Shown: piece after piece, positions 1 to 64,000 of the stretch | How the letters are laid out: each line of letters opens with the position of its first letter | Position numbering within the stretch: position 1 is the stretch's first letter | Translations under genes and position numbers: made by a program | The notes under the pieces: generated by a model | Database searches by the model: none | The model's input: the letters and a program-made list of their open reading frames with translations, nothing else | What the model was told of the DNA's origin: nothing | NCBI RefSeq assembly: GCF_000214665.1 | Contig: NC_015572.1 | Span: 620,001 to 684,000 of the forward strand | Reading direction: 5' to 3' | Length of the DNA: 64,000 nucleotides | From: Methylomonas methanica MC09 | Lineage (GTDB): Bacteria > Pseudomonadota > Gammaproteobacteria > Methylococcales > Methylomonadaceae

Positions 1-10
1 AGGAATAGAG

Positions 11-358
11 ATGCCTTATCTAAAATTGAGCACCAATGTCAAAATCGACTCTGAACTGTCGCCGCAATTGTTGGCGGATTTTTCCCGGTTATTGTCCCAG
101 GAGACCGGCAAACCGGAACGCTATGTAATGGTGGAATTGGCCGGAGATAAAGCCATGTTGTTCGGCGGTAGCGCCGATCCATTAGCCTATGCGGAATGCA
201 AGAGTATAGGATTAAGCAAAGCGCAAGCCGGTAGCTTGTCGGCCGGAATCGCCGCCTTGCTGCACCAGCGCTTGGCCGTGCCGATGGATCGGGTTTATAT
301 CGAGTTTAGTAATTGTCCCGCCGAATTCTGGGGCTGGAACGGTTCGACCTTCGGTTGA
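11..358 (+). CDS. MIF-family tautomerase
   Basis: A 115-residue protein of the macrophage migration inhibitory factor / phenylpyruvate tautomerase fold. Proline follows the initiator Met, as needed for the catalytic N-terminal Pro of this superfamily. The C-terminal motif GWNGSTFG closely resembles the GWN-STFA end of MIF proteins. Length is typical of the family (about 115). The ATG is preceded by AGGAATAGAG, a plausible ribosome binding site at the window edge. The physiological substrate cannot be deduced; bacterial members act on keto-enol compounds such as phenylpyruvate. The stop codon abuts the end of the convergent Cache-domain gene with no spacer. Confidence 0.85.
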   Translation: MPYLKLSTNVKIDSELSPQLLADFSRLLSQETGKPERYVMVELAGDKAMLFGGSADPLAYAECKSIGLSKAQAGSLSAGIAALLHQRLAVPMDRVYIEFSNCPAEFWGWNGSTFG

Positions 359-2383
359 TTAAAACGGAATAAACACCAAGGCCAACACGTCATTTTGGTA
401 GCCGTCCGCGGTTTTGTATTCGCGGTAACCTTTAGAGGCCGCCATGCCCAACACATAATTCTGCTCGCCATACTGGATAATGTCTGAGCTGTGCTGGCCG
501 TTGGGTAAGCTAAAAAACCGGTCGTCCAGGATCAAGGCGTCGCCGACCTTAAGGTCGGGTCGGTTGGCAACCGCGATGATGGTTTTGTTGCGGTCGGTGT
601 ATACGGCGAAGCAGTGTTCTAACAATTGGCCGTTTTCATCGCGCGGCAAGGTTTCCAGCAGCATGGCGGAAAACTGCGGTTCGCTGTCGAACACAATGCC
701 GATGCCGCCTAGCACCTTATTTGGGTCGGTCAGATCGGTGATGGCGGCGTTGTAAATATAAGTATGGCGATTTTGATACAAATGCGTGTTGACGAACGGC
801 GACACGCTGTATTTTTGGCTGTCCGAATTTTGTAGCGCGGCGAGCGCCCCGCTTGCAGCATCAACGGCGGTGCCGACCCATTGAGTCTGCTTGCTGTCGG
901 AGACGGCCAGTATTTCGCCATGCGCATTGTAAACATACAGGTTGGTATAGACGGTATACAAGGCATTGATGTATTGCAGAATTTCGCTAATTTGACGTTT
1001 GTCGGCAGGGGACAGAGCCGGTCGCGCCAAATTCTCTCTAAAGGCCGACGTCAGAGCCCACCAGCGGCAGTCATTAGCCCTTTCATATAGGTTGCGGTCC
1101 ATAATGTCTACCGCCAGCGCCGCTAAAAAGCCGGCGTTGTTAAGGTGGGACGACATAACCGTGACTTCCTGCAAGCGGTTGACCGAGGCGGTAAAGATGT
1201 TGGCGATGTCCGAGCCGATTTGTTTGATGGCCTCCAAAACCGGCATGAATTCGGCCGCGTTTTTGCGCGCGGAGGCAATTTGTCCGTTTAATACCAGCAA
1301 GCCCAAATCGGCGTTTATATCGGCCGACGCCTTGCGAATGTTGCGCAGCTCTTGCGGGAAACTGCTGGCTTGTTCCATGATGCCGGCAAAATCGCTACGT
1401 TGGCTGGCCGTGTGTCCGCCACTGAAGGCTTGGTCCAGCGGCGTCATCATTTGCCCGTACCAGCCCAAGCCGAAAAAACCCTGGTATCCGCTGGTTTGGC
1501 GGGTATTGGTGATGTAATCCTTCGCTTGATAAGAGTTGATCCGGAGTGGCGTATTCGCGCTGAATTTGGCTTTTAACGGTACCCGCTGTTCATCACTGCT
1601 GGCGATAACCTGTCCATCAGTCGACAGAATAGTCAGAATGCCGTTGTCCTCCCGGTTCAATAAGTTGAAAAAGATACCTTGTAGTTCATCGTCGAAACGA
1701 AAGCACAGGCACAGCACGCCTAATGGCTTCGAAGTTTTTTGGTCGGTTTCGGTGATCTTGCAGGAGTAAATCAGCGAGTGGCGACGGTTTGGCTGCAAGT
1801 CGGTATAACGAAATGTTTCCACGTAATCGTCGGTACTGCTTAGCGTTTGAGCCAGCAAGGGGTCGTCGGAAAATGTGACCGGGCTGCTTTTATCCAGATG
1901 GGCCTTGAGCTGGCCCTGGGTATCGAACACCATGATTTCGTCATAGACGCTGTATTTTTTGACGTATTCCTGCAAACGGGTTTCGATGAAATCGATTTGC
2001 TGTTGGCTGGGCTGCCGCTCCGCCAGAAACACCCGGATATCGCTATCCGTTGCCAAGAAACCCACATCCGCGGTGCGTTCGAATAAATTCCGAATCAAAA
2101 GGTCGATGGCGACCTGGGCTTTGGAGGCATTATCCAGTACCAGCTTTTGCACGTTCTCGTACAACAAGTTGTGTGTGAGCTTTTGTTGCAGCTCGCCGAA
2201 CTTGTTTTGGGTGCGGTTCATATCGTCCAGGATGGTAGCCGCTACATTGTGGCTATTGATTTTGCCGATTAAAGTAATTTTGCCCCACCAAGCGTTTAAT
2301 TGCGCTAAGCGATTTTCAAAGTTTTTAACGTCCGGCATTGCGGTAAGCAATTTTGTAGAATGTGTGTTTAAAAGAGCGTTCAT
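359..2383 (-). CDS. Double Cache-domain protein with degenerate chemoreceptor-like core
   Basis: A 674-residue protein with no clear membrane segment or signal peptide. Two Cache-like sensory halves (about residues 60-320 and 430-674) look like an internal duplication: RNLFERTADVGF near residue 98 matches RNLYERANDCRW near 428, and each is followed by a similar helix and a VYDEIMVFDTQG / VYTNLYVYNAHG strand. Between them a helical stretch at about 350-385 (LLVLNGQIASARKNA) resembles the signalling hairpin tip of methyl-accepting chemotaxis proteins, but is degenerate. Probably a cytoplasmic ligand sensor related to chemoreceptors; ligand and partner unknown. Convergent with the tautomerase gene, touching it at the stop codons. 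Confidence 0.7.
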   Translation of the reverse strand: MNALLNTHSTKLLTAMPDVKNFENRLAQLNAWWGKITLIGKINSHNVAATILDDMNRTQNKFGELQQKLTHNLLYENVQKLVLDNASKAQVAIDLLIRNLFERTADVGFLATDSDIRVFLAERQPSQQQIDFIETRLQEYVKKYSVYDEIMVFDTQGQLKAHLDKSSPVTFSDDPLLAQTLSSTDDYVETFRYTDLQPNRRHSLIYSCKITETDQKTSKPLGVLCLCFRFDDELQGIFFNLLNREDNGILTILSTDGQVIASSDEQRVPLKAKFSANTPLRINSYQAKDYITNTRQTSGYQGFFGLGWYGQMMTPLDQAFSGGHTASQRSDFAGIMEQASSFPQELRNIRKASADINADLGLLVLNGQIASARKNAAEFMPVLEAIKQIGSDIANIFTASVNRLQEVTVMSSHLNNAGFLAALAVDIMDRNLYERANDCRWWALTSAFRENLARPALSPADKRQISEILQYINALYTVYTNLYVYNAHGEILAVSDSKQTQWVGTAVDAASGALAALQNSDSQKYSVSPFVNTHLYQNRHTYIYNAAITDLTDPNKVLGGIGIVFDSEPQFSAMLLETLPRDENGQLLEHCFAVYTDRNKTIIAVANRPDLKVGDALILDDRFFSLPNGQHSSDIIQYGEQNYVLGMAASKGYREYKTADGYQNDVLALVFIPF

Positions 2384-2857
2384 AAGATGCCGTTATTTTT
2401 AGTGGTAAGTGCTAAGGTGAAATTCCGCTGCTTATTAGCAGTCTGTTTTTTATATTCCCTCACTGAATCTGTTGTTAAATTGATTCATTAAAATTTAAAA
2501 AATTTGGTGTGAGCAGAAACATTCTAGTAAAAATGTTGGGCAGGTTACTATTTGCCAAACCGGTTACGAAACAGCAGAAGGTGTGCCAAAACGCTCTAGC
2601 GGGTACTTTAATTGATTCTTGTTTAATTATTGGGGTTATTTTGAGCCCTTATTTGGTGCGGTTTCTGCTCAAATTGGTGCGATTAAGGTTGTGGAATGCC
2701 AGTTGTTCCGGCTGTAAAAGACCCCATGAACAAAGTGCCGGATTATTTGTTGAAATGGCTTAAGCCGGGCTGGTTACCGTTAAAATTGTGTGTTAATTTG
2801 ACGTCATACCGATAGCCAACGACATATTTTTACCCCATTCAAACTTAGGAGAGCATT
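2384..2857. other. Intergenic region upstream of bfr
   Basis: A 474-base AT-rich gap between the divergently transcribed Cache-protein and bacterioferritin genes, so it must hold both promoters. A GTG-started 84-codon frame (2509-2763) exists on the plus strand, but its product has no recognisable features and poor coding character, so I do not call it. No bacterioferritin-associated ferredoxin (Bfd) is present here, although bfd often lies beside bfr. Confidence 0.4.
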
Positions 2858-3322
2858 ATGCAAGGCGATAAGAAAGTTATCGAATATCTGAATAAAGTAT
2901 TAGAGAATGAGTTGACAGCCATTAATCAATATTTTTTGCATGCCAGAATGTATAAAAACTGGGGCTATCACAAACTCAACGAAAAGGAATATCACGAATC
3001 TATCGACGAAATGAAACATGCCGATAAATTAATCGAACGGATATTGTTTTTGGAAGGGCTGCCTAATTTACAGAATCTGGGCAAAATATTGATAGGTGAA
3101 AATCCAAAAGAAATGCTGGAGTGCGATTTAAAACTGGAGAAACTGGCGGTGCCGGTATTACGCGAAGCCATTGCTTATTGCGAAACTGTCAGCGATTTCA
3201 TTTCCCGCGAATTGTTCGAAGATATTCTGGAAAGCGAGGAAGAACATATCGACTGGCTGGAAACCCAACTCGGCCTGATCGAACAGATCGGCATTAAAAA
3301 TTATCTGCAGTCGCAGATGTGA
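2858..3322 (+). CDS. bfr: Bacterioferritin
   Basis: A 154-residue bacterioferritin, the 24-mer iron-storage protein that oxidises Fe(II) at a di-iron site and can bind heme between subunits. All ferroxidase ligands known from E. coli Bfr are at the same positions: Glu18, Glu51, His54, Glu94, Glu127 and His130. Met52, the heme ligand, is also present (E-M-K-H at 51-54). Length is normal. The ATG follows TTAGGAGAGC, a good ribosome binding site. Stands alone, without bfd. No obvious Fur box was found upstream. Confidence 0.95.
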
Positions 3323-3325
3323 TTG

Positions 3326-3410
3326 TAGGCCGGGTAGAACAAAGCGAAGCCCAGCGTCAGAGGCCTGATAGCTGGGTTTCATTGTGGGCGCGAAACCGTG
3401 CCACGCTATA
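3326..3410. repeat. REP-like palindromic repeat
   Basis: Just after bfr lies a dyad in which AAGCCCAGC (about 3345-3353) can pair with GCTGGGTTT (about 3371-3379), followed by GTGGGCGCGAAACCGTGCCAC (3385-3405), a degenerate copy of the GTGGGCAC/GTGCCCAC hairpin found three more times in the next 1.3 kb. Read as REP-type intergenic repeat; it may act as a transcription end or mRNA stabiliser for bfr. Boundaries approximate. Confidence 0.5.
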
Positions 3411-3645
3411 GTGTTGAAAGAGATGACTTGTCCAATCGTTCAGCCAGCCACATCTTGATGATGGACGGTCGGGTAACACCCAGCCGTTCCGCTTCGCGGT
3501 CTAACGACTCTATCATCCAGGTTGGGAAATCGACGTTAACTCGCTTTTGGGTCTGCATAACCCGTTTAGCTTGCGACAAATTCAGGGCGTGGCTGATGTC
3601 GATGTCGTCGTCGTCGAATTGTTTGTCGAACTCTTCAGCTTTCAT
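3406..3645 (-). CDS. Orphan BrnA/CopG-type antitoxin
   Basis: A 79-residue protein from the ATG at 3645 (an upstream GTG at 3681 is possible but less likely). The N-terminus MKAEEFDKQFDDDDID and the ribbon-helix-helix segment KRVNVDFPTWMIESLDREA, then LGVTRPSIIKMWLAERL, are typical of BrnA-like antitoxins, which bind their own promoter and neutralise a BrnT RNase. No brnT-like toxin gene lies immediately upstream, where it normally sits; that sequence is short and runs into repeats. It may be a remnant of a broken toxin-antitoxin pair, a solitary regulator, or act on a toxin elsewhere. Confidence 0.7.
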   Translation of the reverse strand: MKAEEFDKQFDDDDIDISHALNLSQAKRVMQTQKRVNVDFPTWMIESLDREAERLGVTRPSIIKMWLAERLDKSSLSTL

Positions 3646-3793
3646 ACAGGGTTTTCTCGTAGATAATTGGCAGCGCGACATTATAAAAACAAACAGAATT
3701 CGAGAAATTTAAAGTCTCGTAGCGTGCGGTTCGTTGTCTCGCTGCACGCTACGGGCTCGCAGTCCCAGTTATATCACCGAGGGGTTTCATTCC

Positions 3794-3956
3794 CCTGATG
3801 CCGCGCCCAGCACCGGAGGGTTTGAGCGGATTTGCCCGACAGGGGCGCGGTTGCCGGCCCGCGAACCGGCGTTAAATCGGGCTTCGCGGTAGCGAAACAA
3901 TATTCATCCCAGTATTAAATTCCGCGTGGGCACAAAAACCGTGCCCACCCTACCGG
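3794..3956. repeat. Interspersed repeat, copy 1 (internally deleted)
   Basis: Begins CCTGATGCCGCGC and ends CTACCGGG. It matches copy 2 (4358-4665) along nearly its whole length except that about 144 bases, corresponding to 4411-4554 in copy 2, are missing between GGGGC and GCGGTTGCC. Flanks match with only scattered substitutions, so the two copies derive from one element. Confidence 0.8.
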
Positions 3957-4262
3957 GGTCACACAATCTAACCCTATTCGTCATGTTTAAAATTAGTGCC
4001 TACGCTGGGCGTTACTCCAGCGCGGGGCTTTAGGTTAACGGACTATGTACGAGATTACCAATATCAGCTGGGTTAGAGCTTCAATGATTTTCGCAACATC
4101 TACCGTGACCTTCAAAGTCGCGTAGGTCAGGGTGCGCAATAGCGTTCCCTGACAAATTTTGGGCCCATGACTTCGAAATGTCACGTAACCACTATCGCGG
4201 CAACGTGACCTACCTGACTTGTAAGGGGGTGAGGTACATTCGCACCGCAACGCGGAGTATCT

Positions 4263-4289
4263 TGGTTCCCACGCAGCGCGTGGGAACCA
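4263..4289. repeat. Perfect 12-bp hairpin
   Basis: TGGTTCCCACGC (4263-4274) and GCGTGGGAACCA (4278-4289) form a perfect 12-base-pair stem with a 3-base loop. Only 18 bases downstream a second perfect 12-base-pair stem (4307-4318 with 4321-4332) carries the GTGGGCAC core shared with the other repeats of the island. No T-tract follows either, so they are not typical terminators. Confidence 0.75.
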
Positions 4290-4357
4290 GGTAAAGCCTT
4301 AATTCCGCGTGGGCACGAAATCGTGCCCACGCTACCGGGCCGTTGAGGGTAGTACCC

Positions 4358-4665
4358 CCTGATGCCGCGCCGAGCACCGGAGGGTTTGAGCGGATTTGCC
4401 CGATAGGGGCGATGCAAGGATGCATCGCGTTTTTCGCAGGGGCTGGGAGGCCCCTTCGAAAAACCCCGTTCAAACCCGAGGAGCTCAGGGAAAAAGCGGC
4501 ATGGGGCGGCCTTTCTTTTGGATACTTTTCTTTGGCCGTTCAAAGAAAAGTATCGCGGTTGCCGGTCCGCGAACCGGCGTTAAATTAGGCTTTGCGGTAG
4601 CGAAACAATATTAATCCCAGTTTTAAATTCCGCGTGGGCACAAAAACCGTGCCTACCCTACCGGG
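4358..4665. repeat. Interspersed repeat, copy 2 (longer form)
   Basis: A 308-base element beginning CCTGATGCCGCGC, with an internal frame whose translation contains PEELREKAAWGGLSFGYF; I recall similar spurious peptides from intergenic repeats of methylotrophs and xanthomonads (memory, unchecked). It holds a perfect hairpin of 14 base pairs: GATACTTTTCTTTG (4521-4534) with CAAAGAAAAGTATC (4541-4554), loop GCCGTT. The right edge overlaps the stop codon of the neighbouring HEPN gene (4658-4660), so the last residue or two of that protein are encoded by the repeat. Confidence 0.75.
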
Positions 4666-5194
4666 CAGGCTGGACATCACTCTTTATGCTGACCTGCGTA
4701 GCTGCCCAGTTCATAGCTACGCCGTAAAACGCCATTGTGGCTATCAAAAAATCTAGCCTCGTTCCACTTACACCAAACACCATCCGTTCACCTGGTCGCT
4801 TCACAGGCAATTCAATGTATCGCTTGCTGAGCGGAACGAATGAATTGTCGATCTCGACTAGCTTATCCACTTGCCGCGCTAGCTCTTGTACCTGATCGGC
4901 GCTTAGCTCTGAGTCGCCATGAGCCAACTTGTTTCTGATGTTATTGATCTGATGAATGACACGCACGAACGCCACAGGTAAGCCGAATGCGGCGGCAAGA
5001 GACAGTTTGTTGCCAAACTCTCGTGGTTCTTTTACATATGGTTTGAGTTCTGTCGCCTTTTTGTGATTTATGTACCAAACAAGCACCTGCTCGACAGCTA
5101 GGTGAATTCGTAGCACGGTACCGACTTCATCCTCGGTCTCCGCAGCAGCGATTAATAGATCGGGTTTGTCAAATTTCTTAATATTTAAAATCAT
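4658..5194 (-). CDS. Solitary HEPN-motif protein (hypothetical)
   Basis: 178 residues from the ATG at 5194, chosen over an upstream start at 5230 because the protein becomes recognisable only from MILNIKKF. The middle contains an alpha-helical segment RIHLAVEQVLVWYINHK and then RNIRNKLAHGD near residue 95: RNKLAH fits the R-x4-H motif of HEPN domains, many of which are RNases of toxin-antitoxin or defence systems, though similar helical bundles occur in non-catalytic DUF4145-like proteins. No nucleotidyltransferase (MNT) or other antitoxin gene adjoins it. The stop codon lies inside the edge of a repeat, so the C-terminus may have been reshaped by repeat insertion. Function unproven. Confidence 0.55.
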   Translation of the reverse strand: MILNIKKFDKPDLLIAAAETEDEVGTVLRIHLAVEQVLVWYINHKKATELKPYVKEPREFGNKLSLAAAFGLPVAFVRVIHQINNIRNKLAHGDSELSADQVQELARQVDKLVEIDNSFVPLSKRYIELPVKRPGERMVFGVSGTRLDFLIATMAFYGVAMNWAATQVSIKSDVQPAR

Positions 5195-5339
5195 TGCAAA
5201 TGGGGGCCGGGGGGAAGTACAGCAACGCACGTCAATAAAGAATGTCGTTGCACTGAGGTCAAGGTATTAAATAGTTTGCGTATTATGATCCCAATTCGGG
5301 AGATATACGGCGTTTTTACCAACAAACTCAAAACCAACA

Positions 5340-5365
5340 AAAAAGGCCGGTTCCCCGGCCTTTTT
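5340..5365 (-). terminator. Rho-independent terminator of htpG
   Basis: An 11-base-pair stem, AAAAAGGCCGG (5340-5350) with CCGGCCTTTTT (5355-5365), loop TTCC. Read on the minus strand it is a GC-rich hairpin followed by a T-run, 14 bases past the htpG stop codon. The A/T arms also make it potentially bidirectional. Confidence 0.9.
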
Positions 5366-5379
5366 CAAATCGAATCAGG

Positions 5380-7326
5380 TTATTTCAACAACCCCTGCAA
5401 CAACCCATTCAACTTATGCACAAACGCCGAAGGATCGTCCAATTGGCCGCCTTCGCTGAGTATGGCCTGATCGAACAAAATATGGCTGATGTCTGCAAAG
5501 CGGGCGTCGTCCTGTTCGTTTTTCAAAGCCTGTACGATGGCGTGGTCCGGGTTGATTTCGAAAATCGGCTTGCTGCCGCCCATGCCCATCATGTTCATGG
5601 ATTGGCCGGCCTCCTTCATGATCCGCTCCATGTTCAGGCTCATGTCGTAAGCGCCGGTGACCAAGCAAGCCGGAGAGTCGGTCAGACGGTGGCTGACTTT
5701 CACTTCGCTGACTTTGTCTTTCAATACATCCTGAATTTGTTTCAGCACGGATTCGAAATCTTTATTGATTTCTTCCTGGTGTTGCTTCTCTTCTTCGGTA
5801 TCGAATTTGTCCAGGTCCAGTTCGCCTTTGGCGATAGACTGCATGTGCTTGTCGTCGAACTCGGTCAGACTGGAGACCAGCCATTCGTCGATGCGGTCGC
5901 ACAATAACAATACCTCGATACCTTTTTTACGGAACACTTCCAGGTGCGGGCTGTTTTTGGCTGCGGCGAAGCTGTCGGCGGTAACAAAATAAATTTTGTC
6001 CTGGCCTTCTTTCATTCGGCTGACATAGTCGGCCAATGAGACGTTTTGGGTTTTATCGTCGGTATGGGTGGACGAGAAGCGCAGCAGTTTGGCCACGCGA
6101 TCCTTGTTTTTGTGGTCTTCGATCGGGCCTTCCTTGATGACGTTACCGAACTGTTCCCAAAATTGTTGGTATTTTTCGGCATCGTTTTCGGCCAAATCTT
6201 CCAGCATGCCCAGCACCTTTTTCACCGAGCCGGCTTTGATATTGCTGATTTGCTTGCTTTGTTGCAGGATTTCCCGGGAAACGTTCAGCGGCAGGCTGTC
6301 GGTATCGATAATACCGCGCACGAAACGCAGATAGCGCGGCATCAATTGCTCGGCGTCGTCGGTGATGAAGACTTTTTTGATGTAAAGCTTCACGCCGTGC
6401 TTGGCGTCGCGGTCCCACAAATCGAACGGCGCGCGGCCGGGTACATACAGCAGCAAGGTGTATTCGTTGGTACCTTCCACTTTGCTGTGTACATGTACCA
6501 GCGGGTCCTGGAAGTCGTGCGCGACGTGTTTGTAAAACTCGTTGTACTCTTCGGCGCTGATGTTGTCTTTATTTTTGGTCCACAACGCAGACGCGCTGTT
6601 GACTGTTTCGTCTTCGACGCGGGCCGGCGCGGTTTCGTTGCCTTCCTCGTCTTTTTCGGCCGGGATTTCCTTGTCCATGATGATGGGCAAAGAGATATGG
6701 TCGGAGAATTTTTTGATAATTGAGCGCAATTTCCAGCCATTTAAAAACTCGTCTTCGCCTTCTTTCAAGTGCAGTACGATCTCGGTGCCGCGGCCGGCTT
6801 TATCGACGGTTTCGATGCTGTAATCGCCTTCGCCGGCCGATTCCCAGCGCACGCCTTCTTCATGAGAGACACCAGCTTTGCGGGTGGTCAGCGTGACTTT
6901 GTCGGCGACGATGAAGGCGGAGTAAAAGCCCACGCCGAATTGGCCGATCAGTTCGCTGTCTTTGGCCTGGTCGCCGGTGAGTTTTTCGAAGAATTGCTTG
7001 GTGCCGGATTTGGCGATGGTGCCGATGTGATCCTGCACTTCCTCGCGGGTCATGCCGATGCCGTTATCGGTGATGGTGATGGTTTTTTTGGCTTCGTCAA
7101 ACGCAACACGGATTTTCAGTTCGCTGTCGCCTTCGTACAGGCTGTCGTTGGCCAGGGCTTCGAAACGCAGTTTGTCGGCGGCGTCGGAGGCATTGGAGAT
7201 CAGTTCGCGCAGAAAGATTTCCTTGTTGCTGTACAACGAGTGAATCATCAAATGCAACAGATGTTTCACTTCGGTTTGAAAACCCAGGGTTTCTTTTTTT
7301 GCTTCTACAGTCATAGCGTTACTCAT
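5380..7326 (-). CDS. htpG: Molecular chaperone HtpG (Hsp90)
   Basis: A 648-residue bacterial Hsp90. The GHKL ATPase domain is at the N-terminus, with the family signature [18 protein letters not shown] near residues 32-49 and ITDNGIGMT, then [12 protein letters not shown]. The middle and C-terminal dimerisation domains follow at normal length; the C-terminus lacks the eukaryotic MEEVD tail, as in other bacteria. HtpG is an ATP-driven cytosolic chaperone that remodels client proteins with DnaK. The start is [16 protein letters not shown]; an internal Met5 is an alternative. It has its own terminator and a heat-shock-like promoter. Confidence 0.97.
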
Positions 7327-7352
7327 GCAAGTTAAAAAACGGGACTGTGGCG

Positions 7353-7381
7353 AATTGGGGGTACCCTGGGTTTATTTCAAG
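7353..7381 (-). promoter_or_regulatory. Sigma-32 (heat-shock) type promoter of htpG
   Basis: On the minus strand, CTTGAAA (7381-7375) is followed after 13-14 bases by CCCCCAATT (7361-7353), close to the RpoH consensus CTTGAA-N13/14-CCCCATNT. It lies about 27 bases upstream of the htpG start codon, a sensible distance. The match is by eye. Confidence 0.75.
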
Positions 7382-7476
7382 GGTTTTGCTGAAAAACTCG
7401 ACAATTTACGATGCGCGGTAGCTTTGGAGCTCACCGGCATAGCCAAAACGCCCTTGCGATGCTTGGCCGGCTTGAA

Positions 7477-9597
7477 TCAAACCTTGCGCCGGACTTCCAC
7501 AACGTTCGACAACTGGCTGATCCGGCCCAGCACCAAACTCAACTGGCTGGTGTTTTCAATTTGCAGCTGCATAGTTAAGGTGGCCGACTGGTCGGGGTGG
7601 GTTTTCAGCGAGGCGTCGGTGATTTGCACCTTGGCAAAGTGCAGCAGTTGCGACACTTCAATCAGCAGGTTCTGTCCGCTCAAGGCTTCGATAACGATAG
7701 GCACGCTGTGGCGGGCATGATGGCTGCCGCTCCATTCGGCCGCGACCAGGTGGGTTTGCTGTTCCGGGTTCAGGTGCAGAATGTTGTTGCAGTCCGTGCG
7801 GTGGATGGTGATGCCGCGGGTGTGGGTAATATAGCCGATGATATCGTCTCCGTTGACCGGCGAGCAGCAGTGCGCCAAGCTGGTGACCAGGTTATCCATG
7901 TCGGCCACCGTAACGGTCGATTTGTTACTGGTTTTTGGCTGCGACAATTTAAACGATGCCGGCGCAAGTTCCGGAATTTTCAAGGCGCCGGCCAATTGCC
8001 GGTTGTTGATGTCGCCGCGACCCAGGGCTTGGTAAAGATGGTCGGCGTCCGCCATTTTGAAATGGCGGATCAGTTCGTTCAGGTCGACACTTTTTAAGCC
8101 CAGTCGTTTGCTTTCCTTATCCAGCAGGCTTTTGCCGGCGGCAATGTTGTCGCCGAGCTCTTGTTGTTTAAACCAGCTTTTGACTTTGCCGATCGCGCGC
8201 GGTGTTTTCAGATAACCCAGGTTCGGGTCCAGCCAGTTGCGGCTGGGCTGGCCGTTTTTAACGGTGATGATTTCCACCTGTTCGCCGGACTGCAGTTGAT
8301 AGGTCAAAGGTTTGATCTGGCCGTTGACTTTGGCGCCGCGGCAGCTGTGGCCGATGTCGGTATGTATGGCGTAGGCGAAATCCAGCGGGGTGGCGCCTTT
8401 AATCAGGTCGACCAGAGTGCCGGTGGGTGTCAGCACAAATACCCGGTCGGAAAAAAGTTCGGTATGGAAATTTTCCAGCAGGTTGTCCTGGCCGCGCTCT
8501 TCCAGCAATAAACGTAGCGAGGTGATGTTTTTTTCAGAAGCGGTGTTGTGCCTGCCGCCTTCCTTATAACGCCAATGCGCCGCGACCCCCAGTTCGGCGA
8601 ATTCGTGCATGGCGCGGGTGCGAATCTGGATTTCCATGCGGTTGCCTTGCTTATCCACTACCACGGTATGTAGCGATTGATAGCCGTTTTCCTTGGGATT
8701 GGCGATATAGTCGTCGAATTCCTTGGGTATGTATTGCCAGCGACCGTGCGCCAGACCCAGAACCGTGTAGCAAGCGGTGACGTCCTCTACGATTACCCGT
8801 ACCGCCAGCAGGTCGTAGAGCTCCTCGATCGGCAGCTGCTTACGGCGCATTTTGCACCAGATGCTATAAATGTGTTTGGGGCGGCCGTACACTTTGGCAT
8901 GGATGTGGTGTTCTTCCAGCGCTTGCTGCAAATCGTGCAGGAATGTTTCGATACACGCTTCGCGTTGCACGCGTTTGTCGGCCAGGGATTTGGCGATACC
9001 GCGATAGCGGTCGGGATCCAGGTAGCGGAAGGCCATGTCTTCCAGTTCCCACTTGAATTGGCTGATACCCAAACGGTTCGCCAGCGGGGCATAGATATCC
9101 AGGGTTTCCCGTGCGATAAATTTGCGGATTTGCTCTTCTTCCCGGGCAAGGCCGCGCAGACGTTGAATCCGATACGCCAACTTAATCAATACCGCCCGTA
9201 CGTCATGCGTCATGGCCAGCAGCATGCGGCGCAGGATTTCGGTCTGGTTCGGCTGGTTTGCCATGTCCTGGTTGTAAATGCTGACCTTGTTCAGCCAGTT
9301 GACGTCTTTTACCAACGTGGCAACCACGGAGCCGAACTGGCTCTCGACAGCGGTTTCGTCGAGATAATCATCGAGTCTGGAGTCGCTTAAGATAGCGGCC
9401 AAAATGGAGTAAATATCGATATGAACCGTCGTTAAGATGCCGGCGACATCGATACCCTTCGGGCGCGGGCTTTGGCTGGCTTGCGGATTGTCTATGCCGG
9501 CCTGAGCGACCAGCGACAATGCTTTGTTGACCAAGTCTCGGTCGTTGGCGGATAAGTTGGGGAACAGTGTTTGAGCAATGTCGGTGGTGTTATGCAT
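7477..9597 (-). CDS. relA: GTP pyrophosphokinase RelA
   Basis: About 706 residues from the ATG at 9597; an extra 22 codons upstream are possible but unlikely. A RelA/SpoT-family (p)ppGpp synthetase: N-terminal pseudo-hydrolase region without the catalytic HD motif, synthetase domain (about 235-350; YGRPKHIYSIW, then NPKENGYQSLH), TGS domain (about 385-450), and a C-terminal zinc-finger/ACT region. The synthetase carries EFDD near residue 292, the ExDD form typical of monofunctional RelA, rather than the RxKD of bifunctional SpoT. Together these support ribosome-dependent stringent-response synthesis without hydrolysis. Transcribed toward htpG. Confidence 0.9.
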   Translation of the reverse strand: MHNTTDIAQTLFPNLSANDRDLVNKALSLVAQAGIDNPQASQSPRPKGIDVAGILTTVHIDIYSILAAILSDSRLDDYLDETAVESQFGSVVATLVKDVNWLNKVSIYNQDMANQPNQTEILRRMLLAMTHDVRAVLIKLAYRIQRLRGLAREEEQIRKFIARETLDIYAPLANRLGISQFKWELEDMAFRYLDPDRYRGIAKSLADKRVQREACIETFLHDLQQALEEHHIHAKVYGRPKHIYSIWCKMRRKQLPIEELYDLLAVRVIVEDVTACYTVLGLAHGRWQYIPKEFDDYIANPKENGYQSLHTVVVDKQGNRMEIQIRTRAMHEFAELGVAAHWRYKEGGRHNTASEKNITSLRLLLEERGQDNLLENFHTELFSDRVFVLTPTGTLVDLIKGATPLDFAYAIHTDIGHSCRGAKVNGQIKPLTYQLQSGEQVEIITVKNGQPSRNWLDPNLGYLKTPRAIGKVKSWFKQQELGDNIAAGKSLLDKESKRLGLKSVDLNELIRHFKMADADHLYQALGRGDINNRQLAGALKIPELAPASFKLSQPKTSNKSTVTVADMDNLVTSLAHCCSPVNGDDIIGYITHTRGITIHRTDCNNILHLNPEQQTHLVAAEWSGSHHARHSVPIVIEALSGQNLLIEVSQLLHFAKVQITDASLKTHPDQSATLTMQLQIENTSQLSLVLGRISQLSNVVEVRRKV

Positions 9598-9737
9598 GTC
9601 TACATTGTAAAGCACTCTGGACAAATTCCGCTGCGGAATCCGGCGGTGGTTGGAGCGTTTCAACGGCTAATAACAGCGGCTAAAGGCGGAAAAATTTTTA
9701 AGATTGAAAAGTTAAGGCTACTTAGGCATCAAACAGA

Positions 9738-9775
9738 AAAACGGCGTGACCATGTCAACATGACCACGCCGTTTT
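9738..9775 (-). terminator. Rho-independent terminator of mltD
   Basis: AAAACGGCGTG (9738-9748) pairs with CACGCCGTTTT (9765-9775); inside, CATGT pairs with ACATG, giving a long imperfect hairpin. With A/T arms on both sides it can end transcription in either direction; it lies 30 bases after mltD and 140 bases before the relA start. Confidence 0.85.
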
Positions 9776-9804
9776 GCATTTAATTCATGCGTTTAATGGT
9801 TGAA

Positions 9805-11403
9805 TTATGATGAAGAGTGGCTGGCTTCGATCATGATTTTTAACTTTGCGCCGGGTTTGATATCGGCACGGTTTTTAGGTACGTTGTTCCATTTGCGTAA
9901 GTCTGTGACGTTGACTTTGAATTTTCTGGAAATTTGCGACAGCGTATCGCCGGGCTTAACCGTGTAACTGATCTGTTTGATGCTGGGTGCGGTTGAGGCC
10001 ACCTGAATATGTCCGCCCGCTTTTTTGATAACCAGTTTTTGTCCGGTTTTCAGGGCTGATTTACTTGATAATTTGTTCCAGCTTAGGATGTCGCTTTTAT
10101 CGACCGAGAAACGTTGGGCTATGTTCCACAAAGTATCGCCTTTTTTCACGGTATAGCTTTGCTTCGTTACTTGAGCGTGTTCTTTGATGGAGATTTTGTT
10201 GCTGGCGCTCGCTACAACAGTCTCATCGTTGTCTTTGATATTTTTATAGGACATGGGGATTAACAATGTTTTTCCCGCTGTCACCTCATCGTTATCCAGG
10301 TGATTGACTGCCTGAATCTGTTCGATAGAGGTATGATGCTTTTGTGCGATGCTTCTCAGCGATTCCTTGCCGCTAACTGTGTGATATTCCCACTTGATCA
10401 GTTCATGCTCAGGCAGTCTGGCGATTTTTTCCTTGAACGTATCGGCCTTTTCCACCGGGATCAGTAAACGATGCGGACCTTGTGGCGCCGTGCTCAGTTG
10501 CTTGAAAGCCGGATTCAGTTTTAAGAAGTCGTCCAGCGGTGTCTGAGCCATTTCCGCGGCTTTACCCAAGTCGATTTGCGATTGCACGTCAACCAGCTCG
10601 AAAAACGGTTCGTTGGCAATATGATGCAGATCCAAATTGTATTTTTCCGGGTTCGCAAAAATTTTGGCGATGGCCAGCAATCTGGGTACGTAAGCGGCTG
10701 TTTCGCTATTTAAATCCAGTGACCAATAATCGGTCGCCTGACCACGGCTAAGGTTTTTATCCATGGCGTGGCGAATATTACCTTTACCGGCGTTATACGA
10801 GGCCAGGGCCAGCAGCCAGTCGTTGTTGAATTCTTCGCTGAGTTGTTTCAAAAAGGTGGTGGCGGCTTGGGTCGACTCGATGACGTCGCGGCGGCCGTCG
10901 TACCAGCTGTTTTGCTCCAAGCCGTATAAGCGACCGGTGGGAGGTATGAATTGCCACAGGCCGGATGCTTTTGCAGGCGATTCCGCGTCGGGTCTGAAGG
11001 CGCTTTCCACGACCGGCAACAAGGCCATTTCGCCGGGAATGTTTTTAGCTTCGATTTCGTTAAGAATAAAAAACAGGTAGGGTTCCGCGCGTTGTTGAAC
11101 CCGGCTCAAGTATTCGGGATTTTTCAGGTAGAAGTTTACTTCTCTATCGATCCTGGCATTATCTATTTCAGGCAATGCGTATAGCGACAGCATGCGGTCC
11201 CAAACGGTTGCATGTTCTTTTGAATCGTCGTCTCTAATAAAGCGGTGATTATTGTTGTGACTGCGGGTAAAAACAGAAAACTTGCTGCTGGATGAAGGTG
11301 ACAAAGGGTCTTTGTGAGCCGTTTGACTACAACCGGTTGCCAGTAAAATGGGCAACAAGTAGGACAGATGTCGGGCCGATTTTTTAGAAATTGAGCGAGG
11401 CAT
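9805..11403 (-). CDS. mltD: Membrane-bound lytic murein transglycosylase D
   Basis: 532 residues from the ATG at 11403. Signal peptide with lipobox LLATGC, so an outer-membrane lipoprotein. A transglycosylase SLT domain follows, with the catalytic Glu in VVESAF and the motif SGLWQFIPPTGR. Three LysM peptidoglycan-binding repeats lie at the C-terminus (starting YHTVSGKESL, YTVKKGDTLW and YTVKPGDTLS); E. coli MltD has two. The enzyme cleaves murein glycan strands with 1,6-anhydro-MurNAc formation. Divergent from a yafS-like/rnhA pair, an order shared with the enterobacterial mltD region, but gloB and dnaQ are absent. Confidence 0.93.
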   Translation of the reverse strand: MPRSISKKSARHLSYLLPILLATGCSQTAHKDPLSPSSSSKFSVFTRSHNNNHRFIRDDDSKEHATVWDRMLSLYALPEIDNARIDREVNFYLKNPEYLSRVQQRAEPYLFFILNEIEAKNIPGEMALLPVVESAFRPDAESPAKASGLWQFIPPTGRLYGLEQNSWYDGRRDVIESTQAATTFLKQLSEEFNNDWLLALASYNAGKGNIRHAMDKNLSRGQATDYWSLDLNSETAAYVPRLLAIAKIFANPEKYNLDLHHIANEPFFELVDVQSQIDLGKAAEMAQTPLDDFLKLNPAFKQLSTAPQGPHRLLIPVEKADTFKEKIARLPEHELIKWEYHTVSGKESLRSIAQKHHTSIEQIQAVNHLDNDEVTAGKTLLIPMSYKNIKDNDETVVASASNKISIKEHAQVTKQSYTVKKGDTLWNIAQRFSVDKSDILSWNKLSSKSALKTGQKLVIKKAGGHIQVASTAPSIKQISYTVKPGDTLSQISRKFKVNVTDLRKWNNVPKNRADIKPGAKLKIMIEASHSSS

Positions 11404-11489
11404 TGTCTTTACTCTTAAAATCAAAAAATTAGATGCTACCATGGCTTTGGCGATTAAGCCACCAATCCTTCCCTTTGGGCCAGTATTAG

Positions 11490-12206
11490 ATGAAGAGAAA
11501 ATTTTTATTTGCACTATATCAAACGCCGCGCGGCAAACTGCTGCAAACCATGGAGGCAAAATATCTGAAACGCTGCATTACCGTGAGTTGCAAGCAGAAG
11601 CAGTTGCAAATCGGTGGGCTGGATTGGGAGAGTGAATTCGTTGATTGTTCGCTGTACAGAAATTATGTAATTCTTGACGGGAAAGGCATGGGCGACGCAC
11701 GCGCCTTGAAAGTAAACGCAAAAGCTTACAATTTACCGATACAAACCGAATCGATGGATTTAGTGATTATTCCGCACATGTTGGAGTTCGATGCGCAGCG
11801 CTTTCGCACCATGCGCGAGGTGCATCGGGTATTGAAGCCCGGCGGAGAATTGGTTATTTTGAATTTCAATTCGCTTAGTTTGTATGTACGCTTTCAGTTC
11901 TTATGGGATAAAAAAGTCGGCGAGTCATGGCGTGCGCACTTTATGACCCGATCCCGCTTAACCGATTGGTTAAAACTATTGAATTTTGAAATATTGCATA
12001 CTGCGGAATTCGGTTTGGATGCCTTTACCATCACGCACGGCGGGTTTTCCTCGCCCTTAAAAGCCCTGTTTTCCATGGCCTATGGGCTAAAAGCCGTCAA
12101 AAGGCAATATTCCTTGATCCCTCTCACACCGGCAACACAAGGTAAAACCCGGTTGGCGGCAGCTAATATCGGCTTGGAGTCGAATTTACAAAAAACCAAA
12201 AATTAA
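11490..12206 (+). CDS. SAM-dependent methyltransferase, YafS-like
   Basis: A 238-residue class I (type 11) methyltransferase. The SAM-domain features visible are the motif around [18 protein letters not shown] and the [19 protein letters not shown] strand-turn. Its place directly before rnhA and beside mltD matches E. coli yafS, whose substrate is not established. Divergent from mltD. The final codons end one base before the rnhA start, so the two are probably co-transcribed. Confidence 0.8.
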
Positions 12207-12207
12207 T

Positions 12208-12654
12208 ATGACTGAGATTGTAACGGTATACACCGACGGCGCCTGTAAAGGTAATCCAGGGCCTGGTGGCTGGGGGGTGTATATGTCCTACAAGGGTAAA
12301 GAAAAACAGTTGTGCGGCGGCGAGCGGGAAACCACGAACAATCGCATGGAACTGATGGCGGCCATTCAGGCTTTGGAGATTTTGAATCGGTCCTGCGCGA
12401 TTAAACTGCATACTGATTCCAAATACGTGTTGCAAGGTATTACAGAATGGATGGGCAACTGGAAAAAACGTGGCTGGAAAACGTCGGCTAACAAACCGGT
12501 CAAAAACGAAGACTTGTGGCGTCGTTTGGATCAGTCTATTCAACGCCACAGCATTGAATGGGTGTGGGTAAAAGGCCATTCGGGCGATCCGGGCAATGAA
12601 ACGGCCGATAGTTTGGCTAATCAAGGTATACAACAGTTAGATCGAAAAAATTAG
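12208..12654 (+). CDS. rnhA: Ribonuclease HI
   Basis: A 148-residue RNase HI that cuts the RNA strand of RNA-DNA hybrids. Catalytic acidic residues are visible: Asp in [16 protein letters not shown] near residue 10, Glu in NNRMELMAA near 48, Asp in LHTDSKYV near 70, and the C-terminal [17 protein letters not shown] with the last Asp. Normal length. It starts immediately after the methyltransferase stop. Confidence 0.96.
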
Positions 12655-12671
12655 CGGAACGGGAGATAACG

Positions 12672-12947
12672 ATGGTAGGTGTGATTGCGGCCTCTTTGGT
12701 TGGCGTATGGTTTTATAGCACGGCCGGGCGTTCCGGGCGTCCGCCGGTGTCTTGGGGTATTTCGGGAGTGGTTGTGTATTTTTTGGCGGCTTTGCTGTGG
12801 AGTTTGACGGTAACGCCGGGCATCAAGGATGCCGCCATCCATAATCCAAATGGCACGCTGATTTTTATTGTGCGGTATGCCTATATCGGCGTCGGATTGG
12901 CCGCCGCCGCAGTAGTGAATTTTTGGCTGAATAAGGCCCAAAATTAA
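12672..12947 (+). CDS. Small membrane protein, hypothetical
   Basis: A 91-residue protein with three hydrophobic stretches (about 2-16, 32-48 and 65-85), so probably a three-pass inner-membrane protein. Not assigned to a family. The start is preceded by ACGGGAGATAACG, a fair ribosome binding site, and the gene follows rnhA by 17 bases, so co-transcription is likely. Confidence 0.6.
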   Translation: MVGVIAASLVGVWFYSTAGRSGRPPVSWGISGVVVYFLAALLWSLTVTPGIKDAAIHNPNGTLIFIVRYAYIGVGLAAAAVVNFWLNKAQN

Positions 12948-12958
12948 TTGCTCCCGCC

Positions 12959-13207
12959 ATGGAATGGTCGGTCTACATCATATTGTGCGGTGACGGTAGT
13001 TTATACACCGGTATCAGCACCGATGTGCAGCGGCGGTTTTTACAGCATCAAACAGGTAAGGGTGCAAAGTATTTCAGGCGTTGCCGGCCCAGTTGCGTGA
13101 TTTTCTCCGAAGCCGGGCACAGTAGAAGCTCCGCTTCGCGGCGCGAGGCGGAAATAAAAAGGATGGCGCGCCAGGATAAGCTCAAACTGATTAAAGATAT
13201 CGAATGA
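12959..13207 (+). CDS. GIY-YIG superfamily nuclease-like protein
   Basis: An 82-residue single-domain GIY-YIG protein of the UPF0213/YhbQ type. VYIILCGDGSLYTGIS holds the two motifs (YII and YTGI), followed by the conserved Arg in VQRRFLQHQTGKGAKYFR and a Glu in SRREAEIKRM near residue 65. Members have been linked to DNA repair or metabolism without a settled role. Lies 11 bases after the small membrane protein. Confidence 0.85.
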   Translation: MEWSVYIILCGDGSLYTGISTDVQRRFLQHQTGKGAKYFRRCRPSCVIFSEAGHSRSSASRREAEIKRMARQDKLKLIKDIE

Positions 13208-13242
13208 AGACAACAGGAGAGGGCGGCTACAATCTTAGTTTG

Positions 13243-13286
13243 CACATGAGAATCGTTTGCATTACCGCTAGCTCTTGACTTATACT
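13243..13286 (+). promoter_or_regulatory. Fur box overlapping a sigma-70 promoter
   Basis: CACATGAGAATCGTTTGCATT (about 13243-13263) resembles Fur boxes of iron-repressed genes (TGAGAAT-dyad-ATTTGCATT type). It overlaps the -35 element TTGCAT (13257-13262) of a promoter whose -10 TATACT (13281-13286) is 18 bases away, about 28 bases before the porin ATG. Position and form suggest repression by Fe-loaded Fur. Confidence 0.65.
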
Positions 13287-13313
13287 CTCTCCGAATTTTT
13301 CCTGGAGAGTGAC

Positions 13314-14717
13314 ATGAAATTAAGAACCACCAAATTGGCTGCCGCCATAACACTACTTGCTGCGAATACGCAGGTTAGCGCTGCGGGAATCCCGGCTGAA
13401 AAACCGCAAACAATGGAAGAGATGTGGAAGATTATTCAGGCGCAACAGCAACAAATCGATAGCATGACCAAAAAACTGGAGACGGTGGCGGAAAAGAAGG
13501 CCGCCGGCGATGTCAGTCAAATCGAGCGAAAAACCGACGTATTGACGGAAGAAGTGGAAAAACTACGCACCCAGTTGGTGGTGCCTGAAAAAACCGAATA
13601 CAAGAGCGCCTATGGTTTAGGCCCTGCTGCATCCAAGGTTTATCAGGTTGGAAAAGGTCTGTCGATAGGCGGATACGGCGAGGCAAATTATCAGGCTAGG
13701 GTCGATGATCAAGGCGGTCGAGACGCGAACGGCAATTTAGTCAATCCGGATAACGCCGATTTCGAACGCTTGGTCATTTACGCGGGTTACAAATTTAGCG
13801 ATAACATCCTCTTCAACAGTGAGATTGAATTCGAACATTCTTCTACCGGTAAAGGTGGGGAAGTCTCTGTTGAATTCGCCGCGCTGGATTTTTTTATCAA
13901 CAAAATGGCCAACGTACGGGCGGGTATGGTGTTGATGCCGATGGGTTTCATCAACCAAATCCACGAACCGCCATTCTTCTTCGGTAACAACCGGCCGGAA
14001 GTCGAGCGCCGCATTATTCCTTCCACGTGGCGTGAAATTGGTGCCGGTTTATTCGGTGAGCTGGCGCCGGGCTTGACTTATACAACCTACGTTGTGAACG
14101 GAATGAACGCCGACAATTTTAGCAGTAGCGGCATTCGTAGCGGCCGGCAATCAGGCGCGCAAGCGAAAGCGGAGGATTTGGCCTACGTCGGGCGTTTGGA
14201 CTATGCGCCTGATTACTTGCCGGGTGTGACCATTGGCGGTTCGGCGTACATTGGCAACTCCGGACAAAACAAACTGTATAACGGCCATAAATTGGACGTG
14301 ACGACACAGTTATACGAAGCGCATCTACAGTGGAAATACCGCGGTTTGGAATTCAGAACTCTCGGTTCATTCGGCCGGATCGGCGATGCGGCTGCTTTAA
14401 GCGCGGCGAAAGGAACTACCATCGGTTCCGAAAACTACGGCTGGTACAGCGAAGTCGGTTACGACATTTTGCCGCATATTTTCCCGGATAGCACCCAATA
14501 CCTGGCACCGTTTTTCCGCTACGAAAAAATGGACACTCTGGCCAGCGTACCGGTCGGTTTTGCCGACGATTTCAGCAAAGATATTGAAATCTTCCAGATC
14601 GGTATGAACTACAAGCCGATTCCCAATGTTGTCATCAAGGCCGACTACCGGAATTTCAATCAAAAAGCCGGTACCTCGCCCGACGACTTTAATTTGGGTG
14701 TCGGTTTTATCTTCTAA
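13314..14717 (+). CDS. Outer-membrane porin, probably iron-regulated
   Basis: 467 residues from the ATG at 13314, after the ribosome binding site CTGGAGAGTGAC. Signal peptide MKLRTTKLAAAITLLAA...VSAAG, then a short coiled coil (about 35-85, QAQQQQIDSMTKKLE and DVLTEEVEKLRTQL) as in trimeric porins, then a beta-barrel of alternating strands ending in Phe (GVGFIF), the usual outer-membrane C-terminal signal. Resembles phosphate-selective-type or DUF-class porins by feel; substrate unknown. First gene of a set with an FMN-binding protein and a membrane protein; the Fur box suggests a role in iron uptake or redox chemistry. Confidence 0.8.
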   Translation: MKLRTTKLAAAITLLAANTQVSAAGIPAEKPQTMEEMWKIIQAQQQQIDSMTKKLETVAEKKAAGDVSQIERKTDVLTEEVEKLRTQLVVPEKTEYKSAYGLGPAASKVYQVGKGLSIGGYGEANYQARVDDQGGRDANGNLVNPDNADFERLVIYAGYKFSDNILFNSEIEFEHSSTGKGGEVSVEFAALDFFINKMANVRAGMVLMPMGFINQIHEPPFFFGNNRPEVERRIIPSTWREIGAGLFGELAPGLTYTTYVVNGMNADNFSSSGIRSGRQSGAQAKAEDLAYVGRLDYAPDYLPGVTIGGSAYIGNSGQNKLYNGHKLDVTTQLYEAHLQWKYRGLEFRTLGSFGRIGDAAALSAAKGTTIGSENYGWYSEVGYDILPHIFPDSTQYLAPFFRYEKMDTLASVPVGFADDFSKDIEIFQIGMNYKPIPNVVIKADYRNFNQKAGTSPDDFNLGVGFIF

Positions 14718-14727
14718 AAACCAACCG

Positions 14728-14802
14728 GCAGTTGCGTGACGCTAGCTCACGAACTGCGATACTGTAGCCGTGGATGCGCAAAGTGATTGGCAAATCCACG
14801 GC
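14728..14802 (+). other. Two intercistronic hairpins
   Basis: Between the porin and the FMN-binding gene, GCAGTTGCGTGA (14728-14739) pairs with TCACGAACTGC (14747-14757) with one bulge, and GCCGTGGAT (14767-14775) pairs with ATCCACGGC (14794-14802). Neither is followed by a T-run, so they more likely stabilise the porin mRNA or attenuate read-through than end transcription. Confidence 0.5.
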
Positions 14803-14851
14803 CACTCTCTATCATAAAGCCTGTTTCTTACTGGCTTGATTGTCATCATCT

Positions 14852-15403
14852 ATGCAAATTCATAAATCCCTACGCTTGGTTTTTCTGCTGTTTATTTTGG
14901 CTTTTTGGGCCGCACCGGGGCTTTCCACGGTGTTTTACAGCAAGGAAGAAGCCATGAAGCTGGCGTTTGGAGAGGATGCAACGGTTGAAATGCAGTCGCT
15001 GTTTCCAACCGCCGAGCAACTGACGGAAATTGAACGCTTGGCCAAAGTCAAATTGGAATCCAAATTATTCAGTTTTTATGTCGGCAAAAAACAGGACGCA
15101 ATCATCGGTTATGCGGCGATCGAGTCGCACAATGTCAGAACCAAGCCGGAAACCCTGCTGGTTGTGCTCGACCCCAACGGCAACTTGCGGCAAGTGGTGA
15201 CGTTGGCTTTTCATGAGCCGCCGGAATATCAACCGCCCGAGCGTTGGTTTAACCAGTTACTTAATCGTAAGCTGGATGATTTGAGTTTCGGTAAGGATAT
15301 TCAAGGGGTGTCCGGTGCAACCTTGAGCACCCGAGCCGCTCTCAATAGTGCCCGTAAGGTGCTGGCCGTATTTCAGGTCATGTTGAAACAGCCGGAAAAC
15401 TGA
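14852..15403 (+). CDS. Periplasmic FMN-binding domain protein
   Basis: 183 residues from the ATG at 14852 (a TTG at 14840 is an alternative). An N-terminal hydrophobic segment (LRLVFLLFILAFWAAPGLS) serves as signal or anchor. The C-terminal half is an FMN_bind domain: QGVSGATLST near residue 160 matches the S/T-GAT flavinylation motif of RnfG/NqrC proteins, although the usual Asp three residues before Ser is Gln here. Such domains carry FMN, often attached by ApbE. It lies between the Fur-controlled porin and a membrane protein whose ATG overlaps its stop (TGATG), so translational coupling is likely. Confidence 0.8.
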   Translation: MQIHKSLRLVFLLFILAFWAAPGLSTVFYSKEEAMKLAFGEDATVEMQSLFPTAEQLTEIERLAKVKLESKLFSFYVGKKQDAIIGYAAIESHNVRTKPETLLVVLDPNGNLRQVVTLAFHEPPEYQPPERWFNQLLNRKLDDLSFGKDIQGVSGATLSTRAALNSARKVLAVFQVMLKQPEN

Positions 15404-15891
15404 TGCGTTTTTTTGTCACCGGCGAACAAAATCGCCAATTGTTGATGAACACGCTGATTTTGATGTTTCTGGTCTACGTGGCCTTGTTATGGGTGAGCAA
15501 CGGCCTGATGTATTTCCATAAAATGAATCTCGGCGTCGATTCTGTCTTGGCGTATTATCTGGGTTCGGAACAGGAATTTACCCAGCCCAGAAGCTATCAG
15601 AGTTTATTGGAAGTAACCCATTTCCACCTGTTTGCCATGGGTATGCTGGTGCTGACCTTGACGCATTTAATGTTGATGACGCATTTGCCGACGCTGGTTA
15701 AGGTTTGGCTCAGCGTTATCATCTACGCCTCCGCCATAGCCGATGAAGCGGCGGGATGGTTAGTACTGTTCGTGCATCCCGGTTTTGCCTATTTCAAAAT
15801 AGCGGCCTTTCTGTTATTGGAAACCTCCTTGGCGGTTTTGATTATCGTTGTCATTATCTCGTTAGTACAAGCCAGACGGCGCATAAACTAA
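15403..15891 (+). CDS. His-rich four-helix membrane protein
   Basis: A 162-residue protein with about four membrane helices (about 13-35, 66-90, 100-120, 130-155). Histidines cluster in the second helix region, VTHFHLFAMGMLVLTLTHLMLMTHL, a pattern compatible with heme b binding. No family name recognised. Its start overlaps the stop of the FMN-binding gene by one base. With that neighbour it could form an electron-transfer pair, membrane quinol or heme to periplasmic flavin, but this is inference. Confidence 0.65.
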   Translation: MRFFVTGEQNRQLLMNTLILMFLVYVALLWVSNGLMYFHKMNLGVDSVLAYYLGSEQEFTQPRSYQSLLEVTHFHLFAMGMLVLTLTHLMLMTHLPTLVKVWLSVIIYASAIADEAAGWLVLFVHPGFAYFKIAAFLLLETSLAVLIIVVIISLVQARRRIN

Positions 15892-15971
15892 GCCGCTGAT
15901 CGGCGGGCTTTGCGGTTTGCCAACTTGCCTTGTACACTGCGGGCACTACCGCATCTCGACAGGAGAACGTC

Positions 15972-16517
15972 ATGAACAAACATTTATTACTGGTCCGTAC
16001 CTTTCACGACCAATTCGGCATCGAGCAACCCGAATATCCCGAAACCACGCATTTGTCGGACATGGATATTGTCATGCGCCAAGCCTTGCTGATGGACTGC
16101 GGCAGTGAAACGTTTAAAGCCATTACCGGCGGCGATCTCGCCAAGATTCTTGCCGGCCTGGTGGACTTGGCCTACAACGCTTTGGCGGCTATTGCCTGCC
16201 GTGGCGACGATGTGGTGTCCACCTCGGTGGCGTGGCGTCAGGACGGTTCGGTATTGTCCGTGATGCGGGTGTTGGCGGACAAAATCAACAATTGTTCCTC
16301 CGGAGAAAGTATTCATTATTCGGCTCTTTACAATATCTGCGAGCAACTGGCGCGCGGCTTTATCAACGCGGATTTCGACAAGGCTTTTAACATGGTGCAT
16401 GCCAATCTGCTGCACAGCGGACGTAGCACAGCGGACGCGGGCCGCGATTACGATCAGCGTATCGCTAAAGAAACCCTGCCGCAGGCGCCGGATTTAAGCG
16501 AAGCATTGTACGAATAA
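15972..16517 (+). CDS. MazG/PRA-PH-like protein, active site partly lost
   Basis: 181 residues from the ATG at 15972, after the ribosome binding site CAGGAGAACGT. The fold signature is that of all-alpha NTP pyrophosphohydrolases of the phosphoribosyl-ATP-PPase-like group: LVRTFHDQFGIEQPEYPE at the N-terminus, GLVDLAYNALAAI mid-protein and FDKAFNMVHANLLHSG near the end. The usual EExxE metal cluster expected after the N-terminal motif reads LMDCGSETF, so catalysis may be altered. It ends four bases before the glxR-like gene; a joint role in the glyoxylate operon is unclear. Confidence 0.6.
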   Translation: MNKHLLLVRTFHDQFGIEQPEYPETTHLSDMDIVMRQALLMDCGSETFKAITGGDLAKILAGLVDLAYNALAAIACRGDDVVSTSVAWRQDGSVLSVMRVLADKINNCSSGESIHYSALYNICEQLARGFINADFDKAFNMVHANLLHSGRSTADAGRDYDQRIAKETLPQAPDLSEALYE

Positions 16518-16520
16518 AGT

Positions 16521-17399
16521 ATGACGGCAAAACACTATACACTGGGGTTTCTCGGCATCGGTTTAATGGGGCAACCCATGACGCTGCGCTTGCTGGAGGC
16601 GGGGTTTGCGGTCAACGTCTGGAATCGCAGTGCCGATAAGTTGTCGGTCGTTGCCGAGGCCGGCGCCCGGGTCTGCGGCAGCGTTGCGGAAGTGGTTGCT
16701 GCATCCGACGTGATTTTGATGTGTTTGGCCGATACGGCGGCGGTCGAATGCGTGGTCAACGAGCAGATCATTCCGTGCGGCGGTGCCGGTAAATTGCTTA
16801 TCGATTTATCCAGCATAGCGCCGGAAACCACGCGCCAACTCGCAAGCCGGCTGAAACAGCAATGCTATATGCGTTGGGTCGATGCGCCGGTCTCCGGCGG
16901 CACCGTGGGCGCCGAGCAGGGCAGTTTGGCAATCATGGCGGGTGGCGGCACGGACGATATCGAGGTCGCCCGACAAGTGCTGCAACCGCTGTATAGCCGG
17001 TTGACGCACATGGGGCCGGTCGGCAGCGGGCAGACCACTAAAATCTGCAACCAGATGATCGTCAGCTGCAATGTGCTGGTGATTGCGGAAATGATGGCGC
17101 TGGCCGAGCAAGCCGGTGTCGAGAGCGCCAAAATACCCGAAGCCTTGGCCGGCGGTTTTGCCGATTCCAAGCCGCTGCAAATCGTCGGGCGGGAAATGGC
17201 CGCCGATCGGTTCGAGCCGGTAAAATGGCGGGTAAAAACCCTGTTAAAAGATTTAAACATGGCCGGTGACTTGGCGTCCGCGCATGGCAGCGCCGTTCCC
17301 ATGTCCGGGCTGGCCGCCCAGCTGATGCAATTGCACGGCAGTAAGGGGTTTTTAGAGCAAGACCCGTCCACCTTGATTAAATTGTACCGGTCGGCCTGA
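16521..17399 (+). CDS. glxR: 2-hydroxy-3-oxopropionate reductase
   Basis: A 292-residue member of the beta-hydroxyacid dehydrogenase family. N-terminal Rossmann motif GFLGIGLMGQPM binds NAD(P)H; the substrate motif DAPVSGGTVGAEQG is at about 116-130 and the catalytic Lys sits in GQTTKICNQ near 171. Together with the adjoining hydroxypyruvate isomerase the likely role is tartronate semialdehyde to D-glycerate in glyoxylate use. Its stop overlaps the start of the isomerase gene (TGATG). Confidence 0.88.
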   Translation: MTAKHYTLGFLGIGLMGQPMTLRLLEAGFAVNVWNRSADKLSVVAEAGARVCGSVAEVVAASDVILMCLADTAAVECVVNEQIIPCGGAGKLLIDLSSIAPETTRQLASRLKQQCYMRWVDAPVSGGTVGAEQGSLAIMAGGGTDDIEVARQVLQPLYSRLTHMGPVGSGQTTKICNQMIVSCNVLVIAEMMALAEQAGVESAKIPEALAGGFADSKPLQIVGREMAADRFEPVKWRVKTLLKDLNMAGDLASAHGSAVPMSGLAAQLMQLHGSKGFLEQDPSTLIKLYRSA

Positions 17400-18196
17400 T
17401 GCTGCGCTTTACCGCCAATCTGAGCATGCTGTTTACCGAATTACCGTTAACGGAGCGATTTCAGGCTGCCAAGCAGCACGGATTTAATGCGGTTGAAATT
17501 CAGTTTCCCTTTGACTTGCCGGCCGCCACCCTTCAGGCGCTGTTGCAAGAGCACGATTTAAAGTTGGTGTTGTTTAATGTCGATGCCGACGACTTGCTGC
17601 GAGGCGGCGAGGGGTTGGCTGCGGTGCCGGAAAAACAGGAGATGTTTAGGGCCGCCGTCGCGCAGGCATGCGATTATGCCGAGCTGTTACAGCCGGACTG
17701 CGTCAATGTGCTGCCGGGGCGATGTCTGAATGCCGGTCGCTTAGCCGAGTATCGGCAGACTTTTAAGGATAACTTGGCTTACGCGGCCGATGTTTTCGCC
17801 GACATCGGGGTGACGACGGTATTCGAAGCGATTAACAGCCTCGATATGCCGGGCTTTATCGTCGATAGTTCCGCCAAAATGCTGTCGGTTTTACGCGAAG
17901 TGAATCATCCCCGCGTGCGTCTGCAATACGATATTTACCATATGAGCCGCATGCGAGAGGACTGCGCGGCATTTTTGTCCCAACACATCGATAAAGTGGG
18001 TCACATACAATTTGCCGATTGCCCGGGCCGCGGTCAACCCGGTAGCGGCGCGGTGGATTTTGCCGCGCTGTTCGAGCTGATTGAAGGTTTAGCTTATAAA
18101 GGCTGGCTCGGCGCGGAATACAAACCAATCCCAACAACGACAGCTAGTTTGGGCTGGATTAAAACCCGGCAGGTTACCGAAACAGCCGCGTTATAA
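17399..18196 (+). CDS. hyi: Hydroxypyruvate isomerase
   Basis: A 265-residue TIM-barrel protein closely similar to E. coli Hyi: it begins MLRFTANLSMLF (E. coli MLRFSANLSMLF) and contains EAINSLDMPGF, RLQYDIYHMSRM, GHIQFADCPGRGQPGSGAVDF and GAEYKPIPTT with the metal-binding Glu, Asp and His residues. Interconverts hydroxypyruvate and tartronate semialdehyde. Translationally coupled to glxR. No glyoxylate carboligase gene is in the window, so where the tartronate semialdehyde comes from is open. Confidence 0.9.
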   Translation: MLRFTANLSMLFTELPLTERFQAAKQHGFNAVEIQFPFDLPAATLQALLQEHDLKLVLFNVDADDLLRGGEGLAAVPEKQEMFRAAVAQACDYAELLQPDCVNVLPGRCLNAGRLAEYRQTFKDNLAYAADVFADIGVTTVFEAINSLDMPGFIVDSSAKMLSVLREVNHPRVRLQYDIYHMSRMREDCAAFLSQHIDKVGHIQFADCPGRGQPGSGAVDFAALFELIEGLAYKGWLGAEYKPIPTTTASLGWIKTRQVTETAAL

Positions 18197-18227
18197 TAGT
18201 TAAGCGTTAAAATTACAGGTCTTTACC

Positions 18228-18605
18228 ATGTCCAAATTCGATTTAACCATTCATCATGCCAGCTTAATAGTCTCCGATACCCAGCAATCGTTGACGTTTT
18301 ATCGGGATATTTTAGGCATGCAGCCCACGGAACGCCCGCCCTTACCGTTTCCCGGCGCTTGGTTGCAAATCGGCGAACAGCAGATACATCTGCTGGAATT
18401 GGACAATCCCGATCCGACTACCGGTCGGCCGCCGCATGGCGGCAGAGACCGCCACGTGGCCCTGCATTGCAGTTCGGTGGATGCCTTGCGCGATGAGCTG
18501 GAAAAAGCGGGTATGGCCTATACCATGAGTATTTCCGGACGCAAGGCGCTGTTTTGCCGGGATCGGGATGGTAATGCACTGGAGTTTATCGAACGACCGT
18601 CGTGA
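18228..18605 (+). CDS. VOC (glyoxalase-like) family protein
   Basis: A 125-residue vicinal-oxygen-chelate protein with two beta-alpha-beta units: IHHASLIVSDTQQSLTFYRDILGM at the N-terminus, and DRHVALHCSSVDAL with a final NALEFIERP Glu. The metal-binding His and Glu positions seem kept. Substrate unknown; it may be a methylmalonyl-CoA epimerase-like or dioxygenase-like protein. Follows hyi by 31 bases. Confidence 0.75.
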   Translation: MSKFDLTIHHASLIVSDTQQSLTFYRDILGMQPTERPPLPFPGAWLQIGEQQIHLLELDNPDPTTGRPPHGGRDRHVALHCSSVDALRDELEKAGMAYTMSISGRKALFCRDRDGNALEFIERPS

Positions 18606-18611
18606 TTTTCC

Positions 18612-19148
18612 ATGACCAAAATAGTCCTTTATGCGGTGTTATTAATTTGTAGCTTGGCGATGCTGTTGCTGCTTGGCGGTTTTAGTTTCTGGCAGTTGGG
18701 GTGGGTTAACTGGGCAAGTTGCTTTTATTTCTTGGCGGGGCAAATTATATTGGCCGCTTTTTTGTTACTTTTACTATTAGGGTGCGGGCTGTTCGTACAA
18801 GCCCTATATGTGGAACTTGCCGTGTATTTCCGCTGGGATGCCGTGGCTCTGCGGCGGGTCGCCATGTTGCGGCAGCTGCAATACCATGCCGGGCAGCGGC
18901 TGTTAGTGGAAAAGAGCCAGATATACTATTTATACGAGTTAAAACGCCAGCGACTGTTGGCCGCCGACAATAAAAGGCACAGTCGTGCGCTGTTCAAGGC
19001 CGTGTCGGCGGAGTTGCGGCAGTCAGTCGAGCCGGACAGTTTTAAATCCCTGCAAAAACATCTTAAGCAGCATCGCAACCAAGCCAACCCTCAGGCGATA
19101 CTGGCTTTACGCGAGCGGGTGTTATGTCGATCCTCAATCGCTGGCTGA
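18612..19148 (+). CDS. Two-helix membrane protein, hypothetical
   Basis: 178 residues: two membrane helices (about 3-25 and 37-62) followed by a basic, probably helical cytoplasmic part ending in RVLCRSSIAG. No family recognised. Its last 25 bases overlap the next gene in another frame, so the two are translationally coupled and probably form a functional pair. Confidence 0.6.
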   Translation: MTKIVLYAVLLICSLAMLLLLGGFSFWQLGWVNWASCFYFLAGQIILAAFLLLLLLGCGLFVQALYVELAVYFRWDAVALRRVAMLRQLQYHAGQRLLVEKSQIYYLYELKRQRLLAADNKRHSRALFKAVSAELRQSVEPDSFKSLQKHLKQHRNQANPQAILALRERVLCRSSIAG

Positions 19149-19660
19149 GCGGCGCGCTGGGCATTTGGCGCAGCAAACGCGATGAACATTTGCGCTGGCA
19201 TTTGGCCCGACAGCCGGATGTCGCCGCGTTGCGTGAAGCCAGAGCGTTGGCGGAGCAGGCGCTTGTTGCGCAATTGAAAAAACAAGCCCGGCACTTGGCG
19301 CACGAGTTGGCGATGAGGGAAACCCGGCACAACAACGAATTGGCAATGCTGAAAATCCAGTGCAAGCAGGATTTAAAGGATTATCAGCAATATCTCCAAT
19401 CGCTGGAAAAGCTCAAACTCAGTTTGCGGGAAAACTTTTCCCACTTGCCGGAAGCGGTGGCATTTACCATTCATCATCACGCCAAACAACTGCTGAACCG
19501 CATGTGGGACGAGCAAGACCCCCGGCAAAAGCTCAAGATGGAAATGCAATTGCTTGAGTTCATGGCTGCTGTGCATGAAGACAGTATCGGTTCGTTAAAT
19601 GCCGCCGAGCCGGTCTCCCTGCCGCAAAAGACGCTGGCGTTTATCGATAACGGAAGTTAG
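19124..19660 (+). CDS. Helical hypothetical protein
   Basis: 178 residues rich in Lys, Glu, Gln and Leu, largely alpha-helical and coiled-coil prone (ALAEQALVAQLKKQARHLAH; QDLKDYQQYLQSLEKLKLSL). No signal peptide or membrane segment. No family assigned. It overlaps the preceding membrane protein gene and its stop overlaps that of the convergent trkA by four bases. A cytosolic partner of the preceding membrane protein is plausible. Confidence 0.6.
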   Translation: MSILNRWLSGALGIWRSKRDEHLRWHLARQPDVAALREARALAEQALVAQLKKQARHLAHELAMRETRHNNELAMLKIQCKQDLKDYQQYLQSLEKLKLSLRENFSHLPEAVAFTIHHHAKQLLNRMWDEQDPRQKLKMEMQLLEFMAAVHEDSIGSLNAAEPVSLPQKTLAFIDNGS

Positions 19661-21012
19661 ATGGGTTGAAAATAACCTTCGATGGCCTTGATGAGTTTTT
19701 TTTCCAAGGCAAACATCACCACATGGTCGCCTTCGGCAAACACCGTGTCGTGGTGTACGGGAATCACTTCCTTATCCCGGATCAACGCGCCCAGGATCAC
19801 GCCGTCCGGAAGATTTATTTGATCCACCCGTTGACCAACCACCGACTTGGCGGCCACACTGCGGTGCGCTATGGCTTCAATGGCTTCCGCACTGCCGCCG
19901 CATACCGAGCTGACGCCCACCACATCGCCTTTTCTGACGTGTCTGAGGATGCTGCCCAGCGTCTCCAACTTGGGTTGAATGGCCAGATCGATATCCGTGC
20001 CGTCGACCAGTTGTAAATACGAGGTGTTGTTAATTAAACAGATGGCTTTTTTGGCGCCCAGTTTCTTGGCCAAACCCGCGGAAATTAAATTGACGCCGTC
20101 GTTATTGGTAATGGCGCAAAACAAATCCACTTCCTCGACCATTTCTTCCTGCAATAACGATTGGTCGGTGCAATCGCCGTGTAAAATCAGGGTTTTACGT
20201 AAGTCGTTGGAAATTTCCTTGGCCCGGTTAATGTCCTGTTCGATGACTTTGACCTGATAGTTATTTTCCAAGGCTATGGCAAGCCGCTTGCCGACGTGGC
20301 CGCCGCCCGCCAGCATGATGGTTTTGACAGGTGCTTCCAGTTTATGTAAATCGACCAGGGTTTTACGGACTTTGTCGCGCGGACACACGAAAAACACCTC
20401 GTCACCGGTGGCAATCAAGGCTTCGCCGTTGACGGCAATGGCCTTACCGTTACGGAATATGGCCGCAACCCGAATCATGCTGTCGGCCAGCTTTTCCTTG
20501 ACGGCCTGTATGCGTTTGCCGGTCAAAAAGCCGGTGGGTACCACGCGGATGGAAACCAATCGCACCAAGCCCTCGGCGAATTCCGAGACATGCAGCGCGC
20601 CGGGGTACTTAATCAGGTTGTGGATGGCTTCGGTGACCACTTGCTCCGGGCTGATAACAATGTCGATACCGCCGGGAGCGAATAACTCCGGATGGTTTAA
20701 AAAGTCCAGGGCGCGCACTCGGGCGATGGTTTTGGGTTTGGTATACAGGGTGTTGATGACCTGGCACGCCAGCATGTTGGTTTCATCGTTATTGGTGACC
20801 GCCAGCACCATATCGGCCGTACCGACCCCGGCTTGTTCGAGAACGCTGGGGTGAGCGGCGTTGCCTTCGATGGTGGCGATGTCGAGCCGGCCTTTCAGTG
20901 CGGACAATAAATGCGGTTTTTGATCGATGACTACAATGTCGTTTTCTTCGCTGGCAAGCGCGCCGGCAACCGAAGAGCCGGTGACGCCGGCGCCAAGAAT
21001 GACAATTTTCAT
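19657..21012 (-). CDS. trkA: Trk potassium uptake regulator TrkA
   Basis: A 451-residue peripheral subunit of Trk K+ uptake. Two tandem RCK (TrkA-N plus TrkA-C) units: KIVILGAGVTGSSVAGALA with NAD-binding GxGxxG at the start, and IMLAGGGHVGKRLAIALENN at about 230. Each Rossmann unit is followed by a C-domain; length matches family (about 458). Binds nucleotides and gates the membrane subunit TrkH/G, which is not in this window. The reading is convergent with the helical hypothetical gene. Confidence 0.93.
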   Translation of the reverse strand: MKIVILGAGVTGSSVAGALASEENDIVVIDQKPHLLSALKGRLDIATIEGNAAHPSVLEQAGVGTADMVLAVTNNDETNMLACQVINTLYTKPKTIARVRALDFLNHPELFAPGGIDIVISPEQVVTEAIHNLIKYPGALHVSEFAEGLVRLVSIRVVPTGFLTGKRIQAVKEKLADSMIRVAAIFRNGKAIAVNGEALIATGDEVFFVCPRDKVRKTLVDLHKLEAPVKTIMLAGGGHVGKRLAIALENNYQVKVIEQDINRAKEISNDLRKTLILHGDCTDQSLLQEEMVEEVDLFCAITNNDGVNLISAGLAKKLGAKKAICLINNTSYLQLVDGTDIDLAIQPKLETLGSILRHVRKGDVVGVSSVCGGSAEAIEAIAHRSVAAKSVVGQRVDQINLPDGVILGALIRDKEVIPVHHDTVFAEGDHVVMFALEKKLIKAIEGYFQPI

Positions 21013-21284
21013 TAAAACTCAGGCAGAAAAAAAGTGTATGGACTCAAGTCGAATGAGGTTGGCAGGCCGGATAGCTGTTGGTCTATGGGCAAATTATACC
21101 CTGATCGCCGATAGTGTCCATGTTAACAGTGGATAAAACCGGGCGAGGTAACCCGAAACAGCATATTCTAAAATGCGCGCAGGCGACCCGGGGATTGAAA
21201 AAAATCAAACCGGCGGGCCGAAATTGGGTAGGATAAAAGTACCTGTGAAAAACCTTTCGCGCCAGAAGAAGAGATAAAATCGAT

Positions 21285-23432
21285 ATGACTGGTAAGACAG
21301 ACGCGGTTTACATCGTGTTGATTAGCATACACGGCTTGATTCGCGGACATGACCTGGAATTGGGCCGCGATGCCGATACCGGCGGGCAGACTAAATACGT
21401 GGTCGATCTTGCCAAAGCCTTGGGGCAACAGGACAGCGTTCAGCGTGTGGACCTGATTACCCGGCAGATCATAGACGATCAAGTCAGTCCGGACTATGCC
21501 CAACCCAGCGAGGTGCTGAACGACAAAGCCAGCATCATCCGCGTCCCTGCCGGTCCCGAAGGCTACATTCCCAAGGAGGAGCTGTGGGATTGCCTGGATA
21601 TTTTTACCGATAATCTATTGCAATGGCTGAGCCAACAGCCGCGCATGCCGGATGTTTTACACGGCCATTACGCCGATGCCGGCTATGTCGGCATGCGGCT
21701 GTCGCATCTGACCGGGATTCCCTTGGTTTTCACCGGCCATTCCCTGGGGCGGGATAAGCGTACCCAATTGCTGGCCATGGGCTTGCGTAGCGACTTGCTG
21801 GAGCAGCGTTACCACATTTCCCGCCGCATCAACGCCGAAGAAGACGTACTGGCTACCGCGGATTTGGTGATAACCAGTACTCATAATGAAATTTCCGAGC
21901 AGTACGAGTTGTACGATTATTATCACCCCGAACGCATGGTGGTGATAGCGCCCGGTACCGACTTGGAACAATTCCACCCGGCCGACGGCACTGCAGGCGA
22001 CATTGCCTTTATTCAGGCTTTGAAACCGTTTTTAACCGAACCCGAAAAGCCGGTCATATTGGCGTTATCGCGGCCGGACGAACGCAAAAACATTGTCTCG
22101 CTGGTAAAAGCCTACGGCGAATCGGCCGAATTACAGGCGCTGGCCAATCTGGTGATTATCGCCGGTAACCGGGACGATATTCGGGAGATGAACGAGGGGG
22201 CTCAAGCGGTATTAACGGAGATTCTGTTGTTGGCCGATTGTTATGATTTGTACGGTAAGCTGGCCTTGCCCAAGCATCACAAGCAAGACGAAGTACCGGA
22301 TATTTACCGCTTGGCGGCCCTGTCCAAAGGGGTGTTCATCAACCCGGCCCTGACCGAACCGTTCGGTTTGACGCTACTGGAAGCGGCAGCCTGCGGCGCG
22401 CCGTTGGTAGCGACTGAAAACGGCGGACCGGTGGATATCATCGGCAATTGTAAAAACGGCTTGCTGGTCGATCCGCTGGACACGCAAGCAATAGCCGATG
22501 CCTTATTATCCATCCTGAAAGATTCCGGCCAATGGCAAACCTTCTCCGAGCATGGCTTACGGAATGTGCGCCGATTTTATTCCTGGCAGGCGCACGCCCG
22601 ACGGTATCTGGATAAACTGCAGCCCTTATTGAAACCGCACCAACCGGTCGTTAAATCGCCGCCGGTCCGCAATGCGTTGCGCTATCGCAGCCGGGCGATA
22701 TTTACCGACATCGATCAAAGCTTGCTCGGTAACGCCGAAGGTTTGCAGCAATTCGTCGACACGCTGCGCAGTCAGCGTAAGACTGTATTTTTGGGCATCG
22801 CCACCGGACGCCGCCTGGATTCGGCGCTGGCTATTTTGAAGAAAAACGGCGTACCGACCCCGGATGTATTGATTACCAGCTTGGGCACGGAGATTTATTA
22901 CGCGCCGCATATCAAAACCGATACCGCTTGGGCGCGACATATCGACTATCACTGGAACCCCAAAGCCATACGTAGAATTATGGCGGATATTCCGGGTATG
23001 TCCTTGCAGCCGGCCAGCGAGCAGAGCCGCTTTAAAATTTCCTATCACTACGATACCCATAAGGCGCCCAGTCCGGAAGAGATCAATGCCTTGCTGCGGC
23101 AGGAAGATCAATCCGTGAACGCCAATCAAGCCTTTGGGCAGTTTTTCGATATCGTACCGGCCAGAGCCTCCAAAGGGCTGGCTTTGCGCTACTTCGCCCG
23201 CCAGTGGAACATTCCGCTGGAGCGAATTTTGGTGGCAGGCGGTTCCGGAGCCGATGAAGACATGATGCACGGCAATACCCTGGCGGTGGTGGTGGCCAAT
23301 CGGCACCGGGAGGAATTGTCGCAATTATACGAAGCCGAGCGCATCTATTTTGCCCAGCAACCTCACGCCCTGGGTATTATCGAAGCGATCGACCACTACG
23401 ATTTTTTCAACGACGACGAGGGGGCGGCATGA
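21285..23432 (+). CDS. Sucrose-phosphate synthase
   Basis: 715 residues. N-terminal GT-B glycosyltransferase (IHGLIRGHDLELGRDADTGGQTKYV near 10-40; EPFGLTLLEAAACGAPLVAT near 355) joins UDP-glucose to fructose-6-phosphate. A C-terminal HAD-type domain (from about 460, IFTDIDQSLLG) is fused, as in many bacterial and plant enzymes. In the C-terminal domain the first HAD motif reads DIDQS rather than DxDxT, so this domain is probably non-catalytic or regulatory. First gene of the sucrose operon. Its stop overlaps the ATG of the phosphatase by four bases. Confidence 0.92.
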   Translation: MTGKTDAVYIVLISIHGLIRGHDLELGRDADTGGQTKYVVDLAKALGQQDSVQRVDLITRQIIDDQVSPDYAQPSEVLNDKASIIRVPAGPEGYIPKEELWDCLDIFTDNLLQWLSQQPRMPDVLHGHYADAGYVGMRLSHLTGIPLVFTGHSLGRDKRTQLLAMGLRSDLLEQRYHISRRINAEEDVLATADLVITSTHNEISEQYELYDYYHPERMVVIAPGTDLEQFHPADGTAGDIAFIQALKPFLTEPEKPVILALSRPDERKNIVSLVKAYGESAELQALANLVIIAGNRDDIREMNEGAQAVLTEILLLADCYDLYGKLALPKHHKQDEVPDIYRLAALSKGVFINPALTEPFGLTLLEAAACGAPLVATENGGPVDIIGNCKNGLLVDPLDTQAIADALLSILKDSGQWQTFSEHGLRNVRRFYSWQAHARRYLDKLQPLLKPHQPVVKSPPVRNALRYRSRAIFTDIDQSLLGNAEGLQQFVDTLRSQRKTVFLGIATGRRLDSALAILKKNGVPTPDVLITSLGTEIYYAPHIKTDTAWARHIDYHWNPKAIRRIMADIPGMSLQPASEQSRFKISYHYDTHKAPSPEEINALLRQEDQSVNANQAFGQFFDIVPARASKGLALRYFARQWNIPLERILVAGGSGADEDMMHGNTLAVVVANRHREELSQLYEAERIYFAQQPHALGIIEAIDHYDFFNDDEGAA

Positions 23433-24277
23433 CGGAACGCATACTGATTTGTACCGACCTGGATCGCACGTTATTGCCCAACGGCAGCGCCCCGGAGTCG
23501 CCGCAAGCCAGGCCCATATTCAAACGTGTGGTCGCCAGGCCGGAGGTTTTGCTGGCTTACGTCTCCGGCCGGCACAAGGCGCTGGTGGAACAGGCCATTG
23601 CCGAATACGACTTGCCGCAGCCGGATTTTGTAATCGGCGACGTCGGGACCAGCTTGTATGAACTGAAGCAAAACCACTGGCTGGCTTCCGAAGCCTGGGC
23701 AGCCGAGATTGCGCCTGACTGGGCCGGTTACGACCATGCGCGCTTGCAGGCATTACTGGCCGGATTTTCCGGGTTGACGCCGCAGGAAGCCGCCAAGCAA
23801 AATCGCTTCAAGCTCAGTTACTATCTACCCGTGGATATGGATACCGCGCCGTTGCTGAGGGACATGCAAACGCTGCTGCGGGCAAAAGGCCTGCGGGCCG
23901 AGTTGATTTACAGCGTCGATGAAGCCGAGCAAGTCGGTTTGTTGGATGTGCTGCCCGCCAGCGCTACCAAATTTCATGCCGTCGAATTCTTAATGAAGCA
24001 GCTTGGTATAGATGTGGCGCACAGCGTGTTTGCCGGCGACAGTGGTAACGATCTGCCGGTGATGGCCAGTGCCGTACAAGCGGTGTTGGTGGCCAATGCC
24101 AGTTTGGATGTGCAGCAAGAGGCGCAAAGGCTGGCCAGACAACAAGGTCATGAAGCGGCGCTATATCAGGCGAAAGGCCGGTTTTTAGGCATGAATGGTA
24201 ATTACGCGGCCGGTATTCTGGAAGGCGTCGCGTATTACTTACCGTTCACACAAGAGTGGATGCAGGCGTATGAATAA
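23429..24277 (+). CDS. Sucrose-6-phosphate phosphatase
   Basis: A 282-residue HAD-IIB phosphatase. Motif I is ICTDLDRTLLPNG, with both catalytic Asp and Thr; motif IV is FAGDSGNDLPVM. Hydrolyses sucrose-6-phosphate made by the synthase just upstream. The ATG overlaps the synthase stop (GGCATGA) and its own stop overlaps the fructokinase start, so the three genes form a tight operon. Sucrose is an osmoprotectant or reserve in methanotrophs. Confidence 0.9.
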   Translation: MTERILICTDLDRTLLPNGSAPESPQARPIFKRVVARPEVLLAYVSGRHKALVEQAIAEYDLPQPDFVIGDVGTSLYELKQNHWLASEAWAAEIAPDWAGYDHARLQALLAGFSGLTPQEAAKQNRFKLSYYLPVDMDTAPLLRDMQTLLRAKGLRAELIYSVDEAEQVGLLDVLPASATKFHAVEFLMKQLGIDVAHSVFAGDSGNDLPVMASAVQAVLVANASLDVQQEAQRLARQQGHEAALYQAKGRFLGMNGNYAAGILEGVAYYLPFTQEWMQAYE

Positions 24278-25154
24278 TTCACAGATGCAGATTTTCGGCG
24301 AAGTATTGTTCGACCATTTTCCGGACGGCAGCGTGGTGTTGGGCGGCGCGCCGTTTAACGTCGCCTGGCATTTGCAGGCCTTTAAACAAAATCCGTGTTT
24401 TATCAGCCGTATCGGTGCGGACGATACCGGGGCGGCGGTAGAAGCCGGCATGGAAAACTGGCAAATGGATTTGTCGGGTTTACAGCACGACACCGAGCAT
24501 CCCACCGGGGCTGTGCAGGTCAAGATAGAGCAGGGCGAGCCCAGTTATTTGATCGTGCCCGAACAGGCCTACGATTTTATCGACGCCGACCAGTTGCCGG
24601 CCAATGCCACGGACGGATTGCTGTATCACGGCTCCCTGGCCTTGCGTCATTCCGTGTCCCGGCAAGCGCTGGCGCGCTTGAAACAAAAACATCGCGGCAA
24701 AGTGTTTATGGACGTGAATCTGCGCGAACCGTGGTGGGACAAGGCCGAGGTGCTGGGCTGGGTGGACGAGGCGGACTGGGTCAAGTTGAATCACCTGGAG
24801 TTGCAGGCGCTGCACACCGGTTCCGATGATTTTGACGTGGCGATGCAGGCGTTTTTAGCAGAACACCGACTGCAGGGCTTGGTCGTCACCCGCGGCGAAA
24901 AAGGCGCGGTCGCCATCAATGCGGACGGTCAGCGCGCCGCGGCCGTGCCGGTAAAAGCCTTGCAGGTTGTCGATACCGTCGGCGCCGGGGATGCATTTGC
25001 TTCGGTGCTGATGTTGGGTATACATCTCGATTGGCCGTTGCAGTTAATCCTGGAACGCGCTCAGGCGTTCGCTTCCGGTATAGTCGGCCGGCGTGGCGCT
25101 ACCGTGCAGGATGCTGGGTTTTATCGGAGTTTTGTGGAAGCGTGGGGGTTATAA
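24270..25154 (+). CDS. Fructokinase, PfkB family
   Basis: 294 residues from the ATG at 24270, which overlaps the phosphatase stop (an upstream frame extension is discounted). Ribokinase/PfkB motifs: FGEVLFDHFPDG...LGGAPFNVAWHL at the N-terminus and DTVGAGDAFASVL with the catalytic Asp near 257. Length and GAP/FN motif suit bacterial fructokinase, which phosphorylates fructose. In the known methanotroph cluster amylosucrase (ams) follows; here the next region is a mobile island and no ams gene is visible. Confidence 0.85.
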   Translation: MNNSQMQIFGEVLFDHFPDGSVVLGGAPFNVAWHLQAFKQNPCFISRIGADDTGAAVEAGMENWQMDLSGLQHDTEHPTGAVQVKIEQGEPSYLIVPEQAYDFIDADQLPANATDGLLYHGSLALRHSVSRQALARLKQKHRGKVFMDVNLREPWWDKAEVLGWVDEADWVKLNHLELQALHTGSDDFDVAMQAFLAEHRLQGLVVTRGEKGAVAINADGQRAAAVPVKALQVVDTVGAGDAFASVLMLGIHLDWPLQLILERAQAFASGIVGRRGATVQDAGFYRSFVEAWGL

Positions 25155-25184
25155 AGCCGCGCGGGTGGTCTGGTATTTATGTGT

Positions 25185-25248
25185 TTTTTTAGTAGATGGT
25201 TAAAAAGAAATGGGTTTAACATGCTTGATTGCAAGACCTGACCCCGTT
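25185..25248 (+). pseudogene. 3' remnant of a second RAYT element
   Basis: The segment ending ATGCTTGATTGCAAGACC (25221-25238) TGACCCC repeats the 3' end of the intact REP-associated transposase element at 28504-28521 base for base over 18 positions. Upstream, AGTAGATGGTTAAAAAG aligns with AGTAGGGCGGTCAAAAA of the intact gene's last codons, but carries an in-frame stop. I read it as a leftover right end of another copy. Confidence 0.6.
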
Positions 25249-25274
25249 TTCCATATTTCCAGAGGGCTTTTAAT

Positions 25275-25487
25275 ATGGGAAATATAATTTCACAAGAATT
25301 AAAAGATAAGGTTTTGGAAATGCCAGAATATAGGCAAGGAGTTAATAAAGTATGGGTACGATTACAGGATCATACAATTCATCATAATGTATTTATTGCA
25401 TGGGGTGACGAGATAGTCAAAGTAGGGGAAAGCTCGGATATTCCTTTTGATGCTGAGGATATTATAGAACTTGAAAATGATTTATAG
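25275..25487 (+). CDS. Small acidic protein, hypothetical
   Basis: A 70-residue, acidic, probably soluble protein (VWVRLQDHTIHHNVFIAWGDEIVKVGE; ending IELENDL). The DNA is clearly richer in A/T than the flanking sucrose genes, suggesting transfer. It sits between remnants of REP-associated transposon ends. No family recognised. The ATG follows AGAGGGCTTTTAAT, a weak ribosome binding site. Confidence 0.5.
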   Translation: MGNIISQELKDKVLEMPEYRQGVNKVWVRLQDHTIHHNVFIAWGDEIVKVGESSDIPFDAEDIIELENDL

Positions 25488-25499
25488 TTCCAAGAGCGA

Positions 25500-25716
25500 A
25501 ATCGGGGGCATATATGGTCTGTACTGGTCAACTTTTTTTGGACACCGAAATAGGTTGTTGATCTGCCATTTTCATTTCACGGAAAATAGGGGTCATATAC
25601 CGTCTTGCAAAGCAAGCCTCTTGTCACTGAACAGCCAAATCAATTAGACATAAACCGATAAACGCCGCTTGCCGGAGATTAAAGCCAATAACGAAGGACA
25701 TCGGGGTCAGGTCTTG
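25500..25716. repeat. Decayed transposon ends and left end of RAYT element
   Basis: Three related left-end-like pieces: CGGGGGCATATATGGTCTGTAC (about 25503), GGGGTCATATACCGTCTTGCAAAGCAAG (25589-25616) and CGGGGTCAGGTCTTG (25702-25716). The last is the inverse of CAAGACCTGACCCC at the right ends. Near 25525, GGTCAACTTTTTTTGGACACC resembles an IS3-family tip, but no transposase accompanies it. Otherwise no gene is seen between 25488 and the intron. Confidence 0.5.
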
Positions 25717-26233
25717 GTTGCGGCTGGGCAATGTCGCACATTCTAGCGGGTGGAAATCCTGCCTCGGTAACTGCTAGCCACAGGCCGAGTATCGAGCCTT
25801 GCAGGCCAGTTGGCAACAACTTGCTTGATGCGTAGGCACGAAAACAGGCGAGGAGCAATGGTAACGGGTAAAGCCGACCGTGAAGGTGACAAGTCCCGAA
25901 ATGACGAGTTGGAGAGGGCTGATGGTTTCAAGACGCCAGCAAGCAACAAGGCAATTCGCGCTAAGGCAAGCGGATTGTCTCCGCCCGGGATAGTTAGCCG
26001 TTTCGAGCCTGATATTGCGAATGTGCGGTAACCCAGGAGATCCCTACGTTGGCGTTAACGATGGTTAACGCACTTCCCGACAAGCCTAAACAGCAAGAAA
26101 GGAAGCAGCGGCGTATGGAAGTCGGAGGTTCCTATAGTAGCGACGAATGCGGGCAATGCCGCAGGAGCAAAGGGGAGCCGGTTTAAGATAACGATCAACG
26201 GAAACATGCCCCGACACTGGGCGGACTCTGTGC

Positions 26234-27550
26234 ATGACAACAACAATTGAACGTTTCACACAATGGGCGCGGGAGAACCCGCAAAGGCAGTATACAGCGC
26301 TGATGGGACTCTTGAGCAGTCCAATGGAATTGCTGGCCTGCTTTGATGAACAGCCCGGGAATAAAGCGTGCGGAATCGACCAAGTCTGCAAAGCAGATTA
26401 TGAAGTCGATGTCGTCGCGCGGATTAACGCGCTATCAAGCCGACTGAAGCGATTAAGCTACCAGCCGAAGCCGTCACGGCGTGTGTACATTCCGAAAAGC
26501 AACGGTAAGGTCAGACCGCTTGGGATACCGAGCTTTGAAGACCGGATAGTACAACGGCAAATGGCCAAGATACTGGAAGCGATTTGGGAACCGGAATTTA
26601 GGAATTACTCCTATGGCTTCCGGCGAAACTGTAACGCTCATCAGGCGCTGGCAAGGCTGGCAGAAGTGATCACCAACGAAAACACCCAATGGATCGTGGA
26701 GGCGGATATTAAAGGCTTCTTTGATAACGTCAATCACGATTGGCTGATGAAATTTCTGGAGTACAGGATCAAAGATCCGATATTTCTAAGAATCATCAGG
26801 CGTTTTCTCAAAGCCGGTGTACTGGAGGATGGGGTGTGGCGGCATGAGGATACTGGAACGCCGCAAGGCGGTCTAATATCCCCGGTGCTGGCCAATATCT
26901 ACCTGCATTACGTGCTGGATATCTGGTTTGAGCGAAAATTCGCCAAGATGTGCCAAGGTAACGCTAAAGTCGTCAGATATGCAGACGATTTTGTAGTCTG
27001 CTTCGCCCGTGAAGACGACGCTAAGCGGTTTATGACGGAATTGCAGGAACGGCTGGACCAATTCGGTCTGGAAGTCGAACCGAGCAAAACCGCCTTGATC
27101 CGTTTTGGTAGCCAAGCGGCAACATCATGCGGCAAAGATGGTGCCAAACGTCCGGCGACTTTTGATTTTCTGGGCTTCACCCACTACGTGGGCAAGAGTC
27201 GCAAAGGTCGGTTCATAGTGGGGCGCACGACGCAACGCGATCGGATCACCAAGAAACTTAAAGAGGTCAACCAGAAATTGGCACAGTTAAGATTGCAAGG
27301 CGGAAAAGCCATGATGCTCTACGCGCGGCGGCACTTGGTCGGTCACGTAGCCTACTACGGTGTGAGTGGTAATGCCAGGCAGATCAGTAATTACGCTTAT
27401 CTGATAAGTCGCGTGCTATTTAAATGGATTAATAGACGCAGTCAAAGGCGAAGTTGTAACTGGGCGAAGTTCAGCAAGGTGTTACGGGCATGGATGCCAT
27501 CGTTGCAAATCCAGCACAACTTATATCCCAAACCATTGTGGATGACTTAA
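26234..27550 (+). CDS. ltrA: Group II intron reverse transcriptase/maturase
   Basis: A 438-residue intron-encoded protein, apparently intact. Reverse transcriptase blocks are in order: KVRPLGIPSFEDRIVQ, SYGFR, DIKGFFDNVNH, GTPQGGLISPVLANIYL, and the catalytic YADD (VVRYADDFVVC) near residue 253, then GLEVEPSKT and FDFLGFTHY. A maturase X-domain follows (GHVAYYGVSGN). No HNH endonuclease domain is present at the C-terminus, so target priming probably uses nascent strands. Promotes splicing and retrohoming of its intron. Confidence 0.93.
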   Translation: MTTTIERFTQWARENPQRQYTALMGLLSSPMELLACFDEQPGNKACGIDQVCKADYEVDVVARINALSSRLKRLSYQPKPSRRVYIPKSNGKVRPLGIPSFEDRIVQRQMAKILEAIWEPEFRNYSYGFRRNCNAHQALARLAEVITNENTQWIVEADIKGFFDNVNHDWLMKFLEYRIKDPIFLRIIRRFLKAGVLEDGVWRHEDTGTPQGGLISPVLANIYLHYVLDIWFERKFAKMCQGNAKVVRYADDFVVCFAREDDAKRFMTELQERLDQFGLEVEPSKTALIRFGSQAATSCGKDGAKRPATFDFLGFTHYVGKSRKGRFIVGRTTQRDRITKKLKEVNQKLAQLRLQGGKAMMLYARRHLVGHVAYYGVSGNARQISNYAYLISRVLFKWINRRSQRRSCNWAKFSKVLRAWMPSLQIQHNLYPKPLWMT

Positions 27551-27555
27551 ACTGG

Positions 27556-27627
27556 GAGCCGGATGGTGTAACGCTCCAAGTCCGGTTCTGCGAGGGCGGT
27601 AACCCGTAAGGGTTGCCGCTACTCTCC
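27556..27627 (+). ncRNA. Group II intron domains V and VI
   Basis: Domain V: GAGCCGGA at 27556 pairs with TCCGGTTC (ends 27588), with the catalytic AGC triad near its 5' side. Domain VI: GCGGTAACCC, loop GTAA, GGGTTGCCGC, then TACTCTCC; the unpaired A at about 27621 is the likely branch point, six or seven bases from the 3' junction. These follow the maturase stop by only a few bases, as usual. Confidence 0.7.
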
Positions 27628-27659
27628 CAATCAAGCAAACATAGTCTATCCTAACAGTC

Positions 27660-28511
27660 ATGGCTAGACCACTCAGATTAGAATTGGCAGGCGGGTTGTA
27701 TCATGTGACGTCGCGGGGAAATGCGCGGAGCGCGATATACCTTGATGATGAAGACCGATTGAACTGGCTCGAATTGTTCAATGAAGTTTGCGCCCGGTTT
27801 AATTGGGTTTGCCACGCCTATTGTTTGATGAGCAATCATTACCATGTGGTGGTCGAGACGGTAGAAGGGAATTTATCCAAGGGCATGCGCCAGTTGAATG
27901 GCGTTTACACACAAACCTTCAACCGTCGGCATCGGCGCGTCGGCCATGTATTTCAAGGACGCTATAAAGCCATCTTGGTGGAAAAAGACAGCTATTTGCT
28001 CGAGTTGTCCCGTTACGTGGTGTTGAATCCGGTACGCGCGCTGATGGTTAATGATGTCGCGGATTGGCCTTGGAGTAGTTATCGGGCGACGGTTGCTCAA
28101 GCGCCGCTGTTGCAATGCTTGCAAGTTGCGTGGTTGTTGCGGCAATTTGGTTTGAATCGAGCGCAAGCGATGGAACGCTATCAAGACTTTGTCCGAGCAG
28201 GTGTCGGTTTGCCGCCTGTTTGGGAAGGGCTTAGAAATCAGATTTTCCTAGGCGATAAGCCGTTCGTGGAAAAGCTGCAAAGGCAAATTAACGCCGAATC
28301 ACAAGATCTGAAAGAAATCCCCAAAGCGCAACGAAGAGCGTTGGGCAGTCCGCTAAGCGACTATGTCGAAACTATCCCCGATACGAAACAGGGAATAAGA
28401 CAGGCTTATGAGAGCGGCGATTATACGATGCAGCAAATCGCGGATGCTTTCGGCGTGCATTATTCGACAGTCAGTAGGGCGGTCAAAAAAAAGGGTTTTC
28501 GAGATGCTTGA
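27660..28511 (+). CDS. REP-associated tyrosine transposase (Y1/RAYT)
   Basis: A 283-residue Y1-type transposase. The HUH-type motif is CLMSNHYHVVVE (His-Tyr-His) near residue 60, the catalytic Tyr is in LELSRYVVLNPVRA near 120, and FQGRYKAILVEK is typical of RAYTs. A C-terminal helix-turn-helix (MQQIADAFGVHYSTVSRAV) ends the protein. RAYTs mobilise REP sequences through single-stranded intermediates. The gene looks intact; the group II intron lies just upstream, inside the element's left end, and may affect its expression. Confidence 0.9.
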   Translation: MARPLRLELAGGLYHVTSRGNARSAIYLDDEDRLNWLELFNEVCARFNWVCHAYCLMSNHYHVVVETVEGNLSKGMRQLNGVYTQTFNRRHRRVGHVFQGRYKAILVEKDSYLLELSRYVVLNPVRALMVNDVADWPWSSYRATVAQAPLLQCLQVAWLLRQFGLNRAQAMERYQDFVRAGVGLPPVWEGLRNQIFLGDKPFVEKLQRQINAESQDLKEIPKAQRRALGSPLSDYVETIPDTKQGIRQAYESGDYTMQQIADAFGVHYSTVSRAVKKKGFRDA

Positions 28512-28528
28512 TTGCAAGACCGGCCCCC
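28504..28528. repeat. Right end of the RAYT element
   Basis: ATGCTTGATTGCAAGACC (28504-28521) followed by GGCCCC overlaps the last codons and stop of the transposase gene. It is repeated at 25221-25238 and, inverted and split by the intron, at 25702-25716 plus 27628-27637. Confidence 0.75.
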
Positions 28529-28576
28529 TTTTTGGGCTACGTACTAAACAAAATTCGAAAACGCTTATTATTCAAT

Positions 28577-28858
28577 TCACTTGCGCACTCGATTCCGCCT
28601 AGCCTCCATTGGGTCCTGTACTAATGGCCGATAAATCTCCACCCGGTCGCCGTCCGCTATTGTTTTATCCCTCTTACAAGCCGAGCCGAATATGCCGATC
28701 TCTTGCACGGATAAATCAATTTCCGGAAACTCCCGCAATATACCGGATGCCCGGATAGCTTGTTCGGCGGTGCTGTCGGCGGGCAGGGTGACGGCGATAA
28801 TGGCTTGCCGTTGCGGCGTGGCATAGGCGACTTCCACGGCTATGACATCATTCGCCAT
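28577..28858 (-). CDS. rnfH: RnfH family protein (UPF0125)
   Basis: A 93-residue ubiquitin-like-fold protein of the RnfH/RatB family: IAVEVAYATPQRQAIIAVTLP at the start and SACKRDKTIADGDRVEIYRPLVQDPMEARRNR near the end. Overlaps the 3' end of ratA by 11 bases and is presumably translated with it, matching the usual ratA-rnfH pairing. Molecular function is uncertain; links to Rnf complexes come from gene context elsewhere. Confidence 0.9.
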   Translation of the reverse strand: MANDVIAVEVAYATPQRQAIIAVTLPADSTAEQAIRASGILREFPEIDLSVQEIGIFGSACKRDKTIADGDRVEIYRPLVQDPMEARRNRVRK

Positions 28859-29285
28859 AGACGACTTTGGCGCGTTGGGTAAAGGAGTTAATCATGGTGT
28901 TGCAAATTTGGTTGAACACCGGGCCGAAGGCCAGGCTGGCAAACGCGCTGGCGATTTCGAATTCCAGATCCAGGGAAATTTTGCAGGCGTCTTCGCGCAG
29001 CGGCATAAAGCTCCAAAAACCCTCCAGGGATTTGAACGGCCCGTCCAGCAGGCTGATCTGGATTTTACCGCCCCGGTCCAGCCGGTTGCGGGTAGTGAAG
29101 GATTTGTGAAAGCCGGCCTTGGCAATTTGGATTTCCCCTTCGACGATATCGCCTTCCCGCTTTAAAACCCGGCTGCCGCTGCACCAGGGTAAAAACTTGG
29201 GGTAGGACTCTATGTCGTCGACCAAGTCGAACATTTGCTGGGCGGAAAATTTTACCAGGGCGCTTTTTTGGACGACCGAGACCAT
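28848..29285 (-). CDS. ratA: RatA/Coq10-type START-domain protein
   Basis: 145 residues from the ATG at 29285 (an upstream extension to 29360 is disfavoured as it runs inside the transporter gene). START/Coq10-like lipid-binding domain: MFDLVDDIESYPKFLPWCSGSRVLKREG at the N-terminus is the family signature. E. coli RatA was described as a toxin blocking 70S association, while homologues bind ubiquinone; either role is possible. Start overlaps the stop of the transporter (TAATG). Confidence 0.88.
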   Translation of the reverse strand: MVSVVQKSALVKFSAQQMFDLVDDIESYPKFLPWCSGSRVLKREGDIVEGEIQIAKAGFHKSFTTRNRLDRGGKIQISLLDGPFKSLEGFWSFMPLREDACKISLDLEFEIASAFASLAFGPVFNQICNTMINSFTQRAKVVYGE

Positions 29286-30643
29286 TACAGCACTCCGAGT
29301 ACATGCAAAAATACTAAAAACACTGCTGCGGGCGAGACGTATTTGATCAAAAACCGCCAAGCCTGAAACCCTTCGGCCGGCAGTTCCAGTTCTTGTTCCG
29401 CGTGCTGGGTTTTCATCATCCAGCCGGCAAACACGGCAATGGCCATGCCGCCCAAGGGCAGCATCAGGTTGGCGGTCAGATAATCGAGCAGTTCGAACAG
29501 GTTTTTATCGAACAGTTTCAGGTCAGCCCAAATATTGAAGGAAAACACCACGCCCACGCCCAAGGCCCAACAAGCGGCTCCCGACCAGACACAGGCTTGA
29601 TGGCGTTCTATGTTTTTGTTTTCCACCAGCCAGGCCACGGCGGGTTCGATCAAGGAAATAGAGGAGGACAACGCGGCGAAAAACAGCAGGATAAAAAACA
29701 GCAAGCCGAACAACCAGCCGCCGCTCATGTGGCCGAAAGCCAGCGGCAGGGTTTGGAAAATCAGGCCCGGGCCGGCGCTGGCTTCCAGATTATTGGCAAA
29801 TACCAAGGGGAAAATGGCGATGCCGGCCAGCAATGCCACCACGGTGTCGGCGCCGGCGATGAAAAAAGTGGTTTTGGCAATCGAAACGTGGTTGGGCAGA
29901 TACGAGCCGTATGCCATGATGGCGCCCATGCCCAAGCTCAAGGTAAAGAAGGCATGGCCCATGGCCGTCAGTACCGCGTCGGCGTCTATCTTGCTGAAGT
30001 CGGGGTTGAACAAAAAGTTCATGCCCTGTTCGTAGGCGCCGGTCGACATGGCGTAACCCACCAGCAGAATCAAAATTACAAATAAGGCCGGCATCAGAAA
30101 GCGTACGGCTTTTTCCAGGCCGCCTTGCACGCCCTGCATGACGAAATACATGGTTGCCATCATAAACGCGGTGTGCCAGAAGATTTGTTGTACCGGATTG
30201 GCCATCAAATTTTCGAACAGGCGTTGAATCTCTTCCGCGTCGCTGTTAATAAAGTTGCCGAAAAAAGCTTTGACGATATACGCCATGGACCAGCCGGCGA
30301 TGACGCTGTAATAGGCCAAAATCAAAAAACCGGCGATCATGCCCGCCCAACCGACATACTGCCAGCGCGGATCGACGCCTGATTCTTCCGAAAGGGTTTG
30401 CATCGTGTTGATCGGGCTTTGCCGGCCGCGCCGGCCCAGCGTGATTTCGGCGATCATGATGGGAATGCCGAGTACGGCTATACACAGCAAGTAGACCATG
30501 ACGAAGGCGCCGCCGCCGTTTTCGCCGGTGATGTACGGAAATTTCCAGATATTCCCAAGGCCGACCGCGGAACCTGTGGCGGCCAGAATGAATGCGAAGC
30601 GCGACGACCATTGGCCGTGAATGGATTGGGTTTTTTCCGTCAT
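29285..30643 (-). CDS. Sodium-dependent transporter, NSS (SNF) family
   Basis: 452 residues from the ATG at 30643. Begins WSSRFAFILAATGSAVGLGNIWKFPYITGENGGGAFV, the neurotransmitter:sodium symporter signature with the Na+/substrate-binding first helix, and has about 11-12 membrane helices (for example MVYLLCIAVLGIPIMIAEI). LeuT-fold importers move amino acids or related solutes with Na+; the substrate is unknown. Same strand as ratA and rnfH, with overlapping start, so one operon. Confidence 0.9.
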   Translation of the reverse strand: MTEKTQSIHGQWSSRFAFILAATGSAVGLGNIWKFPYITGENGGGAFVMVYLLCIAVLGIPIMIAEITLGRRGRQSPINTMQTLSEESGVDPRWQYVGWAGMIAGFLILAYYSVIAGWSMAYIVKAFFGNFINSDAEEIQRLFENLMANPVQQIFWHTAFMMATMYFVMQGVQGGLEKAVRFLMPALFVILILLVGYAMSTGAYEQGMNFLFNPDFSKIDADAVLTAMGHAFFTLSLGMGAIMAYGSYLPNHVSIAKTTFFIAGADTVVALLAGIAIFPLVFANNLEASAGPGLIFQTLPLAFGHMSGGWLFGLLFFILLFFAALSSSISLIEPAVAWLVENKNIERHQACVWSGAACWALGVGVVFSFNIWADLKLFDKNLFELLDYLTANLMLPLGGMAIAVFAGWMMKTQHAEQELELPAEGFQAWRFLIKYVSPAAVFLVFLHVLGVL

Positions 30644-30742
30644 GGTACCAAGCTCTATGATTAAGTCGTTATTTTGTGGGCGGGTCGGGTAAAATAACAA
30701 AATTATTGTTTTCAGTCAGTCTAAAAAAATCGACGCATCGCC

Positions 30743-31228
30743 ATGGCAGCCAAAAAATCCAAAAAGGACAGCAAACAAACCGACAATACCATTGCCGTCA
30801 ATCGGCAAGCTTCCCACGAATATTTCATAGAAGAACAATTCGAGGCCGGGCTGGTATTGGAAGGCTGGGAAGTGAAAAGTCTGCGCGATGGACGCATCCA
30901 GCTTAAGGAAAGTTATGTCGATATTCGGCGTGGCGAGGCTTGGTTGTGCGGTGCGCATGTTTCGCCAATGTTGTCGGCGTCGACCCATGTGAATCCGGAT
31001 GCGGTGCGGCGAAAAAAATTATTGCTGCACAGACGCGAATTGAGCCGATTGATCGGTTCGGTGGAACGCAAGGGTTTTACCCTGATTCCCTTGTCCATGT
31101 ATTGGGTAAGAGGACGGGCCAAGCTGAAAATCGGCTTGGCCAAGGGTAAAAAACTGCACGATAAACGCGCCACCGCCAAGGACAAGGATTGGCAGCGCGA
31201 AAAGGCGCGGGTCATGAAGCATGGCTAA
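30743..31228 (+). CDS. smpB: SsrA-binding protein SmpB
   Basis: A 161-residue SmpB, the tmRNA partner in trans-translation rescue of stalled ribosomes. Key stretches: [28 protein letters not shown] and the basic C-terminal tail [24 protein letters not shown] that enters the mRNA channel. Divergent from the transporter-ratA operon, the common gammaproteobacterial arrangement. The tmRNA gene ssrA was not recognised in this window. Its last bases overlap the isochorismatase start by eight. Confidence 0.96.
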
Positions 31229-31799
31229 TGCCGCCCCTAAGCAGGCCGGTTTGCTGAACGTTGAGCAAAGCCTGTTGCTGATCGTCGATGTGCAAAGCCG
31301 ATTGCTGGAGGCGATGCCGCCGGCGGATGCGCAAGCCCTGTCGGACCATTCGGTCAGAATGTTGAAAGCCGCCGCGTTACTGGATGTACCTGTTCTGTTG
31401 ACCGAGCAATATCCCAAGGGGCTGGGGCCTACGGCCGAAATCGTCAAACTATCGTTGCCCGCGAACGCGCAATGTTTCGAAAAGACGGTATTCTCCTGTT
31501 GCGGTAGCGCTGAATTTAATCGGGCCTTGCATGCCGCCGCTAAAAATCAAGTCGTCATTGTCGGGCAGGAAGCGCATGTGTGCGTGTTGCAAACGGCGTT
31601 TGACTTGTTGCGGCAAGGTTTCGAGGTGTTTGTGGTTGAGGATGCGGTGTGCTCGAGAGCGGATCAGCATAAGGAAAACGCCCTGCGGCGCATGCGCCAG
31701 GCCGGCGTCGGCATCGTCAATCACGAATCGGTATTGTTCGAATGGCTGCGCGATGCGCGGCATCCCCACTTTAAAATGATTTCCGCGCTGGTGCGCTAG
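31221..31799 (+). CDS. Isochorismatase-family cysteine hydrolase
   Basis: A 192-residue isochorismatase-like hydrolase, YcaC type. The Asp-Lys-Cys catalytic triad is visible: Asp in [11 protein letters not shown] near 23, Lys in [10 protein letters not shown] near 84, Cys in [16 protein letters not shown] near 118. Substrate unknown. Overlaps smpB by eight bases, so likely co-transcribed; apbE follows after 16 bases. Confidence 0.85.
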
Positions 31800-31815
31800 A
31801 TTATTCGATTACGAG

Positions 31816-32838
31816 ATGAAGACTTTCCCCCTATTACTCTGCGGACTGGCAATTGCGACCGGCTTGGCCGGCTGCGGCGAGCCCGGTTCCGATATCGCCA
31901 AATTTGAAGGCTTTACCCAAGGCACGACCTATCACATCAGTTACTGGTCGGAAACGCCGGTGGACGGCAGGGCGCTGGAAGCCTCGGTGAATAAAGTCTT
32001 GGCGGATATCGATAAAAATTTGTCCAATTACCGGCCGGATTCGGTGATCGAAGTGTTTAACCATAATCCATCGGCCGACAGTCAGGCGGTGGGCGACGAA
32101 ATTGTGGCATTAATTAAAGTAGCCGGTAAAGTCAGCCATGCCAGTCAGGGTTGTTACGATTTGACCATCAAGCCCTTGTTCGATTTATGGGGTTTTCAAG
32201 GCGACGCCTTGAACATACCCGACGAGGCAGTGCTGCAACAAGCCAGGGCGGAAATCGGTCTGGATAAAGTCGTGGTGGTTGACGATACGCATTTGCGAAA
32301 GCCGCCTGATGTTCGCGTGGATGTGTCGTCGGTGGCGCAAGGTTACAGCGTGGAAAAAATCAGCCGGATAATGGAAGAGCGGGGCGTGCACAATTATTTG
32401 GTTGAGATAGGCGGCGAACTGAAAACCCACGGCCATAAACCGGACGGTTCGGCTTGGCGCATTGCGGTGGAAAAGCCGCTGCCGGGCGAACAGCGTCTGC
32501 TGAAAGTATTGACTACGCCCAAGGACCAGCCGTTTGCGGTGATGACCTCGGGAACTTATCGGCACTATTTCGATGTCAATGGGCAGCGCTATAGCCATAT
32601 TCTGGACGCGCGCACCGGCAAGCCGGTTACCCATGATTTGGTGGCGGTTACCGTGTTGCATGAAGATCCCACCGTTGCCGACGCCTGGTCGACCGCCTTG
32701 CTGTGCGTGGGCCAGCAACAAGGCATACAGTTGGCCAATGCCGAGCATCTGAAAGTGCTGTTTATTCAGCAGCAAGGGGATGCTTTAGTGGAAACCAAGT
32801 CGCAAGCTTTAGAAGCTAGCGGTCTATCGTTTGAATGA
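31816..32838 (+). CDS. apbE: FAD:protein FMN transferase ApbE
   Basis: A 340-residue lipoprotein: signal peptide with lipobox GLAGC (residues 17-21). ApbE domain: FEGFTQGTTYHISYW, IDKNLSNYRPDSVIEVFN, CYDLTIKPLFDLWGF, and VDVSSVAQGYSVEKI with the FAD/Mg-binding Asp; MTSGTYRHYFDVNGQRYSHI near the end. It attaches FMN to Ser/Thr of FMN_bind domains in the periplasm. A likely client, the FMN-binding protein at 14852-15403, is in this window; others would be NqrC or RnfG. Next gene overlaps only in a spurious extension. Confidence 0.93.
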   Translation: MKTFPLLLCGLAIATGLAGCGEPGSDIAKFEGFTQGTTYHISYWSETPVDGRALEASVNKVLADIDKNLSNYRPDSVIEVFNHNPSADSQAVGDEIVALIKVAGKVSHASQGCYDLTIKPLFDLWGFQGDALNIPDEAVLQQARAEIGLDKVVVVDDTHLRKPPDVRVDVSSVAQGYSVEKISRIMEERGVHNYLVEIGGELKTHGHKPDGSAWRIAVEKPLPGEQRLLKVLTTPKDQPFAVMTSGTYRHYFDVNGQRYSHILDARTGKPVTHDLVAVTVLHEDPTVADAWSTALLCVGQQQGIQLANAEHLKVLFIQQQGDALVETKSQALEASGLSFE

Positions 32839-32887
32839 GCCGTGTTTGAGCGTGATAGTATCGCGGCAGGTTTTGCAGGGGGAACCG

Positions 32888-33607
32888 ATGTTTGATCTAA
32901 CCAATAATTTGCTGTTTTCCGTGCATGGCGGCGCCGATTCGGGCGGCGGCGTGGCGGGTGCCGTGGCGGGTTTGCTGAGTTTTGTGGAAGGACTGTTGGC
33001 ATTATCGCCGGCGGACATGTTTGCCAAGCTGATGCCGGGTGTATCCGCGCTGGAAAATATACATCCAATGTTCGTGCATTTTCCGATTGCCTTGCTGCCG
33101 TTGTTTTTTCTGTTGGATGTCATCGGTACGGTCGGGGGCAAACCCGACTGGCGGCGGGCGGCGGGTTGGTTTTTATATATCGGAACGTTTTTTGCCGGAT
33201 TGACGGTGGTCGCCGGTCTGATTGCCGCCGGCGCGGTTGCTCATGGCGGCGATGTACATGAAATCATGGAAAATCACGAGCATTTGGGTATTTCGGTGTT
33301 TGCGCTGGCTGCGGTGCTGGCGGTTTGGCGTTGGCTGGCCAAAGGGCAAATTGCCGGTCCCGCCAATACCTTATATTTGTTATCCGCCGCCATTTTGTCC
33401 GCACTGTTGGTGTTCACGGCCGATTTCGGCGGATTGATGGTTTATAAATACGGTGTGGCGGTAGAGCCGGTGGCCGTAACGAATAAAGAAGCCGCGGCCC
33501 GGCACCAACATGGTGGGGTTGCAGCCATGCCCGATGCTCCGCCGATGACAGAGGAAGAAGACGAAGAGTCTGAACATCAGCACGACCATCACGATCACAG
33601 TCATTGA
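32888..33607 (+). CDS. DUF2231 membrane protein
   Basis: 239 residues from the ATG at 32888, after AGGGGGAACCG. A DUF2231-type domain with about four membrane helices: NIHPMFVHFPIALLPLFFLLDVIG starts the domain, followed by helices near 100-125, 150-165 and 175-200. Conserved His residues in HPMFVHFP and NHEHLGIS could hold heme or metal. The C-terminal tail is extremely His/Glu/Asp rich (EDEESEHQHDHHDHSH), suggesting metal binding. Downstream of apbE, perhaps in one unit; function unknown. Confidence 0.8.
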   Translation: MFDLTNNLLFSVHGGADSGGGVAGAVAGLLSFVEGLLALSPADMFAKLMPGVSALENIHPMFVHFPIALLPLFFLLDVIGTVGGKPDWRRAAGWFLYIGTFFAGLTVVAGLIAAGAVAHGGDVHEIMENHEHLGISVFALAAVLAVWRWLAKGQIAGPANTLYLLSAAILSALLVFTADFGGLMVYKYGVAVEPVAVTNKEAAARHQHGGVAAMPDAPPMTEEEDEESEHQHDHHDHSH

Positions 33608-33711
33608 GGGCTAAAATTCCGAGTTTGATTATTCAGGTTTTTTTGCAGGTTTAGATCATGAAATTTTTGGCTTGTGTGGTATTCTAGCCGACCTTTTTTG
33701 TGAGGCTTTTT

Positions 33712-34332
33712 ATGCGTACCCGCGTTAAAATCTGCGGCTTTACCCGAGTGGAAGATGCGTTGGCCGCTGCCCGTTTGGGCGTGGATGCGATTGGCTTGGT
33801 GTTTTATTCCCAGAGTCCGCGCAACGTTTCAATTGCCAAGGCTGCGGCAATAACCCGGGCGTTGCCGGCTTTTGTCAGCGTGGTGGGCCTGTTTGTGGAT
33901 GCCGAGCCGGATTGGGTGAGGGATGTGTTGGCCGAGGTCAACATCGATTGCCTGCAGTTTCACGGCGACGAATCGCCTGAAGAGTGCCGGCTTTACGCCA
34001 AGCCTTATATCAAGGCAATCCGCATGCAGCCGGGTGTCGATCTGGATGATATCCAAGCGCAATACGCCGACGCGGCCGGATTGTTGCTGGATGCCTATCA
34101 TCCCGGCGTGCAAGGTGGTACGGGCAGCGGGTTCGACTGGGAGCTGATTACCGGCAAACTGTCGTTACCGCTGATATTGGCGGGCGGATTATCGCCGGAA
34201 AACGCGGCGCTGGCTGTGCAGCAAGTCAGGCCGTATGCGCTGGATGTCAGCAGCGGCGTGGAAGCCGGCAAAGGCGTCAAGGATGCGGAAAAAATGGCTG
34301 CCTTTATAAGAAAAATTAATCAAACGACTTAA
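33712..34332 (+). CDS. trpF: Phosphoribosylanthranilate isomerase
   Basis: 206 residues from the ATG at 33712; the GTG at 33700 is less likely since GTGAGG serves as its ribosome binding site. TrpF motifs: RVKICGFTR with the catalytic Cys, DAIGLVFYSQSPRNV, LQFHGDE with the catalytic Asp-side strand, LLDAY...GGTGSGFDW and LAGGLSPENA, DVSSGVEAGKGVKD. Performs the Amadori rearrangement in tryptophan synthesis. First gene of a long collinear cluster (trpF-trpB-trpA-accD-folC-dedD-cvpA-purF-metZ). Confidence 0.95.
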   Translation: MRTRVKICGFTRVEDALAAARLGVDAIGLVFYSQSPRNVSIAKAAAITRALPAFVSVVGLFVDAEPDWVRDVLAEVNIDCLQFHGDESPEECRLYAKPYIKAIRMQPGVDLDDIQAQYADAAGLLLDAYHPGVQGGTGSGFDWELITGKLSLPLILAGGLSPENAALAVQQVRPYALDVSSGVEAGKGVKDAEKMAAFIRKINQTT

Positions 34333-34338
34333 ACAACT

Positions 34339-35541
34339 ATGACAGACAAATACGATATGCCGGATGCTCGGGGCCACTTCGGGCCTTATGGGGGTATCTT
34401 TGTAGCGGAAACGCTGATGCCGGCTATAACCGAACTGAATGAAGCGTACCAACGCTATTTGGTCGATCCGGAATTTATCGCCGAACTCGATGCCGACTTA
34501 AGAGATTACGTCGGCCGGCCGTCGCCGCTATATCATGCCCAACGCTGGAGCGAACATTTGGGCGGCGCGCAAATTTATCTGAAGCGGGAAGACCTGAATC
34601 ATACCGGCGCGCACAAGGTGAATAACACCGTCGGTCAGGCTTTGCTGGCCAAGCGTATGGGTAAAACCCGCATCATCGCCGAAACCGGCGCCGGCCAGCA
34701 CGGCGTTGCCACGGCAACCGTGGCCGCGCGTCTGGGTTTGGAATGCGTGGTTTACATGGGCGCGGTTGACGTGGCCCGTCAGGCGCTGAACGTTTATCGC
34801 ATGAAATTGTTGGGCGCCACCGTGGTGGCGGTCGAATCCGGTTCCAAAACCCTGAAGGACGCCCTGAATGAAGCCTTGCGCGACTGGGTGACCAATATCG
34901 ACAATACTTTTTATATTATCGGTACGGTGGCGGGGCCGCATCCTTATCCGGCCATGGTGCGGGATTTTCAGGCGGTTATCGGCCGCGAAGCCAAACAGCA
35001 GTGCATCGATCAAGCCGGCCGTTTGCCGGATGCCTTGGTGGCATGCGTCGGCGGCGGTTCCAATGCCATCGGTTTGTTTTATCCGTTTATCGACGACAAA
35101 TCCGTGAAAATGTACGGCGTCGAAGCGGCGGGCGACGGTATCGACACCGGTCGCCATTCCGCGCCGTTATGCGCCGGCCGTCCGGGCGTATTGCACGGCA
35201 ATCGTACCTATTTGATGGCCGACGACGATGGCGAAATCATCGAAACCCATTCCATCTCCGCCGGATTGGATTATCCCGGCGTCGGTCCCGAGCACTCTTG
35301 GTTGAAAGATACCGGCCGCGCCAATTACGTTAATATCACCGATGACGAAGCCTTGGCGGGTTTTCATGCGCTGACGCGGATGGAAGGCATCATTCCGGCC
35401 TTGGAGTCCAGCCATGCCTTGGCGTACACCATGAAACTGGCGCCCACCATGCGCAAGGATCAAATCATTATCGTTAATTTGTCCGGACGCGGTGACAAAG
35501 ACATGCACACCATTATGCAACGCGAGGGGATCAGTTTATGA
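34339..35541 (+). CDS. trpB: Tryptophan synthase beta chain
   Basis: A 400-residue PLP enzyme joining indole and serine. The PLP lysine lies in [15 protein letters not shown] near residue 90; the phosphate-binding loop is [10 protein letters not shown] near 235. Other family stretches: GRPSPLYHA and [13 protein letters not shown] with the catalytic Glu. Normal length. Starts six bases after trpF; its stop overlaps the trpA start. Confidence 0.97.
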
Positions 35542-36341
35542 GCCGCCTTGCCAATAAATTTGCCGAACTTAAAACCTCGGGCCGCAAGGCGCTAATTCCA
35601 TTTATTACTGCCGGCGACCCGTATCCCGAGTTTACCGTGCCGATGCTGCACGAGATGGTGGCGGCCGGGGCCGACGTGATCGAATTGGGCGTGCCGTTTT
35701 CCGATCCGATGGCCGACGGCCCTGTGATCCAGCGCGCCAGCGAACGCGCCTTGGCGCATAAGGTGGGCTTGCGCAAGGTTTTGAGTATGGCCATGGAATT
35801 TCGCAAAACCGATCAAACCACGCCGTTGGTATTGATGGGTTATCTGAATCCCATCGAAATGATGGGCTATGAAGATTTTGCCAATGCCGCGCAACGCGCG
35901 GATGTCGATGGCGTGTTGACGGTGGATTTGCCGCCCGAAGAAGCCGTGGATTGCGTGGCTTTGCTGCGCGAGCGCGGCATCGATCAGATTTTTCTGCTGG
36001 CGCCCAATAGCGACGCCGAACGTATCGCCAAAATGGATGCGGTGGGCAGCGGCTATTTGTATTATGTGTCTTTGAAGGGCGTAACCGGGGCCGGTCATTT
36101 GAATACCGAGGACGTCAAGGAAAAACTGGCATTAATCCGGGCCAATACCGGCTTGCCGGTAGGGGTCGGTTTTGGCGTGAAAGATGCCGATACCGCCAAA
36201 ATCGTCGCCAATTTGGCCGATGGCGTCGTGGTGGGGAGTGCGTTGATCAGCAAAATCGAAGCCAGTCTGGATGATCCCGGGCAGGCGAGAAACGAGATTA
36301 TTGCCTTGTTGAAATCCATGCGCGCGGCGATGGATAGTTAA
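35538..36341 (+). CDS. trpA: Tryptophan synthase alpha chain
   Basis: A 267-residue TIM barrel that splits indole-3-glycerol phosphate and channels indole to TrpB. Catalytic Glu in [21 protein letters not shown] near 50 and Asp in [12 protein letters not shown] near 130; [13 protein letters not shown] and [13 protein letters not shown] follow. The ATG overlaps the trpB stop by four bases (ATGA), so translation is coupled, fitting an alpha2-beta2 complex. Confidence 0.97.
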
Positions 36342-36365
36342 GAATTCAAGCGGAGTAGACAGCGA

Positions 36366-37286
36366 ATGAGTTGGTTTGAGAAATTAGTGCCGTCTGTCAT
36401 TAGAACTGACAATTCGGAAAAAAAGACCACCGTACCGGAAGGCTTGTGGAATAAATGTCCGCGTTGCGACGCGATTTTGTTTAATGCGGAATTGGTTAAA
36501 AATGCCAGTGTTTGCCCTAAGTGCGACCATCATTTACGTATCAATGCCCGCACCCGCCTGGATTTATTCCTGGATCCGGACGGCCGGATTGAGATCGGCG
36601 CGGGTTTGAAACCCAGCGATCCTTTGAAATTCAAGGACAGCAAAAGCTATAAAGACCGTATTAAACAAGCGCAGAAACAAAGTAACGAGAACGACGCTTT
36701 GGTAGTTATGAAAGGCACGCTTAAGGGCCGTGGCATCGTCGCGGCGGCTTTCGATTTTACCTTTATGGGCGGTTCGATGGGTTCCGTGGTCGGCGAACGT
36801 TTTGTGCGCGGCGTCAATGAAAGTTTGGCGTCAAGGGTGCCTTTCATCGTGTTTACCGCCAGCGGCGGTGCCAGGATGCAGGAGTCGTTGTTTTCGCTGT
36901 TTCAAATGACCAAAACCAGCGCGGCCTTGACCCGTTTGGCGGAAGCCGGCATACCGTATATTTCCTTTATGACCGACCCTACCATGGGCGGCGTATCGGC
37001 CAGTTTGGCCATGCTGGGCGATATTAATGTAGCCGAACCGGATGCCTTGATCGGTTTTGCCGGTCCGCGCGTGATCGAACAAACCGTGCGGGAAAAATTG
37101 CCCGAGGGTTTCCAGCGCAGCGAATTTCTGCAGGAACACGGCGCCATCGACATGATCATCGATCGCAGAGACATGCGCGATAAAATTGCCAGCATTCTGT
37201 CCATGTTGTTTCCGCATGTGACGCAAAGCCAAGCGGTTCCCGAGCAGCAAGCCGACGTTATCGAAAGCGAAGAATTCGTCAATTAG
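36366..37286 (+). CDS. accD: Acetyl-CoA carboxylase carboxyltransferase beta
   Basis: A 306-residue beta subunit of the carboxyltransferase step of fatty-acid synthesis. N-terminal zinc ribbon: [10 protein letters not shown]...VCPKCDHH near 34-55 with four Cys. Then the crotonase-like domain: [30 protein letters not shown] and [15 protein letters not shown]. Length normal. Follows trpA by about 24 bases with its own ribosome binding site; folC follows within seven bases. Confidence 0.97.
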
Positions 37287-37292
37287 CCTGCA

Positions 37293-38558
37293 ATGGCGCG
37301 TTTTGCTGCGTTGGATGACTGGCTTGCCTGGCAAGAGCAGTCTCATCCGCGGTCGATTGATTTGGGCTTGGAACGCGTGGCGGGAGTTTTCTCGCGGCTC
37401 GCCGTCAAGCCCAAAAAAATCCCCACCATCACGGTTGCGGGAACTAACGGCAAAGGGTCTTGCGTGGCTTTCTTGGAAGCGATATATCGTGCGCAAGGCT
37501 ATAAGGTGGGAGCCTATACTTCACCGCATATATTGCGTTACAACGAGCGGATTCGGGTCGATGGGCAGCCAGCGGCCGACGATGATATTTGCGCGGCCTT
37601 CGAACGTATCGATGCCGTCCGGGCCGATACCAGTTTGAGCTATTTTGAATTCGGTACCTTGGCGGCGTTGGATATCTTTAGCCACGCCGGGGTGGATGTG
37701 CAAATTTTGGAAGTCGGTTTGGGCGGACGCCTGGATGCCGTCAATATCGTGGATGCCGATGTCGCCATCGTCACTACCATAGCGATCGATCATGTCGATT
37801 GGCTGGGCGATACCGTGGAAGCCATCGGTCGGGAAAAAGCCGGTATTTTTCGCGGTGGCATGCCCGCCGTGATTGGCGACCAACAGGTCCCCGCTTCTTT
37901 ATTGCAAACCGCCCGGGAAAAGCAGGCCGATATTATGCAAATCGGCGTGGCGTTTCATTATCAAAAGCAAACCGATAACTGGGTATGGTGGTCGGACACG
38001 CTAAAATTGACGGACTTGCCGATACCGGCGTTGCAAGGCGAACATCAGTATCGTAATGCATCGGCGGTTATTATGGCCGTGACCTGTTTACAAGAGCTCC
38101 TGCCGGTTGAGCAGGCGGCTATTGGTCGGGGGTTGCGGGAAACGCGCTTGAGCGGGCGTTTTCAGCTGATAGCCGGAGAAACGCCGGTATTGTTGGATGT
38201 CGGGCACAACCCGCAGGCCGTGCAAACGCTGTTGAGCTATTTGCGGACGCATTTTTCGGGTGTCAAAATTCATGCGGTGTTTGCGATGATGAAGGACAAG
38301 GACATTCCCGGCGTGTTGGCTATGATGCGGGGCAGGGTGGATCAATGGTATTTGGCGCCGTTGAAAAATCCGCGTGCCGCGCATGTGGAATTATTGAATC
38401 GTTATTTTCAGCAACAAGACATCAAAAACGTGAACAAAGGATACGCTGATTTTGCGGGCTGTTTCGAAGCGGCCCGAGGCTCGGCCCAGCCCGGTGAGTT
38501 AATCCTGATTTTCGGTTCCTTTTTTTTGGTGTCCGAGTATTTATCCCAATTTGCCTAG
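37293..38558 (+). CDS. folC: Dihydrofolate/folylpolyglutamate synthase
   Basis: A 421-residue Mur-ligase-family enzyme making dihydrofolate and adding glutamates to folates. The P-loop is TVAGTNGKGSCVAFLEA near 50; YTSPHILRYNERIRV, FEFGTLAALDIF and LEVGLGGRLDAVN follow, with HVDWLG DT VEAIGREKAGIF for ATP and Mg. C-terminal domain from about 290 has LLDVGHNPQA. Between accD and dedD as usual in gammaproteobacteria. Confidence 0.95.
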   Translation: MARFAALDDWLAWQEQSHPRSIDLGLERVAGVFSRLAVKPKKIPTITVAGTNGKGSCVAFLEAIYRAQGYKVGAYTSPHILRYNERIRVDGQPAADDDICAAFERIDAVRADTSLSYFEFGTLAALDIFSHAGVDVQILEVGLGGRLDAVNIVDADVAIVTTIAIDHVDWLGDTVEAIGREKAGIFRGGMPAVIGDQQVPASLLQTAREKQADIMQIGVAFHYQKQTDNWVWWSDTLKLTDLPIPALQGEHQYRNASAVIMAVTCLQELLPVEQAAIGRGLRETRLSGRFQLIAGETPVLLDVGHNPQAVQTLLSYLRTHFSGVKIHAVFAMMKDKDIPGVLAMMRGRVDQWYLAPLKNPRAAHVELLNRYFQQQDIKNVNKGYADFAGCFEAARGSAQPGELILIFGSFFLVSEYLSQFA

Positions 38559-38569
38559 AGGTGATCAAC

Positions 38570-39307
38570 ATGGATCAAGAGTTAAAGCAACGATTGATTG
38601 GCGCCGCTGTCATTACGGCACTGGCAGCCATTTTTGTACCGATGCTATTCGATGACCCTATCGATGAATCGGGTAAGAGCATTAATGAATTGAAAATCCC
38701 GGAATTGCCCGCCAAGGCGCAAGACGTGGAAATTATGCCGTTGCCGGAAAAAGTGGAAGACGTGGCGACATTGGCCGAAGAGAAAAAGCCCGATGCGCCG
38801 GCCGTGGTCTATGAAGGCGACGAAGAAGCCGACCTGGAACCGTCACGGCCGCTGGCGCATATCGGCGCAAAAGACACGGCACTGCCGTCGGCGCCTCCGG
38901 TCAAATTCGTCGAGCCCGATGCCGAGGAAGAGGATGTTGCCATTCGCCCCGCACCCGTCGCTAAACCTGTAAAACCTGCGCCGGTGGCGCCCGTGGCGGA
39001 AGCACCGGTCAAAGCGGTAAAACCGGTTGTTGTCGAGCCGGCCGCCAAACCGGCCGCGGCCGCCGAAAGCGCGGTGACCCGCTTGTACTTGAATGCCGGC
39101 AGTTTCAGTCAATTGTCCAATGCCCAAAGCTTACAAGACACGCTTAAAAAACAGGGCTTTGCCGCATCAATAAAAGAGGTGGTCACCGAAAAGGGCAAGA
39201 TTTACAAGGTCAGAGTCGGGCCGATGCTGGATAAAGCCAAGGCCCAGGCGGTTAAATCCAAGCTGTCTCAAATTAACGTAAACAGTTTTGTTACGGGTGA
39301 TGAATAA
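38570..39307 (+). CDS. dedD: SPOR-domain cell division protein, DedD-like
   Basis: 245 residues from the ATG at 38570; the GTG at 38561 lies in the ribosome binding site AGAGGTG. One membrane helix at about 9-27 (LIGAAVITALAAIFVPMLF), a long Pro/Ala/Val-rich linker (KPVKPAPVAPVAEAPVKAV), and a C-terminal SPOR domain from about 168 (YLNAGSFSQLSNAQSLQDTL, KVRVGPMLDKAKA). SPOR binds denuded peptidoglycan at the septum. The position between folC and cvpA is that of dedD in many gammaproteobacteria. Confidence 0.88.
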   Translation: MDQELKQRLIGAAVITALAAIFVPMLFDDPIDESGKSINELKIPELPAKAQDVEIMPLPEKVEDVATLAEEKKPDAPAVVYEGDEEADLEPSRPLAHIGAKDTALPSAPPVKFVEPDAEEEDVAIRPAPVAKPVKPAPVAPVAEAPVKAVKPVVVEPAAKPAAAAESAVTRLYLNAGSFSQLSNAQSLQDTLKKQGFAASIKEVVTEKGKIYKVRVGPMLDKAKAQAVKSKLSQINVNSFVTGDE

Positions 39308-39339
39308 CGGCTTCGGTTTCATTTTGGCCGGGTTTGACT

Positions 39340-39858
39340 ATGGTTGACAGCTTGTCTTTGGACAGGATGATTTGGGTCGATTACGCCATTAGCGTATTGA
39401 TCCTGGTGTCGGCCGTGATGGGTTTGCTGCGCGGTTTCATTAAGGAAGCCTTCGCCTTGACTCTTTGGGTGGCCGCGATTTGGGTGGGTATGCATTACAG
39501 CCGCGATTTTGCGGTGTTGCTGCAAAATACCATCAGTCATCCGTCCGCCCGCGTCGCCGCTGCTTTTGGTCTTTTGTTTTTCATGACGCTGATTTTAGGC
39601 GGCCTGATCGGTTTTATTCTGAATCAACTGATCGAAAAAACCGGCTTGACCGGCTCCGACCGTATTTTAGGGATGTTGTTCGGCGTGTTGCGCGGGGCGG
39701 TTTTGGTGTCGGTGCTGGTGATGCTGGGGGGTATTACGCCGTTACCCGAAGATCCCTGGTGGAAACAATCGTTGTTGATTCCGCCGTTTCAATCTCTCGC
39801 CGTGTGGCTGAAAGATCACATCCCGTCGGCTCTGACGGGCTATATCCATTTTCGTTAG
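39340..39858 (+). CDS. cvpA: CvpA family membrane protein
   Basis: 172 residues from the ATG at 39340 (a TTG six bases earlier is possible). Four membrane helices: WVDYAISVLILVSAVMGLLRGFIKEA, ALTLWVAAIWVGMHYS, FGLLFFMTLILGGLIGFILN and a fourth near VLRGAVLVSVLVML. Colicin V production protein family; affects membrane homeostasis in E. coli. Sits directly before purF, the conserved order. Confidence 0.92.
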   Translation: MVDSLSLDRMIWVDYAISVLILVSAVMGLLRGFIKEAFALTLWVAAIWVGMHYSRDFAVLLQNTISHPSARVAAAFGLLFFMTLILGGLIGFILNQLIEKTGLTGSDRILGMLFGVLRGAVLVSVLVMLGGITPLPEDPWWKQSLLIPPFQSLAVWLKDHIPSALTGYIHFR

Positions 39859-39873
39859 CTATTTAGGTTTGTT

Positions 39874-41373
39874 ATGTGTGGTATTGCCGCGATTGTTTCC
39901 AATCAAAATGTCAATCAGGATTTGTACGATGCCTTAACCGTATTACAACATCGGGGACAGGATGCCGCCGGGATTGCAACTTGCGAGGGAGCACGCTTGC
40001 ATTTGCGTAAGGAAAACGGCTTGACCCGAGATGTGTTTTCCAACAAGGAAATGTTGAAATTGAAAGGTAGCATGGGCATTGCCCATGTCAGGTATCCGAC
40101 TGCCGGTTGCACTAGCGCGGAAGAGGCGCAGCCCTTTTATGTCAACTCGCCCTTCGGTTTGACGCTGGCGCATAACGGTAATTTGACCAATACCGAAGAG
40201 TTGAAGATTCAGGTATTCGTCGACGATCAACGGCATATCAATACCGAGTCCGATTCCGAGGTGCTGCTCAACGTGTTTGCGCACGAATTGCAACAGGCCG
40301 GCAAGCTGACCTTGACGGTGGACGACGTGTTCAAAGCGGTCAGTGTGGTGCACAAACGCTGCCGTGGCGCCTATGCCGTGGTAGTGATGATTGCCGGTTT
40401 CGGTATTTTGGGTTTTCGCGACCCGCATGGGATCAGGCCTATCGTATTCGGCGAGCGCAAAACCGAGGATGGCACCACCGATTACATGATTGCCTCGGAA
40501 AGCGTGGCGCTGGACGTGCTGGATTTCAAATTGATCCGGGACATCGCCCCCGGCGAAGCCGTGTTTGTCGAGGCAGCCGGTAAATTGCACACCAAGCAAT
40601 GCGCGGAAAAGACCAACCATTGTCCGTGTATTTTCGAATATGTCTATTTTGCCCGTCCGGATTCCATTATCGACAATATCTCCGTGTATAAGGCCCGGAT
40701 GAGGATGGGTAAAAAGCTGGCCAGAAAAATTGAAAAAGAATGGCCGAGTAACGACATCGATGTGGTGATCCCCATCCCGGATACCAGCCGGACTTCCGCT
40801 TTAGTTATTGCGCATGAGTTGGGCGTAAAGTTTCGGGAAGGCTTTATGAAAAACCGCTATATCGGCCGCACCTTTATCATGCCGGGCCAGAAAATGCGTA
40901 AAAAGTCGGTCAAGCAAAAACTGAATGCCATTTCGCTGGAATTTAGAGGCAAAAATGTGTTGCTGGTGGACGATTCGGTGGTGCGCGGTACGACGTCCGA
41001 GCAGATTATTCAGATGGCGCGCGACGCCGGCGCTAAAAAGGTTTATTTTGCCTCCGCTGCGCCGCCGGTGCGTTATCCGAACGTATACGGTATCGACATG
41101 CCGGCTGCCCATGAATTGATTGCGCATGGCCGTACCGAGTTGGAGGTGTGCAAGGCCATCGGGGCCGACAAATTGATTTATCAGGATTTGGATGATCTGA
41201 TCGACGCCGTGGGCAAGGGTAATCCTAATATTAAACAATTCGATACCTCCTGTTTTAGTCACAGCTATGTGACCGGCGATATCGACGATGACTACTTGGC
41301 GCGTATCGAAGCTTTACGAAACGATGGTGCGCAGGAACAGCGGAATGCACCGATAGCCGCCGCGCAAAAATAA
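39874..41373 (+). CDS. purF: Amidophosphoribosyltransferase
   Basis: A 499-residue enzyme making 5-phosphoribosylamine from PRPP and glutamine, first committed step of purine synthesis. Cys2 ([10 protein letters not shown]) is the glutaminase nucleophile after Met removal; RYPTAG and LAHNGNLTN belong to this N-terminal domain. The C-terminal phosphoribosyltransferase has the PRPP motif [18 protein letters not shown] near 365. Normal length. Preceded by cvpA and followed by metZ. Confidence 0.97.
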
Positions 41374-41385
41374 CGGGACAAGGTA

Positions 41386-42567
41386 ATGACAGATTTTGAT
41401 TGGCGGGATTATTCCTTGGAGACGCAGGCTATCAGAGCAGGACAGCGGCGAACTCACGAAGACGAGCACAGCATTCCGATATTCGCCACGTCCAGTTATG
41501 TGTTCGAATCCGCCGAACAGGCCTCTTTGCGTTTTACCGGCAAGCAGCCGGGCAATATTTATTCGCGCTTTACCAATCCTACCGTGAGCGCATTTCAGCA
41601 GCGTTTGGCCTTGATGGAGCGCGGAGAACGCTGTTTGGCGTTTTCTTCCGGTATGGCGGCGATCATGGCGGTGGGAATGGCTTTGTTAAAGGCGGGCGAT
41701 CATGTGGTGTGTTCGCGTAGCGTGTTCGGTAATACGGTGTTAACCTTTCAAAACTATTTCGGCAAATTCGGCGTGGCTTGCGATTTTGTCGGTTTGACGG
41801 ATCTGTCGGCCTGGGAAGCGGCCATTCAACCAAATACCCGCTTTCTGTTTTTGGAAACACCGTCCAATCCCTTGATTGAAATCGCCGATATCCAGGCCTT
41901 GGCAGACATCGCGCACCGGCATGGTTGTCTGTTAGTCGTCGATAATTGTTTTTGTACCCCGGTGTTGCAGCAACCCTTGGCTTTGGGCGCGGATTTGGTG
42001 GTGCAATCGGCAACCAAATTCATTGACGGGCACGGGCGTTGCGTGGGCGGCGCCGTGATCGGCAGCGAAGAGTTGATTGAAAAGGACATTTACCCGTATC
42101 TGCGTACCGGTGGTGCCAGCATGAGTCCGTTTAACGCCTGGGTATTTCTATCCGGTTTGGAAACCTTGGCGATACGTATGAAAGCGCATTGCGATAATGC
42201 CTTTACCTTAGCCGCGTGGCTGGAAACCCAGCCGGGTATCGCCAAAGTACATTATCCCGGTCTAGCGTCTCATGCTCAGCATGAATTGGCCCGGCGCCAG
42301 CAAAGCCATTTTGGCGCGGTGGTCAGTTTCGAGTTGACCGGCGGCAAGGAGCAGGCTTGGAAACTGATCGATGCCACCCGTATGTTGTCGATTACCGCTA
42401 ATCTGGGCGATGTAAAAACCACGATCACCCATCCCGCCACCACGACCCATGGCAGGCTCAGCCCCGAAGCGAGGGCAGAGGCCGGCATCACCGATGGTTT
42501 GGTTAGGGTGTCGGTGGGATTGGAGAATATCGAAGACATTAAGGCTGATTTATTAAGGGGCTTTTAG
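41386..42567 (+). CDS. metZ: O-succinylhomoserine sulfhydrylase
   Basis: A 393-residue PLP-dependent Cys/Met-metabolism enzyme. The PLP lysine is in LVVQSATKFIDGHGRCVGGAV near residue 205; YSRFTNPTVSAFQQRLA and LAFSSGMAAIMA are family signatures. Neighbourhood (after purF) and sequence indicate MetZ, which makes homocysteine directly with sulfide; cystathionine gamma-synthase is the alternative reading. The EAL gene starts nine bases later, after the ribosome binding site AGGAGGGGG. Confidence 0.88.
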   Translation: MTDFDWRDYSLETQAIRAGQRRTHEDEHSIPIFATSSYVFESAEQASLRFTGKQPGNIYSRFTNPTVSAFQQRLALMERGERCLAFSSGMAAIMAVGMALLKAGDHVVCSRSVFGNTVLTFQNYFGKFGVACDFVGLTDLSAWEAAIQPNTRFLFLETPSNPLIEIADIQALADIAHRHGCLLVVDNCFCTPVLQQPLALGADLVVQSATKFIDGHGRCVGGAVIGSEELIEKDIYPYLRTGGASMSPFNAWVFLSGLETLAIRMKAHCDNAFTLAAWLETQPGIAKVHYPGLASHAQHELARRQQSHFGAVVSFELTGGKEQAWKLIDATRMLSITANLGDVKTTITHPATTTHGRLSPEARAEAGITDGLVRVSVGLENIEDIKADLLRGF

Positions 42568-42575
42568 GAGGGGGA

Positions 42576-44222
42576 ATGGAGTTTGCCAGGCATGTGCTTT
42601 CCGACAACGTCAGGATTTTGAAAAGCCAGGTTTCCAAAACCGCTTATCAAGGTGTAGCCATCGCAATCTCCAGCATTATCTTGGCAACTATCGGTGTCAG
42701 CCTTTATCAAACCGGCGGTATCAGCCTGGACGGTATTGTTAAAGCCCAGTCCGAAAACTATGGCTTATGGGTATTGGACAGCATACCGTTTGTGTTCGGC
42801 TTTTGGGGGCAGTATTCCAGCTCGATTATTGCGTATCAGGCGGGGGCGATGATTTTCGATCAGACCCACGAATTGCGGGCGCATGCCGAATCGATGGAAA
42901 AACAGGCCAATTACTCCGCAACCCATGACATCGCTACCGATCTGCCTAATCGGGCGTTGTTTTACGACCGGGTCGAGCAAGCCATTCTGTCGGCTAACAA
43001 TCAAAACAAATTACTATCGATTTTATTGGTGGAGTTTGCCAATTTTAAGGAAGTTTACGACACGTTGGGACGCAACAGCAGCGATTTGATTTTGAAGCAG
43101 ATCGCCACGCGCCTGCAAAACGTGGTGTTGGGTAACGACAGCGTCGCGCGTATCGACGGCAATATTTTTAGCGTATTGGTGCCTGCCGCCGACAATGAAA
43201 ATGCCGGTGTCGTATTGGCCAAAAATGTACAGGTGGCGCTGGAGTCTCCGTTTAAGGTGGAGCGATTGAGTCTTTCCATTCATGTCAACATCGGGATAGT
43301 CAACTTTCCCGAGCACGGCGAGGATGTCGACACCTTGGTGCAAAAGGCCGGTGTGGCTCTGTTCATGGCGGGCAAGTCTCACGAGGGGTACGCGGTTTAT
43401 ACCTCTATATTCGACGATCATAGCCCGAGACGTTTGACGCTGATGAGCGAATTACGCCAAGCGTTGGAGAAGGAAGAATTACAGGTTTACTACCAACCTA
43501 AAGTCGCCATCAAAACCGGCCGGTTATATGGCGCAGAGGCGCTGGTACGCTGGAACCACCCCAAGCATGGTTTTGTACCGCCAGACGAGTTTATTCCCAT
43601 GGCGGAAAGAACCCGCATGATCAAGCATCTGACCTTGTGGGCCTTAAAACAAACCTTCGGGCAGTGCGCCGAATGGCACCGGCAGGGTTTGGATTTGATT
43701 GTTTCCGTGAACTTGTCGGCGCGGGATCTACATGATCCGGAGTTGCCGGACATCATTACCGGCTTGGCTGCTGCTGCCGGGGTGAAGCCCGCATGGATGA
43801 TGTTGGAGATTACCGAGAGTTCCATCATGACCGATCCGGAAAGAAGCCTGGAGATTATCCAGCGCTTGCACGATATGGGTTATCGACTTTCGATCGATGA
43901 TTTCGGTACCGGTTATTCGTCGCTGGCTTATTTGAAAAAAATGCCGTTGACTGAGTTGAAAATCGACAAATCCTTCGTCAGCGACGTGCTGAAAAGCGAA
44001 AATGATGCGGTCATCGTTAAAGCCACCATTAATCTGGCCCACAACCTGGGTCTGCAAGTCACCGCCGAAGGCGTGGAAAACCGCCAAGTCATGGCTTTAC
44101 TGGATAGTTATGCCTGCGATTTGGCGCAAGGTTACTATTTAAGCAAACCGCTGGCGCTGGGCGAGTTTAATGAATGGATGCGGTCCGATGCTATGGACTT
44201 TGTTAATCCTGAATTCAATTGA
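42576..44222 (+). CDS. Cyclic-di-GMP phosphodiesterase (EAL) with degenerate GGDEF
   Basis: A 548-residue membrane-anchored signalling protein: hydrophobic segment at about 22-43 (AYQGVAIAISSIILATIGVSL), a second near 65-85, then a GGDEF-like domain (about 115-275) whose active-site loop reads RIDGNIFSVLVP, lacking the GGDEF signature, so no cyclase activity is expected. The EAL domain (about 290-535) keeps catalytic motifs: AEALVRWNHP, DDFGTGYSSLAYLKK, ELKIDKSFV and VTAEGVEN. Predicted to hydrolyse c-di-GMP. A PilZ protein gene is next. Confidence 0.9.
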   Translation: MEFARHVLSDNVRILKSQVSKTAYQGVAIAISSIILATIGVSLYQTGGISLDGIVKAQSENYGLWVLDSIPFVFGFWGQYSSSIIAYQAGAMIFDQTHELRAHAESMEKQANYSATHDIATDLPNRALFYDRVEQAILSANNQNKLLSILLVEFANFKEVYDTLGRNSSDLILKQIATRLQNVVLGNDSVARIDGNIFSVLVPAADNENAGVVLAKNVQVALESPFKVERLSLSIHVNIGIVNFPEHGEDVDTLVQKAGVALFMAGKSHEGYAVYTSIFDDHSPRRLTLMSELRQALEKEELQVYYQPKVAIKTGRLYGAEALVRWNHPKHGFVPPDEFIPMAERTRMIKHLTLWALKQTFGQCAEWHRQGLDLIVSVNLSARDLHDPELPDIITGLAAAAGVKPAWMMLEITESSIMTDPERSLEIIQRLHDMGYRLSIDDFGTGYSSLAYLKKMPLTELKIDKSFVSDVLKSENDAVIVKATINLAHNLGLQVTAEGVENRQVMALLDSYACDLAQGYYLSKPLALGEFNEWMRSDAMDFVNPEFN

Positions 44223-44310
44223 TGCGTATTGAATCACCGACTGATCCGAGCGCGGAAATTAAAAATAAGCTATCTTTGAATCACCCATCGATATACACGA
44301 GATTTTCACC

Positions 44311-44889
44311 ATGTTTCAAGAACGAAAAGAATATAGAAAAAATTTCAACGCCATTGGTCAGTTGAATGTGGGAGGTGAAACCTTACGGTTTAATTGTTAT
44401 GACGTGTCTGTCAAGGGTGCCATGATCGAGCTGATACCCGGACATCTTTTGGCGACAGTCGAGGATTTTGAAAACTTGCTGTTCGAAGACCGGCGGGCGG
44501 AAGTCTTTATCGAAGAATTGATGTTGGCCGGGGAAGTCAGTATTGTCTGGGTGCGGGAAGAGCGCGGCAGAATCTTGATGGGCTTGGAGTTTGAGTCAGT
44601 GGTGCATAACGCCGAGAAATTATGGCTAAAACGGCGCGGCTACCGCAAAACCGAGCCTTTTACCGCAGAGCTGTTTATCGAAAAAGATAGATTGCACGTG
44701 GAAGGCATTAACCGGTCGACCAAGGGGCTTTGTGTCAGGATGTTGGTTCAACATCCCGGTGTTAAAGTGAATGCGCCGGTTAAGTTACAGATTAAGGAAT
44801 TCGGCTTGGTGGCGTTGGGCAAGGTGGTTTGGGTCAGTGTCGGTGAAGAGGGGACCCTGGTCGGTTTGCAGATTATTTCAATCGGTTGA
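44311..44889 (+). CDS. Tandem PilZ-domain protein
   Basis: A 192-residue protein with two PilZ-like repeats. Repeat 1 (about 1-100) has the RxxxR motif (ERKEYRKN) and DVSVKG (D/NxSxxG). Repeat 2 (about 108-192) has RRGYR and NRSTKG, both c-di-GMP binding motifs. Thus probably a c-di-GMP effector that can bind two or more ligands. Follows the EAL phosphodiesterase gene by about 90 bases, with its own ribosome binding site unclear. Output partner unknown. Confidence 0.8.
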   Translation: MFQERKEYRKNFNAIGQLNVGGETLRFNCYDVSVKGAMIELIPGHLLATVEDFENLLFEDRRAEVFIEELMLAGEVSIVWVREERGRILMGLEFESVVHNAEKLWLKRRGYRKTEPFTAELFIEKDRLHVEGINRSTKGLCVRMLVQHPGVKVNAPVKLQIKEFGLVALGKVVWVSVGEEGTLVGLQIISIG

Positions 44890-44897
44890 GCGGAGCC

Positions 44898-45152
44898 TCA
44901 CGCCTGCAGCAACGGATCCAGCTGCTTTTGCATGTCCAGCGCATGTAAATCGTCAAAGCCGCCGATATGTCGATCGCCGATAAAAATTTGCGGTACTGTG
45001 CGGCGTTTGGTTTTCTCCATCAGTTCCTGACGCAAGCCGGGCTTTGAATCGACATCGATTTCCGTATAGCGTGCGCCTTTGCGGTCGAATAATTTTTTAG
45101 CCATGGTGCAATAGGGGCAAAGCCGGCCGGTATAGATGACGATCTCAGGCAT
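44898..45152 (-). CDS. grxC: Glutaredoxin 3
   Basis: An 84-residue glutaredoxin. The redox site is CPYC (residues 12-15, IYTGRLCPYCTMAKKLFD); TVPQIFIGDRHIGGFDDLHAL holds the cis-Pro and glutathione-binding Gly-Gly. Reduces protein disulfides with glutathione. Convergent with the PilZ gene, eight bases apart, and on the same strand as the class II aldolase gene upstream, with a 36-base gap. Confidence 0.95.
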   Translation of the reverse strand: MPEIVIYTGRLCPYCTMAKKLFDRKGARYTEIDVDSKPGLRQELMEKTKRRTVPQIFIGDRHIGGFDDLHALDMQKQLDPLLQA

Positions 45153-45188
45153 GGTTATTAATTAATAGATTCTAATAAGGATAGTATT

Positions 45189-45839
45189 CTAACCAGCATC
45201 CCGGCTTAGCTCAATAGCTAATGCCCGGGCCAATGGGGCCAATAACGTTTGGGCTGCTGCTGCGAGCGATTCGCCAAAGGCAACGATGCCGTCTTCGTGA
45301 CCGAGCATGCTGAAAATGGGTAGGTTTTTCAGTTGTCCGGAACTAAAAAGCTGTTCCACTGCCTGAGTCATTTCGATGCTGCCGTAAGCGATGTCGGCTC
45401 CGGTGTATGGCAAGTCGAGCGCACGCGTGTGGTGCCAGATTTCAGGACAATGCACATGTATTACTGCTTGAGCTCCGGGTGCCAATGCATAAATGCTGGC
45501 ATGGGTTAATGCCTCGGAAGAGGGCTGGCTGGGCCCGCGCGAACGAATAGTATTTAGTTGTGCCGAAGCGGTTTCGACAATGGCAAAATGTTCGCGTTTA
45601 AGGCAAGCCAGATGCCCGGTTTGAGTGCCGGATATCAAAAAACTGTTTTGGCCGGGTATTAGCCGTTGGCTGATATTACCGTATCCGAGGCCATGATATT
45701 TTTCCGGTTTTTGCCCTATTACCCCTAATCTAAAGAACAGGCTGCGCCAGCCATTGATGAGGTCGATATCGATTGAAGGCGAAAGTGCGCCTGGATCGTG
45801 TTCAAGCCGGTATTTGATAACACCTTCTAGGTCGGACAT
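45189..45839 (-). CDS. Class II aldolase/adducin family protein
   Basis: A 216-residue class II aldolase domain. GLGYGNISQRL near 50 is the phosphate-binding loop region, HVHCPEIWHH near 125-134 has metal-binding His residues, and LGHEDGIVAFGES near 180 has the third His. Such enzymes cleave or isomerise sugar phosphates (fuculose-1-P or ribulose-5-P) or methylthioribulose-1-P; which one is unclear. Divergent from the large mechanosensitive channel gene, with about 45 bases between starts. Confidence 0.8.
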   Translation of the reverse strand: MSDLEGVIKYRLEHDPGALSPSIDIDLINGWRSLFFRLGVIGQKPEKYHGLGYGNISQRLIPGQNSFLISGTQTGHLACLKREHFAIVETASAQLNTIRSRGPSQPSSEALTHASIYALAPGAQAVIHVHCPEIWHHTRALDLPYTGADIAYGSIEMTQAVEQLFSSGQLKNLPIFSMLGHEDGIVAFGESLAAAAQTLLAPLARALAIELSRDAG

Positions 45840-45884
45840 GTTATTTTCTTTCCCATTGTTTATTTCCCCTTAAATTTTAAATAC

Positions 45885-48800
45885 ATGAGTTTTAATACTT
45901 ACAAATATGGCTTTGCGCTTGGGTTGATAGCCTTTTTTATCAGTGTAAATCCGGCTTGGGCCGGGAATCAAAAACAGCTTGTAAAAAGTATCTCGTTGGA
46001 AGAGATTCAACAGCGTATAGAGTCTATTAAAGCCAGGCAAAACCTATCGGAAGAACTAAAAAATCGCATTCTCGCCGCTTATCAGGAAAGTGAGGATAAC
46101 TTAACTCAAGTGCAGCGTCAGGAAAATCTGGCCGAAGACTTTAAGCGCTCCACGCGAAATTTACCGCTGGATTCCAAACAGTTACAGTCGCAAATCAGTG
46201 AGATCGCAAGTTTGCTGAAACAACGCAAGTCGGAAAAGCTAAGCTCGCTGCCGGTCGATGAGCTTGAACAGCGCTTGGTGCTGGAAAAAACCAAGCTCAG
46301 CGATTTGGATGCGGAAATTGCCAAAAATGAAGGGCTTATTACCGAATTGACGAATGCGCCGCAAGCCATTCGGGAAAAGACAGCGGAAATCAAAGCCAAG
46401 CAATTGGCTACTCAACAAGAACAACAGCAATTGGTCAGGAGTACGAATACTGAAAACTTGTTGGAGAAAGAGGCCCGGCAAATTCAGTTGGAAACGCGTT
46501 TGAGGTTATTCAATAGCACATTGAAAACGCTGGGGCTGGAAAGTATAAGCGACCCCTTGCAATTACAGCTGCAAAAAGACCGTACGCATCTTTTAAATTT
46601 GCAGCGCGAAAGACAGATGCTGCAAATTAGCGAATTGGAAGGCGATTTATTGGAAAGACGCCAACAGGAAATCGACAAAGAACAGCTGGAATTATTGCAA
46701 GCGGAAAAGGATGCGGAGGGCAAGAATCCTTTGATTAGGGAAGCGACCAAGGAAAACATGCATTTCAACCGGGATTTGCAGAAGGTTAATGAGAATATCG
46801 AGCGCTATCAGGCAAAAAAGAATGAGCTGGATGCCCGCTCGCAACAAATCGACAGGGATTTTCAAAGCGCCGAGCAAAAAATCACTTTGGCGGGTTTGAG
46901 TCCTGCGTTGGGGAATTTGCTTAGAGAACAGCGCCGTAACCTACCGCAACGTAAGCAATACAATAGCCTGAATGAAGAAATTCAGATGGAAATTGCCTCG
47001 GCCAGCTTGGAAATGTTCAAGCTCGATGAAGCCAAAAAGCGCTTAATGGATGTCAGTCAGGCTTTGCTTAATCGTTTGGAGCGAAAATTACCCGCCGATA
47101 TCGATCCTGCCGAGGCGTTGCGGATCAGGACCGAGCTGCGCATGTTGTTGAATGACCAGAAGGATTTAGTGGGGCGCTTGTCGTCGGCTTACAGCGAATA
47201 TGCCCGTTTATTGGGCGACGTCGATTTTGTATTGCAACAAATGCTGAACGCTGCCGATAAGTTCGGGGCTTATCTGGACGAGCGATTACTTTGGGTGCCT
47301 AGCGCGCCGGTGATTAGCCAAGCCTATTTAAGTAACATCGTGCATTCCGCCATGTGGTTTTTCGCGCCATCCCACTGGTTGCACGCGACAGAAAACCTGT
47401 TGCAAGGATTGCAGGCCTATCCGGTGTTATTGCTGGCTTTGGTCATGGCCATCGTCGTGCTGTATTGGCGTTATCGGAGAGCTCTGAAGCAGCGCCTACA
47501 GGAAACAATGAATAAATGCAATTCCAATCAATATCTGGTGAGCTTTAGCCAAACTTTAAACAGTTTGGGCATTATTTTGCTGTTGTCGATGCCGGTGGCG
47601 TTGTTAATGATATGGACTGCTTGGGTGATGACCTTGGCGACCGATGTCGATCCTTTCAGCCGCGCGGTGTCTACCGGATTGATAGCCGCCGCGGTGCCGC
47701 TGGCGATATTGCAGTTTTTTTATCGTATGCTCAAGCCGAAAGGTCTGGCGGAAATGCTGTTTCACTGGCAAAAGCGCTCTGTGCAATTGTTGTACAGTCA
47801 AATTAAATGGTCGCGTTTCGTGATTATTCCGGCGGTATTTATCATCGGCATGGCCAATACCAATCTGTTTTCGGAGCAAAGCCACGCCTTGGGCAGAACC
47901 GCGCTAATTATTTTGATGGTAACGATGTCTTATGTTTTTCATCGATATACCCATCCCTTGACCGGTTTGGCTAAATCGTTTTATGCCTATTCCAATAGCT
48001 GGCTCAGCAATTTTCGGTATGTATGGTATCTGATAGTGACTCTGGTGCCCTGGGTAGTGATTGGCTTTGCCGTGATGGGCTATTACCAAAGTGCGTTGGA
48101 GCTGGAAAGCAAGTTGATCGTTACCCTGCGGCTGGTGTTTGCCACGGCGTTATTTCACGCATTGGTGTTGCGCTGGTTGACGGTAACCAAACGCCAGCTG
48201 GCTTTGCAGAACGCGCGCCAGAAACGCAAACAAGCCGATCAGGTTAATGTCAATACCGGTGCGGAAGGCGCTTACGTGCCCGAAGAAACTCTGCTGGATC
48301 TTTCCAAAATTAATCAGCAAAGTAACAAATTACTGACCACCTCTGTAGCCATGATATTAATCGTGGGCACCTGGATGATTTGGAAGGATATTTTGCCGGC
48401 TTTTTCCATTTTCGATCGTATTGAGCTTTGGCAGTATAGCGATACGGTAGACGGCAAGGAAACGGTCTTCAAGATTACCTTGATCAATTTATTGGTCAGT
48501 TTTTTCTACATCGGTTTAACGGTGGTGTTCGTCAGTAACTTTCCCGGTCTGGTCGACTTGATGTCCGCCGGTAAGTTTTCCATGACGGCCGGTAGCCGTT
48601 ACGCACTGATTCAATTGGTGCGTTACTTATTGGTCAGTATCGCGTTTTTGGCTATTGCCAACGAGCTGGGCGGTAGTTGGTCTCAGGTGCAATGGTTGGT
48701 GGCTGCGCTTAGCGTGGGCTTGGGTTTTGGCTTGCAGGAGATTTTCGCCAACCTGGTTTCCGGGATTATTTTGTTATTCGAACGGCCTATACGGGTAGGC

Positions 48801-49271
48801 GATACCGTAACGGTAGGCGACGTCACCGGCCGTGTATGCAGAATTCAAATGCGGGCGACCCACATTATCGATTGGGATATGAAAGAACTGGTGGTGCCGA
48901 ACAAAAATATCATTACCGAGCGCTTGGTGAACTGGACTTTGACCGATACGGTCACTCGGGTTGTATTGATGATAGGCGTGGGTTATGGCAGCGATGTCGA
49001 ATTGGTGGAACGCGTGTTAAAAGAAGTGATTAACTCGGTTGAGTCGGTATTGCCGGAGCCCGAGCCTTCGATCAGTTTCATGACCTTTGGCGAAAGCTCC
49101 TTGGACTTTCGGGTGTGCGTATTTGTGCGGGAATTAGGCCAAAGGATACCGGTGATTCACGAATTGCATAAAAAGTTTTATGTGGCGCTGGGAGAACATC
49201 AGATCGAAATTCCGTTTCCGCAACGCGATATACATGTGCGTTCCGTGGCGGAAGGGGTTTTTTCCGCGTAA
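45885..49271 (+). CDS. mscK: MscK-type mechanosensitive channel
   Basis: A 1128-residue large member of the MscS family. Signal peptide to about residue 27 (NPAWAG), a long periplasmic coiled coil (about 30-440, rich in Gln/Glu/Lys), about eleven membrane helices from about 500 on, and a C-terminal MscS pore: SVGLGFGLQEIFANLVSGIILLFERPIRVGDTVTVGD near 945-980 (TM3 and beta domain). Length matches KefA/MscK (1120). Releases osmolytes on hypo-osmotic shock, gated by tension. Confidence 0.92.
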   Translation: MSFNTYKYGFALGLIAFFISVNPAWAGNQKQLVKSISLEEIQQRIESIKARQNLSEELKNRILAAYQESEDNLTQVQRQENLAEDFKRSTRNLPLDSKQLQSQISEIASLLKQRKSEKLSSLPVDELEQRLVLEKTKLSDLDAEIAKNEGLITELTNAPQAIREKTAEIKAKQLATQQEQQQLVRSTNTENLLEKEARQIQLETRLRLFNSTLKTLGLESISDPLQLQLQKDRTHLLNLQRERQMLQISELEGDLLERRQQEIDKEQLELLQAEKDAEGKNPLIREATKENMHFNRDLQKVNENIERYQAKKNELDARSQQIDRDFQSAEQKITLAGLSPALGNLLREQRRNLPQRKQYNSLNEEIQMEIASASLEMFKLDEAKKRLMDVSQALLNRLERKLPADIDPAEALRIRTELRMLLNDQKDLVGRLSSAYSEYARLLGDVDFVLQQMLNAADKFGAYLDERLLWVPSAPVISQAYLSNIVHSAMWFFAPSHWLHATENLLQGLQAYPVLLLALVMAIVVLYWRYRRALKQRLQETMNKCNSNQYLVSFSQTLNSLGIILLLSMPVALLMIWTAWVMTLATDVDPFSRAVSTGLIAAAVPLAILQFFYRMLKPKGLAEMLFHWQKRSVQLLYSQIKWSRFVIIPAVFIIGMANTNLFSEQSHALGRTALIILMVTMSYVFHRYTHPLTGLAKSFYAYSNSWLSNFRYVWYLIVTLVPWVVIGFAVMGYYQSALELESKLIVTLRLVFATALFHALVLRWLTVTKRQLALQNARQKRKQADQVNVNTGAEGAYVPEETLLDLSKINQQSNKLLTTSVAMILIVGTWMIWKDILPAFSIFDRIELWQYSDTVDGKETVFKITLINLLVSFFYIGLTVVFVSNFPGLVDLMSAGKFSMTAGSRYALIQLVRYLLVSIAFLAIANELGGSWSQVQWLVAALSVGLGFGLQEIFANLVSGIILLFERPIRVGDTVTVGDVTGRVCRIQMRATHIIDWDMKELVVPNKNIITERLVNWTLTDTVTRVVLMIGVGYGSDVELVERVLKEVINSVESVLPEPEPSISFMTFGESSLDFRVCVFVRELGQRIPVIHELHKKFYVALGEHQIEIPFPQRDIHVRSVAEGVFSA

Positions 49272-49363
49272 GTGCTCGGTTAAGTCGGCGATTTTATTAA
49301 AAAACCAATCTGTAATAAAATGTCCGGCTTTGCAATCTCTCGGTTTTAAGCCAATTTAATCCA

Positions 49364-49816
49364 ATGCGTTGTCCTTTTTGCTCAGCACAAGATACCCGGG
49401 TCATCGACACCCGTTTGGCCGATGAGGGCGATCAGGTCAAGCGCCGCCGTGAGTGCGCGGCCTGTAAAGAACGTTTTACCACTTTTGAGGTGGTGGAATT
49501 GACGCTGCCGCGTATCATCAAACGCAATGGCGCGCGTGAAGCTTTTAACGAGGCCAAGTTACGCGCCGGCATGCAGCGGGCTTTGGAGAAACGTCCGGTG
49601 AATGTCGACGCCGTGGAAGCGGCGATCAACCGCATTAAAAAAGTCTTGGTAGGTAAAGGAGAGCGGGAAATTCATGCCAACGAACTCGGCGAACTGGTGA
49701 TGAAGGAATTGAGCGCGCTGGACCATGTGGCCTTCGTGCGTTTCGCATCGGTTTATCGCAGCTTTCAGGACGTCAGCGAATTCACCGATATGATTGAACA
49801 GCTGCGTAACACATGA
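49364..49816 (+). CDS. nrdR: Transcriptional repressor NrdR
   Basis: A 150-residue repressor of ribonucleotide reductase genes. N-terminal zinc ribbon: [17 protein letters not shown] and [13 protein letters not shown] with four Cys. An ATP-cone follows ([24 protein letters not shown]). Regulation depends on ATP/dATP. Its end overlaps the ribD start by four bases, so it is the first gene of the riboflavin cluster, as often seen. Confidence 0.96.
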
Positions 49817-50901
49817 GTAGCTCGGACGCCCGCTATATGGCCAGGGCTTTAACGCTGGCGCGAAACGGTCTGTACACTACCGACCCCAATCCGCGGGTCG
49901 GTTGCGTGTTGGTCAAGGGCGGGGAAATAATTGCCGAAGGTTGGCATGCGCAAGCGGGGCAGGCCCATGCCGAAATCGATGCGCTGGCGAAACTGGCCGA
50001 TCAGAGCCTTGCACAGGGGGCAACGGCTTATGTCACCTTGGAACCCTGTAGCCATCACGGCCGTACCGGGCCCTGTTGCGATGCCTTGATTCAGGCCGGC
50101 ATCGGCCGCGTGGTGGTGGCCATGCAAGATCCCAATCCACTGGTAGCCGGAAACGGTTTGAAGAAAATGCGCGCGGCCGGCATAGAGGTCAGTTGCGGAT
50201 TATTGCAAACCGATGCCGAGCAGTTAAACCGAGGCTTTATAAAACGCATGGTAAGCGGCCTGCCTTATGTGCGCAGTAAACTGGCCATGAGCCTGGACGG
50301 CCGCACGGCGCTGGCCAACGGTGAAAGTCAATGGATTACCTCGTCGCAGGCGCGGCAAGACGTGCAAATGTTTCGGGCGGAAAGTAGCGCTATCGTTACC
50401 GGCGTCGATACCGTGCTGGCCGACGATCCGTCGTTAAACGCGCGCGTGGATTTTACCGTCAAACAGCCGGTCAGAGTGGTGTTGGATTCGAATCTGCGCA
50501 TGCCGGCGAACGCTAAAATGCTGCGACTGCCCGGCGAGACTTGGGTCATTACCTGCAGCGACGATCCGGCCAAGCAATCGCCTCTAAGGGATGCCGGTTG
50601 CAAGATTTGGCAAGTAGGCAGTCGAACGGGGCGGGTCGATTTGAGAGAGGCTTTCAGGCTTTTGGCGCAACAGCAAATCAATACAGTCTGGATCGAAGCT
50701 GGCGCCGCTTTGAACGGCGCCTTGCTGGAAACGGAATTGGTGGATGAATGGCTGCTGTACGTGGCCCCTTGCGCTTTGGGAGACCAAGCGCGCGGCTTGT
50801 TTCAGTTCCCGGAATTGCAAAGCATGGAGGCTAAAAAGCCTTTTAAATTTAACGCTGTCAGGCAGGTCGGGCCCGATCTGCGACTGACATTGTCACGATA
50901 A
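49813..50901 (+). CDS. ribD: Riboflavin biosynthesis deaminase/reductase RibD
   Basis: A 362-residue bifunctional enzyme for the second and third steps of riboflavin synthesis. N-terminal deaminase: HAEIDAL (zinc His and catalytic Glu) and [16 protein letters not shown] (zinc Cys pair) near 50-95. C-terminal reductase from about 150: [44 protein letters not shown]. Length normal. ATG overlaps the nrdR stop. Confidence 0.96.
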
Positions 50902-50917
50902 CCCTCAGAGGAAAGCG

Positions 50918-51574
50918 ATGTTTACTGGCATTATCCTGGCGGTCGGCAGTATTGCCGCCATCCAGCCGCGCGGCGGCGATTGCCGCTTGAAAATCGACAC
51001 TGGTAAGTTGTCGCTGACGGATTGCGCATTGGGCGACAGTATTGCCGTCAACGGCGTGTGTTTGACGGCGGTGGAATTGGGTGCGCATTATTTCTGCGCC
51101 GACGTCTCCAATGAAACCTTGTCGCGAACTACGCTAAAAACGGCTCGCACCGGTACCGAAGTTAACCTGGAATTGGCGTTGACTCCCGCGACCCGCTTGG
51201 GTGGTCACATCGTTAGCGGGCATGTGGACGGCATCGGCAAAGTTGTGGAAAAACAGGCGGACGGTCGTTCGATTCGCTTTAAATTCAAGGCGCCGGATAC
51301 GCTGGCAAAATATATAGCCGAGAAAGGTTCGATTTGCATCAACGGCATCAGTTTAACGGTCAATACGGTCGACGGCGCTTATTTTTCCGTCAACATCGTG
51401 CCGCACACCCTGCAGGAAACTACCTTGGGCACGACCGACGTCGGCTCGGAAGTGAATCTGGAAGTGGATTTGCTGGCCCGCTACCTGGAGCGCCTGATGC
51501 AAGGCGATGCGGCGGCTCAATGCCGGGGTGGCGTGACCGAGGCCTTATTACAGCAAAGTGGTTTTATTAAATGA
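50918..51574 (+). CDS. ribE: Riboflavin synthase alpha chain
   Basis: A 218-residue riboflavin synthase with two lumazine-binding repeats: MFTGIILAVGSIAAI and IAVNGVCLTAVEL, then ATRLGGHIVSGHVDGIGKV and ICINGISLTVNTVDG. Dismutates two lumazines to riboflavin plus the pyrimidine precursor. Its stop overlaps the ribBA start by four bases. Some databases call this gene ribC. Confidence 0.95.
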   Translation: MFTGIILAVGSIAAIQPRGGDCRLKIDTGKLSLTDCALGDSIAVNGVCLTAVELGAHYFCADVSNETLSRTTLKTARTGTEVNLELALTPATRLGGHIVSGHVDGIGKVVEKQADGRSIRFKFKAPDTLAKYIAEKGSICINGISLTVNTVDGAYFSVNIVPHTLQETTLGTTDVGSEVNLEVDLLARYLERLMQGDAAAQCRGGVTEALLQQSGFIK

Positions 51575-52683
51575 ATAGCATAGAAGAGATCATCGACGAT
51601 TTGCGCCAAGGCAAAATGGTCATCATCATGGACGATGAGGATAGGGAGAACGAAGGCGATTTGTTGATGGCGGCAGCGTTTGTGCGGCCCGAAGACATCA
51701 ATTTCATGACCAAATACGGGCGCGGCCTGATTTGTTTGACACTGACCCGCGAGCGTTGCCAACAGCTGCGATTACCGTTGATGGTCAGCGACAACAAAAC
51801 GCCGTATACCACCAATTTCACGGTATCCATAGAAGCGGCGGAAGGCGTCACCACCGGCATTTCAGCTGCGGATCGGGCGTTGACCGTAAAGGCGGCGGTC
51901 GCCAAAGACGCCCAGCCAACCGACCTGGTACAGCCTGGCCATATTTTTCCAATTATGGCGCAGGCCGGAGGTGTATTGAACAGAGCCGGCCATACCGAAG
52001 CGGGGTGCGATCTGGCGCGTTTGGCCGGCGTCGAACCGGCTGCGGTGATCGTTGAGATTTTGAATGACGACGGTACCATGGCAAGACGTCCGGATTTGGA
52101 GATACTCGCCGAGCAACACGACCTTAAAATAGGTACTATTGCCGATTTGATCCATTACCGGATCAAGCACGAGAACACTTTGGAACGCATCAGCGAATGC
52201 GCTTATCCCACCGAGTTCGGCGAATTTACGCTGTATGCCTATCAGGATCACAATGACGAGAACGTGCATCTGGCGTTGGTGATGGGCGATGTCGCCGGCG
52301 ACGAACCGGTGCTGGTGAGGGTTCATGCCCGGAATTTGACCGATGATCTGTTTTTTTCTCAACGAACCGATTGCAGTTTGCCGGTGCGCGAAGCCATGAA
52401 AAGAATAGCCGAGGCCGGGTGTGGCGTGTTGGTGATCATTCGCCAGAAGGAAAATAACAAAGCCCTGGTGGAGCTGATCCATGCCTATCAAATGCAGGAT
52501 CACGGCATCAAGCACAGCCAGGATTTAAGTGCCGACGCCGATTGGCGTACCACGGGCACCGGATCGCGAATCTTGTCCGACTTGGGCGTGCGCCGCTTGA
52601 AGGTGATGGGCGCGCAGAAAAAATATATCGGTTTGTCGGGTTTCGATTTGGAAGTGGTCGAGCATGTCGACACTGCCGTTTAA
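51571..52683 (+). CDS. ribBA: DHBP synthase with C-terminal GTP cyclohydrolase II-like domain
   Basis: A 370-residue fusion. The RibB half (about 1-200) is complete: MDDEDRENEGDLLMAA, TNFTVSIEAAEGVTTGISAADRA, PGHIFPI, RAGHTEAGCDLA; it makes the four-carbon unit from ribulose-5-phosphate. The RibA-like half (about 205-370) lacks the three-Cys zinc site (no RCDCG; reads QRTDCSLP), so it probably no longer opens GTP. A separate ribA elsewhere would be required. Followed by ribH after 51 bases. Confidence 0.93.
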   Translation: MNSIEEIIDDLRQGKMVIIMDDEDRENEGDLLMAAAFVRPEDINFMTKYGRGLICLTLTRERCQQLRLPLMVSDNKTPYTTNFTVSIEAAEGVTTGISAADRALTVKAAVAKDAQPTDLVQPGHIFPIMAQAGGVLNRAGHTEAGCDLARLAGVEPAAVIVEILNDDGTMARRPDLEILAEQHDLKIGTIADLIHYRIKHENTLERISECAYPTEFGEFTLYAYQDHNDENVHLALVMGDVAGDEPVLVRVHARNLTDDLFFSQRTDCSLPVREAMKRIAEAGCGVLVIIRQKENNKALVELIHAYQMQDHGIKHSQDLSADADWRTTGTGSRILSDLGVRRLKVMGAQKKYIGLSGFDLEVVEHVDTAV

Positions 52684-52734
52684 TCGAGCCGGCAGACCAT
52701 TTAAGTCATTTAAACCATTAACGAAGGTAAACCC

Positions 52735-53211
52735 ATGACAGCAGTCACTACTCTGGAAGGTCATTTTTCCGCGCAAGGCGGCAAATTCTGTATCGTCTCT
52801 TCGCGTTTTAACAGCTTTATCGTCGAGCAGTTGGAAGGTGGCGCCATTGATGCCTTGGTGCGTCACGGAGCCGACCAAAGCGAAATCACCTTGGTGAAAG
52901 CCCCGGGTGCGTTCGAATTACCAATGGTGGTGCAACGGATTGCCGCCAGCAAAAAATTCGATGCGATTATTGCTCTCGGTGCGGTGATTCGCGGCGGTAC
53001 CCCGCATTTCGAATACGTTGCCGGCGAATGTGTGAAAGGCATTGCCCATGTGGCCTTGCAATACGATATTCCGGTCAGTTTTGGGGTATTGACCGTGGAC
53101 AGTATCGAACAAGCCATTGAGCGTGCCGGTACCAAGGCCGGCAACAAAGGCGCGGAAGCTGCTTTATCCGCCATTGAGATGGTGAGTCTGTTCAAGAATA
53201 TGGACAATTAA
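52735..53211 (+). CDS. ribH: 6,7-dimethyl-8-ribityllumazine synthase
   Basis: A 158-residue lumazine synthase. [15 protein letters not shown] at the N-terminus, [15 protein letters not shown] and [24 protein letters not shown] with the catalytic His near 88, and [24 protein letters not shown]. Joins the ribityl pyrimidine and four-carbon unit into lumazine. Last base overlaps the nusB start (TAATG). Confidence 0.97.
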
Positions 53212-53654
53212 TGAGTCAAGCAAAAACCAATGCCCGTAAATGCGCCGTTCAAGCCTTGTACCAATGGCAAATGAGCGGCGAAAGTCTGACGCGCATCGAA
53301 AGCTATTTTCTGGAAGAACAGCATTTGAAAGGTGCGCAAAAAACCTATTTCAGCGAGTTGTTTCACGGCGTTCCCAAACAACTGGTCGACATCGATGCCG
53401 CGCTGGCGGAATTTGTCGACCGGCCGGTGGAAAAAATCGATCCTGTCGAGCGGGCCATTTTGCGCATTGGCGCCTATGAGTTGATCAATCGACTGGAGAC
53501 TCCGTACAAAGTCATCATTAACGAAGGCGTCAATTTGGCCAAGGACTTCGGCGCGGAAGGCAGCCATAAATACGTGAACGGCATACTCGATAAAGTGTCG
53601 CAAAAACACCGGGCCGTCGAAATTGCCGCCAAACGAGCCAAGTCGCAAGACTGA
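53211..53654 (+). CDS. nusB: Transcription antitermination factor NusB
   Basis: A 147-residue all-helical NusB: ARKCAVQALYQWQMSG at the N-terminus, LFHGVPKQLVDIDAAL, and VERAILRIGAYELINRLETPYKVIINEGVNLAKDFGAEGSHKYVNGILDKV. Works with NusE (S10) on boxA during rRNA transcription. It overlaps ribH and thiL by one base each, so translation is coupled. Confidence 0.97.
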   Translation: MSQAKTNARKCAVQALYQWQMSGESLTRIESYFLEEQHLKGAQKTYFSELFHGVPKQLVDIDAALAEFVDRPVEKIDPVERAILRIGAYELINRLETPYKVIINEGVNLAKDFGAEGSHKYVNGILDKVSQKHRAVEIAAKRAKSQD

Positions 53655-54589
53655 TGGCTTTGGCCGAATTCGACCTGATAAACCGCTATTTTGCGGTGCA
53701 TGCACCGCAACACCCGTTTACACGGCTGGGTATCGGCGACGATTGCGCTTTGTTGACGTTACCGGCCGATTATCAATTAGCGGTGACCACCGATACCATG
53801 GTGGAAAGCGTGCACTTCTTTGCCGACGCGGACCCTTATCTTTTAGGGCACAAGTTGCTGGCGGTCAATTTAAGCGATTTGGCGGCCATGGGGGCGGAGC
53901 CGTTTGCCGTGACTCTGGCTTTAACCTTGCCGAAAGTCGATGAAGCGTGGTTGCAAGCTTTTGCCGGGGGGTTTATCGCGTTGGCCCAACAGCATCGCGT
54001 CGATCTCATAGGCGGCGACACCACCTCTGGGCCCTTGACCTTAACGGTGCAAGCCATGGGGGCTGTGCCCGAAGGGCGGGCTCTGTTGCGTTCCAACGCG
54101 AAAGTCGGCGACCTGATTTTTGTGACCGGCCAATTGGGTAACGCCGGTTTGGGTTTGAAAATCAAACAAGGCTATCGCTGCGATGATCCGGTTCTGCCGT
54201 TAAGTTGTTTTAACCAACCCCAACCTCGCATTGCCGAAGGTAAGTTATTGCGAAATTTGGCTCATGCCTGCATCGATATTTCCGATGGTTTGGCGGCCGA
54301 TTTGGGGCATATTCTGGCGCAAAGCCAAGTTGGCGCCTATCTGGATTGGGAGCGGCTGCCTTTGTCTGTTCAGGTACGGCAATACATTGATAAGACCGGG
54401 GATTGGCAAATGCCGCTCACGGCAGGGGACGATTACGAATTGTGTTTTACCATTCCAGCCGGGTCGGTTCCCAATTTACCCGAGGGCTGCCACTATGTGG
54501 GGGTGATTGAGGTGGAACCGGGCTTGCGTCTGTCCCGGGCCGGCAAAATCGAAACATTCGAGGCGAAGGGTTTTGAGCATTTTTCTTAG
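53654..54589 (+). CDS. thiL: Thiamine-monophosphate kinase
   Basis: A 311-residue AIR-synthase-family kinase giving thiamine diphosphate from the monophosphate. Begins with FDLINRYF, then GIGDDCALL, VTTDTMVESVHF, NLSDLAAMGAEP and DLIGGDTTSGPL, and finally CIDISDGLAADLGHI and TAGDDYEL. Active-site Asp residues are kept. Conserved nusB-thiL-pgpA order. Confidence 0.95.
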   Translation: MALAEFDLINRYFAVHAPQHPFTRLGIGDDCALLTLPADYQLAVTTDTMVESVHFFADADPYLLGHKLLAVNLSDLAAMGAEPFAVTLALTLPKVDEAWLQAFAGGFIALAQQHRVDLIGGDTTSGPLTLTVQAMGAVPEGRALLRSNAKVGDLIFVTGQLGNAGLGLKIKQGYRCDDPVLPLSCFNQPQPRIAEGKLLRNLAHACIDISDGLAADLGHILAQSQVGAYLDWERLPLSVQVRQYIDKTGDWQMPLTAGDDYELCFTIPAGSVPNLPEGCHYVGVIEVEPGLRLSRAGKIETFEAKGFEHFS

Positions 54590-55070
54590 AGATTACTACG
54601 GCAATGCCCGTTTGAGCGCTGCACAAATCATCAAGGACCCGGTTTTGTTGCTGGCGTTTGGCTTTGGTTCCGGCTTGAGCAAAAAAATGCCGGGTACCAT
54701 GGGCACGCTTGCGGCCGTACCCATCTATCTGCTGTTGATACAAGGCCCCGGTTGGGTTTATGTCGCGGTTACGATAATCAGCCTATTGGCCGGCATATCG
54801 ATTTGCGATAAGGCCGCGCAGAAGCTGCAGGTGCATGATTACGGCGGCATTGTGTGGGATGAAATTGCCGGTTTTTTAATTACTATGTGCTGGTTGCCTT
54901 TTTCCTGGCAAAGTTTGCTGGCTGGCTTCGCGTTGTTCAGATTCTTCGACATTGTCAAACCCTGGCCGATCAAATGGCTGGATCGGCATGTCGAGGGTGG
55001 ATTTGGCATTATGTTGGACGATGTGGTAGCGGCTTTGTTTGCGGCGGCCGTCATGCGGATTTGGTTTTAA
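54573..55070 (+). CDS. pgpA: Phosphatidylglycerophosphatase A
   Basis: 165 residues from a TTG at 54573 (GAAGGG ribosome binding site just upstream), overlapping the thiL stop; no ATG fits better. PgpA motifs: FGFGSGLSKKMPGTMGTLAAVP, VHDYGGIVWDEIAGFLIT, and ALFRFFDIVKPWPIKWLDRHVEGGFGIMLDDVVAA, which match E. coli PgpA closely. Membrane protein that removes phosphate from phosphatidylglycerophosphate to make phosphatidylglycerol. Confidence 0.93.
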   Translation: MSIFLRDYYGNARLSAAQIIKDPVLLLAFGFGSGLSKKMPGTMGTLAAVPIYLLLIQGPGWVYVAVTIISLLAGISICDKAAQKLQVHDYGGIVWDEIAGFLITMCWLPFSWQSLLAGFALFRFFDIVKPWPIKWLDRHVEGGFGIMLDDVVAALFAAAVMRIWF

Positions 55071-55337
55071 CAGGCGCTTATTAGCGGCGTACTAAGCCTG
55101 TTCCCTCTCAATGTCCCGTTAATTGTAAAGAAGTAGGTAAATCGGTCAATGTCAAAAAAATTTGAATTATCTCAAGTTTTTCTGGTAATTGCCTTGATTG
55201 ATTGTGCTTTTTGATGTTTGACCTGCTCTCCGGTTAGCGGATAGAATCCGAGTGCCCTGTTTCGATTCGGGGTTGCGGTTTTGTACAGGGATGTCGTTAT
55301 CAAATAATAAGCATAATTAACCGGAGGAAGAATTCAT

Positions 55338-56114
55338 ATGAAAAAATCAATTATCAATTTGGCGCTATTGGGTGGCTTGGCGGCAGTATCGAGTCTGGCT
55401 GTTGCCGATTCGGATCATTCAAAAAAATCACATTCGGCGTCTTCGCATTGCGCGGCCTTGCCCAACCACGCGGCTCTGAAAGCGGCTTTATCCGATGCCA
55501 GAGCTGCCGCCAACGGCGGTTTTAATCTGGATATGTGGGGCACTATCGTGGATAGGGACGGCATTGTTTGCGCCGTGGCGTTTACCGGCGGAGACCGGGG
55601 AGACCAGTGGCCCGGCAGCCGGGCTATTTCCGCCCAAAAAGCCAATACCGCCAACGCTTTCAGTCTGCCCGGCCTGGCGTTGTCTACCGCTAACCTGTAT
55701 ACCGCTACTCAGCCCGGCGGCAGTTTGTTCGGCCTGCAATTCAGTAACCCGGTCGATACCGGGGCTGCCTATAAGGGTCCCTCCAAGAATTACGGCCAAC
55801 GTAACGACCCTTTAGTGGGTGAGAAAATAGGCGGCGTGAATGTATTCGGCGGCGGTCTGGCGCTGTATGATGCTTCCGGAAAGCTGTTGGGTGCCCTCGG
55901 CGTCAGCGGCGATTCATCCTGCGCTGATCACAATATAGCCTGGAGAACCCGATCCGCACTGGGGCTGGATCACATTCCCGGCGGCGTCGGTCCCGGTGGT
56001 ACGGACGGTATCGACTACGACCAAACCAGTGGCTGGGCGCATCCGCTTTGCGCGGTTGGGCTGGAAGACGAAACAGCCGTGGATATTGGTGCGGGCGGAC
56101 CGGCGGTTCCGTAA
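55338..56114 (+). CDS. Secreted HbpS/GlcG-like (DUF336) protein
   Basis: 258 residues, start preceded by CCGGAGGAAG. Signal peptide to about residue 23 (SLAVADS), then a His/Ser-rich stretch and a GlcG/HbpS domain (AALPNHAALKAALSDARAAAN, MWGTIVDRDGIVCAVAFTG, ISAQKANTANAFS, GALGVSGDSSCADHNIAWRTR). HbpS-type members bind heme; periplasmic location predicted. A Gly/Asp-rich C-terminus follows. It stands alone after pgpA with its own terminator. Confidence 0.8.
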   Translation: MKKSIINLALLGGLAAVSSLAVADSDHSKKSHSASSHCAALPNHAALKAALSDARAAANGGFNLDMWGTIVDRDGIVCAVAFTGGDRGDQWPGSRAISAQKANTANAFSLPGLALSTANLYTATQPGGSLFGLQFSNPVDTGAAYKGPSKNYGQRNDPLVGEKIGGVNVFGGGLALYDASGKLLGALGVSGDSSCADHNIAWRTRSALGLDHIPGGVGPGGTDGIDYDQTSGWAHPLCAVGLEDETAVDIGAGGPAVP

Positions 56115-56169
56115 ACTATCGACAGCTGGAGTGCGCCGCCCGTTTAGGGAAAGGCGCCAATTCGGAGCG

Positions 56170-56203
56170 GGCCGCTGAAGTTTTTTGCCTAAGCGGCCTT
56201 TTC
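56170..56203 (+). terminator. Rho-independent terminator after HbpS-like gene
   Basis: GGCCGCT (56170-56176) pairs with AGCGGCC (56192-56198), followed by TTTT. It lies 55 bases after the stop codon. Confidence 0.75.
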
Positions 56204-56243
56204 GTCTCCAACCCTTTCAGTTAAATTTTGCCGGTTAAGCCTG

Positions 56244-56501
56244 ATGAAATTAATGCTGCAAATCGCTTTTGGCGTTTTTCTGGGCACTTTAGGGGCGCAG
56301 ATCGTGGTCGATGTTTGGCATACCCGTCAGGAACAGCGCGCTAAACAGATAGCGGAACAACGTATTGCCGAACAGGAAAAAGTCCGGCGTGAGCAAGGCG
56401 AGCGAATTCGGCTATTGCTGCTGAAAGGGCACCAAGCGGACGAGGCTGGCGGATCAACTCAAGCAATCGAATCGATGCCCGATAAAGCACAAGGTCAATA
56501 A
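56244..56501 (+). CDS. Membrane-anchored small helical protein, hypothetical
   Basis: An 85-residue protein with an N-terminal membrane helix or signal anchor (IAFGVFLGTLGAQIVVDVW) and a charged helix (RAKQIAEQRIAEQEKVRREQ). No family recognised. Convergent with the endopeptidase-like gene on the minus strand, nine bases apart. Confidence 0.5.
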   Translation: MKLMLQIAFGVFLGTLGAQIVVDVWHTRQEQRAKQIAEQRIAEQEKVRREQGERIRLLLLKGHQADEAGGSTQAIESMPDKAQGQ

Positions 56502-56510
56502 TTGCGAGTG

Positions 56511-57197
56511 TTAAGGGCGGCACGGCACGCTAAAATCGATGTGATAATGCTCGTCATGCCTAACCCAAGGCTTGTTCGTCGAAAATGCCATTGCGTCACG
56601 CAAGCCTTTAGCTTCCGGTACCTTGAATAGTTGTTTCTGCAACTCGTTGTCAAAGATAACACGCCAGATCTTAACGCCATTCTTGTCTGCTGCGGCTTTC
56701 AAAGCCCAAAGGTGCAAGGCCATGGCCGCATAATCGATTTTTAGGCCATTGTATTCGCCTGTACCAACAAACTCGATGCCGTAGCCTAATTTGTTCAAAA
56801 TAGAGGTTGGCAACTTCACGGATAGGCCTTCGCTATCTATAACAGGAACAAAGAAATCCACAGACAGACCGTTTTGATGCGTTTTATGCGGCCTAAACTT
56901 GCCGCCTTCTTTATAACCGGACTCCCCATAGACATAAACCTTTGACGGCGCCTGTGTTTCAAGCAATGAATAAGCATCAACAACCACCTTATAGACCTTG
57001 CTATGCACATAATTTCGGCCGGTCATTACGCCAATATTGTTGTATGCAGCATAATTCTTTCCGCTAGTAGGCAGCTGCCAGCCATTTTCAAGGCGTCCAT
57101 TATCCTGACTACCGAAGCAATTACTTTCTTCAGCCGCGTCTGTGGCTACAGAAAACAGCAACAGCGCGAGAAGACTTGATCGATAGATGCTTTTAAT
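56511..57197 (-). CDS. MepA-like murein endopeptidase, probable ATT start
   Basis: The downstream region has the LAS-peptidase motifs HKTHQNGLSVDF and HDEHYHIDF with zinc His residues, like penicillin-insensitive murein endopeptidase MepA. No ATG, GTG or TTG gives a complete signal peptide; the first near start is a TTG at 57161. Starting at the ATT at 57197 (seven bases after AGGA) gives MKSIYRSSLLALLLFSVATDAAEE, a perfect signal peptide in the same frame. About 228 residues in that case. Expected to cut peptide cross-links in the periplasm. Confidence 0.7.
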   Translation of the reverse strand: MKSIYRSSLLALLLFSVATDAAEESNCFGSQDNGRLENGWQLPTSGKNYAAYNNIGVMTGRNYVHSKVYKVVVDAYSLLETQAPSKVYVYGESGYKEGGKFRPHKTHQNGLSVDFFVPVIDSEGLSVKLPTSILNKLGYGIEFVGTGEYNGLKIDYAAMALHLWALKAAADKNGVKIWRVIFDNELQKQLFKVPEAKGLRDAMAFSTNKPWVRHDEHYHIDFSVPCRP

Positions 57198-57591
57198 ATG
57201 TGGGTCCTGGTTGGATGATTACGGTATATGTTGCGGGATTGATTAAGCTTAAGCAATAAACCCTCGTTCGTTCCCGTAATTTCACTATGGTGTATTTTGA
57301 CACCGTTAGCGATACCAGCCCCATCACTGCAATTAGAAACAGCGCAATATTTTGACATCTGTAGTCCAAGTAACTAAACTGCGCATCTTTTTAACCCACT
57401 AACCCACCGAAGGAGGCTGTATGTTCGATTTTGCAACGCGCTTGAGCCTCGCATCCTTAACCGGTCGGTAATCAATCCGATCATCAGGATCGGGCTTCCG
57501 CATTAATCCCTTATTTAATTTTTGGCCGATTCCGGTCAGGGCTTGCTATTGCCGTTGGGCTGCCGGCTTCGGATAGGCTTTGTGGAAGTTT
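57198..57591. other. Intergenic region before rbfA-like/rtcB
   Basis: A 394-base gap between divergent genes. A 70-codon minus-strand frame (57146-57358) has no known features and overlaps the endopeptidase signal peptide, so it is not called. An AAGGAGG sequence near 57411 precedes an ATG at 57421 that opens only a very short frame, ending at the TAA at 57469. No terminator or RNA gene recognised. Confidence 0.4.
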
Positions 57592-58017
57592 ATGAAAACA
57601 CATCAATCCAAGCGCTCACAGCCGTTGTGCGCAGTATGGCGCGAAGGCGACGGTCTGGCGCCTCGTTTTGAACAACGCGACCCGGTTAAACAACTGGTGC
57701 GTAAAGACCAACAACTGAGTAAACAGGCGCATCGCGCTTTAAGTTCATTTCTCGAAGGCGAATGCAAGCACCCCGATTTGTTAGGCATCGAGGTGGTCGC
57801 CGTACAGTATGAACCCGCCAAACAACGTCTATGTGTCAGCGTCGGTTCAGCCAACAATCAGGCTAACGGCGAAGCCGTTTTAGCGGCATTAAAACACAGT
57901 CAAACGGTGCTGCGTAGCGTGGTTGCAGCCGGCTTACATCGTAAAAAAGTTCCGGTTCTTAGTTTTTATTACGTTGGCGACAATACAGGAGGTGAGTCAT
58001 GCCTATTCAAACCCTGA
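57592..58017 (+). CDS. RbfA-like ribosome-binding factor
   Basis: 141 residues from the ATG at 57592 (GTGGAAG ribosome binding site; 57580 is a less likely start). From about residue 35 on the sequence follows the RbfA KH-like fold: QLSKQAHRALSSFLEGECKH, then PDLLGIEVVAVQYEPAKQRLCVSV, and QTVLRSVVAAGLHRKKVPVLSFYYV, which line up with E. coli RbfA's PRLGMMTTVSGVEMSRDL and [23 protein letters not shown]. The gene overlaps rtcB by 19 bases. It is probably an RbfA paralogue, since the housekeeping rbfA usually lies by infB and truB. Role unknown; association with RtcB suggests ribosomal RNA repair. Confidence 0.72.
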   Translation: MKTHQSKRSQPLCAVWREGDGLAPRFEQRDPVKQLVRKDQQLSKQAHRALSSFLEGECKHPDLLGIEVVAVQYEPAKQRLCVSVGSANNQANGEAVLAALKHSQTVLRSVVAAGLHRKKVPVLSFYYVGDNTGGESCLFKP

Positions 58018-59195
58018 TTACCAAAGGCAAAGTGCCGGTCAAGATTTACACAGGCCAAGTTGATCCGGCAGCCTATCAACAATTGCTAAACTTGTCGCAG
58101 ATGCCGTTTGTGCACAGCCATATTGCCGTGATGCCCGATGTGCATTGCGGCAAAGGTGCCACGGTCGGTTCGGTGATTCCTACGCTGGGAGCCATTATAC
58201 CGGCAGCAGTCGGCGTGGATATTGGTTGCGGCATGTGCGCGGTGCGTTTGTCACTCAATGCCAACGATTTGCCGGACAGCTTACGTTCGTTGCGGCTGGC
58301 CTTGGAAGCGGCGGTGCCGGTCGGTTTTGCCATGCACCGTAGCGATCGAGCGCAACGCTCGACCATTAACGCACTTGGCGTGGGTTTACATCAAATTTTA
58401 GATAAACACCCCAAGGTCAATGCCAAGCAAAACAAACCCTATCAAACCTGGATACGCCAGTTAGGCACGCTAGGCGGCGGCAATCATTTCATCGAGTTGT
58501 GCCTGGATGAAAGCGATAAAGTGTGGATCATGCTGCATTCCGGCAGCCGAGGCATAGGCAATGTGATTGGTGAGTATTTCATCAATCTGGCTAAAAAAGA
58601 CATGGGGCAGCATTTGCTGAATTTGCCGGATAAAGACTTAGCCTATTTTCGCGAAGGTGCGAAACACTACGACGATTATTTGCTGGCCGTCGGTTGGGCG
58701 CAAGACTATGCCATGACCAATCGCCGCGAAATGCTGCGTTTAATCGGCGAGGTATTGCATAAAAAATGGCCGAAATTAACCTTCACCAAGGAAGTCATTA
58801 ACTGCCATCACAACTATGTTGCTCACGAATGGCATTTCGACGCCAAAGTTCTGATCACCCGTAAAGGCGCGATTCGCGCCGGCGAGGGCGAACTGGGGAT
58901 TATCCCGGGCAGCATGGGCGCACGTTCTTACGTTGTGCGCGGTAAAGGTAACGAACAATCCTTTTGTTCGTGCTCGCACGGCGCCGGACGCCTGATGAGT
59001 CGTAGTGAGGCCAAGCGCCGTTACAATGCCGACGACGTCGCCCATCAAACACAGGGTATTGAATGCCGTAAAGACAGCGGTGTGATCGATGAAATCCCGG
59101 CGGCGTATAAGGATATCGAACAGGTTATGGCGCAGCAAAGCGACTTAGTTGAAGTCGTGCATCAATTACGGCAAGTGATGTGCATTAAAGGCTAG
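57999..59195 (+). CDS. rtcB: tRNA/RNA ligase RtcB
   Basis: A 398-residue 3'-phosphate RNA ligase. Motifs: VMPDVHCGKGATVGSVI, GVDIGCGMCAVR with metal-binding Cys, LGGGNHFIEL, MLHSGSRGIGN and CHHNYVAHE; the guanylylated His is in CSCSHGAGRLMSR near 330. Joins 2',3'-cyclic phosphate or 3'-phosphate ends to 5'-OH ends with GTP and Mn. Strong ribosome binding site AGGAGGTGAG just before the ATG, inside the preceding gene. No rtcA or rtcR in view; instead it is paired with an RbfA-like gene. Confidence 0.95.
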   Translation: MPIQTLITKGKVPVKIYTGQVDPAAYQQLLNLSQMPFVHSHIAVMPDVHCGKGATVGSVIPTLGAIIPAAVGVDIGCGMCAVRLSLNANDLPDSLRSLRLALEAAVPVGFAMHRSDRAQRSTINALGVGLHQILDKHPKVNAKQNKPYQTWIRQLGTLGGGNHFIELCLDESDKVWIMLHSGSRGIGNVIGEYFINLAKKDMGQHLLNLPDKDLAYFREGAKHYDDYLLAVGWAQDYAMTNRREMLRLIGEVLHKKWPKLTFTKEVINCHHNYVAHEWHFDAKVLITRKGAIRAGEGELGIIPGSMGARSYVVRGKGNEQSFCSCSHGAGRLMSRSEAKRRYNADDVAHQTQGIECRKDSGVIDEIPAAYKDIEQVMAQQSDLVEVVHQLRQVMCIKG

Positions 59196-59336
59196 TTAAT
59201 ATATACAGGCAGGCGCTTGCGAACATTTTTGACGTAAGCACCTGTTCCCTCATTTTTGCAGCATGACAATTCAGGCCTCTCAACAAGCAGTGCCGATAAA
59301 TAAACACCTATCGAGGGTCGCGCCGGCGTGTTGGCG

Positions 59337-59732
59337 TTATTCATCGCAAATATGCCGCGGCTTACCACTGATATCCTCGGTGGGGTGTACTGTTTTGGGC
59401 AGATTCGGCAGCATATGTTTCATGCCTTCCCCGCATTTTTTCATATCCTGCATGATATTGCTTTGGGCAGTTTCCTTGCCGAAAGCCATCGCGCGCGCCA
59501 TGGCGGCGTCGCGTTTTCCCGCCGCGCATAGGGCTTTGACTTCAGTATCCATGGCTTCGGCTTTTTGTTGAAAGGCCTCCATTTCGGATTGATCGATGTT
59601 AGCCATACAATTTTGCATGGTTTGCGCCTGTTGCATCAGCTGCTGCATTTGCGCCTCCGTCATGCCGCCCATGTTTTGAGCTGAAGCGGTAAAGGGGATT
59701 AATAACACGCTAATGAGTAAGTGTTTGTTCAT
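59337..59732 (-). CDS. Secreted small protein, hypothetical
   Basis: A 131-residue protein with a signal peptide (MNKHLLISVLLIPFTASAQN) and a Met/Gln-rich helical body (MTEAQMQQLMQQAQTMQNCM); three or four Cys could form disulfides. No family recognised. It lies 38 bases after the TolC-family gene on the same strand, so it may be co-transcribed. Confidence 0.65.
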   Translation of the reverse strand: MNKHLLISVLLIPFTASAQNMGGMTEAQMQQLMQQAQTMQNCMANIDQSEMEAFQQKAEAMDTEVKALCAAGKRDAAMARAMAFGKETAQSNIMQDMKKCGEGMKHMLPNLPKTVHPTEDISGKPRHICDE

Positions 59733-59769
59733 GATGTCCCTCGCGATAGGTGGGTTGGATTTCGAGACG

Positions 59770-61086
59770 TTAATTTTGCAGATATTGATTAATGGCCATC
59801 AAATCGTCTTCGCTCAAATTCCCGGCGGCTTGCTTAAGTTTTATTCCGCTAATCAGGTAGTCGTAACGGCCCCGGGCGTAGTCGCTTTTGGCTTTATACA
59901 GATTGCGTTGAATGGCCAGTACGTCGACCATGGTTCGCGTACCCACTTCCAAGCCGGCTTCTGCGGCTTCAACCGCTAAGGCGCCGGATTCGGTGGTGGA
60001 TTTTAGGGCTTGAACTTGATCGATGCTGGCGATGACGCCCCGGTAGGCATCTTTGACTTCTCGGTTGACGCTGCGTTTGACTTTGATCAGATCTTCCTTG
60101 GCCTGCTCGAATTCGTATTGCGCTTGGCGGGTACGGGAAACCGTGCCGCCGCCTTCGTATAGCGGCATGTTGAACTGTAGGCCAAAGCTTTCATTGTCGC
60201 CGCGGAAGCCGACTTGGTTGCCGTTATCCAATTGACGGTATTGCGCCACCAGATCCAAGGTGGGTAGGTGCTTTGATTCTTGCAATTCTATGTTTTTGCG
60301 TATGAATTCGGTCTGGTTGATTTGTGAAACAATGGAAAAGTTGTTGCTTTCCGCTGAGTTGGCCCAAGATGCTATATCCTGCGGTTCCGGTGGGGTCAGA
60401 GGTACGGCTTCCGGTAGTTTTTTCAAGTTTACGTTGTGTAAACCAACGATTTCCTGCAATTGTTCCTTGGTGTTATCCAGCTGGTTTTCGGCTTCGATAA
60501 CGGCGGCGCGGGACCTGTCAAAGCCGGCTTGCGCTTCGTAAACATCGGTAATGGCGATGATGCCGACATCGAAACGCTGTTTGGCCTGTTCCAGTTGTTT
60601 TTCAATCGCTTTTTTTTCGGCGACGATAAATTCCAGGTTATCTTGCGCGGCCAGTACGTTAAAATAGGCTTCGACGGTACGCACCATCAACTTTTGCTGT
60701 TCGGCCTGAAATTGGGCTTCCGCCTGAGCGATTTTGTTGTCGGCTTGGTCCAGCTGTACCCAGTGGGCCCAATTGAATACCGGTTGTTTCAGGCTGACTG
60801 CCAAGGCGCTGTCCCAATAGTGTTGCAAGCCGGTACCTGAAATACTGAATCCGCCCCTGATACTTTGAATCCGTTGACGGTTACTGCTCGCGGAAAGTCC
60901 TATATTGGGCAGCATTTGCGCGATGCTTTGCGACTTGATTTCAGCTACCGCTGATTGGTTAATGTCGCTGCTACGGTATTGCGGATCGTTTTGCCGGGCC
61001 AACTGGTAAATATCCATCAAATCGTCGGCAAAAGCCAAATTTAGTGGTATCAACGCTAGCCAGAGCGTCGCCAACAGTCTTATCAT
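59770..61086 (-). CDS. tolC: TolC-family outer-membrane efflux protein
   Basis: 438 residues from the ATG at 61086, with signal peptide LLATLWLALIPLNLAFA. Two outer-membrane efflux (OEP) repeats: DLMDIYQLARQNDPQYRSSD at the start and, at about 195-215, YEAQAGFDRSRAAVIEAENQL; second half holds TLDLVAQYRQLDNG and VEAAEAGLEVGTRTMVDVLAIQRNLYKAKSDYARGRYDYL, typical TolC. Trimeric channel for type I secretion or efflux. No inner-membrane pump next to it. Divergent from galU. Confidence 0.9.
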   Translation of the reverse strand: MIRLLATLWLALIPLNLAFADDLMDIYQLARQNDPQYRSSDINQSAVAEIKSQSIAQMLPNIGLSASSNRQRIQSIRGGFSISGTGLQHYWDSALAVSLKQPVFNWAHWVQLDQADNKIAQAEAQFQAEQQKLMVRTVEAYFNVLAAQDNLEFIVAEKKAIEKQLEQAKQRFDVGIIAITDVYEAQAGFDRSRAAVIEAENQLDNTKEQLQEIVGLHNVNLKKLPEAVPLTPPEPQDIASWANSAESNNFSIVSQINQTEFIRKNIELQESKHLPTLDLVAQYRQLDNGNQVGFRGDNESFGLQFNMPLYEGGGTVSRTRQAQYEFEQAKEDLIKVKRSVNREVKDAYRGVIASIDQVQALKSTTESGALAVEAAEAGLEVGTRTMVDVLAIQRNLYKAKSDYARGRYDYLISGIKLKQAAGNLSEDDLMAINQYLQN

Positions 61087-61230
61087 TGCAATGTCTCGTA
61101 CGAAGGTGTGAAGATAAATATGCATTATGGCCTAAAATACAGATACTTCTGCAGCTTAATTTAAGTTTTGCATAAGGTTAGGCCCTCAGTATGGATTCGT
61201 CAAAATAAAAACCCAACTCAAAGAGCTATT

Positions 61231-62112
61231 ATGACCAAAAAAGTTACCAAAGCTGTTTTTCCCGTTGCCGGTCTTGGCACCCGTTCGTTGCCCGCGACTA
61301 AAGCCGTGGCCAAGGAAATGCTGCCGGTTGTTGATAAGCCCCTGATTCAATATGCAGTTGAAGAGGCCATAGCCGCGGGTATCGACACCATGATATTCGT
61401 GACCGGTCGTAACAAGGATTCTATCCCGAATCATTTCGATAAATCCTACGAACTGGAAAAAGAGCTGGAAAAAAGCGGTAAAACCGAATTGTTGAAAATG
61501 CTGCGCGAATTGTTGCCGCCGCATGTGTCTTGCGTATTTGTGCGTCAAGCGGAAGCGTTGGGCTTGGGACATGCGGTGCATTGCGCCAAACCCATCGTCG
61601 GAAACGAGCCGTTTGCGGTGATTTTACCGGATGATCTGATTGAAGACGGTACCCGTGGTTGTATGAAGCAAATGGTGGAATTGTTCGAGAAAGAACAGAG
61701 CAGCATCCTGGGGGTTGAACGCGTCGATCCCAAGGAAACCCATAAATACGGTATCGTCGAACATAACGAAACCGCACCTGGCGTCGGCCAACTGAAGTCG
61801 ATCGTCGAAAAACCCAAACCCGAAGTGGCGCCGTCCAATATCGCCGTGGTCGGCCGTTACGTCTTAACGCCGGCTATTTTCGAGAAAATCGAAACCACCG
61901 GGCGCGGCGCGGGCGGTGAAATCCAATTGACCGATGCCATTGCGGCGTTGATGCAAGACGAACAGGTCTTGTCGTACGAATTTAAAGGCAATCGCTACGA
62001 TTGCGGCTCAAAATTCGGTTTCTTGTTGGCCAATGTTGAATACGGATTGTTACATCCGGAAATCAAAGCGGAATTCGCCGATTATCTGAAACAACGGGTT
62101 GCAAAAATCTGA
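61231..62112 (+). CDS. galU: UTP-glucose-1-phosphate uridylyltransferase
   Basis: 293 residues from the ATG at 61231. GalU nucleotide-binding motif: VFPVAGLGTRSLPATKAVAKEMLPVVDKPLIQYAVEEA near 8-45; later GLGHAVHCAKPIVGNEPFAVILPDDLI and GNRYDCGSKFGFLLANVEYGL. Makes UDP-glucose, the glucosyl donor for the sucrose-phosphate synthase encoded 38 kb upstream as well as for cell-envelope sugars. A strong terminator follows. Confidence 0.96.
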   Translation: MTKKVTKAVFPVAGLGTRSLPATKAVAKEMLPVVDKPLIQYAVEEAIAAGIDTMIFVTGRNKDSIPNHFDKSYELEKELEKSGKTELLKMLRELLPPHVSCVFVRQAEALGLGHAVHCAKPIVGNEPFAVILPDDLIEDGTRGCMKQMVELFEKEQSSILGVERVDPKETHKYGIVEHNETAPGVGQLKSIVEKPKPEVAPSNIAVVGRYVLTPAIFEKIETTGRGAGGEIQLTDAIAALMQDEQVLSYEFKGNRYDCGSKFGFLLANVEYGLLHPEIKAEFADYLKQRVAKI

Positions 62113-62120
62113 TCACTCTA

Positions 62121-62153
62121 CCCGGACCGGATACCGCCGTTGTCCGGTCCGGG
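62121..62153 (+). terminator. Terminator of galU
   Basis: CCCGGACCGGA (62121-62131) pairs perfectly with TCCGGTCCGGG (62143-62153), an 11-base-pair stem, followed by TTATCGTTTT. It lies nine bases after the stop codon. Confidence 0.8.
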
Positions 62154-62237
62154 TTATCGTTTTACAAAAAGAATTTCTCCTATAGCGGATAGGTTCTCGG
62201 GCGGCCATAATAGTCGATTTAATTTCGACGGGTTACC

Positions 62238-63548
62238 ATGAGTCTGCGCTATCAGATTATCTTTCGCATTCTGCTGTCGTCGCTATGTATTTTACTGCTC
62301 GGCGGTGCTATCGCAATCTGGCAGGCGCGGCAGGCGGTCGAAAAGGAAGTCGATGCTTCTATACATCTGGCGTTGCAACTGATTACCCTCGGCATGGCCG
62401 ACGCCACGTCGTTGCAACATGTTGACGATTTATCCCGGTTTCGGGCCCTAAGGCAAACCCGCCATTTGAGTATTCAATTGCTGAAACCGGATGGGCAGTT
62501 AGTGCATTTTGCCGGCGAACAGCAGCCCAGCCATCCGGAAGATATGCCGCCGGCATGGTTCATTAGAGCGGTCAAAGGCGATTATCCGAAAGTCGAACAC
62601 AAAATCAATACGCAAGACGGCGAGATTCTGACCTTGATCATCGAAGCCCAGCCCTTGGATGAAATCACTGAAGTTTGGCAAGAAAGCCTCGGTTTTTTCA
62701 GCTCGCTGTCACTCTTGACATTATTAAGTTTTTTAGCCGTCAATCTGGTACTTAATAAATCCTTGAAAGCCATTGGCGTTATTGTCGATGCCTTGCGTAT
62801 GATTGAAACCGGCCAATACAAACACCAATTACCGGCTTTTTCGACCGCGGAATTCGATAATATCGCCAAAGCCATTAACCATATGACGGTGGAACTGGAA
62901 AAGACCCGTCAGGAAAATAGCGATTTGACCCAACATTCGCTGGCCATTCAGGAAGAGGAGCGCCAGCATTTGTCGCAGGAACTGCATGACGAATTCGGCC
63001 AATCCTTGACGGCCATCAAGGTGATGGCTGTCACCGCTTCACGGCAGGCTGCCGATGTTCCGAAAATCACCGCCACCATCTGCGACATTTGCGATCACTT
63101 GACCTTGGTCTTGCGCTCGATGATGCAGCAATTGCACCCCTTGGTCTTAACGGAATTAGGCTTAAAGGCTACGTTGGAAGACATGGTTAACCATTGGTCT
63201 GAACGTAATCCCGGCTTGGCGTTAAGTATTGTCTGTAGCGACGAAGTGGACGAACTGGATAAGAATATCGCCCGGCAAGTCTTCAGAGTGATTCAGGAAT
63301 GCCTGACTAATGTGATCCGCCATGCCGATGCGAAACAGGTTCGTATCGACCTAAGCGTGCGAGCTGCAGAAGGTAAGTTGTTTTTGAATGTTGCGGACGA
63401 CGGGGAGGGTTGCGATATGCAAAGCATTAACCGCGGCTTTGGCTTGCGGGGCATCAAAGAACGTATCAAGTCATTAGCTGGCGAAGTTTCACTGGATTCG
63501 CGGCCGGGGGCGGGAATGCGGATTTCGGCCTGGATACCGTTAGTGTGA
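62238..63548 (+). CDS. Sensor histidine kinase, MoxY-like
   Basis: A 436-residue membrane kinase of the NarX/DesK (HisKA_3) class. Membrane helices at about 7-27 and 153-175 enclose a periplasmic domain resembling the LapD/MoxY N-terminal domain (LGGAIAIWQARQAVEKEVDAS); a HAMP region (about 180-230) follows. The phospho-acceptor His is in EERQHLSQELHDEFGQSL near 250, and the ATP domain has NVIRHADAKQ and GFGLRGIKERI. In methylotrophs MoxY with MoxX governs methanol oxidation genes. No response regulator gene adjoins it. Confidence 0.85.
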   Translation: MSLRYQIIFRILLSSLCILLLGGAIAIWQARQAVEKEVDASIHLALQLITLGMADATSLQHVDDLSRFRALRQTRHLSIQLLKPDGQLVHFAGEQQPSHPEDMPPAWFIRAVKGDYPKVEHKINTQDGEILTLIIEAQPLDEITEVWQESLGFFSSLSLLTLLSFLAVNLVLNKSLKAIGVIVDALRMIETGQYKHQLPAFSTAEFDNIAKAINHMTVELEKTRQENSDLTQHSLAIQEEERQHLSQELHDEFGQSLTAIKVMAVTASRQAADVPKITATICDICDHLTLVLRSMMQQLHPLVLTELGLKATLEDMVNHWSERNPGLALSIVCSDEVDELDKNIARQVFRVIQECLTNVIRHADAKQVRIDLSVRAAEGKLFLNVADDGEGCDMQSINRGFGLRGIKERIKSLAGEVSLDSRPGAGMRISAWIPLV

Positions 63549-63614
63549 CGGTCGGGCGCTGACTCTCCCATTTTTTAGAGTGTAAGCAATAGTTGGAATG
63601 ATATTAAGTGAGCG

Positions 63615-63646
63615 TAAAAAAGCAGATCCGTCGATTGGATCTGCTT
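63615..63646 (-). terminator. Terminator of purD
   Basis: AAGCAGATCC (63620-63629) pairs with GGATCTGCTT (63637-63646). On the minus strand the hairpin is followed by a T-run, and it lies 35 bases past the purD stop, so it probably ends purD transcription. Confidence 0.8.
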
Positions 63647-63680
63647 GTTCTAATCTACCGGCTAAGCAAGCGCGAATGGC

Positions 63681-64000
63681 TCAGCCAATGGCTTTAAAAC
63701 CGATGTCGGTGCGGTAATAAATATCCTGCCACTGGATCTGGCTGCAAAGCTGATAGGCATTTGCCTGTGCTTCCGCTATAGAGTCGCCTAAAGCGCAGGC
63801 GCATAGCACGCGGCCGCCGGCAGTGATCACTTGTCCGTTTTTTTGCTGTGTGCCCGCGTGAAAGACTTTATTGATGTCGCTTTCACGGCTGGGCAAGCCA
63901 TCGATTACATTCCCTTTGACGTAGTCATCCGGATAGCCGCCCGCTGCCAATACCACACCCAAAGCCGGGCGTTCATCCCATTCGGTGCTGATCTGATCGA
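63681..64000 (-). CDS. purD: Phosphoribosylamine-glycine ligase, C-terminal part
   Basis: The last about 106 codons, running off the right edge of the window. GVVLAAGGYPDDYVKGNVI and GGRVLCACALGDSIAEAQANAYQL, ending YYRTDIGFKAIG, match the C-terminal domain of PurD (E. coli CRKDIGWRAIE). The enzyme makes glycinamide ribonucleotide in purine synthesis. The rest of the gene lies outside this sequence, so nothing can be said about its start. Confidence 0.93.
   Translation of the reverse strand, partial: DQISTEWDERPALGVVLAAGGYPDDYVKGNVIDGLPSRESDINKVFHAGTQQKNGQVITAGGRVLCACALGDSIAEAQANAYQLCSQIQWQDIYYRTDIGFKAIG

Follow-up and report, generated by a model that had tools for sequence, protein, structure and literature searches.

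In the genome of Methylomonas methanica MC09 a gene that resembles rbfA directly precedes a gene for an RtcB RNA ligase, which raises the question of what an RbfA-like protein and an RNA ligase might do together. An initial annotation of this DNA had proposed that an RbfA paralogue delivers RtcB to damaged 16S rRNA. The window that was analyzed is a stretch of 64,000 nucleotides, positions 620001-684000 of the genome (a single 5.05-Mb contig).

Results

Organization of the operon

The reading frames confirmed that the RbfA-like gene and rtcB share 19 bases, as had been annotated. Both genes are preceded by a conserved leader (57412-57588), which consists of a short ORF with a strong Shine-Dalgarno (SD) sequence and of competing helices behind it. 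Judged by sequence, the anatomy of the operon, i.e., leader, RbfA paralogue, and RtcB, is very probably correct (Table 1). An in-frame TTG is present at 57580, 12 bases ahead of the ATG at 57592, and the ATG is favoured as the start of the RbfA-like gene because the conserved SD sequence lies just 5′ of it.

The promoter scan returned one site, and the count was not significant (shuffle mean 2.5). A TTGA[CG] box was found 15-90 bases 5′ of the leader SD sequence in 20 of the 23 leader rows, and it was absent from L009, L021, and L032. One terminator-like site (57520-57541; shuffle mean 2.7) lies between the leader ORF and the RbfA-like gene.

Table 1. Features of the leader and the two genes, in window coordinates.
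Feature	Position	Strand	Remarks
Sigma70-like promoter, TTGACA-17-TAAACT (candidate)	57352..57380	+	5′ of leader; consensus scan, 10/12 matches
Arm 1, leader SD GGAGGCT	57412..57418	+	Predicted to pair with arm 2
Leader ORF, MFDFATRLSLASLTGR and stop	57421..57471	+	SD sequence AGGAGG at 57411-57416
Arm 2, AGCCTCGCATC	57445..57455	+	Leader ORF codons 9-12; predicted to pair with arm 1 or arm 3
Hairpin H, CCGATC..GATCGG	57477..57493	+	Overlaps 5′ part of arm 3
Arm 3, GATCGGGCTTCCGC	57488..57501	+	After leader stop; predicted to pair with arm 2 or arm 4
Arm 4, GTGGAAG	57582..57588	+	SD sequence of RbfA-like gene; predicted to pair with arm 3
RbfA-like paralogue, 141 aa	57592..58017	+	PF02033, predicted fold, clade, dN < dS in 5/5 pairs
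N-terminal signature CAVWREGDGLAPR ('EDGxDPR' motif) of paralogue clade	57628..57666	+	Precedes KH-like core
RtcB RNA ligase, 398 aa	57999..59195	+	Second RtcB paralogue of genome; PF01139, 433 bits

The RbfA-like protein belongs to a separate clade of RbfA homologues

The RbfA-like protein scored 39.5 bits with the Pfam model RBFA (PF02033), above the curated cut-off of 34.7, and its predicted KH-like fold was closest to solved RbfA. The profile and the structure prediction for 57592-58017 thus agree with the similarity over the KH-like core that had been described in the initial annotation. Its relatives P0040, P0144, and L032 scored 27.2, 27.1, and 31.2 bits, respectively, under the cut-off of the same model. 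With TIGR00082, the equivalog model of housekeeping RbfA, the RbfA-like protein reached 27.6 bits, below the cut-off of 51.15, and 35 of 59 clade members matched this model at E <= 0.001.

A separate rbfA was indeed found beside infB, at genome position 1398605-1398919 (111.6 bits), and its neighbours encode IF-2, TruB, and S15. It could therefore be ruled out that the RbfA-like gene is the sole or the housekeeping rbfA of the genome, since the infB/truB site holds another one. A BLASTP comparison of the two RbfAs of the genome revealed no similarity above chance. The annotation had hinged on a detectable profile similarity and on the existence of a second rbfA, and both were found.

Homologues of the clade were gathered with the window protein first and then with profiles. 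Ahead of the RbfA core the clade members share the N-terminal consensus LCxExGPEDGIDPR, and by script patterns the EDG motif was present in 58 of the 59 rows of the clade and absent from all 37 canonical RbfA rows. In a tree of the 59 clade rows and the 37 canonical RbfAs the clade formed one side of a branch with support 100/99; the canonical RbfA of the genome itself is outside the 37, and the program warned of long branches, chiefly can_L131. The dN values of five pairs of relatives (0.08-0.18) were lower than the dS values (0.22-1.56) in every pair, and on this ground the RbfA-like genes look constrained. We conclude that the protein is genuinely homologous to RbfA and that its clade is separate from housekeeping RbfA.

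Profile A3 matched 398 proteins at E <= 1e-6, Methylococcales included. Among the 120 of the 398 matches listed (P0026-P0179), most were of metagenomic origin and many were labelled ribosome-binding factor A. One of the matches listed, P0144, is named as a Gemmataceae bacterium, most others being without an organism name, and because of this name the EDG clade appears to reach the planctomycetes. The EDG clade is large outside Methylococcales.

The RtcB of the operon and the other RtcB of the genome

The window RtcB passed the Pfam model PF01139. Its motifs CGM, GNHF, HSGSRG, HHN, and HGAGR, which we take to be catalytic, align with those of the other RtcB of the genome and, with small differences, with 2epg. 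Elsewhere in the genome, at 3.644 Mb, there is an RtcR-RtcB-RtcA operon (L061), the RtcB of which is 54% identical to the window RtcB and has no RbfA-like partner beside it. Neither RtcR nor RtcA nor a sigma54 regulator adjoins the window operon; the eight other window ORFs that were scanned belong to other families or to none.

The gene beside the window rtcB is RbfA-like, and a PrfH over the cut-off was not found in the genome. The two PrfH matches below the threshold belong to reading frames that are 364 and 367 aa long, as would fit ordinary release factors. With the model of PrfH-linked RtcBs the window RtcB scored 134.8 (cut-off 271.8). An archease search of the genome yielded no match at E <= 1, and the possibility that an archease had been misread as RbfA was therefore rejected. 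The top NCBIfam match of the window RtcB was to an intein-containing RtcB-family model (445 bits over residues 77-398, below the cut-off of 1050); the ORF has the ordinary length of an RtcB.

Conservation and predicted structure of the leader

The 330 bases upstream were compared in 23 rows (the window plus 22 loci, among them two that duplicate other rows), and in all of them GGAGG is followed by an ORF of 12-20 codons, a stop, and 71-191 bases to the next start. Four further loci have the same layout of the leader ORF. In loci in which the RbfA-like gene is gone, arm 4 is, by its position, the SD sequence of rtcB.

Covariation was analyzed with 22 sequences (21 distinct), many of which are close kin; alignment A6 omits L019 and L028, which carry a long insert, as well as L032 and the two repeats, L006 and L008. 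Helix 2:3 was 96.1% paired on these 22 sequences (slid controls at most 58.1%). Three of its pairs, with eight cells, had changed on both sides, and the cells and the score were reached by none of 500 shuffles; the number of pairs with double changes was equalled or exceeded by 35 and that of pair types by 194 of the 500. In hairpin H, for which four pairs were counted, all cells (100%) were paired (slid controls at most 58.4%), and two pairs and five cells had changed on both sides. Its cells and score were reached in 0/500 shuffles, and values as high occurred in 70/500 for pairs with double changes and in 349/500 for pair types. Helix 1:2 was 93.0% paired (slid controls 28-46%) and did not rise above the shuffles (147/500), because it varies too little. 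For helix 3:4 a script count on 24 sequences showed seven adjacent pairs that are standard in 23 or 24 of them, and the pair at the edge of the helix is C-G in 14, A-T in five, and unpaired in five.

Helix 2:3 excludes helix 1:2 and hairpin H, and it competes with helix 3:4 for arm 3. The same arm logic can be built from different bases: L020 and L021 carry AGTCC/GGACT in place of AGCC/GGCT, and the arms of L032, from genome G301, are TCGAGCCT/AGGCTCGA/ATCGAG. Mean duplex energies of own arms versus arms of other leaders were determined for 21 sequences and amounted to -12.6 versus -11.0 for helix 2:3, -13.9 versus -12.7 for helix 3:4, and -11.7 versus -11.1 for helix 1:2, own arms thus being favoured only slightly for all helices. 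The folding-energy z score was unusual for L009 (-3.05); it was -1.31 for the window, -0.28 for L032, and +0.74 for L020. Taken together, the leader has the predicted anatomy of a translational attenuator, namely an ORF led by an SD sequence and mutually exclusive helices, one of which would hide the SD sequence of the next gene.

Distribution of the leader and other leader types

A covariance model of the leader was built from the 22 sequences and was used to search 301 genomes of the order at E <= 0.1. It matched 39 places in 36 genomes, and 26 of these (25 genomes) scored above 30 bits, the next value being 24.7. All matches above 30 bits precede the RbfA-like–RtcB operon or its remnants: 19 stand before both genes, one before a deleted RbfA-like gene, three before RtcB alone, and three before remnants. 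The 13 matches below 25 bits are taken as chance matches; five of them were inspected, and neither gene was present within these loci. The leader precedes 23 of the 25 loci of the RtcB clade defined below and is thus commoner beside RtcB than the RbfA-like gene is (19/25).

The only match of the model in the window genome is that of the window itself, and therefore no such leader stands before the RtcR-linked RtcB. A repeated mobile leader was considered and rejected, as the leader is single copy in this genome. No Rfam family exceeded its cut-off within 57200-59600; a sub-threshold match to the algC RNA (26.1 bits, cut-off 33.8) lies at 57524-57553 between arm 3 and arm 4. The PADLOC search for defence systems had no family for the RbfA-like protein or RtcB.

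Other leaders were observed before related rtcB genes. Loci L084 and L085 (G064 and G103) have the leader ORFs MSVPKSFLSITITTG and MPVLQPNLFIFISG, about 200 bases 5′ of an rtcB with 62-63% identity, together with a strong terminator-like hairpin and a T-run and without an RbfA-like gene; from their sequence these leaders look like transcription attenuators. A third leader type (MQQKINTKxNQE...) was seen by eye in L082 (G206) and L136 (G282), with hairpins and a terminator-like stem with T-run before rtcB.

Simulated switching of the leader

The consequences of a ribosome on the leader ORF were simulated for 19 leaders (without L013, L068, L069, L071, and L074). Arm 2 starts at nucleotide 25 of the leader ORF in 16 of the 19, at nucleotide 28 in two, and at nucleotide 23 in one. 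With the ribosome as a block of 32 bases, a footprint from which the effect partly follows, the mean probability of helix 2:3 was predicted to be 0.42 in free RNA, 0.62 with the ribosome at codons 1-3, 0.05 at codons 4-8, and 0.03 at the last three positions. The respective values for helix 3:4 were 0.52, 0.39, 0.73, and 0.75. In the model, helix 3:4 was less probable early than late in 18/19 leaders, less probable than at codons 4-8 in 17/19, and less probable than in free RNA in 13/19, and helix 2:3 was more probable at codons 1-3 than in free RNA in 13/19. The predicted mean exposure of the SD sequence of the RbfA-like gene was 0.21 early, 0.17 in free RNA, and 0.09 late; early exceeded late in 18 of 20 leaders, and early and free RNA did not differ significantly (p 0.13; 20 leaders). 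The window leader was noisy in the simulation, its free RNA being mostly in the 2:3 form, and L014, L015, and L019 did not switch as predicted. The prediction from these simulations is that arrest at the first three leader codons opens the operon.

Based on the sequence of the leader and the genes, we propose a self-regulated RNA-repair operon, in which the leader senses ribosomes that are arrested early and the RbfA paralogue guides RtcB to cleaved 16S rRNA; we consider the chances of this proposal to be evenly balanced. A ribosome that has started the leader and is stuck within the first three codons would cover arm 1 and leave arm 2 free. Free arm 2 would pair with arm 3, and arm 4 would become exposed. 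A ribosome further along the leader would cover arm 2, hairpin H and helix 3:4 could form, and the genes would be off. Opening of the SD sequence of the RbfA-like gene should serve both genes, because the RtcB frame overlaps. The ribosomes that are arrested early would be those with an injured decoding centre.

It is unlikely that the operon is instead devoted to tRNA repair, with a leader that senses missing charged tRNA at codons 2-3 (Phe, Leu, or Ser, and mostly Asp), an RtcB that reseals tRNAs, and an RbfA-like protein that only helps. The leader peptides do mostly start with MFD, MLD, or MSD, in the simulations a stall at codons 2-3 does not block arm 2, and for the Rtc operon of other bacteria regulation by damaged tRNAs was reported (PMC7790460). 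However, codon 3 does not encode Asp in L015, L019, L020, L021, L028, and L032, two of which (L020 and L021) do have Asp at codon 4, and a partner of the 30S-binding RbfA type is left unexplained. The substrate of RtcB could be tRNA or mRNA.

Linkage of the RbfA-like gene to one clade of RtcB

The frequency with which RbfA paralogues adjoin rtcB was surveyed in the same 301 genomes of the order, which is taken as Methylococcales. Matches to the RbfA-like profile were present in 21 and RtcB matches in 73 genomes. The RtcB clade comprises 25 loci with at least 67% identity to the window RtcB, three of which are partial; a further RtcB fragment in G122 is uncounted. In 19 of these 25 loci the RbfA-like gene lies directly 5′ of RtcB. 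Its frame is interrupted in two of the 19 (G121 and contig 103 of G010), and the RtcB match of G290 spans stops. In G263 the RbfA-like gene carries an internal deletion, and the leader and RtcB have been kept. In G123, G226, and G271 the RbfA-like gene has been lost, and rtcB follows directly after the leader. In G206 and G282 a leader of another type precedes rtcB, and directly 5′ of rtcB no RbfA-like gene is present. The leader together with a truncated RbfA-like gene or remnants of it, and without intact RtcB, was found in G032, G090, and G207. An intact RbfA-like gene away from RtcB was not seen among the 301 genomes; the sole other weak profile match, L025 in G282, is, as judged by eye, an ordinary rbfA that lies between infB and truB, with rpsO also in its locus. 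On contig 69 of G122 a full rtcB (13471-14664) is followed by a C-terminal rtcB fragment (15547-15927; residues 272-398, 76% identical), which may stem from a partial duplication.

Among 369 genomes of the class, a clade-like score was reached, apart from the window, only by G301 (118.7 bits; the next match had 56.9), which belongs to another order. Its RbfA-like gene (L032) sits behind a leader ORF, on a different contig from the only RtcB match of the genome, which is 65% identical (L123). By eye, what look like a terminator and a short leader ORF precede this rtcB. A wider spread in the phylum (398 genomes, profile A3, E <= 1e-10) was rejected, since the 11 non-window matches, with 42.8-49.7 bits and starts at profile position 26 or later, are taken as ordinary RbfA. 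The viral contigs searched contained no confirmed relative, and the plasmids, searched with the one query P0040, gave no match.

These results bear on the role of the protein. The proposal that an RbfA paralogue delivers RtcB to damaged 16S rRNA is partly supported, namely by the distinct paralogue, the overlapping frames, and the linkage to one RtcB clade. Four loci that retain leader and RtcB and have lost the RbfA-like gene, or carry it with an internal deletion, speak against an obligatory role in delivery. RtcB can thus do without the RbfA-like gene. Such dispensability would also be expected if the RbfA-like protein were an activator of RtcB and a stand-in for archease, without a role at the ribosome; the genome has no archease, and the protein is encoded in an operon with rtcB and is close in size to archease (16 kDa; PMC3973293). 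This explanation is nevertheless improbable, as the predicted fold is that of RbfA and no protein of this kind is encoded beside the RtcR-linked RtcB of the genome. We also doubt that the protein is an RbfA for 30S assembly under stress or in the cold with rtcB as a merely co-regulated neighbour, which would agree with the clear RbfA homology and with the G301 gene that has its RtcB on another contig, but not with the finding that no intact copy away from RtcB was seen in the order searched, and even G301 has retained a 65%-identical RtcB.

Discussion

In the proposed repair operon, the RbfA-like protein would attach to the 30S subunit in the manner of RbfA, at the junction of helix 44 and the decoding centre, expose the cleaved end of the 16S rRNA, and bring RtcB there. 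Contact with RtcB or rRNA may be made by the EDG motif at its N-terminus. Colicin E3 cuts the 16S rRNA between A1493 and G1494 in the decoding centre, and PrfH and RtcB2 were described to split and reseal colicin E3-cut ribosomes (PMC9223846). RbfA was reported to have a part in how helix 44 docks at the decoding centre (PMC8201178). The ribosome-repair reading is consistent with this known biology of RtcB2-PrfH and RbfA. According to the same report on RtcB2-PrfH, rtcB2 alone also protects, which fits the RtcB loci without a partner (PMC9223846). Among the open-licence papers searched, RtcB and RbfA are both named in just two, one time each, and the titles of these point to unrelated subjects.

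The operon is a new variation on a known theme, RtcB-PrfH and PA5471.1. With RtcB2-PrfH of E. coli ATCC 25922 (PMC9223846) it shares a second RtcB, a ribosome-directed partner, and the 16S decoding centre as proposed target; it differs in that the partner is an RbfA paralogue and not a release-factor homologue and in that the order in the window is partner-rtcB. A report of 2006 on RtcB and PrfH already read the closeness or overlap of the two frames as pointing to a joint function (PMC1586002); RbfA does not occur in the main text of that paper. The leader PA5471.1 of Pseudomonas aeruginosa was proposed to control the RtcB-like armZ, which lies beside prfH, when ribosomes stall or are impaired (PMC12057347). 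Both PA5471.1-armZ-prfH and the window operon have a leader peptide 5′ of an RtcB-like gene and an attenuation that would be relieved on stalling. By analogy, the same three roles as in the ArmZ/PrfH system are filled by other parts: leader and partner differ, and a transcription attenuator was proposed for PA5471.1, whereas the window arms would hide the SD sequence of the next gene.

The latter arrangement resembles the translational attenuators of the erm type, in which a leader ORF is combined with four arms and a stalled ribosome frees the SD sequence of the next gene. In contrast to these, arm 1 of the window leader is its own SD sequence, the predicted effective arrest is at codons 1-3, and the genes controlled would be those of RNA repair. 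The RtcR-RtcB-RtcA operon has the RtcB ligase in common with the window operon, which has no adjacent RtcR, RtcA, or sigma54 regulator, and the two RtcBs are 54% identical. Archease-RtcB operons (PMC3973293) likewise combine the gene of a small protein with rtcB, but the window protein has an RbfA fold and no archease match. Fold and core are common to the window protein and RbfA (PF02033, TIGR00082), from which it differs by its separate clade, its EDG N-terminus, a context without infB, and a score below the equivalog cut-off.

A tentative extension, which we hold to be possible and somewhat less than probable, is that detection and repair of ribosome damage are united in one operon, that the paralogue re-opens helix 44 on the broken 30S subunit and docks RtcB via its EDG N-terminus so that the 16S rRNA is resealed, and that the members of the clade are repair adaptors, in planctomycetes too. 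Known partners that direct RtcB to ribosomes are few, and PrfH is the one that was found described in the open-licence literature. If the proposal is true, an RbfA paralogue tied to an RtcB clade would be the second such partner, and it would be one built from an assembly factor, suggesting that steps of assembly are used again in repair. The leader offers a testable answer to the question of how damaged ribosomes could be sensed independently of RtcR, and, because related lineages have leader ORFs of other sequence before their RtcBs, this principle may be wider than the operon.
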